A DNA stretch of 33,127 nt, from NCBI GenBank assembly GCA_020053475.1, contig JAGVNC010000098.1, forward strand, positions 1-33,127, in the 5' to 3' direction. Below are positions 1-33,127 of the stretch, piece after piece (within the stretch, counting starts at the first letter, position 1; every line of letters starts with the position of its first letter). The position numbers were made by a program, and so were the translations under genes. The notes under the pieces were generated by a model that saw only the letters and a program-made list of their open reading frames with translations, was not told the DNA's origin and did not search any database. Origin of the DNA: Candidatus Omnitrophota bacterium. GTDB lineage: Bacteria > Omnitrophota > Gorgyraeia > Zapsychrales > Zapsychraceae.

Positions 1-47
1 AACGTGCCTGGCATAATAATTTTAAGCTCTCAGGAAGCTTAAGGAAT

Positions 48-91
48 TAGGACATTTTTATTTTGGTAGAACTAGGACATTTTAATTTTGG
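48..91. repeat. Direct repeat pair, possible IS21-like element end
   Basis: Two direct copies of TAGGACATTTT(T/A)ATTTTGG lie at 48-66 and 73-91, 18 of 19 bases identical, with a 25-bp period. From memory, closely spaced repeats of a GGACATTTT type are found at ends of IS21-family elements. No transposase is present, because the window begins here. It could equally be a local binding-site array. Confidence 0.35.
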
Positions 92-114
92 CTTGACACG
101 AGGTAAAGTTTAGG

Positions 115-142
115 TTGACTTTTTAACGGTTGATTTTACAAT
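115..142 (+). promoter_or_regulatory. Promoter of the lipoprotein operon
   Basis: TTGACT at 115-120, a 16-bp spacer and TACAAT at 137-142 fit a sigma-70 promoter. Initiation near 149 would give a short leader containing the AAGGAGG ribosome binding site at 162-168, eight bases before the ATG at 177. Confidence 0.55.
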
Positions 143-176
143 AGGAGCATTATATTATTCTAAGGAGGATAAAAAT

Positions 177-587
177 ATGGCCCGTTATTTGATGCTTTGC
201 TTTTCTGTAATTTTATTTTTGTTTAATGGTTGCGCATCAGCAGCAAAACATAAGCAGCTTGTCCAGGATGATACGGCTGATAGAATTACTGTTGGCAAGG
301 TGCAGCGCGAGATAAAAGTCGGCATGCCTTCAGCAAGTGTGGCTGAAATACTCGGGTCTCCCAATGTTGTATCCACCGATGAAGAAAGACGGGAAGTTTG
401 GATATATGACAAAATTTCTACCGAAGTCTCCTATTCGACAAGTGAAAGCGGCGCGACATTGCTTCTGATCGGCGGGAGCGGCTCATCCGGTGCCCGTTCG
501 ACAACCCAAAAAACATTGACCATCGTTGTTAAGTTCGACAATGAAGGCAAAGTTCGTGATTTTGCGTATCACTCATCTAGTTTCTAA
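177..587 (+). CDS. BamE/SmpA-like lipoprotein
   Basis: This is a small predicted lipoprotein of 136 residues. The first 18 residues form a hydrophobic signal peptide followed by the lipobox FNGC, giving a lipidated Cys19. Residues about 45-85 (VGMPSASVAEILGSPN, then EVWIYDK) match the SmpA/OmlA (BamE) fold, in which a GM-x-x-x-V-x-x-LG-x-P helix-turn leads into a strand with W and Y. BamE assists outer-membrane protein assembly, but many proteins with this fold are unrelated to the BAM complex, so the role here is open. A Ser/Gly-rich stretch (about 87-107) interrupts the C-terminal strands. The start is fixed by a strong AAGGAGG site. It is the first gene of a four-gene operon of predicted lipoproteins. 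Confidence 0.8.
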   Translation: MARYLMLCFSVILFLFNGCASAAKHKQLVQDDTADRITVGKVQREIKVGMPSASVAEILGSPNVVSTDEERREVWIYDKISTEVSYSTSESGATLLLIGGSGSSGARSTTQKTLTIVVKFDNEGKVRDFAYHSSSF

Positions 588-601
588 GAAAGGATTGTGT
601 G

Positions 602-1147
602 GTGAGGAAATTTCTTGGAATTGTTTTTCTGCCTTTACTTCTTTTAGGCTGCGCCACTTCCTACCCCCTGGATCTATTTAAAATAAGTGAAAATAGTTTG
701 CAGCTCAGATCCTTGCAGACGAGGATCTTTGATACTTTAGATGAAGAAAAAATAATTACGGCTTCTGCGGAAGCGCTCCAAGACATAGGCTTTACAATAG
801 ATAATAGCGAGACGAAATTGGGCTTCATGTTGGGTATTAAAGATGTTGATGCAACGCAAAAGGGGCAAGTTGTAGGAGCCGTTTTCCTTGATATTTTAAG
901 CGCCGCTGCCGGAGTTTCATCCAATTATTATGGCCAAGCTGACGCTGTGCAAAAGGTAAAGGCATCAATAATAATAAAATCCAGCAATGATGAAAAACAA
1001 ACAGCGGTAAGGATTACTTTTCAGCGATTGGTGTGGAATAAAATGGGCCTTCTGTCGAGGGTTGAATCTATAAAAGACGAAGAGATGTATCAGGCGTTCT
1101 TTGAGAAGTTATCAAAATCAGTATTCTTGGAGGAGCATAAGATATGA
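602..1147 (+). CDS. Predicted lipoprotein, paralogue 1 of a tandem family
   Basis: I do not recognise the family. The product of about 181 residues starts with a signal peptide and the lipobox LLGC (Cys17), so it should be a membrane-anchored periplasmic protein. GTG codons at 599 and 602 are both possible starts; 602 is preferred because the AAAGGA at 589-594 then lies seven bases away. The body has a conserved core: LRSLQTRIFDT, then ALQDIGFTIDN, a glycine/alanine-rich stretch, a basic strand, and EEMYQAFFEKLSKSVF at the C-terminus. The next two genes share this order of motifs, so the three are tandem paralogues. It lies 14 bp after the BamE-like gene and overlaps the next gene by 4 bp (ATGA), which suggests translational coupling. 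Confidence 0.75.
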   Translation: MRKFLGIVFLPLLLLGCATSYPLDLFKISENSLQLRSLQTRIFDTLDEEKIITASAEALQDIGFTIDNSETKLGFMLGIKDVDATQKGQVVGAVFLDILSAAAGVSSNYYGQADAVQKVKASIIIKSSNDEKQTAVRITFQRLVWNKMGLLSRVESIKDEEMYQAFFEKLSKSVFLEEHKI

Positions 1148-1569
1148 GGGGGAAAATAGCCTTATTTATTGTTCCTGTTTTATTGTTATTCGTAAGTGGC
1201 TGCGCTTCGACGACTCAGCAGGTTTTCACATCGGAGGAAAGCCAGGCTAAGTTGAGAAGCGTGCAAACGCGGGCTTTTGACACAAATGATAAGAATAAAA
1301 TGATGAGGAATGTTATCAGTACTTTGCAAGACTTGGATTTTGTTATTGATAACGCAGATCTTCTGTTGGGGTCAGTATCCGCGACAAAATTTTCTAATAA
1401 CCAGGCCGTGAAGGCGATGGTTACTGTTAGGGATCGGGGAGAAAAACAATTGTTGGTTCGTTTAACTGTGCAATATGGCCTTAAAGCGATAGAAGACCCA
1501 GTGCCTTATCAGGATTTTTTCAATGTGTTAGGGAAAGCCATTTTTTTAACAGCCCAACAGGTCGATTGA
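1144..1569 (+). CDS. Predicted lipoprotein, paralogue 2 of a tandem family
   Basis: This is a 141-residue predicted lipoprotein with signal peptide and lipobox VSGC (Cys20). It is the shortest and clearest of the three paralogues: AKLRSVQTRAFDT matches LQLRSLQTRIFDT of the gene before it, TLQDLDFVIDN matches ALQDIGFTIDN, and YQDFFNVLGKAIFL matches YQAFFEKLSKSVFL. No enzyme motif is visible. The fold looks like a small alpha/beta domain of helix, strand, strand and helix. The ATG overlaps the previous stop codon, and GGAGGAG at 1129-1135 gives a good ribosome binding site. Function is unknown; the operon suggests an outer-membrane or periplasmic complex of related subunits. Confidence 0.75.
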   Translation: MRGKIALFIVPVLLLFVSGCASTTQQVFTSEESQAKLRSVQTRAFDTNDKNKMMRNVISTLQDLDFVIDNADLLLGSVSATKFSNNQAVKAMVTVRDRGEKQLLVRLTVQYGLKAIEDPVPYQDFFNVLGKAIFLTAQQVD

Positions 1570-1587
1570 TTCCTTCAGGAAATTTCT

Positions 1588-2052
1588 TTGCGCAATCTTA
1601 TTATTTTCAGCCTTTTTATTAGTTTAGCATGTTCGGGTTGTGTTTTTCTTGCGGCTGGTGCTGTTGGGGGATATATAGCAGCAAAGGCAGGATCAAAGGA
1701 TCCCAAGAGCCAAAAAAGAAAATTAAAATTATCGGAAATGCAAAGGCGCAATCTTGAAATTAAAGAAGTAGAAAGCAACGATAGAGAAGATTTCCTGAGG
1801 GCGGTAGTAACTGTTTTTCAAGACAGGGGTTATATGATCCAAGCTTCAGATTATACGGGAGGCATAATAACCGCTCTCAATCAAGAACCATTCCTGCAAG
1901 TTACAGCCACTGTTGAATCTTTTACAAAAACACGTATAAAGATACGAATTGCCATGAGCGACCGCGAAGGGATTATCGAAGATGAAGAGATGTTCGGCAA
2001 ATTATTTGATGATATCCAAACAGAAGTCTTTAGACGTTCAAATTTGAGATAA
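1588..2052 (+). CDS. Predicted lipoprotein, paralogue 3 of a tandem family (TTG start)
   Basis: This third paralogue has 154 residues. The only start that keeps a signal peptide is a TTG at 1588, with CAGGA at 1576-1580 seven bases upstream. The lipobox is ambiguous (LAC at Cys15 or SGC at Cys18). A Gly/Ala-rich hydrophobic segment (AAGAVGGYIAAKAG) follows directly and could be a second membrane-associated stretch, which the other two paralogues lack. The shared core is more diverged: AVVTVFQDRGYMIQASD corresponds to the LQD-GF-IDN motif, and EDEEMFGKLFDDIQTEVF corresponds to the C-terminal EEMYQAFF motif. It is the last gene of the operon. Confidence 0.7.
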   Translation: MRNLIIFSLFISLACSGCVFLAAGAVGGYIAAKAGSKDPKSQKRKLKLSEMQRRNLEIKEVESNDREDFLRAVVTVFQDRGYMIQASDYTGGIITALNQEPFLQVTATVESFTKTRIKIRIAMSDREGIIEDEEMFGKLFDDIQTEVFRRSNLR

Positions 2053-2089
2053 CTTTGTACATTGCTTCGGTATTTATTACTTCCCGAAA

Positions 2090-2205
2090 TGGGCAGAATA
2101 CCACTGGCAAGTCCGTGGGTATCTATTGGGGGAGCGTGCACCGTAATCCAATCGAGTTAAGGTTCAGGCGTGTTCGCGATTCCGACGTTGACGCCTTTCT
2201 TTTTT
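2090..2205 (+). pseudogene. Possible excisionase/HTH C-terminal remnant
   Basis: One plus-strand frame reads LRFRRVRDSDVDAFL, which resembles the C-terminal wing of MerR/excisionase-like DNA-binding proteins (typically WRFRRSDIDAWL). No intact HTH helix precedes it in frame, and no start codon or ribosome binding site is seen, so if real it is a decayed fragment. The likeness rests on about 15 residues only. Confidence 0.2.
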
Positions 2206-2207
2206 TG
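2166..2207 (+). terminator. Possible intrinsic terminator after the lipoprotein operon
   Basis: AGGCGT (2166-2171) can pair with ACGCCT (2191-2196), followed by a T-rich run at 2196-2206. The 19-base loop is long, so the structure is only moderately convincing. It overlaps the -35 box of the promoter for the next operon. Confidence 0.35.
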
Positions 2208-2216
2208 TGGTATCCT
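2188..2216 (+). promoter_or_regulatory. Promoter of the AbrB/PIN toxin-antitoxin pair
   Basis: TTGACG at 2188-2193 and TATCCT at 2211-2216 are separated by 17 bp. A short direct repeat (AGTAGGAA twice, 2219-2234) lies just downstream, at the expected transcription start, and could be an antitoxin binding site. Confidence 0.45.
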
Positions 2217-2244
2217 TTAGTAGGAAAGTAGGAAATAGTATGAA

Positions 2245-2499
2245 ATGGAGGGGTTGATGGTCACGCGGATGAGGGAAAAAGGCCAGGTAACGATCCCGGC
2301 GGATATCCGGGAATCACTGCATTTGTCAAAGGATTCTCTGTTGTCTATTGCCAGGGTGGGGGATGGGATCCTTCTGACTCCTAAGCCTTCCGTTTTTGAG
2401 TCTGTTTCCGCTAAGTTTTCGAAAGCCGCTGCAAAAAAAGGCATTACTCTTCAAAGCCTCCTCAAAGACCTGAAAAAAAACCGGCATAACGAGCCTTAG
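2245..2499 (+). CDS. AbrB/MazE-family antitoxin
   Basis: This is a short DNA-binding antitoxin of up to 84 residues. The N-terminus (MREKGQVTIPADIRESLHL) is the swapped-hairpin AbrB/SpoVT/MazE domain with its GQVTIP signature, which binds operator DNA as a dimer. The C-terminus (from about residue 50: VFESVSAKFSKAAAKKGITLQSLLKDLKK) should wrap around the toxin and neutralise it. The start could be ATG 2245 or ATG 2257. Neither has ideally spaced Shine-Dalgarno bases: GGAGGGG at 2247-2253 is only three bases before 2257. It ends 2 bp before the PIN toxin, the usual antitoxin-first order. Autorepression of the promoter at 2188-2216 is expected from the family. Confidence 0.85.
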   Translation: MEGLMVTRMREKGQVTIPADIRESLHLSKDSLLSIARVGDGILLTPKPSVFESVSAKFSKAAAKKGITLQSLLKDLKKNRHNEP

Positions 2500-2501
2500 G
2501 T

Positions 2502-2957
2502 GTGGGCATTTCTCAATACAGGATTTTCTTCGATACAAGCGTGTATATTGCCGCGTTGCTTTCCCCCCGCGGGGCCGCGGGAGAACTTGTGCGCTTAGCC
2601 GAAGCCGGCATTATCCGGATGGTTGTTTCTGAAACGGTGATCATCGAGGCCGATCGTGTTGTGGCCGTCAAATTTCCGGAGCTTATTCAGGAAAGCCGCG
2701 GGCTGTGGAAACATCTTAACCCCCAGATCGCGCCAGATCCGGTAGGGAGTCAAATCAAGCCATTTTTGGATCAATTACCCAGAGGCGATGCGTCAATTCT
2801 CGGCGCGGCCCATTTGGCAGAGGTTCAAGCGTTTGTTACATGGAACACGCGCGATTTCCTGGCCCCCGGTGTTTCGTCGCTCGTTAATTTTCCTATTGTT
2901 GTCCCGGCGGATTGCCTTAAGCTTTTTAGGAAATGGATAGAACCTTTTTTGGGTTGA
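2502..2957 (+). CDS. PIN-domain ribonuclease toxin (VapC-like)
   Basis: This 151-residue PIN-domain protein is probably the RNase toxin partner of the AbrB-like antitoxin. Acidic residues expected to hold the catalytic metal are visible: Asp11 in FFDTSVY, Glu44 in SETVIIEA, Asp96 in RGDASIL and Asp118 in WNTRDF. Members usually cleave tRNA or other structured RNA. The start is a GTG at 2502, two bases after the antitoxin stop codon. No other start makes sense because Asp11 must be kept. The pairing of PIN toxin with AbrB antitoxin is one of the common VapBC types. The target RNA cannot be told from sequence. Confidence 0.85.
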   Translation: MGISQYRIFFDTSVYIAALLSPRGAAGELVRLAEAGIIRMVVSETVIIEADRVVAVKFPELIQESRGLWKHLNPQIAPDPVGSQIKPFLDQLPRGDASILGAAHLAEVQAFVTWNTRDFLAPGVSSLVNFPIVVPADCLKLFRKWIEPFLG

Positions 2958-3042
2958 GGGGGGAAGTAGTTCCGAGGACACCCTTCGCTTTGCTTTGGGC
3001 TTCGCGTGCCGAATTAATAAAACATTAAAGCTGTTCCCCTCA

Positions 3043-3071
3043 TTGACAAACTATACATAATCATGTATAGT
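3043..3071 (+). promoter_or_regulatory. Strong sigma-70 promoter of the YefM/RelE pair
   Basis: TTGACA (3043-3048), a 17-bp spacer and TATAGT (3066-3071) are near consensus. Transcription should begin about 3078, so the in-frame ATG at 3063 lies inside the promoter and cannot be the start of the downstream gene. Confidence 0.75.
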
Positions 3072-3073
3072 TT
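3048..3073. promoter_or_regulatory. Operator palindrome over the YefM/RelE promoter
   Basis: AAACTATACAT (3048-3058) and ATGTATAGTTT (3063-3073) form a perfect 11-bp inverted repeat around the 4-base centre AATC. It covers the spacer and the -10 box, the place expected for an antitoxin-binding operator that conditionally represses its own operon. Confidence 0.7.
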
Positions 3074-3089
3074 TAGCGGAGGTGTGAAT

Positions 3090-3362
3090 ATGACGATTAC
3101 GATTCCTTTAACAGAGCTTCGCCCTAAATTGCCGCAAATCATGGACAGGATCTCCAAGCGGTTTGACCGGTGTGTGATTACCCGCCACGGCAAGCCGGAA
3201 GCCGTTCTTTTATCTGAAGAGGATTATGAAGGCCTTTTGGAAACTATTGAAATCCTCTCCGATAAAGAAGCGGTGAAAAGGATTAAAAAAGCCAAGGCCG
3301 AAATCAGGAAGGGGAAAACGGTCCCGCTTCCCTCGCTGCGCCAACACATTGAGCATGTATAA
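3090..3362 (+). CDS. Phd/YefM-family antitoxin
   Basis: This 90-residue antitoxin has the N-terminal Phd/YefM DNA-binding domain (ITIPLTELRPKLPQIMDRI, then VITRHGKPEAVLLSEEDYEGLLETIEIL) and a basic, probably disordered C-terminal tail that would cover the toxin. The start at 3090 is chosen over an upstream in-frame ATG because GGAGGT at 3078-3083 sits six bases upstream and the upstream ATG is inside the promoter. The reading frame overlaps the toxin gene by a few bases. The 11-bp palindrome in the promoter is the likely autoregulatory operator. The antitoxin should neutralise the RelE-like product of the next gene. Confidence 0.9.
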   Translation: MTITIPLTELRPKLPQIMDRISKRFDRCVITRHGKPEAVLLSEEDYEGLLETIEILSDKEAVKRIKKAKAEIRKGKTVPLPSLRQHIEHV

Positions 3363-3615
3363 GATAGAGATCGCTGGCTCCGCCGGCAAAGAGTTACAGC
3401 GTATTTATCAGTTTGACCAAGATCTTTACGCGCGGTTAATCAACGCCATTGAATCGCTCGCCGCCGACCCTTTCCAAGGGAAAAAACTCAAAGGGAAATT
3501 TGACGGAGATTATTCTCTGCGGGTGGGCAGTTATCGGGTTGTTTATGGTGTTTTTAAAGACAGGCTTTTAGTGATCATTATCGATGTCGGCCACCGCCGG
3601 GAAATATACCGCTAA
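3355..3615 (+). CDS. RelE/ParE-superfamily toxin
   Basis: This product of about 86 residues belongs to the RelE/ParE superfamily. Its motif order is typical: KIEIAGSAGKELQRI at the start, LAADPFQGKKLKGKFDGDYSLRVGSYRVVYGVFKDRLLVIIIDVGHRREIYR at the end. RelE members cut mRNA on the ribosome; the family likeness (YRVVY, GHRREIYR) favours the RelE/YoeB side over the gyrase-poisoning ParE side, though this is not certain. ATG 3355 overlaps the antitoxin stop region (shared bases 3355-3362). A TTG at 3349 is an alternative start. No separate ribosome binding site is visible, so translation is probably coupled to the antitoxin. Confidence 0.88.
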   Translation: MYKIEIAGSAGKELQRIYQFDQDLYARLINAIESLAADPFQGKKLKGKFDGDYSLRVGSYRVVYGVFKDRLLVIIIDVGHRREIYR

Positions 3616-3620
3616 GTTGA

Positions 3621-3642
3621 ATTGTTGTTGGCCAACAACAAT
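3621..3642. repeat. Perfect 22-bp palindrome
   Basis: ATTGTTGTTGG at 3621-3631 is followed immediately by its exact reverse complement at 3632-3642, with no loop. It lies 6 bp after the RelE-like gene. No T-run follows, so it is not a standard terminator; a dimeric protein binding site is plausible. Confidence 0.5.
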
Positions 3643-3714
3643 CTGCCCTAACATCGGCTGCTAAGACCTCCACAGGATTTTCTAAAAAACATTCGATATC
3701 AAACAATTTCTTCC

Positions 3715-3720
3715 TATAAT
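3715..3720 (+). promoter_or_regulatory. -10 box giving a possible leaderless mRNA
   Basis: A consensus TATAAT ends seven bases before the ATG at 3728, with no Shine-Dalgarno sequence between. Transcription would begin at or next to the A of the ATG. The -35 region (TTCGAT at 3692-3697) is poor. Confidence 0.4.
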
Positions 3721-3727
3721 AGTTTTA

Positions 3728-5248
3728 ATGAATATTCTTTATTTAGTGGCTTGCGTTGTTGTTGGCGGGAGGATTTTGACCCGCTGTTTCCAGTCGGTCG
3801 GGAATGTCTCTTGGCAAAATTTTGCCGATCCTTCACTAACCGGGCCATTGTTGATCAGCCTGAGTACCTACGGATTGATCGCGTTCTTGAGCTTCTTATT
3901 GGCTAAGGTGTTGAGAAATTTTTTGGTGTCAGGTATTTTTGCCGCTCTTCTTTTGGGGCTTTATTGCCTCGTCCTCATTAATAATTTAACGCTCAACATT
4001 AAAGATTTTTGGCTCATCCATTCGGTTTTTGCCGGGCTTATTCTCTTGATTGTTTCCCAGCGCCACCGCTTAGTCTTTACCCCGTCCCGAGAAAAGCGTC
4101 CGCCTTTTCAAAACATCGCCCAAAATATCCTGATCGGCCTGTGGCTCCTTCATTCCGTTTCATATTTTCTGGAGAAAAATTTTACTCACGGCCGAGAGCC
4201 TTACGGGGATGAGATTCCTTTGTGGTTTATCGCCGCCAAGAATATGGGAGAAGGGGGGACGTTCTTTGCCCAGACGACGGGCTACGGCGATGGAGGTCTG
4301 CATCCTTTTTGTGTCCCATTTTTCTCGGCTCTGCCTAATCTTTTTTGGGGAACGAATATTACGGCGTCGTATTATTTTATGCCTTTGATCGTGATTGCCC
4401 TTTTGTGGATGGCCTTAAATCGAATCAAAGATGACCGCTGGGCCTTTTTGTTTTTTTACGTGAGTTTTTTTGCCGTCTTTAACAGCCGATCGTGGCTAAC
4501 CCATTTGATGTATCAGCTCGTTTTCGGGGACGGGGTCGCCTCGGTCATGGTATTGGCGGTTCTATTGGAAATTTATTACGCGAGCAAGAGGGAACACCTC
4601 AACGTGTTTCACTTTGCCGGGCTGAACCTTCTCGTCGGGCTTTTAGGGGTGAGTAAGCCCCCGGTGACATACATTTTCCCATTGCTGTTAATTCCGCTGT
4701 ACGGATTATGTTTTAACAAAGTCCTTTGGCCGCCCAAATTAAAATCACTGATCACGCTGGGGGCGCTCGCGTTGTGCGCTCTGCCTAATACGCTCTGGAG
4801 GCTGTTTACGCGGGTCAATGAGATCAAGCAGATCCAACTCTCGGGATTTGATTTAAAAACATACGTGTCACACCTGCTTCATCCCTATACGGAATTGCTG
4901 TACAAATGTTTTCTTAATATTGCCGTTGATGCCGATATGTTGGCGTATTACGCGTTATTGAGTGCGGCCATGGTGATCATTTTTCGTCCCAAAGGCATTC
5001 GTCTCCTTTTTGTGCCTTTATTGCTGCACTTTTTATTGCTCGTCAATTATTACGCCTACATTTATTATCAGGGAGATTGGGGGAGTTTCATGCGGTATTT
5101 TTTGCCCATCGTCCCGGCGTTGTTCTTTGTTGCAGGGCTGACGTTTGAGCATTGGATCAAGTGGATCGGCCAGAAAGATTGGGCGGGGTGGCAAAAAATC
5201 ACGTTGGCGGCGATTAGTTTGGCGATTGTTTTTGTTAAACTTTTTTAA
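3728..5248 (+). CDS. GT-C-like polytopic membrane protein, probable glycosyltransferase
   Basis: This 506-residue protein has about eleven hydrophobic segments. Between early membrane segments it carries an extracytoplasmic loop with the acidic pair Asp161-Glu162 (YGDEIPLWFIAAKNM), followed by LHPFCVPFFSALPNL. This is the layout of GT-C glycosyltransferases, which use polyprenyl-phosphate sugars and keep a catalytic acidic residue in the first large periplasmic loop. The minus-strand protein at 30652-32001 has the same pattern (WDAVATIAFNAK, then HTGYPLFTAFIEAW), which supports the call. Neither donor nor acceptor can be named. No ribosome binding site is present; see the possible leaderless promoter. 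It may be transcribed with the downstream repeat protein and WaaE-like gene, forming a small envelope-glycan locus. Confidence 0.65.
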   Translation: MNILYLVACVVVGGRILTRCFQSVGNVSWQNFADPSLTGPLLISLSTYGLIAFLSFLLAKVLRNFLVSGIFAALLLGLYCLVLINNLTLNIKDFWLIHSVFAGLILLIVSQRHRLVFTPSREKRPPFQNIAQNILIGLWLLHSVSYFLEKNFTHGREPYGDEIPLWFIAAKNMGEGGTFFAQTTGYGDGGLHPFCVPFFSALPNLFWGTNITASYYFMPLIVIALLWMALNRIKDDRWAFLFFYVSFFAVFNSRSWLTHLMYQLVFGDGVASVMVLAVLLEIYYASKREHLNVFHFAGLNLLVGLLGVSKPPVTYIFPLLLIPLYGLCFNKVLWPPKLKSLITLGALALCALPNTLWRLFTRVNEIKQIQLSGFDLKTYVSHLLHPYTELLYKCFLNIAVDADMLAYYALLSAAMVIIFRPKGIRLLFVPLLLHFLLLVNYYAYIYYQGDWGSFMRYFLPIVPALFFVAGLTFEHWIKWIGQKDWAGWQKITLAAISLAIVFVKLF

Positions 5249-5275
5249 CAACACACCATTAACAAGGAGAGGGGG

Positions 5276-5809
5276 ATGAGGAACATCACAAAAGTATTTG
5301 TAGGCCTAGTGCTGCTGGGATTGATGGCCGTTCCCACGGTGCAAGCCGAAGACACCTTTATACAGCTCTCGATTTTAGATCCCATTCAATTATTTCCCAA
5401 CGATTATGATGTGCAGGGAATCCGCCTCAACATTCTTTATGGAAATAACGCCAACGTTTCCGGAGTGGATTTAGGGTTGGTCAACAAAGTTACCGGCGAT
5501 ATGCATGGGCTTCAGTTGGGCGTTGTCAACTTGGTCGATGGCCATGTGCGCGGGCTTCAATCCGGCTATGTCAATGTCGTGCAGGGTGATTTTATCGGCT
5601 GGCAAGATGGTTGGGTGAATGTCACCCGCGGTGATTTTACTGGATTGCAAACAGGGTTCTTTTATAACACCGCCGAGCATATGAATGGCCTGCAAGTTGC
5701 CCTTTGTAACCATGCCGGTAATCTCGACGGGCTGCAAATCGGGCTGTTGAACTTTAACGACAATCGCGATCCTTTAGGGTTCTTCCCGATTGTTAACTTT
5801 TCGTTCTAA
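5276..5809 (+). CDS. Exported 15-residue-repeat protein (LA_2272-like surface repeat)
   Basis: This 177-residue protein has a cleavable signal peptide (about 1-24, ending VQA). Residues 46-164 are almost wholly made of eight 15-residue units with consensus xxG-L-Q-x-G-x-V-N-x-V-x-G-D; for example MHGLQLGVVNLVDGH, VRGLQSGYVNVVQGD and FIGWQDGWVNVTRGD. One unit (136-149) is a residue short. Such a strict short period with alternating hydrophobic residues predicts beta strands, either a solenoid or barrel strands. The ending FPIVNFSF has a terminal Phe, as in many outer-membrane barrels. From memory it resembles the LA_2272-type surface repeat family of unknown role. AAGGAGAGGGG just upstream gives the start. 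A terminator-like hairpin follows. Confidence 0.75.
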   Translation: MRNITKVFVGLVLLGLMAVPTVQAEDTFIQLSILDPIQLFPNDYDVQGIRLNILYGNNANVSGVDLGLVNKVTGDMHGLQLGVVNLVDGHVRGLQSGYVNVVQGDFIGWQDGWVNVTRGDFTGLQTGFFYNTAEHMNGLQVALCNHAGNLDGLQIGLLNFNDNRDPLGFFPIVNFSF

Positions 5810-5818
5810 ATAAGGGAG

Positions 5819-5858
5819 GCAGCGCTTTATTTTTATTAAAAATAGGCTGCTGTTTTTG
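5819..5858 (+). terminator. Intrinsic terminator after the repeat-protein gene
   Basis: GCAGC (5819-5823) pairs with GCTGC (5846-5850), enclosing an inner perfect stem TATTTTT/AAAAATA (5828-5834 and 5838-5844), followed by TGTTTTTGTG. It lies between the repeat protein and the next ATG at 5866. Confidence 0.55.
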
Positions 5859-5865
5859 TGATTTT

Positions 5866-6642
5866 ATGACAGAGATTACCGCCGTTATTATTACCAAAAA
5901 CGAAGAGCAGCAGATCAGCCGCTGCCTGGATTCCTTGAAATCGTGGGTGAAGGAAATCATTGTTATCGACGATGGATCGACCGACCAGACGGTGAGCTTG
6001 GCCCAAAAGGCCGGCGCCAAAGTGATTGTGCAAACGTCCAAGGGAAACTTCGACGGCCAGCGCAATAAAGGAATCGATGAAGCCAGCTCGTCGTGGGTCT
6101 TCCAGATGGATGCTGATGAAGTGGTGCCTGCACAAGCGGCCCGGGCCATTAGCGATGCGTTGGCCCAGAATCAAGATTTTGTTGCCTTTACATTGACTCG
6201 CCGCGATTTTATTTTTGGTATTCCTTTAACCCATATTATCAATGCTCCTTGTGTCAAAATTTTTCGCAAAGACAAGGGCAGGTATGCCAGCCATAAAATC
6301 CATGAAATTCTGAAAATCGATGGGCCGATCGGCCATATTGCGACAATCATTGACCATTACAATATCGCGTCCATTTCGCAAACATTGGAAAAATATAATT
6401 ATTACACGGATGTGGAAAGCCGGGTTTATTTGGAAGAGAATCCTGACATTCAACTAGCCGACCTTAAAAAGAATTTAATGGGCCGGACCGCGAAATTGTT
6501 TTATAAAAATTACATTAAACAAAAAGCTTACAAAGACGGGATTTACGGCCTGATTTGGGCCATCCTGCATGGGTTCTATATTCTTTTGCATTGGTTGAAG
6601 ATTACCGAAGGGGCGATCAACAAAAAACGGCTTAAGCCCTGA
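5866..6642 (+). CDS. Family 2 glycosyltransferase, WaaE/KdtX-like
   Basis: This 258-residue cytoplasmic enzyme has a GT-A fold. It starts with ITAVIITKNEEQQISRCLDSL, has the nucleotide-binding motif IDDGSTD (Asp35-Asp36), and the metal-binding DADE (82-85). The pattern GQRNKGIDEA and the later HKIHEIL are typical of the WaaE/KdtX group, which adds sugars to the lipopolysaccharide inner core and similar envelope glycans. The C-terminus (about 225-250) has a hydrophobic, probably membrane-associated helix. There is no Shine-Dalgarno sequence before the ATG at 5866, and a terminator-like hairpin lies directly upstream, so how it is expressed is unclear. The exact sugar donor and acceptor are not predictable. 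Confidence 0.85.
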   Translation: MTEITAVIITKNEEQQISRCLDSLKSWVKEIIVIDDGSTDQTVSLAQKAGAKVIVQTSKGNFDGQRNKGIDEASSSWVFQMDADEVVPAQAARAISDALAQNQDFVAFTLTRRDFIFGIPLTHIINAPCVKIFRKDKGRYASHKIHEILKIDGPIGHIATIIDHYNIASISQTLEKYNYYTDVESRVYLEENPDIQLADLKKNLMGRTAKLFYKNYIKQKAYKDGIYGLIWAILHGFYILLHWLKITEGAINKKRLKP

Positions 6643-6670
6643 TTTTGGCTTTAAAATCTTGGGAAAGTCT

Positions 6671-6699
6671 TTGCTTGTTCCAGAGCCCTATGTTATAAA
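6671..6699 (+). promoter_or_regulatory. Promoter for the receiver/serS genes
   Basis: TTGCTT (6671-6676), a 17-bp spacer and TATAAA (6694-6699) precede the receiver gene by about 47 bp. serS begins 22 bp after that gene and may share this promoter. Confidence 0.45.
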
Positions 6700-6746
6700 T
6701 AGTATTAATTATTATTTCATTCATTCGTGCTTTTTAGGGGGGAAAG

Positions 6747-7178
6747 ATGATTGATCATTTTTTAAAATTTTTGCACGGCTCCACGCAGAGAAAATTTACG
6801 GGAAAAACAGTCCTCGTTGTGGACGATAACCCAACGGATCGCACGTTAATCCGTAATATCCTCATGAAACAAGGGTACAAAATTGTCCAGGCGGTCAATG
6901 GGCAAGAAGGGCTGGAGATCGCGCGCCGGGACCGCCCCGATCTGATTCTTTTGGATTGTGAAATGCCGATCATGGACGGGAATGCCATGTGCCGTCTTTT
7001 AAAAAATGACGAAGAATTAAATAAAATCCCCGTGATTTTCCTTACCGGCCTTAATACACCCCAAAATATTATCGATTGTTTTGATGCCGATTGCGAGAAT
7101 TATCTTGCCAAGCCTGTTAACTCTAAGATTTTATCAACTCAAATCGAGACCGCCTTAGAAGGATACTCATCCACCTGA
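6747..7178 (+). CDS. Stand-alone CheY-like response regulator receiver
   Basis: This 143-residue protein is a single receiver domain with a short N-terminal extension (1-19). The acidic pocket Asp26-Asp27 (VVDDNPTD), phospho-acceptor Asp70 ([11 protein letters not shown]), Thr100 (FLTGLN) and Lys122 (LAKPVN) are all present, so it should be phosphorylated by a histidine kinase or small phosphodonor. There is no output domain, so it must act by protein-protein contact. No partner kinase lies in the window. The HD-GYP protein at 11068 lacks a receiver domain of its own, so a link is only a guess. GGGGGGAAAG just before ATG 6747 is the ribosome binding site. Confidence 0.9.
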
Positions 7179-7200
7179 TTCATCTTCGTTAGGACATCCT

Positions 7201-8487
7201 ATGTTTGATCTTAAGCTCATTCGAGAAAATCCCGCCGACGTGCGGGCGCGGTTGGCATCGAAGAATGTTGAATTCGACGGCGAAGCCTTGCTTCAATTGG
7301 ATCGCCAGCACCGCGAGATCATGGCGCGCGTTGAGGGGCTCCGCAGCCGGCAAAATGCCGCCAACGATGAAATCTCGCAGCTGTTGAAGCAAAAAAAAGA
7401 TGCCAAAGAGAACATTGCCGCGATGAAAACCATCTCGGCACAGATTGGCCGCCTGGAGCCGGAACTTAAGGAATTAAAATCCCGGATTGACCAGCATCTG
7501 ATGGGAATCCCCAATCTGCCGCATCCTTCCGTGCCCGTCGGGGATACCACAAAGAACAAAGTTGTCCGGGCGTGGGGAGAGGCCAAGAAATGTTCGTTTA
7601 AACCGAAAACGCATATTGAGCTGGCCGAGAGCCTGGACATTGTTGATTTTAAGCGCGCGGCAAAAATCACGGGGTCCAATTTCATCGTGTATAAAAATGC
7701 CGGGGCGCGCATGGAGCGGGCGCTGTTGAATTTTATGCTGGATGTGCATACACAGGACAATAAATATAAAGAAATTTTTCCTCCGTTCCTTGTCAACCGC
7801 GCGTCAATGACGGGCACAGGCCAGCTTCCCAAAATGGAAGAAGACATGTATAAACTCAAGGATGAGGATTTGTTTTTGATTCCCACGGCCGAGGTCCCGG
7901 TCACCAATTTGCACCGTGATGAAATTTTGAGCGAAGAAGAGCTGCCGATTTATTATGCGGCTTATTCGGCGTGTTTCCGCCGGGAAGCGGGGTCCTACGG
8001 GAAAGATACCAAAGGGCTCATGCGCGTGCACCAGTTTGATAAGGTTGAGTTGGTGAAATTTGTTAAGCCCCAACATTCTTACGACGAGTTGGAACAGTTG
8101 GTCAACGACGCGGAAGGGATTTTGCAGAAGCTGGGCTTGCCTTACCGTGTGGTGATGCTCGCCAGCGGGGATTTGAGTTTTGCCGCCGCCAAATGTTATG
8201 ATCTGGAAGCTTACGCGGCGGGGCTTGATCAATGGCTGGAGGTTTCCAGTTGCTCCAATTTCGAAGATTTTCAGGCCCGACGATCCAATATCCGGTTTTC
8301 CGCCAAAGGCGGGACGGGGAAGGGCGGAAAGAAGACAATGCTTGTCCATACGTTAAACGGTTCAGGGGTGGCATTGGCCCGCACGATGATTGCCATCCTG
8401 GAGAATTATCAGACGGAAGAAGGGGACGTCACGATTCCTTCTGTTTTGCGGCCGTATATGGGGGGAATGGATAGGATTGAAAAGTAA
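7201..8487 (+). CDS. serS: Seryl-tRNA synthetase
   Basis: This 428-residue class II aminoacyl-tRNA synthetase charges tRNA-Ser (and tRNA-Sec where present) with serine. It starts [14 protein letters not shown], followed by the long antiparallel coiled-coil arm (about 27-105) that grips the long variable arm of tRNA-Ser. The catalytic part has [10 protein letters not shown] (from 229), motif 2 [22 protein letters not shown] (about 258-279) and motif 3 [17 protein letters not shown] (from 386). Length is normal. ATG 7201 has AGGA about 7 bases upstream. All three UCN tRNA-Ser genes lie in the same window (9353, 12605, 32945). The stop codon is immediately followed by a quasi-palindrome. Confidence 0.98.
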
Positions 8488-8535
8488 GTTTCTCGTCGCT
8501 CGTCTCTAGTCTCTAGAGACGAGAACCGAGAGACT
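8487..8535. repeat. Word-type quasi-palindrome between serS and the next gene
   Basis: Arms 8487-8509 and 8513-8535 match at 19 of 23 positions around the loop TCT; the inner 11 bp (CTCGTCTCTAG with CTAGAGACGAG) are perfect. The arms are made of degenerate repeats of CTCGTCTCTAGTCTCT. The left arm starts at the serS stop codon and the right arm ends five bases before AAGGAGG of the next gene. Confidence 0.75.
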
Positions 8536-8553
8536 TTAACAAGGAGGCCAAAC

Positions 8554-9153
8554 GTGGGGGAGACAATTTTAAATATTCTTAAGTTCTTGATGGCAATTGC
8601 CTTAATGCCGATTGTCATTGCCTGCACATTGGGGGGATATGAACACTTGGCCGAATACCCGGTGCATATCGCTCCATTTTTTAAGTGGGGATTAATCGCG
8701 TTTTTCTTGACGTATGTGTTTATCTATCAATTCACGGGGGTGTTTGCCGTGGGCCAACAATTGATGAGCGGCCTCTTTAGGTTTTTAGCTCCGTTAGACC
8801 AGTTTATCGCTTATTGTATCCCTTTTTATACGTCATTGATTCTTTTGGTCTATGTGATCCTTGACAAAATGTTTGACGCCACCCAATATAGCCATTATTT
8901 TCTTTTCTTTGCCGGCTTTGCGTTTGCCATGCATGTCCTTTTGGTCGCCCATGACCTGCAACAAAATGGGGCGAATAAGGCCACGTACTTTTTTACGATG
9001 AGTTTGGTGTACATCATTAATATTTGCGTGATTGTTTTTTACCTGGATTGGGTTTCGCGAGAATGGACGATCCTGCCATTTATCCAAGATGTCGCCGGCA
9101 GAGCCATCGATATTTATTTAATGGTTTTTGAGAGAATGATAGCGACAACATAG
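8554..9153 (+). CDS. Polytopic membrane protein of unknown function
   Basis: I do not recognise this 199-residue protein. It has about five hydrophobic segments (around residues 9-27, 42-64, 77-100, 113-131 and 143-165) and a short amphipathic C-terminus. No catalytic motif stands out; HDLQQNGANKATY lies in a loop between the last two segments. The start is a GTG at 8554 with a strong AAGGAGG seven bases upstream. It follows serS by 66 bp, a gap filled by a palindromic repeat. Its stop codon is followed by about 200 bp of non-coding DNA before tRNA-Ser(UGA). Location suggests no clear pathway. Confidence 0.75.
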   Translation: MGETILNILKFLMAIALMPIVIACTLGGYEHLAEYPVHIAPFFKWGLIAFFLTYVFIYQFTGVFAVGQQLMSGLFRFLAPLDQFIAYCIPFYTSLILLVYVILDKMFDATQYSHYFLFFAGFAFAMHVLLVAHDLQQNGANKATYFFTMSLVYIINICVIVFYLDWVSREWTILPFIQDVAGRAIDIYLMVFERMIATT

Positions 9154-9327
9154 GTTGATTTAGGTTCATGGGAGTAAGTTGCCGAAGCGAGTAGGGGCAT
9201 AAGGCCCTAGTCGAATGGAAGTAAAATAGGCTAAAGCCCGATGACCAAAGACCATCCCCGATTCTGAGCCCTATAATTTTTGACTAAATAAGACCTCTCA
9301 TCCCGAAAAACAGGATTCGAGGTCCTT
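9154..9327. other. Non-coding leader region before tRNA-Ser(UGA)
   Basis: No gene is seen. A TATAAT at 9272-9277, without a good -35 box, could start the tRNA transcript. GACCTC (9292-9297) can pair with GAGGTC (9319-9324). The segment from 9193 (AAGCGAGTAGG, then TAGGCTAAAGCCC) shares words with the quasi-palindrome at 19846-19949. Confidence 0.4.
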
Positions 9328-9350
9328 AAAATTTTATTTCATAAAATTTT
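9328..9350. repeat. Perfect AT-rich hairpin abutting tRNA-Ser(UGA)
   Basis: AAAATTTTAT (9328-9337), loop TTC, ATAAAATTTT (9341-9350) form a perfect 10-bp stem ending two bases before the tRNA. A hairpin with the same TTC loop and similar arms sits at the same place before tRNA-Ser(GGA) at 32919-32941. Confidence 0.7.
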
Positions 9351-9352
9351 TC

Positions 9353-9440
9353 GGAGAGGTGGCTGAGCGGTTGAAAGCGGCAGTCTTGAAAACTGTTAGG
9401 GGTGCATAACCCCTCCTGAGTTCGAATCTCAGCCTCTCCG
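9353..9440 (+). tRNA. tRNA-Ser, anticodon UGA
   Basis: An 88-base class II tRNA. Acceptor GGAGAGG (9353-9359) pairs with CCTCTCC (9433-9439), discriminator G. The anticodon loop CTTGAAA gives anticodon TGA (reads UCA). There is a long variable arm (AGGGG..CCCCT) and a T arm CTGAG-TTCGAAT-CTCAG. CCA is not encoded (GTTAA follows). Confidence 0.95.
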
Positions 9441-9453
9441 TTAATTTTTTTTT
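9433..9453 (+). terminator. T-run terminator after tRNA-Ser(UGA)
   Basis: Nine consecutive T at 9445-9453 follow the tRNA acceptor stem by four bases, sufficient to end transcription after this structured RNA. Confidence 0.5.
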
Positions 9454-9547
9454 GCGCAAAGGTTGTGTCAGGCTTGCCCGGTTGCCAACGCTTCTTGAGC
9501 AAAGAGGATGGGTTGAAAGGGTTAATCTGGGTGGGTACAGCGCCCTC

Positions 9548-9576
9548 TTGACGCTTGCTTGATTAGATGTTATCAT
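9548..9576 (+). promoter_or_regulatory. Promoter of the AbiE-like toxin-antitoxin pair
   Basis: TTGACG (9548-9553), a 17-bp spacer and TATCAT (9571-9576). The box pair resembles that of the AbrB/PIN operon (TTGACG, 17 bp, TATCCT). Confidence 0.45.
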
Positions 9577-9587
9577 TGTTTCAGATT

Positions 9588-9605
9588 ATATACAATTATG
9601 TATAT
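9588..9605. promoter_or_regulatory. Probable AbiEi operator
   Basis: ATATACA (9588-9594), ATTA, TGTATAT (9599-9605): a perfect 7-bp inverted repeat just downstream of the promoter and 16 bp before the ATG. AbiEi antitoxins of known systems repress their own promoters by binding inverted repeats. Confidence 0.5.
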
Positions 9606-9621
9606 TAAATGAAACATTACG

Positions 9622-10227
9622 ATGCGCTTTCAAGAAACCTACAGAAAACTCGTTGAAAAAAAATATTATGTCTTCTCGTTTGAAGATCTGTGCGTTTTTT
9701 ATACCAAAGAAAAACGCAGCAGCCTGCGGCAGTATTTATCCCGCTGGAAGAAACAGGGATGGATTGGGTCTTTAAGAAATGGCCTGTATGAATTGACCTT
9801 TCCCGAAGGCCGCGGCGTTCCCGATTTTTTTATTGCCAACAAAATGTACGCGCCATCCTATATTTCCCTGGAAACAGCACTTTCCTACTATAGTATTATT
9901 CCGGAAGTCTCGATGGCGGTTGTATCGGTGACGTCTAAAACCACCCGGCGGTTTAAAAATACTCACGGACTTTTTATCTACCGCAGTATCCAGCCGGAAG
10001 CCTTTCACGGATACGTCATCGAGAAGCACAACGGATTTGATGTCCTGATCGCCGAACCGGAGAAGGCGCTTGTTGATTATTGTTATTTCAAGACATTGCG
10101 CGGGGAAAAATTCGACAGGAAGGCGGAGAGGCTCGATAAAAAAAGACTGGAGAAACTTAATAAGAAAAAACTCGATCGTTACGCAAAGGTTTATCATCTT
10201 GATGTGAAGGAGTTGTTATATGCTTGA
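9622..10227 (+). CDS. AbiEi-like type IV antitoxin and autorepressor
   Basis: This 201-residue protein has an N-terminal winged-helix domain (about 1-55: SFEDLCVFYTKEKRSSLRQYLSRWKKQGWIGSLRNGLYEL) and a C-terminal domain with YISLETALSYYSIIPE and IAEPEKALVDYCYF, the AbiEi family signature. In AbiE systems this protein represses the operon and blocks the nucleotidyltransferase toxin without binding it directly. The lysine-rich C-terminus is a local feature. No Shine-Dalgarno sequence is seen before ATG 9622. It overlaps the toxin gene by 8 bp. It lies 180 bp after tRNA-Ser(UGA), a usual place for acquired defence modules. Confidence 0.88.
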   Translation: MRFQETYRKLVEKKYYVFSFEDLCVFYTKEKRSSLRQYLSRWKKQGWIGSLRNGLYELTFPEGRGVPDFFIANKMYAPSYISLETALSYYSIIPEVSMAVVSVTSKTTRRFKNTHGLFIYRSIQPEAFHGYVIEKHNGFDVLIAEPEKALVDYCYFKTLRGEKFDRKAERLDKKRLEKLNKKKLDRYAKVYHLDVKELLYA

Positions 10228-11023
10228 ACTTGAGGCGTTGGCCGCCGAGGCTAACCAAAGGGGAATGCCGTCCGGAAAAATGCGCGGGATCCTGCGGGAA
10301 TATTTGCAAGTTCTCATTTTAAAGGAGCTGTATAAACTCCCCGAGGGGAAAAAGCTTTGCTTTACCGGCGGGACATATTTAAGGCTTGTTCATCAAGCGA
10401 AAAGATTTTCGGAAGACCTTGACTTTAATGCCGGTGAGATGAAAAAGGATGGATTTGAAGGGCTCCTTAAAAAAGCCCAAGGCAACCTTAAGAAAGAAGG
10501 ATTGGAAATCAATCTCGCCTTCGGGCATTGGGAAAATCTTCTGGTGGGTGAGTTTGTTTTTCCGAAGATTGAAGAACATTACGGAGTCGTTTCTCCTCAC
10601 CGGCGGAAAGAGGGGATCCTTATCAAATTCGAAGCCAACCAACCCAAGTGGAGAATTCAAACCGAATCATTGATGGTCACCGGGTTTGGAAACATGTTCC
10701 CCGTCGTCTGCACACACCCGGGGGCTTTATTTGCCGATAAAATCGATGCCCTGATCAAAAAAAACCGGGCGCGTCATCTGTTTGATATTATGTTTATGCT
10801 CTCTAAGAAGTATCCTATTGACTTAAACGTTTTAAAAGCGCTGGGGATCAACGATCCGCCGCTGGATGCTATTCTTAAGAGGGTCAAATTATTTTCCGCC
10901 GCGGAACTCAAGAAACTCGCGGAACAATTAAGGCCGTTTTTGTTTGAGGAAAGCGAAGCCGATCTTATCATCCACGCGCCTGACGTTATCCCTCAGTTGA
11001 TTCGGAGGTATGGGAAAGGGTAG
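10220..11023 (+). CDS. AbiEii-like nucleotidyltransferase toxin
   Basis: This 267-residue protein belongs to the AbiEii/AbiGii (DUF1814) nucleotidyltransferase family. The catalytic signature is complete: FTGGTYLRLVHQAKRFSEDLDF (residues 48-69) holds the GG-T/S motif and the D-x-D acidic pair (Asp66, Asp68), and KIDALIKKNRARHLFDIMFML supplies the later conserved Lys and Arg/Asp. Such toxins transfer nucleotides; characterised relatives modify tRNA 3' ends. The system can abort phage infection or stabilise DNA. AAGGAG sits nine bases before ATG 10220, inside the antitoxin gene. Three tRNA-Ser genes lie nearby but nothing shows they are its targets. Confidence 0.9.
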   Translation: MLELEALAAEANQRGMPSGKMRGILREYLQVLILKELYKLPEGKKLCFTGGTYLRLVHQAKRFSEDLDFNAGEMKKDGFEGLLKKAQGNLKKEGLEINLAFGHWENLLVGEFVFPKIEEHYGVVSPHRRKEGILIKFEANQPKWRIQTESLMVTGFGNMFPVVCTHPGALFADKIDALIKKNRARHLFDIMFMLSKKYPIDLNVLKALGINDPPLDAILKRVKLFSAAELKKLAEQLRPFLFEESEADLIIHAPDVIPQLIRRYGKG

Positions 11024-11067
11024 GCGTTTTATGTTATACTTATCTCATCGATAGGTGAGTATATTTT

Positions 11068-12546
11068 ATGCTTCAACCAAAAATAAAGAAAAGCCGCGTT
11101 GTCGCCTCGATTGAAGATGCTTCCATCCTTCGTAAATTTACTATCCTTTTTTTGATCATGTCAGTCATTCCTCTGGTGATTCTGTATTATTTTTATACCC
11201 AGATCCGAGACCATGGGACCGTCCTCATCACCGAGGAAGATTTTACCGTGACGCTTCTGTTTGTGGTGGCGGGAGTAGTCGTGGGGTATTTTGCCATGCG
11301 TTCTGTCTTGCAGAAGTTGGTTAATCTAGTTGTCGCCAACAAACGCGTCTTATCAAATTTTCTGACTCCGCACCAACTCACGAATTTGAATAACCAAGGC
11401 AACGAAATCGCCGTTTTGACACAAAGCTTTGATCAAATGACGTACAAGTTAAAGGAAAACATCCGCAGCCTGGAAGTGGCCAAGAAAACATTGCATACGG
11501 TCATGCAAAAGGTGGGGCAGGGGATTTCGAGCCTTCAGAATATCGACCGGTTTTTGGAGCTGATTCTGGAAACAGTGACCGACGCCTTAACAGGGCGTGT
11601 CGGGGTTTTACTCTTGATTGATGAAAAAAGCCAAGAATTGTGGGTCAAGTCGGTTTACGGGGCGGATTTTTCCCCCTATGCCGATCTGCGCATTAAATTG
11701 GAAGAAGGGACAACGATGGCGACGGTCATTAAATCTAAAGTCCCGATGCTGATCCCGCGGATCATCGGCGGCCTCCCCAGCCAAAAGAATGTCAATTTGT
11801 TTGACCCGCCGTTGGTGTGCGCCCCGCTGATTTTTAAAGACAAAGTCAAAGGCGTGATTACGGTGAGTGGAAAGGCTTCGGGCGCCAGTTTTAATGATGA
11901 GGAAATGAATTTGTTGTTTAATTTAGCCTCCCAAACAGCCGTTGCCGTTGAAAATTCACGATTAAGCCAAGATATTGAGATCACGTATTTTGAGACGATC
12001 TCGGCATTGGCATTGGCTGTTGACGCCAAAGATAAATATTCCCGCGGGCATTTGGATCGCGTGGCCCGGCATTGCGTGATGATTGGTGAGAAGTTGGGGC
12101 TTGACGGAGAAGACATTGAGACATTGCGCGATGCGGCGCGGTTGCATGACCTGGGGAAAATCGGGATTCCCGATGATGTCCTGCAAAAAAATGGGCCTTT
12201 AACTCAGGACGAGTGGGTGCTCATGCGTAAACATCCTGAGATCGGGGAAAGCATTATTAAGCCGATTCGTTCGTTGGAACATTTATGTGATGTCATCCGC
12301 CATCATCATGAAAAATTGGACGGGAGTGGTTATCCTGACGGCTTGAAGGGTGATCAAATTTCTCCTCTCGTCCGGGTCACCACCATTTCCGATATTTATG
12401 ACGCCTTGACGACGAATCGCCCTTACCGTAAGCGGCGTTCCTCCAAGGAAGCCTGTGAAGAACTGCGTCAAATGGGCGAAAAGCTAGACCAGGATTTGGT
12501 CGAAGTGTTTATTGAGACCCTGCAGGAAAACGGCGACTACGAATAA
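11068..12546 (+). CDS. Membrane-anchored GAF/HD-GYP cyclic-di-GMP phosphodiesterase
   Basis: This 492-residue sensor enzyme is predicted to hydrolyse cyclic di-GMP. Two transmembrane segments (about 26-47 and 58-80) flank a very short periplasmic loop. A HAMP-like linker follows, with a coiled coil at about 125-150, then a GAF domain (about 155-300) with the typical ending SQTAVAVENSRL. The HD-GYP domain (about 310-490) contains RLHDLGKIGIPD with His360-Asp361, HHHEKLDGSGYPDGLKG starting at His412, and DIYDALTTNRPYR, so all metal and GYP residues are present. AGGTGAG about ten bases upstream supports ATG 11068; TATACT at 11035-11040 is a candidate -10 box. It would lower cyclic di-GMP in answer to an unknown ligand. 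Confidence 0.92.
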   Translation: MLQPKIKKSRVVASIEDASILRKFTILFLIMSVIPLVILYYFYTQIRDHGTVLITEEDFTVTLLFVVAGVVVGYFAMRSVLQKLVNLVVANKRVLSNFLTPHQLTNLNNQGNEIAVLTQSFDQMTYKLKENIRSLEVAKKTLHTVMQKVGQGISSLQNIDRFLELILETVTDALTGRVGVLLLIDEKSQELWVKSVYGADFSPYADLRIKLEEGTTMATVIKSKVPMLIPRIIGGLPSQKNVNLFDPPLVCAPLIFKDKVKGVITVSGKASGASFNDEEMNLLFNLASQTAVAVENSRLSQDIEITYFETISALALAVDAKDKYSRGHLDRVARHCVMIGEKLGLDGEDIETLRDAARLHDLGKIGIPDDVLQKNGPLTQDEWVLMRKHPEIGESIIKPIRSLEHLCDVIRHHHEKLDGSGYPDGLKGDQISPLVRVTTISDIYDALTTNRPYRKRRSSKEACEELRQMGEKLDQDLVEVFIETLQENGDYE

Positions 12547-12604
12547 TCCTTCCTTAAATTTCCTTTGTCAAATAAAAGGAATGATGATACAAGGTAAGAT
12601 CTTG

Positions 12605-12693
12605 GGAGAGGTGGCTGAGTGGTTGAAGGCGGCAGTCTCGAAAACTGTTGTCCGCCGTTTGGCGGACCGAGAGTTCAAATCTCTCCCTCTCCG
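12605..12693 (+). tRNA. tRNA-Ser, anticodon CGA
   Basis: An 89-base class II tRNA. Acceptor GGAGAGG (12605-12611) pairs with CCTCTCC (12686-12692), discriminator G. Loop CTCGAAA gives anticodon CGA (reads UCG). The variable arm is a long GC stem (GTCCGCC-GTTT-GGCGGAC). The 5' half is nearly identical to tRNA-Ser(UGA), so the two are probably duplicates. CCA is not encoded. Confidence 0.95.
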
Positions 12694-12836
12694 TTTTAAT
12701 ACAATGGATTGGCCAAATCCTCCCGCAAAAAAGTATTTTTTGCGGGACTAATCCTGGACAAATCTTTGATTTGTCCAGGGCAGCCTCTCCGTTTGATATA
12801 ATGCGGATTGGCCAAATCCTCCCGCCAAAAAGTATT
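12686..12836. repeat. Partial duplication of the tRNA-Ser 3' end and flank
   Basis: The segment 12686-12737 (CCTCTCCGTTT, then GGATTGGCCAAATCC, then TCCCGC and AAGTATT) is repeated at 12784-12836 with few differences, a 98-bp period. Copy 2 carries the acceptor 3' strand without the rest of a tRNA, so it is either a tRNA relic or an attachment-site-like duplication. Confidence 0.65.
12721..12780. repeat. Two-hairpin REP-like element, diverged copy
   Basis: Two perfect hairpins in tandem: CCCGCAAAAAA/TTTTTTGCGGG (12722-12732 and 12736-12746, loop GTA) and CCTGGACAAATC/GATTTGTCCAGG (12753-12764 and 12768-12779, loop TTT). The layout TCCCG-stem-CGGGA-n-AATCC-stem-GGG matches the elements at 24996 and 27113, though the stem sequences differ. 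No T-run follows. Confidence 0.6.
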
Positions 12837-12966
12837 ATTGAATCTTTTTCTCATCCCTAAGTCTTAAAAAATTCCTCCCTAAACGTGCTTTTTCCCCAAA
12901 TAAAGTGTATACTTACACTCAGTGCGCTGTAATATTTATAATCTTATTGTTAGATAAGACCAATCA
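12837..12966. other. Upstream region and promoter of the giant gene
   Basis: TATAAT at 12937-12942 is a candidate -10 box, with no good -35 box. AGTGTA/TACACT (12905-12910 and 12915-12920) is a 6-bp inverted repeat just upstream that could bind a regulator or activator. No Shine-Dalgarno sequence precedes ATG 12967. Confidence 0.4.
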
Positions 12967-15900
12967 ATGATGAAAACAAAATCCCGTTTTTCACCAATTT
13001 TTCGTTCTTTTGTGTGGGGGGTCATGATGACCTTCAGTGGCACCACTGTTTTGCCCGCCCCTGCCTTTGCCCAAAGTGCTTATATTCTGAACTTACCCGC
13101 CCCCGGGACGATGGTCCAACCAAGTCCGTTATTTTATCCTCCAGTGATTAAAGGGGTTACAATTGATCCGCAAGACCCGTTCCGTTTTAACTTCATTGTG
13201 GATCGGGGAAATGTTCCTTTGGAAGGAGAGCAATTACGCCAGGAAATTAACAAATTGGTCAAATATTTCCTGGCTTCGCTCACCGTCCCGGAAGATGAAT
13301 TATGGGTCAACCTTTCGCCTTACGAAAAAAACCGGATTATCCCTGAGACGTTCGGCCAAACCGAAATGGGCCGCGACTTGTTGGCGCAAGATTACATTCT
13401 TAAGCAAATTACCGCTTCGCTCATTTATCCTGAGAAAGATTTGGGGAAAGCTTTCTGGGCCAAGGTCTACCAAAAAGCCCAGGAGAAATATGGGACAACC
13501 GACATTCCTGTCAATACATTTAATAAAGTCTGGATTGTCCCTGACAAGGCGGTTGTTTATGAGAATAATGGGGGTGCGTTTATCGTTGATAGCCATCTGA
13601 AGGTGATGCTTGAAGAAGATTATTTGTTAGTGGCCAGTCGCCAGCCATCAGTCTCCGGCGACCGGGCACTGGTCACTGGCGACGATCAGGAAGATATCAC
13701 GATTTCAACGCAGATCATCCGGGAGATCATCATCCCCGAATTGGAAAAGGAAGTCAATCAGGGCAAAAACTTTGCCAATTTACGACAGATTTATTCTTCG
13801 ATGATTTTGGCGTTTTGGTATAAAGATAGCTTAAAAGAGAGTTTATTGAATCGAGTTTACGCCAATCAAAGCAAAATTAAGGGCGTGGATGTCGAAGATA
13901 AGGAAATCAAACAAAAAATTTACTCCCAGTATCTAGAGGCCTTTGAGAAAGGCGTTTACAATTACATTAAAGAAGATATTGATCCTGCCACTCAGGAGAT
14001 GATTCCCCGCAAATATTTTTCTGGTGGATTTGCTTTTAACGAAACCCGAATGGCTATAACTGCCGATAGAATTACCGGCGATATCGATCAGTTGCCGCCT
14101 GCCGAGAGCGCCATGATTGCCAGGGCCAGAATTCCTTCCGATCCCCGTTTTCCGTTTGTTCGAGCAGCGGTCGCTGTGTCAGAGGTAGGGCCATTAGCCA
14201 GCCGTCGTGGGATGCGCCAAGCCGAACAAGAGGGTTCTTTGGAGGGTGCCGCGGCGATGATTTCTGCACCAAGTATCGTTTGGAGTTTGAATCAAGAACA
14301 GAGAGGGGCATTGGCGCAACGCTTGGATATTGTCCAAGAACGTCTAAGGCAAGGGTATACCTTTAAGATAGCTTTTCAGGATCTATCGGACATTTTACAC
14401 GGAGAATTATTTACTATTGAAGAGAGTGGACGAATTGCTAGCTTATTCAACGTCTCTTTACTGGATCGGGGGATCATTTTGAATGAGACAAGTGTTAATT
14501 CTTTGACAGGGATTGTATCCGAGATCGACGAATTTGACAGAACTCCTGAATTAACGGCCGGAGTCAAATCATTTATTACTTCGTTAAGGCGAGCGTTACA
14601 TCCCAACTTTACCTCATTGAGTGATTTTTATAAAGCTTACCAGCAAGCCTTGGCGGAAGATTCGACAGAAACAGAGACTTTTGCTTCTGCTTTGCATTTC
14701 CCGGAGACAGTCCTTAATCTTACAATGCGTTCAGGACCCAGCCGACAAATAATATTTGATGGGTTTGGCGGGGAGGGGGAAAGTATTATGGGCCATGATG
14801 TAAGAAACCATGACCTGCTTGTGGTTATTTCCTCAGAAGATATTGTCCGGATAACCGTTGACGCGGCGATGATCACAGCCAAGACAGCGGCCCAGCTTGC
14901 TTTAGCCGCCGCCTTGGCTTGTCCGGGCTGTTCTTCCATGCCCGTGGCGCCGACGCCGGAAATCAGGGCGGCCGATCCCAAAGCCATGGACCAATACGTG
15001 CTTGAGTTATTCGATTATATTAACGGCCCGTCGAGCTTAAGGAAACGCGAAGAGATTGTCCGCACCATCGTTCTTTTAGGCCCTGTCGCTCTTCCGGCTT
15101 TACAGGGAGTGATGGAAGAGGAAGGCGTTTTAGCGATGGGAAAAAGAGATCTCGCTCAAAAGTACATTAATTTGATTCAGTGGACAGGGTGGTTAAAGTC
15201 TCCTTTTTTTGTTGAAGTATTGGAAGGGGTTCAAAATTTGGAGAAGAGTCAAGGCGGATTTACAGGATGGAACAATGGGCAAGGATATCCCGAGGATCTT
15301 CAAATTCGCTATTGGTTCGGCCGGAAAAATTTAGGGAAATTGGCGGGTTTTGCAGAAGAGGCCGATCAATTTTTACTGGATGAGGGGATCGACATCTTAA
15401 CGCAGGCGTCCAAAGATTCGACGGTTAACTGGAGCGCGGAAGATGATCCGCGCGATTATTTGACGAAAATCGGGGCTTATCCCGGAATCAGCGAAGATGT
15501 CCGCAAAAAAGCGCAAGAGGCTTTAGAAGCCGTGGATTCGGCTATGGCATCTAATACTGTTTATGAGATCCGGTATGAAAAACAGAGAGAAAGAGCATTT
15601 GAAATCCTGGAAGCCTTCAAAACAGAGGGCAATGTTTCCGGTGACGCGGCCGAAGAGTTGGGCGGTTTGCTTGTTCTGATCAATTACGGCGAGGGGAGTG
15701 AAGACCAGGCGATTAAAATTGAAGGTTATCAAAGGAAATTATTGGGATTTAAATTTGGAGCTGAAGAGGGCGATCGTTATTATATGCCGTTGCGTGGCCA
15801 GGTAGGCCTATATTTGGTTAACGATAATTCTCTCGTCTTACAGTTACCTGAGGCGACGTACAATATTGTTATAGAGACTCAAGGAGAAGGAGAAGAGGAA

Positions 15901-18582
15901 GAAATTGTTGGTGTGACGGCGACCCGGGTTCCCCGCATCGAAAAGAATCAAATCGAAGAGCCCCAAAGTGACGTGAAAGCCGTTAAGACAGAAGGGTTTG
16001 TCTATAAAATTGTCGAACCGGAGCATATCTCTGAGGCTTTTGATTTCTTAGAACAATTTTATTTAGCCCGTCCGGAGCATCGTACCGGCAATGCCGCCCG
16101 TCCGTTAAAAACAAGGATGTTCCGGGACACATTTGAAGAGGATGTGAGTTTAAAATTTGACCGCAAACTGCTTTTAAAATACATTGGAGCGCTTGGGGTT
16201 TATACGATGCTTGAAAATCGTAATGCCGTATTGTTCTTTGAGGGCGAAAATACTCTTATTCTGCAAACAAGAGGAGAGGCATTTAGGATTGAGAGGATCA
16301 GGCGCAGGCAGGGAGGAGACGACTTTTTTGAATATTATACTGTATTCATTCAGCCCATCCCTCCGGAACGCATTGCCCCCAACTTCAGATACCGGGCAGG
16401 AAAGATTGATCCCAGGGTCCCACAAGTTCGCGAATTAAACTCTTACGCGGATGTTGACAGGGCTTATTCCATCTTAAGGCAATTCATGAAAACTAATGAA
16501 ACACAACTCGAAGGAGCAGCGGCTGATCTAAAGGTTAAATTAGATTTTATTAAAGTCCCTCAGCAAGATGCCGATATCACTTATGAGGGAAAAACACTTT
16601 TGGCCCGGGGAAAAAGGAGCCAAGGGGACCAATTCTATGCGATCGACCATCCTAATTTGACTGTCTATTTGCAGGACAATAATACGGTTATTATTCAGAA
16701 TAAGAAAGTTACATTCCGTGTAAAACAGGAGAAATCAGGAATTAGCGTGCAGGTTATCCATACGATCCCTGAGGCTAATATTAGGCGATTAATCAAGGCC
16801 CAAAGTGATCAAGAATTGTCTACCTATGCATTGATTAAACAAATGGCATCTCATCGCCAGAGCCGTGATATCATCCTGCGTACTCTCATTGAACTGGGCC
16901 GTCGCCGTGACCCTGCCTCCTGGGATGCCATGTTAAACGTTTTAAATACGACAAGATCAGAGGTTGTGGTGTCCATCGCCCAAGAAGCCCTTTATCACAT
17001 GGATAAAAATATCTCGGGAGATTCTGCAAACTTTAAGTCATTGACCAAGGCATTAAAAATGACTCCGGCCAATGATGATGAGGCCGTCAAACTACTTAAA
17101 TCCATTGTTTTAGCAAGCCTTACTGGCAACAAACGTTTTATTAGTCAAATCGAGGACATTATCAAGAGAGTCAATCATGGCATTATTTTGCAGGTGGGCC
17201 AGGCGGCCCTCTATCATCTTGGAGCTACCCGGGAGCTCTCGAATGTTGAGATGGGCGAATACGCGGAGTTCATCGATAAGTTGGAAGATGCCCCCGAAGA
17301 ACCTGCACAACGGGCTGAAGTTTTAAGAAAGATTATTGCCTTAGGTCTGTCCCAAAATAAAGCGGCGGTCGAAATCCTTGAGCAGGTTTTAGAATTTGAT
17401 GAAGAGAGTTTTGTCGCGGCGGCTCAAGCAGCATTGTATTATGTTGATCAAAAAGTAAGATACGTTGAAGAAAAAAAAGATCTCCTGGAACAGCTTGATT
17501 TTGATGAATCCAAAGAGCCCAACGCGTGGAGAAATTCGGATTTTACCGATGATTTTATAGGGACAACGGTCGATTTTATTTATGTGAACCATGCGACTAA
17601 GCAAGAGGAAAATGCGAGAGGGATTTTTAAAGGGTATGATCCGCAAAGACGGACATTTCAAATTTTGGTTGAGGGTGAAGAAGCGCCTTCCGATTTTACT
17701 TATGGATCTTGGGGCAATCAAATCCTTGATCTGTACCCTGAGGGGTTTTCCCCCTTCGATATCGCCGCGCGTGTCATTAAATTGGGATTGACCGCGGACC
17801 CGAATGTCAGTGATTCTCTTTTTGATATGGTCGAGTTATTCAGCGACCCTGTTGTTTTGCGAACAGCCCAACGGGCGCTGTATCGTCTCTCCCAGCAAAA
17901 GACTGTTCAGGGTGGTGAAACGCAGGACAGCGCCATGATCGCCCGCAACCTGTTGATAGAGTATATGCATGCCATGGCAGACGATAGCCCCGCCAGCATC
18001 AATGCCGTGTTAGCGCAAATAGACAACGAGGACCCGGATGTCGCAGTTCCTGTGTTAAAAGTGATGATGCAAAGTGAGCGACCGGATGTTGCCGTCCAAA
18101 GTATGAGGCGTATGGCTCGGTTGTTAGAAGACAATTCACCTTTTTTGCATAATGGTGTGGGGAGTGATGTTGAGGCTATTTTGTCTCAAAATTCGATTTT
18201 CGCGAATCCTGTTCTTGGCCCTGAGGCGGCAAAAATTTTGGCTCTTTTTGATGATGATGGGCCGGCGGATGATTCGGGAGAGGATGATCGTTTTCCAATT
18301 GACAACCGGTTTGACGACGCCATGGTGACACAAATGGATACAACCGTAACAACTTCATCCCTTCCCCGACGCGAGGGAGGGATCAATTTAAATCCCGCCT
18401 TGTTGGACATGCAAATCAAGCGCGATCCCCATGGCATCCCCTTGCCATTGCCTCAGCAACCGTTGGAAACGATGAAGATCGAAGGATTCATCCCGATCAT
18501 CATTGAAATTACTCCGATTTTCACTGTCCCAATGTTGTTGGGCGAATCTGAAAAGAGCGCCGAGCCGCTGGCTTCGTTGTAA
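12967..18582 (+). CDS. Giant exported multidomain protein, Omnitrophota-type
   Basis: This 1871-residue protein has unknown function. Residues 1-36 are a signal peptide ending AFAQ. Residues 37-365 form the module I associate with Omnitrophota (NLSPYEKNRIIPE, FGQTEMGRDLLAQ, NKVWIVPDKAVVYEN, PRKYFSGG). A hydrophobic lipobox-like segment (638-656, Cys652 and Cys655) lies mid-chain. Three diverged copies of a domain of about 110-130 residues start near 873, 1020 and 1158. HEAT-like units sharing A-x-x-ALY span 1290-1500, plus one near 1635. The C-terminal module GGINLNPALLDMQIKRD..GIPLPLPQQPLE starts at 1804. The linker motif (D/E/A)-x-AM recurs six times. No catalytic motif was recognised. ATG 12967 and ATG 12970 are both possible, without a ribosome binding site. 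A scaffold or surface role is only a guess. Confidence 0.9.
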   Translation: MMKTKSRFSPIFRSFVWGVMMTFSGTTVLPAPAFAQSAYILNLPAPGTMVQPSPLFYPPVIKGVTIDPQDPFRFNFIVDRGNVPLEGEQLRQEINKLVKYFLASLTVPEDELWVNLSPYEKNRIIPETFGQTEMGRDLLAQDYILKQITASLIYPEKDLGKAFWAKVYQKAQEKYGTTDIPVNTFNKVWIVPDKAVVYENNGGAFIVDSHLKVMLEEDYLLVASRQPSVSGDRALVTGDDQEDITISTQIIREIIIPELEKEVNQGKNFANLRQIYSSMILAFWYKDSLKESLLNRVYANQSKIKGVDVEDKEIKQKIYSQYLEAFEKGVYNYIKEDIDPATQEMIPRKYFSGGFAFNETRMAITADRITGDIDQLPPAESAMIARARIPSDPRFPFVRAAVAVSEVGPLASRRGMRQAEQEGSLEGAAAMISAPSIVWSLNQEQRGALAQRLDIVQERLRQGYTFKIAFQDLSDILHGELFTIEESGRIASLFNVSLLDRGIILNETSVNSLTGIVSEIDEFDRTPELTAGVKSFITSLRRALHPNFTSLSDFYKAYQQALAEDSTETETFASALHFPETVLNLTMRSGPSRQIIFDGFGGEGESIMGHDVRNHDLLVVISSEDIVRITVDAAMITAKTAAQLALAAALACPGCSSMPVAPTPEIRAADPKAMDQYVLELFDYINGPSSLRKREEIVRTIVLLGPVALPALQGVMEEEGVLAMGKRDLAQKYINLIQWTGWLKSPFFVEVLEGVQNLEKSQGGFTGWNNGQGYPEDLQIRYWFGRKNLGKLAGFAEEADQFLLDEGIDILTQASKDSTVNWSAEDDPRDYLTKIGAYPGISEDVRKKAQEALEAVDSAMASNTVYEIRYEKQRERAFEILEAFKTEGNVSGDAAEELGGLLVLINYGEGSEDQAIKIEGYQRKLLGFKFGAEEGDRYYMPLRGQVGLYLVNDNSLVLQLPEATYNIVIETQGEGEEEEIVGVTATRVPRIEKNQIEEPQSDVKAVKTEGFVYKIVEPEHISEAFDFLEQFYLARPEHRTGNAARPLKTRMFRDTFEEDVSLKFDRKLLLKYIGALGVYTMLENRNAVLFFEGENTLILQTRGEAFRIERIRRRQGGDDFFEYYTVFIQPIPPERIAPNFRYRAGKIDPRVPQVRELNSYADVDRAYSILRQFMKTNETQLEGAAADLKVKLDFIKVPQQDADITYEGKTLLARGKRSQGDQFYAIDHPNLTVYLQDNNTVIIQNKKVTFRVKQEKSGISVQVIHTIPEANIRRLIKAQSDQELSTYALIKQMASHRQSRDIILRTLIELGRRRDPASWDAMLNVLNTTRSEVVVSIAQEALYHMDKNISGDSANFKSLTKALKMTPANDDEAVKLLKSIVLASLTGNKRFISQIEDIIKRVNHGIILQVGQAALYHLGATRELSNVEMGEYAEFIDKLEDAPEEPAQRAEVLRKIIALGLSQNKAAVEILEQVLEFDEESFVAAAQAALYYVDQKVRYVEEKKDLLEQLDFDESKEPNAWRNSDFTDDFIGTTVDFIYVNHATKQEENARGIFKGYDPQRRTFQILVEGEEAPSDFTYGSWGNQILDLYPEGFSPFDIAARVIKLGLTADPNVSDSLFDMVELFSDPVVLRTAQRALYRLSQQKTVQGGETQDSAMIARNLLIEYMHAMADDSPASINAVLAQIDNEDPDVAVPVLKVMMQSERPDVAVQSMRRMARLLEDNSPFLHNGVGSDVEAILSQNSIFANPVLGPEAAKILALFDDDGPADDSGEDDRFPIDNRFDDAMVTQMDTTVTTSSLPRREGGINLNPALLDMQIKRDPHGIPLPLPQQPLETMKIEGFIPIIIEITPIFTVPMLLGESEKSAEPLASL
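13637..13683. repeat. Word-type quasi-palindrome inside the giant gene
   Basis: GTCGCCAGCCATCAGT (13637-13652) pairs with ACTGGTCACTGGCGAC (13668-13683), 13 of 16 positions. It is translated as ASRQPSVSGDRALVTGDDQ, a low-complexity loop inside the conserved N-terminal module. The same words (CGCCAGT, CTGGCGACC) fill the non-coding gap at 27176-27222. Confidence 0.55.
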
Positions 18583-18636
18583 AGAAGTCGCTTTTTCAAA
18601 AACAATATTTCCCTAGTCAACAAAAAATTCCCACGC

Positions 18637-18642
18637 TAAACT
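18637..18642 (+). promoter_or_regulatory. Candidate -10 box before the second GT-C gene
   Basis: TAAACT (18637-18642) with TAGTCA at 18614-18619, spacing 17 bp. Initiation would fall on the ATG at 18650, giving a leaderless mRNA; no ribosome binding site is present. Confidence 0.3.
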
Positions 18643-18643
18643 A

Positions 18644-19816
18644 ATGGTTATGATTTCCCGCAAGATATTTATGATTCTTGTCGCTTTAGCTTGCTTGCAG
18701 AAATTTGGATTATGGGGATATGTCACAACCCAAGTCCCTGACAAAATTTTTGAGGCGGACTCGACCTCTTATTTGGGGCCGGGGCTTGTTTTAGTGAATG
18801 AGGGGGCGTTTGCTTTTTACGGGAATTATGAAACCAGCGGCGATCCTCAAGAGAGGCGCTGGATGTCTTTTCGGACACCGGGCTATCCGCTGTTTTTAGG
18901 CGTGTTGCACGGCCGATTGGGCTTACCTTTGGCGGCCATTATTTTTATCCAGATCCTGTTGACTCTAGCCGCGGCGTATGTGACGTACCGAACAGCAATC
19001 TTGATCGACCCCCGCTTGGGATATCTGAGCGCCATCATCGTTTTGTTTGACCCTGCCGTCACTGTTTTTTCCCTCATGCTAATGACAGAATCATTATTCC
19101 TGTTTCTAATTGCGATTTTTATGTGGCTTTTTGTCATTTATTTAAAAACAAAAAAAATTCCCACGCTTGTTTGGGCAAGTTTGTTATTGGTGATGGCGAC
19201 CTATGTTCGGCCGGTCAGTTATTATCTGCCTATCATTGCAACGGGGTTTATCCTTTATGCGCTGATCCGAGAAAAACCTAAGGCTGCCTTGACGCATGCC
19301 ATGGTTTTTCTGGTCATCGTTTATAGTTCAATCGGCTTGTGGATATGGCGCAATGATCACAATTCCGGCCGGGCGGTATTCACAAACATTACCGATGCCA
19401 CGATTGGCACATGGGGAATCGGAGGGACACATACGCGTTCCCAAATTCCTCAATGGGAAAATATGCCTGCCATTCCTTATTATGCGTTAGTTGCGTTAAA
19501 AAGTTCATTAGAACTGATGACCCGTCCGGCGTCGTTTAAATATTTTGAGTGTGATTGGCTGCGGAAAATCGGACAAGTATTTTCTTATCCCTGGGGGATT
19601 TTTTGTTTATTGGGGTTGTTGGCAGGGATGGCACGCATGGGAAAAAATATTTATTTTCAATTTTTTGCCATTGTGATCGTTTATTTCATCGCTGTTTCGG
19701 TCGTGAATGCGTTGTTGCAAGTCACCCCGCGTTTCCGCGTCCCAATGGTCCCATTCCTGGCGATTTTATCCTCTTATGGATGGGGTTGCGTTGTCGCCGC
19801 GCTTGAGAAAAAGTGA
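18644..19816 (+). CDS. PMT_2/ArnT-like GT-C glycosyltransferase
   Basis: This protein of up to 390 residues has about nine hydrophobic segments and belongs to the ArnT/PMT_2 (GT39/GT83-like) superfamily. After the first membrane segment comes the acidic loop FEADSTSYL with Asp39, then RTPGYPLFLGVLHG, and later MLMTESLFLFL and ATYVRPVSYYLP, all in the order usual for these enzymes. They move a sugar from a polyprenyl-phosphate carrier to lipid or protein on the periplasmic face. ATG 18644 is the most upstream start and ATG 18650 is the alternative favoured by the promoter. It lies 61 bp after the giant gene; whether it glycosylates that product is speculative. Confidence 0.82.
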   Translation: MVMISRKIFMILVALACLQKFGLWGYVTTQVPDKIFEADSTSYLGPGLVLVNEGAFAFYGNYETSGDPQERRWMSFRTPGYPLFLGVLHGRLGLPLAAIIFIQILLTLAAAYVTYRTAILIDPRLGYLSAIIVLFDPAVTVFSLMLMTESLFLFLIAIFMWLFVIYLKTKKIPTLVWASLLLVMATYVRPVSYYLPIIATGFILYALIREKPKAALTHAMVFLVIVYSSIGLWIWRNDHNSGRAVFTNITDATIGTWGIGGTHTRSQIPQWENMPAIPYYALVALKSSLELMTRPASFKYFECDWLRKIGQVFSYPWGIFCLLGLLAGMARMGKNIYFQFFAIVIVYFIAVSVVNALLQVTPRFRVPMVPFLAILSSYGWGCVVAALEKK

Positions 19817-19845
19817 GGGATATATTATAATAAAAAATTGACAGA

Positions 19846-19949
19846 GGTTATAAGGTTTAGGTTTTGGAAGCGAGTATAGTTTTAAGTAGGAAGGCTTTAG
19901 GCCCAAAACCTCAAACATAAACCCATCCTCGCTTCTAAACCTTACAACC
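19846..19949. repeat. Word-type quasi-palindrome before the LpoB-like gene
   Basis: GGTTATAAGGTTTAG (19846-19860) and AAGCGAG (19868-19874), interrupted by a 7-base insert, pair with CTCGCTT and CTAAACCTTACAACC (19928-19949), one mismatch. The insert GTTTTGG can itself pair with CCAAAAC at 19903-19909. The right arm ends about 13 bases before AGAGGAG of the next gene. Confidence 0.65.
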
Positions 19950-19974
19950 ATAGACCAGCTAAAGAGGAGCCAAA

Positions 19975-20580
19975 ATGAAATCTAAATTATTTGTTTTAAG
20001 TTTTATGTTGGTAGCATTTGTTGCCGCGGGGTGCGCTTCCACGAAAGTTGAGCGCGTGGATGTTAAGGAAAAAATTGATTTGAGCGGTGATTGGAACGAC
20101 ACGGATGCCCAGATCGTTGCCCAGGAACTGATTTCCAACAGTTTGGCGGGATCTTGGTTGATCCAATACAATCAGCAAACCAATCGTCAGCCGACAGTGA
20201 TCGTCGGCCACATTGAAAACCGCAGCAGCGAACATATCGATCCGCAAGTCATCGTTAAGCAGATTGAACAAGAGCTACTCAATTCCGGCAAAGTCCGGTT
20301 TGTCGCTTCTCCTGATGAGCGCAAGCAAGTCCGTGGCGAACGCAAAGAACAACACAAGGGATGGACAGACCCGGAAACAATCAAAAAAATAGGCAAGGAG
20401 TTGGGGGCTGATTATATGATGGCCGGCAGCATTAATGCCGTCAACGATGAGAGTAAAGGCAGGCGTGTTGTGTTTTATCAGGTTAATTTAGAGTTGGTTG
20501 ATTTAGAGACTAATCAAAAAGTTTGGATTGGCCAAAGCGAACTGAAAAAAACAGTCAGTAAAAGCGCGCTTTCGTTTTAA
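19975..20580 (+). CDS. LpoB-like penicillin-binding protein activator lipoprotein
   Basis: This 201-residue predicted lipoprotein has signal peptide and lipobox VAAGC (Cys20), followed by DVKEKIDLSGDWNDTDAQIVAQELI and a C-terminal domain with VIVGHIENRSSEHIDPQVIVKQIEQELLNSGKVRFV, GADYMMAGSINAV and VFYQVNLELVDLETNQKVW. These are features of the LpoB family (PF13036), whose E. coli member spans the periplasm to switch on penicillin-binding protein 1B. The linker after the lipobox is short compared with E. coli LpoB, so the reach would be less. AGAGGAG gives a good ribosome binding site. The next gene is a COG3014-like lipoprotein, a neighbour of LpoB-type genes in other bacteria as I recall. 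Confidence 0.85.
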   Translation: MKSKLFVLSFMLVAFVAAGCASTKVERVDVKEKIDLSGDWNDTDAQIVAQELISNSLAGSWLIQYNQQTNRQPTVIVGHIENRSSEHIDPQVIVKQIEQELLNSGKVRFVASPDERKQVRGERKEQHKGWTDPETIKKIGKELGADYMMAGSINAVNDESKGRRVVFYQVNLELVDLETNQKVWIGQSELKKTVSKSALSF

Positions 20581-20583
20581 AGC

Positions 20584-20704
20584 AAACTCTAAACCCTAAA
20601 TCCAAAACTCTAAACAAATCCAAAACTAAAAACTCAAAAATGTTATTTGGATTTTGAGTTTTGAGTTTATTTTGGATTTAGAGTTTGGGGTTTTGGGTTT
20701 TATT
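20584..20704. repeat. Long quasi-palindrome between the LpoB-like and COG3014-like genes
   Basis: The left arm (20584-20639) repeats CTCTAAACCCTAAATCC, AAATCCAAAACT and AAAACTCAAAA; the right arm (20646-20700) repeats the complements TTTTGAGTTT, TTTTGGATTT and TTTAGAGTTT. The centre is ATGTTAT. The whole gap between the two genes is filled, the left arm starting three bases after the stop codon and the right arm ending at the next start codon. Confidence 0.7.
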
Positions 20705-22093
20705 ATGATGAATTATTTTATTTTTTTTATTCGTACGATATTCTTGACTCTATTTTTGTCTTCCTGCACCGGCTCGCCCCTGATCCAGCCGCAGATCGAC
20801 AGCTTGGTCGTCGCGCGGTATTACGACTACGCCCGATCGCTGTTGGACAACAATCCTAAGGCTTACGGGGAGAATAACAAGATTCTCTATTGGCTGGATT
20901 TTGGGACCGTCAATCAATTGACGGGACAGTACAGCCAAAGTATCCATGCCTTTCAGCAAGCCAAAAAAGAATACGATCGCCTATTCACTCAATCATTAAC
21001 AAAAATTGGTTCCACGTGGCTCTTGAATGATACATTTGCGCCTTATCGCGGCGAGGATTTCGAGCGTGTCATGATGAATCTTTTCGCGGCCATGGATTTC
21101 GCTGTATTGGGGAATTGGGAGGGGGCACTTGTGGAAGCCCGCGATGTTGATCGCGTGTTAAAGTTGATTAACCGCCAGTATAAAGAAGGCCCAAAAAATG
21201 TTTACAAAGAAGATGCCTTTGCGCGGCTTTTGATGGGGATGATGTATGAAGCCAAGGGGAGAGAACAAGACATCAATGACGCCTTGATTGAATACCAACG
21301 AGCGTTGACGATTTATCAGCAGGATTATGCTAAGCGATACAAAGTGGGTGTCCCCCGGATTCTTCAAGAAAATCTCTTGGCCGCCGCGCAGCACTTTCAG
21401 TTTTCCCAAAAAGAATATCGTGATGAGTTTAGGGGCGTCAATTTTTTAAGGATTGATGAGCGCCGGAAAAAAGCCCAGGTTGTGCTCATCCAACAAATAG
21501 GGTTTTCCCCGATTAAACATCCTATTCAAATCCCCATTCCTTTGCCAGGGGGGTACATTACGCAATTGGCTTTCTCGACGTATGATAAACGTGACTATGA
21601 TCCTTCTGTGGCGGTATTGACGCTTGCGCAGCCTCAAGGCAAGTCCATTCAATCGACCGCCGAGGTTGTCCAGGACGTCGGCGCCATCGCCATTGAAAAC
21701 CTCAATAATCGGAAATTTCGGGTTATTGCGAAAGCGGCCCTGCGGGCAGGCGGAAAATATTTAACAGAACGTGAATTAGAAAAAGGGATCGAACAAAGAA
21801 CAAATCAAGGGTCCGCCGCGGCTTTTCGCTATATTAGCAGCATTTATAATGTTTATTCCGAAGAACCGGATTTACGTTCTTGGCAAACGTTGCCGGACAA
21901 AATCGCGATTGCCCGTCTTTTTGTGGACCCGGGACAGTATAATGTCTCGGCGCTGGGAGAAGATTTAGGATTGGTCGATTTACAGGCCGGGGAGACAAAA
22001 GTTTTTGTCATCCGCAGTGGATGGTCCAGCGTCCCGAATGCGCTTAGCCCTGAGTTTTCGAAGGGCAAAGTCCTGAGCCTAGCGAAGGATTGA
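20705..22093 (+). CDS. COG3014-like lipoprotein with helical repeats
   Basis: This 462-residue protein has a signal peptide with lipobox LSSC (Cys21). ATG 20705 is chosen; the frame stays open to 20654, but those extra codons come from the repeat arm and would put a hydrophilic stretch before the signal peptide. Residues about 30-250 are helical repeats of TPR style (ARSLLDNNPKAYGENNKILYWLDFGTVNQLTGQYSQSIHAFQQA; FAAMDFAVLGNWEGALVEARDVDRVL). The C-terminal half (about 285-455) is a beta-rich domain with VQDVGAIAIENL. The layout fits COG3014, a family of unknown function often found near LpoB genes. A role in envelope synthesis beside LpoB is an inference. No ribosome binding site is present. 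Confidence 0.75.
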   Translation: MMNYFIFFIRTIFLTLFLSSCTGSPLIQPQIDSLVVARYYDYARSLLDNNPKAYGENNKILYWLDFGTVNQLTGQYSQSIHAFQQAKKEYDRLFTQSLTKIGSTWLLNDTFAPYRGEDFERVMMNLFAAMDFAVLGNWEGALVEARDVDRVLKLINRQYKEGPKNVYKEDAFARLLMGMMYEAKGREQDINDALIEYQRALTIYQQDYAKRYKVGVPRILQENLLAAAQHFQFSQKEYRDEFRGVNFLRIDERRKKAQVVLIQQIGFSPIKHPIQIPIPLPGGYITQLAFSTYDKRDYDPSVAVLTLAQPQGKSIQSTAEVVQDVGAIAIENLNNRKFRVIAKAALRAGGKYLTERELEKGIEQRTNQGSAAAFRYISSIYNVYSEEPDLRSWQTLPDKIAIARLFVDPGQYNVSALGEDLGLVDLQAGETKVFVIRSGWSSVPNALSPEFSKGKVLSLAKD

Positions 22094-22118
22094 CACATCT
22101 TTGTTTTTTCAGTAAAAT
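22090..22118 (+). promoter_or_regulatory. Sigma-70 promoter for the dienelactone hydrolase gene
   Basis: TTGACA (22090-22095), a 17-bp spacer and TAAAAT (22113-22118): a near-consensus promoter whose -35 box overlaps the stop codon of the previous gene. The leader would be about 37 bases. Confidence 0.7.
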
Positions 22119-22162
22119 CGACATGTTTATGAAGTGAAACCATTCCAATATAAGGAGTTTCG

Positions 22163-22963
22163 ATGAAAAAGTTGATTGCCATTATTCTTTTCTGTTTATT
22201 TACGATTGTGCCAGCACATGCCGAAGTGATTACATCCCTCGTATTTTATCAAGCGGGGGATGCTAAGTTGCGTGGTTATTTGGCTTATGATGATCAATTT
22301 ACAGGGAAACGACCGGGAATTTTAGTCGTCCATGAATGGTGGGGCCACAATGAATATGCTCGCAAGCGCGCTAGGATGTTGGCAGAGTTGGGCTACACCG
22401 CTTTGGCCGTCGATATGTATGGAGAAGGGAAAACAGCTGATCATCCGGATGATGCCGGTAAATTTGCATCGGCGGTCATGCAGAATATGGCCACAACAGG
22501 CAAAGAGCGTTTTATGGCTGCGTTAGATGTTCTCAAAAAGCATCCTAGCGTCGATACAGCTAAGATTGCCGCCATCGGGTATTGTTTTGGGGGTGGAACG
22601 GTGTTAAACATGGCCCGGTTGGGTGTAGACCTTAAAGGGGTGGTCAGTTTCCATGGAAGTTTGGGAACGGCGACGCCGGCATCTCCCGGCCAAGTGAATG
22701 CCAACGTTTTGGTTGCCAACGGAGAGTCCGATAGTTTTGTCACTCCCGAACAAGTAGCCGAATTTAAAAAAGAAATGGAACAGGCGGGTGTCGATTATCA
22801 ATTTATTAACTATCCGGGAGCGAAGCACAGTTTTACAAATCCGGATGCCGATAGTTTCGCTCAACGATTCGGGATGGACATCGCTTATAACGCCGAGGCT
22901 GATAAAAAATCTTGGGAAGACATGCAGGCCTTCTTCAACAAAATATTCGCCGATCAGCAATAA
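22163..22963 (+). CDS. Exported dienelactone hydrolase family protein
   Basis: This 266-residue alpha/beta hydrolase has a signal peptide (1-20, ending AHA), so it should act in the periplasm. The catalytic triad of the family is complete: nucleophile Cys141 in IGYCFGGG, Asp190 in NGESDSF and His222 in AKHSFTN. Glu58 in VVHEWWG is the residue that assists the Cys in characterised enzymes. The true substrate is unknown; dienelactones come from aromatic breakdown, but exported members are widespread and probably act on other esters. TAAGGAG lies 7 bases before ATG 22163. A strong promoter precedes it, and the aldolase fusion follows by 32 bp. Confidence 0.93.
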   Translation: MKKLIAIILFCLFTIVPAHAEVITSLVFYQAGDAKLRGYLAYDDQFTGKRPGILVVHEWWGHNEYARKRARMLAELGYTALAVDMYGEGKTADHPDDAGKFASAVMQNMATTGKERFMAALDVLKKHPSVDTAKIAAIGYCFGGGTVLNMARLGVDLKGVVSFHGSLGTATPASPGQVNANVLVANGESDSFVTPEQVAEFKKEMEQAGVDYQFINYPGAKHSFTNPDADSFAQRFGMDIAYNAEADKKSWEDMQAFFNKIFADQQ

Positions 22964-22995
22964 ATTGAAACCTCCACCAATGAGCTGTTAATCAA

Positions 22996-24975
22996 ATGAA
23001 AAGTTTGTTCAATGGACGTCAAGCCAGGCAATACCGTGATCCTTTAGCCTTGAGGGCTTATACCTCGCGGCTGTTAGGACAAAACCCCTCGTTAGTGTTG
23101 CATGGAGGAGGGAACACGTCGGTAAAGGCACAGATCAAAAATCTCTTGGGAGAAACAATTGATGTCTTGTACGTCAAGGGAAGCGGTTGGGACTTAGCGA
23201 CCATTGAACCGCAAGGGTTTGCTCCGGTTCGCATGAATGCATTGTCGAAGATGGCCCGCCTCAAAAACATTTCCGATGCGCAAATGGTCAAAGAGCAACG
23301 AGCGGCCATGACTGATCCGTATGCACCCAATCCATCGGTTGAGGCCATCTTGCACGCGATTATTCCTTTTCGTTTTGTTGATCACACGCATGCCGATGCC
23401 GTTGTGGCGGTCACCAATACCCCGCAGGGCCGACGTTCCATTGACAAAATTTATGGCAACAAAGTGATTGTCATCCCTTACGTCATGCCGGGTTTTCTTC
23501 TCGCCAAAAAAGTTTATGAAATGACGCGAAATATCGATTGGCGGCGTTATGAGGGGATGGTCCTGATGCACCACGGGATTTTTTCGTTCCATGATGAGGC
23601 CCAAGAAAGTTATGAGAGAATGATTCGGTTGGTATCAAAAGCAGAGCGATTTATTGCGCGTTGTGGCCAAAAGAAAAAAATTCATCTGTCGGGGACTTCG
23701 GCACCTCAGCAAAAAAATAATCTTTTGGATTTGGCTAAACTGCGAAAGACAGTGAGTAAGGCAAGCGGCAAAGCGTTGATCGCCCGATGGAATGAGAGCC
23801 CCAAAGCGTCAGCTTTTTCGCGGTGGCCGAAGATTAAATCGATTGCCACGCGCGGCCCGTTAACGCCGGACCACGTGATTCGCACCAAACCCATTCCCGT
23901 CGTTTTGTCATCAACCATTGATCAAGACATTCAATCATTTTCTTCTCAATACGATCAATATTTTAAACGTTTTGCCAACGGGCATTTGACGCGGCTGGAT
24001 TTAGCTCCTCGGTGGGCCGTGTGGCCGGGGCATGGCATTGTTTGTTTTGGAGAAACGTTCAAGGATGCGCGAATTACCGAAGATATTGCCGAGCATACGA
24101 TGGAGGCCATCATCTGGGCGGAAAGCTTAGGCGGATGGAAGGCATTGCCGGCCAAGGATATTTTTGATGTGGAGTATTGGGAATTAGAACAAGTAAAGTT
24201 AAAAGGCAAGAAGAGCCGTCCTTTGGATGGGAAAATTGCCTTGGTTACCGGCGCGGCCAGCGGGATTGGGAAAGCGTGTGCCCAAGGGTTAGCGGCCCAG
24301 GGAGCCCTAGTCGGTGCGTTGGATATTGACCGGCGCGTGGAAACATTATTTGCCGGGAAAGAAATCAAAGGAATCACCTGTGATTTGACGAAAGATAAAG
24401 ATATTGCTAGCGCTATTGAAACTATTGTGCGGCAGTGGGGAGGCATTGACATCGTCGTCAGTAACGCGGGGATTTTCCCGGTCAGCGCGGCCTTACAGAA
24501 TGTGGATGAAAAAGTTTGGCAAAAAAGTTTGGATATAAATCTGACCGGCCATCAGAAATTGATCAAGGCGATTATTCCTTATTTGCAAGAGGGGATCGAC
24601 CCCACGATCATTATCATGGCGTCCAAGAATGTGCCGGCGCCCGGCCCGGGGGCCGCTGCTTATTCGGTAGCGAAGGCGGGATTGACCCAGTTGGGGCGCC
24701 TCGCGGCGCTTGAATTAGCTCAATGGGGGATCCGCGTGAACATGATTCATCCCAACCAGGTATTTGATACGGCGATTTGGTCGCCAAATGTTCTTAAAGA
24801 AAGAGCCAAGCATTACAAAATGAGCGTGACAGAATATAAAACAAACAATCTGTTAAAGACGGAGATTAAGTCAACGGATGTCGCCCAACTCGTTTGTGCG
24901 TTGGCAGGCAACATTTTTGCCAAAACAACCGGGGCGCAGATCCCTTTAGACGGAGGGAATGAAAGGGTTATTTAA
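22996..24975 (+). CDS. Bifunctional class II aldolase / short-chain dehydrogenase
   Basis: This 659-residue fusion has an N-terminal class II aldolase domain and a C-terminal short-chain dehydrogenase. The aldolase part (about 15-400) has the phosphate-binding GGGNTS (37-42), KGSG (61-64), His130 and His132 in VDHTHADA, and His192-His193 in MHHG for zinc. The dehydrogenase (about 408-659) has the NAD-binding TGAASGIG (418-425), NAG, Ser543 and Tyr556-Lys560. The family is known from rhamnose use: the aldolase splits rhamnulose 1-phosphate and the dehydrogenase oxidises lactaldehyde. No other rhamnose gene is near, so the substrate may differ. No strong ribosome binding site is seen; its stop codon is followed directly by a repeat. 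Confidence 0.93.
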   Translation: MKSLFNGRQARQYRDPLALRAYTSRLLGQNPSLVLHGGGNTSVKAQIKNLLGETIDVLYVKGSGWDLATIEPQGFAPVRMNALSKMARLKNISDAQMVKEQRAAMTDPYAPNPSVEAILHAIIPFRFVDHTHADAVVAVTNTPQGRRSIDKIYGNKVIVIPYVMPGFLLAKKVYEMTRNIDWRRYEGMVLMHHGIFSFHDEAQESYERMIRLVSKAERFIARCGQKKKIHLSGTSAPQQKNNLLDLAKLRKTVSKASGKALIARWNESPKASAFSRWPKIKSIATRGPLTPDHVIRTKPIPVVLSSTIDQDIQSFSSQYDQYFKRFANGHLTRLDLAPRWAVWPGHGIVCFGETFKDARITEDIAEHTMEAIIWAESLGGWKALPAKDIFDVEYWELEQVKLKGKKSRPLDGKIALVTGAASGIGKACAQGLAAQGALVGALDIDRRVETLFAGKEIKGITCDLTKDKDIASAIETIVRQWGGIDIVVSNAGIFPVSAALQNVDEKVWQKSLDINLTGHQKLIKAIIPYLQEGIDPTIIIMASKNVPAPGPGAAAYSVAKAGLTQLGRLAALELAQWGIRVNMIHPNQVFDTAIWSPNVLKERAKHYKMSVTEYKTNNLLKTEIKSTDVAQLVCALAGNIFAKTTGAQIPLDGGNERVI

Positions 24976-25111
24976 AGTTCGTAGTTCGTAGTTGGTCCCG
25001 TGGAAGGCTTCGCCTTCCCGGGATTGAATCCCCGAAATCGCAAAACGATTTCAGGGGATAGTTCGTAGAAAATTTTGTTTTTACTCCGAACCCCGAACTC
25101 CGAACTACCAA
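24976..25111. repeat. Word-type quasi-palindrome with a nested REP-like element
   Basis: The left arm AGTTCGTAGTTCGTAGTTGG (24976-24995) pairs with degenerate GAACT/CCGAACT words ending ACTACCAACT (about 25087-25113). The left arm starts at the base after the stop codon and the right arm ends just before AAAAGGAG of the mscS-like gene. A two-hairpin element occupies the loop. Confidence 0.7.
24996..25058. repeat. 63-bp two-hairpin REP-like element, copy 2
   Basis: Stem 1 is TCCCG-T-GGAAGGC, loop TTC, GCCTTCC-CGGGA, one bulged T. Stem 2 is CCCC-GAAATCG, loop CAAAA, CGATTTC-A-GGGG, one bulged A. It matches 59 of 63 bases of the copy at 27113-27175. Confidence 0.8.
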
Positions 25112-25125
25112 CTAAAAGGAGAACC

Positions 25126-26112
25126 ATGTTAAACAGTAGTTTTAAAAAAACAATCCTGTTGCTTTATCTACAGTTTTTTGTTATCGTATGTCCCGTTTTC
25201 AGCCAAGAGCCCGTGCCAGTGAATGCGACGGCCCCGGCGCAAGTCGTCGTGGCCCAAAATGGGGCGCACTCGATTTCGGGTGTGGCCAACGAAAAATGGA
25301 GCACAGTTAAAAAAATGTGGGATATCGTCATCGAATTTATTGTGAAGTACAGTTTCCAGGTTTTAGGCGGGATCATTGTCCTTATTGCCGGATGGTTCCT
25401 CGCTCGATTTGCCGCAAATTTTATTCAAAAATTCCTCGCGCCCTATCATCTCGATGTGACGGTTTTAAAATTTATTACGGGAGCGGTCAATCTCCTCGTC
25501 ATGGCATTTGCCGTGATCGTTGCGTTGGGTAAATTCGGCATTGAAATCGCTCCCTTAATCGCCGGGATTAGCGTCATCGGTTTTGCCACAAGCTTTGCGC
25601 TGCAAGGGCCACTGTCTAATTACGCGTCGGGGGCAACACTCATTTTCACGAAACCTTTTAAAGTTGGGGATATCATTGAGGTGGTCGATGCCATCGGAGA
25701 GGTCGCCGACATGAAGCTTCCCCGCACGGAAATTAAGACCGTCGATGGGGAAACCATTGTGATCCCCAATAAGCATATCATCGGAGAAGTCATTCACAAT
25801 CACGGCACCTACAAGCGTGTCGATATTAACGTGGGGGTTGGTTATCAGGCTGACGTGCAGAAGGCCATTGATGCCGTCAAGGATGTTCTTTTAAAGGACA
25901 CCCGCATCACGCGTGAAAAGCCGGCGAAGGTGGGTATTTCGGAATTCGGAGATTCAAGTATCAATATTTGTGTGCGTCTTTGGTGCAAGCAAGACCAATA
26001 CTGGGACGTATTGTTTGACACCAATAAAAATATTTTGTCGGCGTTTAAGAATAATGGCATTGAGATTCCTTTCCCGCAGCGCGATGTCCATGTGTATAAG
26101 GAACAAGGTTAG
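25126..26112 (+). CDS. MscS-family mechanosensitive channel
   Basis: This 328-residue protein should release small solutes on osmotic downshock. The start at ATG 25126 is fixed by AAAGGAG; the frame stays open upstream but those codons come from the repeat. A signal-peptide-like segment (1-27, ending FSQ) is followed by membrane segments at about 68-92, 114-136 and 141-170. The pore helix region GISVIGFATSFALQGPLSNYASG (from 147) and the beta domain FTKPFKVGDIIEV, TVDGETIVIPNKHIIGEVIHN are typical MscS. The minimal three-segment form is the E. coli MscS type. It ends 10 bp before the AsmA-like gene. Confidence 0.93.
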   Translation: MLNSSFKKTILLLYLQFFVIVCPVFSQEPVPVNATAPAQVVVAQNGAHSISGVANEKWSTVKKMWDIVIEFIVKYSFQVLGGIIVLIAGWFLARFAANFIQKFLAPYHLDVTVLKFITGAVNLLVMAFAVIVALGKFGIEIAPLIAGISVIGFATSFALQGPLSNYASGATLIFTKPFKVGDIIEVVDAIGEVADMKLPRTEIKTVDGETIVIPNKHIIGEVIHNHGTYKRVDINVGVGYQADVQKAIDAVKDVLLKDTRITREKPAKVGISEFGDSSINICVRLWCKQDQYWDVLFDTNKNILSAFKNNGIEIPFPQRDVHVYKEQG

Positions 26113-26122
26113 GGAGACTCGT

Positions 26123-27091
26123 ATGAAAAAATGGCAAAAGATACTGATTATTGTTGTTGTGGCCCTTGTCGCGTTATCCATTATTAAGAATTTTGTTATT
26201 AAGACAGCTATCACGTCGATCGGATCAAGCGTCCTGGGCGCACCGTTAACAATCGGCCATTTTTCTTTAGGGATCGTGGCACAGAAGGTAAAAATTAAAA
26301 ACTTGCGCGTGTATAACCCGCCGGGATTTCCCAGCGAACCGATGGTGGATATCCCTGAGGCGGGGGTTCATTTTGATGTCTTTGCTTTGTTGGGGGGTAA
26401 ATTGCATTTGCCTTATATTGTTTTCAATCTCAAGGAAATGGTCGTTGTGAAAGACAAGAATGGCAAATTGAACGTCGATGCGTTGAAAATATTTGAGGAG
26501 AAGTCGAAAGATCCGAAAAAAGATGAAAAACCCGACGCTAAAGAAGGCAAAGCCCCGGCCATGCAAATCGATGTGATGAAATTAAATATCGGCCGCGTCA
26601 TTATGAAAGATTATACGAAAGGCGATGAGCCTTCGATCTTGGTCTATGAAGTCGATTTGAAAGATAAAACATTCAAAAATATAACAAGTCCTCAGGAGTT
26701 GGCCACGGTCGTAATGGTTCAGGGGTTGGGCCCAACGGCCCTGAAAGGAGCCAAGGCGTATGCCGCGGCAACTCTTTTGGGTGTTGGCTTTTTGCCGGCC
26801 GGTGTGGCCGGAGTTTTCATGGGCAAGGACCATGCCACTCAGGTATTTTCTCAATCAACGGAACGCCTTTATCAAACATCGCTTGAAGTCCTGGGGAAAA
26901 TTGGCCAGGTGACTGAAGAGAACAAAACGTTGAAAGAAATTAAAGGAAAAGTTGACGGCGCGGACATTACCATTAAAATTGTTCAGTCACCGGAACATAA
27001 AACCGACGTCACGGTGGCTGCGCGCAAAATGATGATCCCCAAGCCTGAGTTGGCCGGAGGGGTTTTGTATCAAATCGCTGAAAAGCTGTAA
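26123..27091 (+). CDS. AsmA-like membrane-anchored protein
   Basis: This 322-residue protein has one N-terminal membrane anchor (about 5-23) and a long periplasmic part. The start ATG 26123 follows AGGGAG; longer versions of the frame overlap the MscS gene and would bury the anchor. Residues about 25-150 (GAPLTIGHFSLGIVAQKVKIKNLRVYNPPGF, LKEMVVVKDKNGKLNVDAL) resemble the N-terminal domain of AsmA/DUF748 proteins, which line the envelope and are linked with outer-membrane lipid transport. The middle has a Lys/Asp-rich spacer (about 135-155), then a hydrophobic stretch LGVGFLPAGVAGVFMG. It is much shorter than true AsmA (about 600 residues or more), so a bridge spanning the periplasm is unlikely. 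Confidence 0.7.
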   Translation: MKKWQKILIIVVVALVALSIIKNFVIKTAITSIGSSVLGAPLTIGHFSLGIVAQKVKIKNLRVYNPPGFPSEPMVDIPEAGVHFDVFALLGGKLHLPYIVFNLKEMVVVKDKNGKLNVDALKIFEEKSKDPKKDEKPDAKEGKAPAMQIDVMKLNIGRVIMKDYTKGDEPSILVYEVDLKDKTFKNITSPQELATVVMVQGLGPTALKGAKAYAAATLLGVGFLPAGVAGVFMGKDHATQVFSQSTERLYQTSLEVLGKIGQVTEENKTLKEIKGKVDGADITIKIVQSPEHKTDVTVAARKMMIPKPELAGGVLYQIAEKL

Positions 27092-27103
27092 ATATTAGTC
27101 TAC

Positions 27104-27222
27104 AGTCACCTGTCCCGTGGAAGGCTTCGCCTTCCCGGGATTTAATCCCCGAAATCGCAAAGCGATTCCAAGGGACCGCCAGTGACTAGTTTTTCTGGCG
27201 ACCGACGACTAGCGGCTGGCGA
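27104..27222. repeat. Word-type quasi-palindrome with a nested REP-like element
   Basis: The words CTACAGTCACCTG on the left and CCGCCAGTGACTAG, TCTGGCGACCGACGACTAG and CGGCTGGCGACC on the right flank a 63-bp two-hairpin element. The right arm ends four bases before AGGAGAGAGG of the next gene. The arms are less regular than at the other four loci. Confidence 0.6.
27113..27175. repeat. 63-bp two-hairpin REP-like element, copy 3
   Basis: Same structure as 24996-25058, four base differences, three of them in stem 2. Its terminal TCCCG and GGGA are kept. Confidence 0.8.
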
Positions 27223-27237
27223 CCTTTAGGAGAGAGG

Positions 27238-27594
27238 ATGTTATTAAGCGTTTTAGGCTGGATCTGGGTGGCCTGCGGGGTGTTTGCCCTTTGGCGTCCG
27301 GAACGATGGCGCCGTTATTTAAAAACTCAGCCCATTGATCATTTAAAGAGCATGGGGATGTGGATGGAATTTATTTTGGGGGTTTTATTAATGAAAGCCA
27401 CATGGCGCATGCCGGGATTTTTGCCGCAATTACTTTTTTTGTGCGGGATCCTGGGGATTTTTAAGGTGGTTTTCCTTTGGAAAGCCAAATCAGCCAACGG
27501 GCTCATCACGTGGTTTCTGAATCAGCCGGTTAAATCATTCCGCTGGTTTGCGGTTAGTAAAATCGCTTTCGGGGCGATGCTTTTATCACTTTAG
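27238..27594 (+). CDS. Small membrane protein of unknown function
   Basis: I do not recognise this 118-residue protein. It has about four hydrophobic segments (1-19, 39-53, 61-78 and 99-118) with basic loops (RPERWRRYLKTQ, WKAKSANG), and no catalytic motif. The start ATG 27238 has AGGAGAGAGG directly upstream. It lies 9 bp before the ABC-F gene, so the two are probably translated from one mRNA. A link to the ABC-F protein cannot be judged from sequence. Confidence 0.7.
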   Translation: MLLSVLGWIWVACGVFALWRPERWRRYLKTQPIDHLKSMGMWMEFILGVLLMKATWRMPGFLPQLLFLCGILGIFKVVFLWKAKSANGLITWFLNQPVKSFRWFAVSKIAFGAMLLSL

Positions 27595-27603
27595 AGAACA
27601 AAG

Positions 27604-29244
27604 ATGATTAGTGCGAACGGTATTTCATTACAATTTGGAAAACGTAAATTATTCGAAGACGTGAATATTGTCTTCTCTCCGGGGAATTGCTACGGGATCA
27701 TCGGTGCCAACGGTTCGGGCAAATCGACGTTTATCAAGATTTTGTCAGGGGAGATCGATTCCACGGCAGGGACTGTCGCCGTCAGCAATAATATGCGGAT
27801 TTCTGTTTTACGCCAGGACCAGTTTGCGTTCGATGAACACGAAGTGTTAATGACGGTGGTCATGGGGCACAAGCGCCTGTATGAAATTATGCAGGAAAAA
27901 GACAATCTTTATGCGAAAGGCGATTTTAACGATGAGGATGGGTTGCGCGCGTCGGAACTTGAAACAGAGTTTGCCGAGCTCAACGGCTGGAACGCGGAAT
28001 CCGAGGCGGCCCAGCTGTTAAGCCATTTGGGGATTAGTGAGAACATTCACCGGCTGAAAATGAAACAATTGGAAGCCCCTCAGAAGGTGCGTGTCTTGTT
28101 GGCACAGGCCTTGTTTGGTGATCCGGGAATTCTTTTGTTGGATGAGCCTACCAACCAATTGGATTTTGAAACAGCGATGTGGTTAGAAGAGTTTTTGATC
28201 GAATTTAAGAACGTGGCGATTGTCGTTTCCCATGACCGGCATTTTTTAGATAAAGTCTGCACCCATGTGGCGGACATTGACCGGGGGAAAATCCAGCTTT
28301 ATCCGGGGAATTATTCTTTTTGGCTGCAATCCAGCCAGTTGGCGTTGCGCTTAGTGTCGGATCGGAATAAAAAAGTGGAAGACCGAAAGAAAGAACTGCA
28401 GGAATTCATCGCCCGTTTTAGCGCCAACGCCTCAAAATCGAAACAAGCCACGTCGCGAAAAAAGACTTTGGAAAAATTAACGCTCGAAGATATTAAACCA
28501 TCGTTGCGTAAATACCCCTACATCCATTTTCAGCAAGAGCGCGACGCGGGGAACGACATTCTTTATATCGATCAGTTGACGAAAAGTAACGAAGGCGAGA
28601 AGATGTTTGATCATCTGACGATCGAAGTGCATAAGGGAGACAAGATCGCCCTTCTGGGGCGCAATGATTTAGCGAAGACAACATTGTTCCAGATCATTAC
28701 CGGCGAGTCAGCGGCTGATGGCGGAAGTTTCAAATGGGGAGCGTCCGCGCGCTGGGCGTATTATCCCAAGGAACATAAGCGATTTTTTGATGTGGATCTT
28801 AACATGGTGGATTGGTTACGGCAGTTTTCCGCCGAGAAAAGCGAGAATTTTATCCGCGGTTTTTTGGGGCGAATGTTATTCGCCGGCGACGAAGCTTTAA
28901 AAAAAGTGAATGTTTTGTCCGGAGGAGAAAAGGTGCGCTGCATGTTCGCCCGCATGATGTTGACCGGCGCCAATGTGGTTATTTTAGATGAGCCGACCAA
29001 CCATTTGGACCTCGAATCGATCACGGCCCTTAATGAAGGCATCCAACGGTTTGCCGGGACGGTCATTTTTTCTTCTCACGACCACGAATTCGTCCAAACG
29101 ACGGCCAATCGCCTGATTGAAATCACGCCTCAGGGGTACATCGACCAGCAGGGCACTAAGCTGGATGATTATCTTAACGATGAGAATATTAAGGCCAGGC
29201 GCCTAAGCCTTTATCAATTACCGTCTAACTCCGTTCCATCGTAA
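27604..29244 (+). CDS. ABC-F ATPase, YbiT-like
   Basis: This 546-residue soluble protein has two ATP-binding cassettes and no membrane segment, so it belongs to the ABC-F translation factors that act at the ribosomal E site. Cassette 1 has Walker A GANGSGKS (34-41) and Walker B LLLDEPTNQLD with Asp180-Glu181, but its signature LSGGQ is replaced by LEAPQ (156-160). Cassette 2 has LSGGE (438-442) and ILDEPTNHLD (Asp462-Glu463), but its Walker A is GRNDLAKTT (352-360), with Ala in place of the last Gly. Both oddities occur, as I recall, in the YbiT branch. The linker at about 245-320 is the charged P-site tRNA interaction motif. The start has only a weak ribosome binding site. Confidence 0.9.
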   Translation: MISANGISLQFGKRKLFEDVNIVFSPGNCYGIIGANGSGKSTFIKILSGEIDSTAGTVAVSNNMRISVLRQDQFAFDEHEVLMTVVMGHKRLYEIMQEKDNLYAKGDFNDEDGLRASELETEFAELNGWNAESEAAQLLSHLGISENIHRLKMKQLEAPQKVRVLLAQALFGDPGILLLDEPTNQLDFETAMWLEEFLIEFKNVAIVVSHDRHFLDKVCTHVADIDRGKIQLYPGNYSFWLQSSQLALRLVSDRNKKVEDRKKELQEFIARFSANASKSKQATSRKKTLEKLTLEDIKPSLRKYPYIHFQQERDAGNDILYIDQLTKSNEGEKMFDHLTIEVHKGDKIALLGRNDLAKTTLFQIITGESAADGGSFKWGASARWAYYPKEHKRFFDVDLNMVDWLRQFSAEKSENFIRGFLGRMLFAGDEALKKVNVLSGGEKVRCMFARMMLTGANVVILDEPTNHLDLESITALNEGIQRFAGTVIFSSHDHEFVQTTANRLIEITPQGYIDQQGTKLDDYLNDENIKARRLSLYQLPSNSVPS

Positions 29245-29258
29245 AAGGAAAGGGATCG

Positions 29259-30674
29259 ATGTCCTATATTTCGGATAAAGAGTCCGCGAAACATCATTTT
29301 GACAGCATTGCCAAAGATTATGATTATTGGAAAGAAAAGAACCGCTATTACCACGATGTTATAAAATCTTTTGTCTTGCGCAATATCCGGCCGCAGGCCA
29401 AGGTCCTGGAAATCGGCTGCGGGACAGGGGCGATTCTTTCGGCCACCAATCCTTCCTTGGGGGTGGGTGTCGATATCAGCCCGGGAATGATCCAAATCGC
29501 CAAGGCCAAATATCCGCAATATCAATTTTATTCCACGCCTTTTGAAAATTTTCAATTAGACGAAAAATTTGATTATATCATCATGATTGATGTGGTGGAC
29601 CATGTGTACGATGTCATCGATGTTTTTAAGAATATTTCAAGGTTCTGCCATCCGCGCACCAAAATTATCCTGACCACCATCAATCCCTGGTGGGACCCGA
29701 TCCTTGATTTAATGGAAAAGTTTCATGCCAAAATGCCGGAGGGGCCGCACAACTTTATTGAAAAACGCCATATTAAAAACATGATGGAACTGGTCGATTT
29801 TCGAGTCAATTTTTCAGGATATCTTTTATTGTTTCCAAAAAAAATTCCCATCCTTTCCTATTTGGCCAATACGGTGGGGATCCGGACGTGGCTGATCAAT
29901 AAGTTTTCCAGTGTCCAATCGTTGGTCATTCAACCTATGGTCAGGAACAACCCCGATTTAGGGTACGGCGCTTCCGTGATCATTCCTTGTTATAACGAAG
30001 AAGGCAATATTGCTGATGCCATCCGTCGTGTTCCTCCAATGGGCGCACGAACGGAAATCATCGTGGTTAATGATGGCAGTAAAGATAAGACAGCAGATAT
30101 CGTGCGCGGCATGCAAAAGGATTATCCCAATCTTCGGCTGATTGATTATTCTCCTAACAGGGGAAAAGGTTACGCCATGCAGCAGGGATTTGCCGCGGCC
30201 CAGGAAGAGATTTTGATGATTCTCGACGCCGACATGTCTGTCCCTCCTGAAGAGCTGCTGCGGTTTTTCGAACCATTGAATCATGGGAAGGCGGAATTTG
30301 TTAACGGCACGCGGATGGTTTATCCGATGGAAAACCAGGCGATGCGAACATTGAATTTATTTGGGAACAAACTCTTTAGTCTGATGATGACCTATATTGT
30401 TCAGCAGAATTTGTCCGATACTCTCTGCGGGACGAAAGCTTTTTATAAATCAGAATACGCGTATTACAAAATGGGGGTTGATAAATGGGGCGATTACGAT
30501 TTGCTATTCAGTGCGGCCAAACGTGGGAATCGGATTCTCGAGGTCCCGACCCATTATAAAACCCGCGTCTCGGGAGAATCAAAGATGAAGACATTGCGCC
30601 ACGGAATTCATCTTCTTAAAGCCTGCATCAAGGGCTTTAAAGAAATTGTTTTTATCCCCATCCAGAAGTATTAA
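29259..30674 (+). CDS. Fusion of SAM-dependent methyltransferase and family 2 glycosyltransferase
   Basis: This 471-residue protein joins two enzymes. Residues 1-200 are a class I methyltransferase with VLEIGCGTGAIL (from 49), VGVDISPGMIQIAKAKYP and YIIMIDVVDHVYD. Residues about 236-465 are a dolichyl-phosphate-mannose-synthase-like GT2: VIIPCYNEEGNIADAI, VNDGSKDKT (Asp272), ILDADMSVPPEELLRF (Asp323, Asp325), GTRM and TLCGTKAF. Such enzymes transfer a sugar to polyprenyl phosphate, making donors for GT-C enzymes, and three GT-C-like genes lie in this window. No C-terminal membrane helices are seen. AAAGGAAAGGG gives the start. Its last 23 bases overlap the end of the minus-strand gene at 30652. 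Confidence 0.88.
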   Translation: MSYISDKESAKHHFDSIAKDYDYWKEKNRYYHDVIKSFVLRNIRPQAKVLEIGCGTGAILSATNPSLGVGVDISPGMIQIAKAKYPQYQFYSTPFENFQLDEKFDYIIMIDVVDHVYDVIDVFKNISRFCHPRTKIILTTINPWWDPILDLMEKFHAKMPEGPHNFIEKRHIKNMMELVDFRVNFSGYLLLFPKKIPILSYLANTVGIRTWLINKFSSVQSLVIQPMVRNNPDLGYGASVIIPCYNEEGNIADAIRRVPPMGARTEIIVVNDGSKDKTADIVRGMQKDYPNLRLIDYSPNRGKGYAMQQGFAAAQEEILMILDADMSVPPEELLRFFEPLNHGKAEFVNGTRMVYPMENQAMRTLNLFGNKLFSLMMTYIVQQNLSDTLCGTKAFYKSEYAYYKMGVDKWGDYDLLFSAAKRGNRILEVPTHYKTRVSGESKMKTLRHGIHLLKACIKGFKEIVFIPIQKY

Positions 30675-32001
30675 TTTTACTCGCCGGTTTGAAAATCACA
30701 AAGACAAATAGTACAGCGCTAGGATAGATGTGGAGGATTAGCCTGGGCAGTGTGGTTTGGCTTAATGGGCCGGCGATCCATATAAAACTGGCCGTAAAAG
30801 CAGCTAAGGCCACTAGGCTGCTAAAATAAAGAAAAATAAGGAATAAAAGGGCCTGGGCGTGGATATTCTGTCGCAGACGGTTGATTTGAGACAGGCTCAA
30901 AAAAAAGAAAATCCAAAATAAATGCCAATGAGTGGTTAAACATAACTCAACCATGATTTGTTGGAAGATGGCCGGGAAGCGCGAGAGATTATTCAGAGAA
31001 AGTTCAAGGGCCGCTTTGCTTTCCAGTCCAATATGATGGGTCGTCTTATAAACGGCAAAGACCATCCAGATCAAATAAGCCGGCACGCAAAAGCACAAAA
31101 ATTGATTGATCTTAATTTTTAGTGAATGATGATTATTTTTCAAAAGGAAAAGGAAAAATAAGGAAATCACCACAAGATAAATCAGGCCTTCCACCTTAAT
31201 GAACGTTAAAAAGCCGGCAAATAATCCCGCCATCCCGATGTATCCTTTGTCCCGGTGTTGATGCCAGAGCAAAAGAAGAATCGTTGCCGTGGTTGCGTAG
31301 GAGAGCATAAAAAAATCATTGTAGGCGTCGGTTGCATGAAACGTAAACAGAGGGCTAGACAATAGGCCTGCGACACCCAGTAAAGCCCATCTTCTGTCCG
31401 CGATTGTTTTTAAATAATAATAAACGCAAATGACCAAAGAAAGACAAGAGAGAGGAAAAATTATTTTTGGAACCTGATAATCCCAATACCCCAGGACAAA
31501 AGAAATCCACGCCTCGATAAAGGCGGTGAATAGGGGGTATCCCGTGTGAGCAAAGTTGGGTAGATATTGCAGTGAGCCAGAGTCATACACGATTTTGGCA
31601 TTAAAGGCAATGGTGGCCACGGCATCCCAGCTGATAATAGGAATGTTGAGAGAAAGAAAGAAAATAAAATATAGTTGGACGGCAATAATGCCCAGGAGGG
31701 CATAACGAGAAAGGAGATGAGATCGGTCTAAATGATTTTGCGAAGGGACAAGCGGGGCATGTTTTTTAAAGGCCATAAAAATTGTTCCCAGGAAGAAGAG
31801 AGAAGTCGTATTCCAATAGTTAAGAGGTATTTTTAAAATACCCAATAAAAGCATCCATTGGGTCAGACATCCTAAGCCAAGGCCGTACCCAAGAGTCAGC
31901 CTGAATAAGCGGCTATGGATGGAAGGGCAAATGATCCTTGTTAGACAATACCCAAAGAGAATCAGGAGGGATAGATTTGCAAGAAGGGCTATCCATGTCA
32001 T
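30652..32001 (-). CDS. GT-C-like polytopic membrane protein, probable glycosyltransferase
   Basis: This 449-residue protein has about eleven hydrophobic segments. A loop after the third or fourth segment has Asp126 (IPIISWDAVATIAFNAK), then HTGYPLFTAFIEAW; a later loop has FHATDAYNDFFMLSYA and AGFLTFIKVEGLIYL, which is the conserved pattern of PMT-like enzymes (aspartate, GYP-like turn, second acidic loop, K-E). It should use a polyprenyl-phosphate sugar. The minus-strand start codon overlaps the stop codon of the upstream gene (ATGA at 31998-32001), so the two are coupled. It has the same topology as the plus-strand gene at 3728. The 3' end overlaps the MT-GT2 fusion by 23 bp. Confidence 0.75.
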   Translation of the reverse strand: MTWIALLANLSLLILFGYCLTRIICPSIHSRLFRLTLGYGLGLGCLTQWMLLLGILKIPLNYWNTTSLFFLGTIFMAFKKHAPLVPSQNHLDRSHLLSRYALLGIIAVQLYFIFFLSLNIPIISWDAVATIAFNAKIVYDSGSLQYLPNFAHTGYPLFTAFIEAWISFVLGYWDYQVPKIIFPLSCLSLVICVYYYLKTIADRRWALLGVAGLLSSPLFTFHATDAYNDFFMLSYATTATILLLLWHQHRDKGYIGMAGLFAGFLTFIKVEGLIYLVVISLFFLFLLKNNHHSLKIKINQFLCFCVPAYLIWMVFAVYKTTHHIGLESKAALELSLNNLSRFPAIFQQIMVELCLTTHWHLFWIFFFLSLSQINRLRQNIHAQALLFLIFLYFSSLVALAAFTASFIWIAGPLSQTTLPRLILHIYPSAVLFVFVIFKPASKINTSGWG

Positions 32002-32723
32002 GGTTTGTTTTTTCTCCCGGCGATCATATTGTTTTCATCATAGATGGCGATGATTTCGTATCCCTCGGGGACATTTGATTGGGGGTTTTTCGCATGAAAG
32101 AATATGATGTATTCCTCGGGTTCTTTGCGGACCTCCCGGATATCGATCGGGTATAGAAAAAAAGCCAAAAGCCGATGAGACCGCATGCCTGGGTCCCGGG
32201 AAAAATCCAGGCTCGAGATGAGTCGCGCGCTCGCCGGTTCTTGAATGTGTTGTTTAATCCATTGGGCGTGATAAAAAATGCCTCCCGACTGTTGCTGCAG
32301 TTTTTCTTCGGTTGTTTTGTGAAGTGTTTGGTTGAGGGCCGCGTTGAACGTCATCGTTTCCGCAGCCATAATAAAAAACAGAATATAAAAAAAGTTTAAA
32401 ATTAATGTCGTGGCCAATAAGTCAGCCATGGTATTTCTGAGTTTTTTATTGCAAAGTAAGAGAGCCGCGCAACTGACAGATGAACAAAGGAGCGTAAGCA
32501 AGAAATATAGGTTATGAAAAATACCGGTGCGAGGGAAGCCAAAAGAGTTCTGGCGGAATCCGAACAAATCATCTGTCGTCAGATATTGAAAGAACAAATG
32601 TTCAGGGAGTTTCAGGAAGCCAGAGAATGCCCAGAAAAGAAATCCTGCCCAGAACAAGACAATGGATAGGGAAACAAAGAGGGTTTTTTTAAAGCGGTTT
32701 TCCTGCAGAGGCTGTGTCTTCAT
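31998..32723 (-). CDS. Membrane protein of unknown function, coupled to a GT-C gene
   Basis: I do not recognise this 241-residue protein. It has three hydrophobic segments near the N-terminus (about 14-33, 67-88 and 103-123) and a soluble C-terminal domain of about 110 residues, from FNAALNQTLHKTTEEKLQQQ to the end. That domain has the look of the periplasmic tail of large GT-C enzymes (SARLISSLDFSRDPGM, EEYIIFFHAKNPQSNVPEGYEIIAIY). Together with the downstream 449-residue protein, which lacks such a tail, it might supply the missing soluble part. This is an inference from order and topology. The start is ATG at 32721-32723 on the minus strand; CAGTTAAT precedes it with no clear ribosome binding site. 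Confidence 0.7.
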   Translation of the reverse strand: MKTQPLQENRFKKTLFVSLSIVLFWAGFLFWAFSGFLKLPEHLFFQYLTTDDLFGFRQNSFGFPRTGIFHNLYFLLTLLCSSVSCAALLLCNKKLRNTMADLLATTLILNFFYILFFIMAAETMTFNAALNQTLHKTTEEKLQQQSGGIFYHAQWIKQHIQEPASARLISSLDFSRDPGMRSHRLLAFFLYPIDIREVRKEPEEYIIFFHAKNPQSNVPEGYEIIAIYDENNMIAGRKNKP

Positions 32724-32944
32724 AAGATTAACTGAATTGTACCATGAGATATTTTTACAAAGTAATTTTCTTTTATCTTTTTGAGAATCTTGAAATATAG
32801 TGGCAAAAAGAACGGTTTTTGCTATAATGCCTCTCTGAATTAATATAAATTTTATTATTAATATTAGTTAAATTAAGAGATCTGGGGATAGATCCCTCGT
32901 TTTAGCTCGGGATCCTCAAAAAATTTTCTTCGAAAATTTTTCTC
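32724..32944. other. Divergent region between the minus-strand operon and tRNA-Ser(GGA)
   Basis: No gene is seen. TATAAT (32823-32828), with GTGGCA at 32800-32805 and a 17-bp spacer, is a plus-strand promoter for the tRNA, leader about 110 bases. GCAAAAA (32803-32809) and TTTTTGC (32816-32822) form an inverted repeat inside the spacer. GATCCC (32891-32896) pairs with GGGATC (32909-32914). Confidence 0.5.
32919..32941. repeat. Perfect AT-rich hairpin before tRNA-Ser(GGA)
   Basis: AAAAATTTTC (32919-32928), loop TTC, GAAAATTTTT (32932-32941): a perfect 10-bp stem ending three bases before the tRNA, similar to 9328-9350. Confidence 0.7.
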
Positions 32945-33036
32945 GGAGAGGTGTCTGAGCGGTTGAAAGAGCACGCTTGGAAAGCGTGTGACCATCGAAA
33001 GGTGGTTCGAGAGTTCGAATCTCTCCCTCTCCGCCA
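32945..33036 (+). tRNA. tRNA-Ser, anticodon GGA, with encoded CCA
   Basis: Acceptor GGAGAGG (32945-32951) pairs with CCTCTCC (33026-33032), discriminator G. Loop TTGGAAA gives anticodon GGA (reads UCU and UCC). It has a long variable arm and a T arm GAGAG-TTCGAAT-CTCTC. The 3' CCA is encoded at 33034-33036, unlike the other two tRNA-Ser genes here. Confidence 0.95.
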
Positions 33037-33056
33037 GTTAGGAAATGAAGTCATTG

Positions 33057-33090
33057 GCTCGCCCGCTACGCGGGCTCGCCAGCCGTTTTT
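33057..33090 (+). terminator. Possible terminator after tRNA-Ser(GGA)
   Basis: GCCCGC (33061-33066), loop TAC, GCGGGC (33070-33075), enclosed by GGCT (33057-33060) and AGCC (33081-33084), followed by GTTTTT (33085-33090). Confidence 0.45.
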
Positions 33091-33127
33091 CGGGGAAATT
33101 TCAAGCCGTTTTGAATTCAGCATAAAG

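Follow-up and report, generated by a model that had tools for sequence, protein, structure and literature searches.

The 63-bp sequence that occurs twice in the DNA shown above is probably a non-autonomous, precisely inserting inverted pair of bulged hairpins, similar to REPINs and BIMEs, that spreads to G^T steps (A^C when read on the other strand). The window, i.e. the whole stretch of 33,127 nt that was analysed, is contig C16 of a 2.03 Mb Candidatus Omnitrophota genome; the statistics given below were drawn from contig samples and from whole-genome searches. The features discussed are the following.

12721-12780, + strand: probable diverged relative of the element, frame TCCCG..CGGGACTAATCC..AGGG, stems without bulges, adjoining tRNA-Ser
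13632-13683, + strand: empty word palindrome, lacking the element, within ORF 12967-18582
24976-24995, + strand: 5' (GT) arm before copy 1, AGTTCGT AGTTCGT AGTTGG, whose last G forms the left side of the G^T insertion point
24996-25058, + strand: element copy 1, TCCCG(T)GGAAGGC-TTC-GCCTTCCCGGGA, linker TTGAA, hairpin 2 TCCCCGAAATCG..CGATTTC(A)GGGGA
25059-25068, + strand: GT arm resumed after copy 1, TAGTTCGTAG, in phase with the preceding words once the element is removed
25083-25113, + strand: 3' (AC) arm of the copy 1 palindrome, ACTCCGAACCCCGAACTCCGAACTACCAACT
27096-27112, + strand: words of the 5' (GT) arm that precede copy 2, TAGTCTACAGTCACCTG
27113-27175, + strand: element copy 2, 84.7 bits, hairpin 2 partly decayed
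27176-27189, + strand: words of the GT arm that follow copy 2, CCGCCAGTGACTAG
27195-27223, + strand: 3' (AC) arm of the copy 2 palindrome

The element belongs to a dispersed family. The covariance model places it at about 44 sites in the genome (a similarity search at about 40), with sizes from 62 to 66 nt; 25 of the 63-nt copies have at most seven differences from the consensus, and copies at unrelated loci may be only one or two differences away from it. The two window copies, when recounted, differ at four of 63 positions, the 59/63 identity given in the initial annotation. The consensus is made of hairpin 1 (TCCCG-T-GGAAGGC/GCCTTCC-CGGGA), a palindromic linker TTTAA and hairpin 2 (TCCCCG-AAATCGC/GCGATTTC-A-GGGGA), with the ends of the element reading TCCC[GC]TG..CA[GC]GGGA. 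Since the one-base bulge of each hairpin stands at position 6 from the outer end whichever strand is read, the two hairpins form a symmetric inverted pair, and the build of the element is REPIN/BIME-like.

Both window copies fold far better than their dinucleotide shuffles, with z-scores of -6.5 (24996-25058) and -4.8 (27113-27175). The covariance model was built from 42 sequences taken from two genera and from other Omnitrophota; 97.5% of the cells in these sequences are paired (the best slid version reaches 63%), and changes on both sides are seen in 12 pairs, where shuffles give 3.7; covariation is present in both stems. Copy 1 scores 87.8 bits with this model. The initial annotation had named a genome-wide copy count and a covariance model as ways to check its REP/BIME-like reading, which a lack of further copies and of covariation would have spoken against; both were found, and the architecture fits that reading in its inverted pair of hairpins, one-base bulges, dispersed and mostly intergenic copies, covarying stems and exact insertion without target duplication. 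Partial copies are present at C92:4439, C20:27198 and C35:20866 (a single hairpin, or the second hairpin lost; two of the three are in words), which suggests decay through loss of one hairpin.

The sequence at 12721-12780, which had also been called a diverged relative, is probably a distant relative of the element: its score of 33 bits (E-value 4e-7, window search with filters off), against 9 bits for the next match in the window, makes that assignment plausible. It lies within a direct duplication beside tRNA-Ser and not in a word palindrome. The duplicated sequence, seen at 12680-12850, is the 3' flank of the tRNA-Ser gene (CTCTCCGTTTxATAxAATGxGGATTGGCCAAATCCTCCCGC), and it contains this relative.

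The usual host of the element is a palindrome made of words. Its left arm consists of degenerate 7-bp words starting with GT (GTCGCTA, GTTCGTA, GTGAATA and variants) and its right arm of their complements. In 427 kb we counted 18 pairs of arms with period 7 in the GT..AC arrangement and one in the AC..GT arrangement; neighbouring periods gave 0-3. About 30 of the 43 copies in this genome are nested in such palindromes, 25 of 27 among those closest to the consensus. Thus the nesting described in the initial annotation is general, but the position assigned to the element there, in the loop, is not: both window copies stand in the GT arm on the 5' side, separated from the loop by one or a few words. 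Pairing of flank with flank, tried as a proof of the loop position, was rejected, as it was seen for seven of 43 elements and for 13 of 60 control points and is therefore not above ordinary intergenic DNA. Because of this result we used a word-phase test instead; pairing between left and right flanks is loose, and the significant signal is the periodicity of the words.

Palindromes and arrays made of other words were seen at C66:36340-36470, C66:38310-38430 (L071) and L083:11425-11476 (GGGTTTA..TAACCC; TTTTGGATTTAGG..; GGTTTAA), and heptamer palindromes seem to be a general type in which the words change. Another two-hairpin repeat (CCCCTCGCTCTTTGCTCGGGGTCCTGAGCGAAAAGCGAAGGA) was seen within or next to word palindromes in C20 near 37490-37535 (L080), at C107:26402-26452 (L221) and in L203 near 11080. 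In the literature searched, which was limited to open-licence papers, we found no description of the heptamer word palindromes or of this element.

The element inserts between G and T with neither duplication nor loss of target bases. If exactly TCCC..GGGGA is excised, identity at a lag of seven across the junction is 64%, compared with 16-36% when the cut is shifted by 1-4 nt; in the sister genus g4 the respective values are 80% and 4-35%. Removal of TCCC..GGGGA thus restores uninterrupted words, which indicates insertion between G and T without a target duplication. Copies of 62 and 65 nt that lie in words are in phase as well, so the phase is not an artefact of 63 being 9 x 7. Nearly all copies in words are flanked by G on the left and T on the right, and the base preceding the G varies among copies. 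The share of copies in word phase is 25/27 for near-consensus copies against 7/16 for diverged ones (p = 0.0007), with 16% for random intergenic points. Younger copies are therefore in word phase more often: the current subfamily targets words, and older copies are mostly in other palindromes.

The orientation of the element to the words is constant within each genus. In g4, whose copies belong to another subfamily and lie in words (AGTCGTA, AGTGGTA) that differ from those of the genus studied here, the step is A^C, i.e. G^T on the opposite strand, and the element is reversed. Two unrelated palindromes are also occupied in g4, one by the same subfamily at ...TTA^CGAGTCGGGG, the other by a related subfamily at ...TTCA^CGAAGTGAATC; the sites in unrelated palindromes of the sister genus read TNA^CGA. 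Insertions in unrelated palindromes imply that what the targets share is the step and not the word. Double nesting was also seen in g4 (L149, L168, L165 and similar loci), in the form TTACCCCGACTCG[element]TAAGATATGGCAAAATT[second element]AATTTTGCCATACTCGTCGGGGTTATCCGC.

The nesting can be followed in three stages within paralogous protein genes. ORF 12967-18582 of the window has paralogues on contigs C13, C53, C77 and C92. In one loop of these genes, words are missing from those on C77 and C92, present alone in the window gene (the empty palindrome at 13632-13683) and joined by the element in those on C13 and C53; the reading frames stay open at all stages. After excision of the element, filled and empty forms can be aligned gap-free over their right-hand 27 bases. 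The paralogues show that the words came first and the element later. A further in-frame case is a chorismate-binding enzyme on C107 (isochorismate synthase, PF00425), in which a stretch of 54 residues stands against nine in the plant enzyme 8w6v, a loop longer by 45 amino acids; the extra segment is composed of words, another hairpin repeat and the element. Three of the approximately 44 copies are in real coding sequence and the others are mostly intergenic. This evidence of nested insertion is unusually clean. To our knowledge, REPs have seldom been caught with a clean empty site.

As to the mechanism, the element may transpose via folded single-stranded DNA, with a trans-acting enzyme, HUH/Y1-like or some other recombinase of single strands, that would recognise the bulged hairpins together with the target step. 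Exposed single strands would allow the two hairpins to form, and folded target strands would come from the word palindromes. The preferred targets are the arms of palindromes, most of all of those built of heptamer words. With MITEs derived from IS200/IS605 the element shares subterminal hairpins, lack of target duplication and a fixed orientation to the target; the target site duplication typical of TIR/DDE MITEs was not seen at its exact junctions. Copies are distributed 14:24 between the replication strands; single-strand transposition would allow a strand bias, and that this one is not significant (p = 0.14) counts against the reading. A wider scheme, which we offer tentatively, is a two-tier system in which word palindromes spread over the order serve as a landing platform and the hairpin-pair element reads them by structure-guided single-strand insertion without RAYTs, the vocabulary changing between genera.

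A classical REP/REPIN family moved in trans by a resident RAYT (TnpA-REP), the mover named in the initial annotation, is a rival that we consider unlikely. The inverted pair of bulged hairpins, its size and its mostly intergenic dispersal would all suit such a family; the genome has three genes resembling RAYTs, which match NF047646 below its cut-off, plus a fragment, and RAYTs are able to act on distant REPs (PMC8266576). However, two of these three genes (L061:1163-1958 and L063:1226-2118) are flanked by unrelated palindromes of their own (AAATAGTGTCTGTCCCTATTTT; TTACGCACCGGGTGCGT), and the element adjoins none of the three, so that the search for a Y1-type RAYT flanked by the same hairpins, proposed in the initial annotation, yielded no gene with these ends. 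No match to the element model was found near the 11 Y1 loci of this and the sister genomes, which are draft and incomplete. A PF01797 search of G079, which has more element hits than any other g4 genome and is 86% complete, gave no Y1 gene. The GTAG/CGTC tetranucleotide tag of the known REP superfamilies is absent as well; the outer flank of the element is a word plus G and the inner flank TTTA/TTAA. Among other candidates, IS110 was rejected as a mover because the sole IS110-like gene (C66) has its own ends and offers no partner, and no complete transposon with the ends of the element was found in the draft genomes searched.

It is rather improbable that the words and the hairpin pair are copied together as a single composite repeat, with the words diverging later. 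The fixed orientation to the words would agree with this, as would the similar inner stems and loops of four or five copies in AGTTCGT words. Joint mobility is nevertheless contradicted by the order of events in the paralogues and by the empty palindromes, which make up more than half of the word palindromes listed. Word arrays of the AGTGGTA type (up to three mismatches) occur in 25/74 genomes of the order, often as +/- pairs 50-90 bp apart, compared with 10/81 genomes for the element, whose named records all come from Candidatus Omnitrophota. The number of words between the element and the loop varies, and the element also enters unrelated palindromes.

To precise insertion of a hairpin pair we also compared a spread of retro type or by replication slippage, like the one proposed for double-hairpin elements in mitochondria; we give it slightly less credit than the composite repeat. 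It would account for two hairpins with no encoded protein and no target duplication (cf. the Allomyces elements as cited in PMC2800124), but no reverse transcriptase was found in this genome or in G003/G079, and the fixed step and orientation are easier to obtain with a target-reading enzyme. Local, non-mobile hairpins kept by selection that acts on the RNA (as a terminator, mRNA stabiliser or processing site) are the least probable reading: the hairpins are strong, with compensatory changes, and 34/44 copies lie between tandem genes, but 87% of neighbouring genes are tandem anyway, orientation to transcription is 17:17, neither window element has a U-run or a terminator-like match, there is no Rfam match (a terminator or riboswitch was rejected on these grounds), and near-consensus copies are found at unrelated loci and in coding sequence.

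The reading that we prefer, precise insertion of an inverted hairpin pair at a fixed step, gains from the periodic target, as each copy in words carries its own proof of exact insertion. With the whole series of paralogues in one genome, from no words through words alone to words with the element, the insertion site, the rule of orientation and the enzyme search become open to direct tests. The heptamer word palindromes are in themselves a common and poorly described feature of the order, able to enter protein genes in frame.

Among known systems, REPINs are inverted pairs of REPs (PMC3116915), and TnpA-REP recognition involves the tag and a base of the bulge or loop, although how REPs are disseminated has still not been worked out (PMC8266576). 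REPINs and BIMEs of Pseudomonas and E. coli (PMC3116915, PMC8266576) resemble the element in the inverted hairpin pair that acts as the unit, the stem bulge, the short linker and the dispersed, mostly intergenic copies; unlike them, the element has neither the tag nor an element-flanked RAYT, and its insertions, always at the G^T step, are in palindromes of heptamer words. The element is thus REPIN-like in build and is assignable neither to the tagged REP families nor to a RAYT. Rickettsia palindromic elements are also present in frame in protein genes; they differ from the element in sequence and length, and most copies here are intergenic.

The nearest precedent is given by REPs inside palindromes. 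The survey of GTAG/CGTC REPs describes three such families, GTAG-15 (Anabaena variabilis), GTAG-23 (T. roseum) and CGTC-1 (H. neapolitanus), with REP units inside other palindromes and, for GTAG-23, empty target palindromes as well (PMC3733652). Each of those families has one target consensus, whereas the untagged element described here uses a changing heptamer vocabulary and several unrelated palindromes. The double-hairpin elements of fungal mitochondria and the hairpin elements of sponge mitochondria (PMC2800124) likewise have two hairpins, encode no protein, leave no flanking duplication and occur also in genes; the likeness drawn here concerns build, and the element differs in residing on a bacterial chromosome and in having symmetric bulges and a word-phased target. 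The host palindromes, in turn, recall the TAACTGA heptamer arrays of Beggiatoaceae and cyanobacteria (PMC4679880), which are intergenic arrays of 7-bp units, some in ORFs, with 'split' sets of related heptamers. Those arrays are direct repeats of one heptamer, whereas the words described here are degenerate, are arranged as a pair of inverted arms and harbour a further element.
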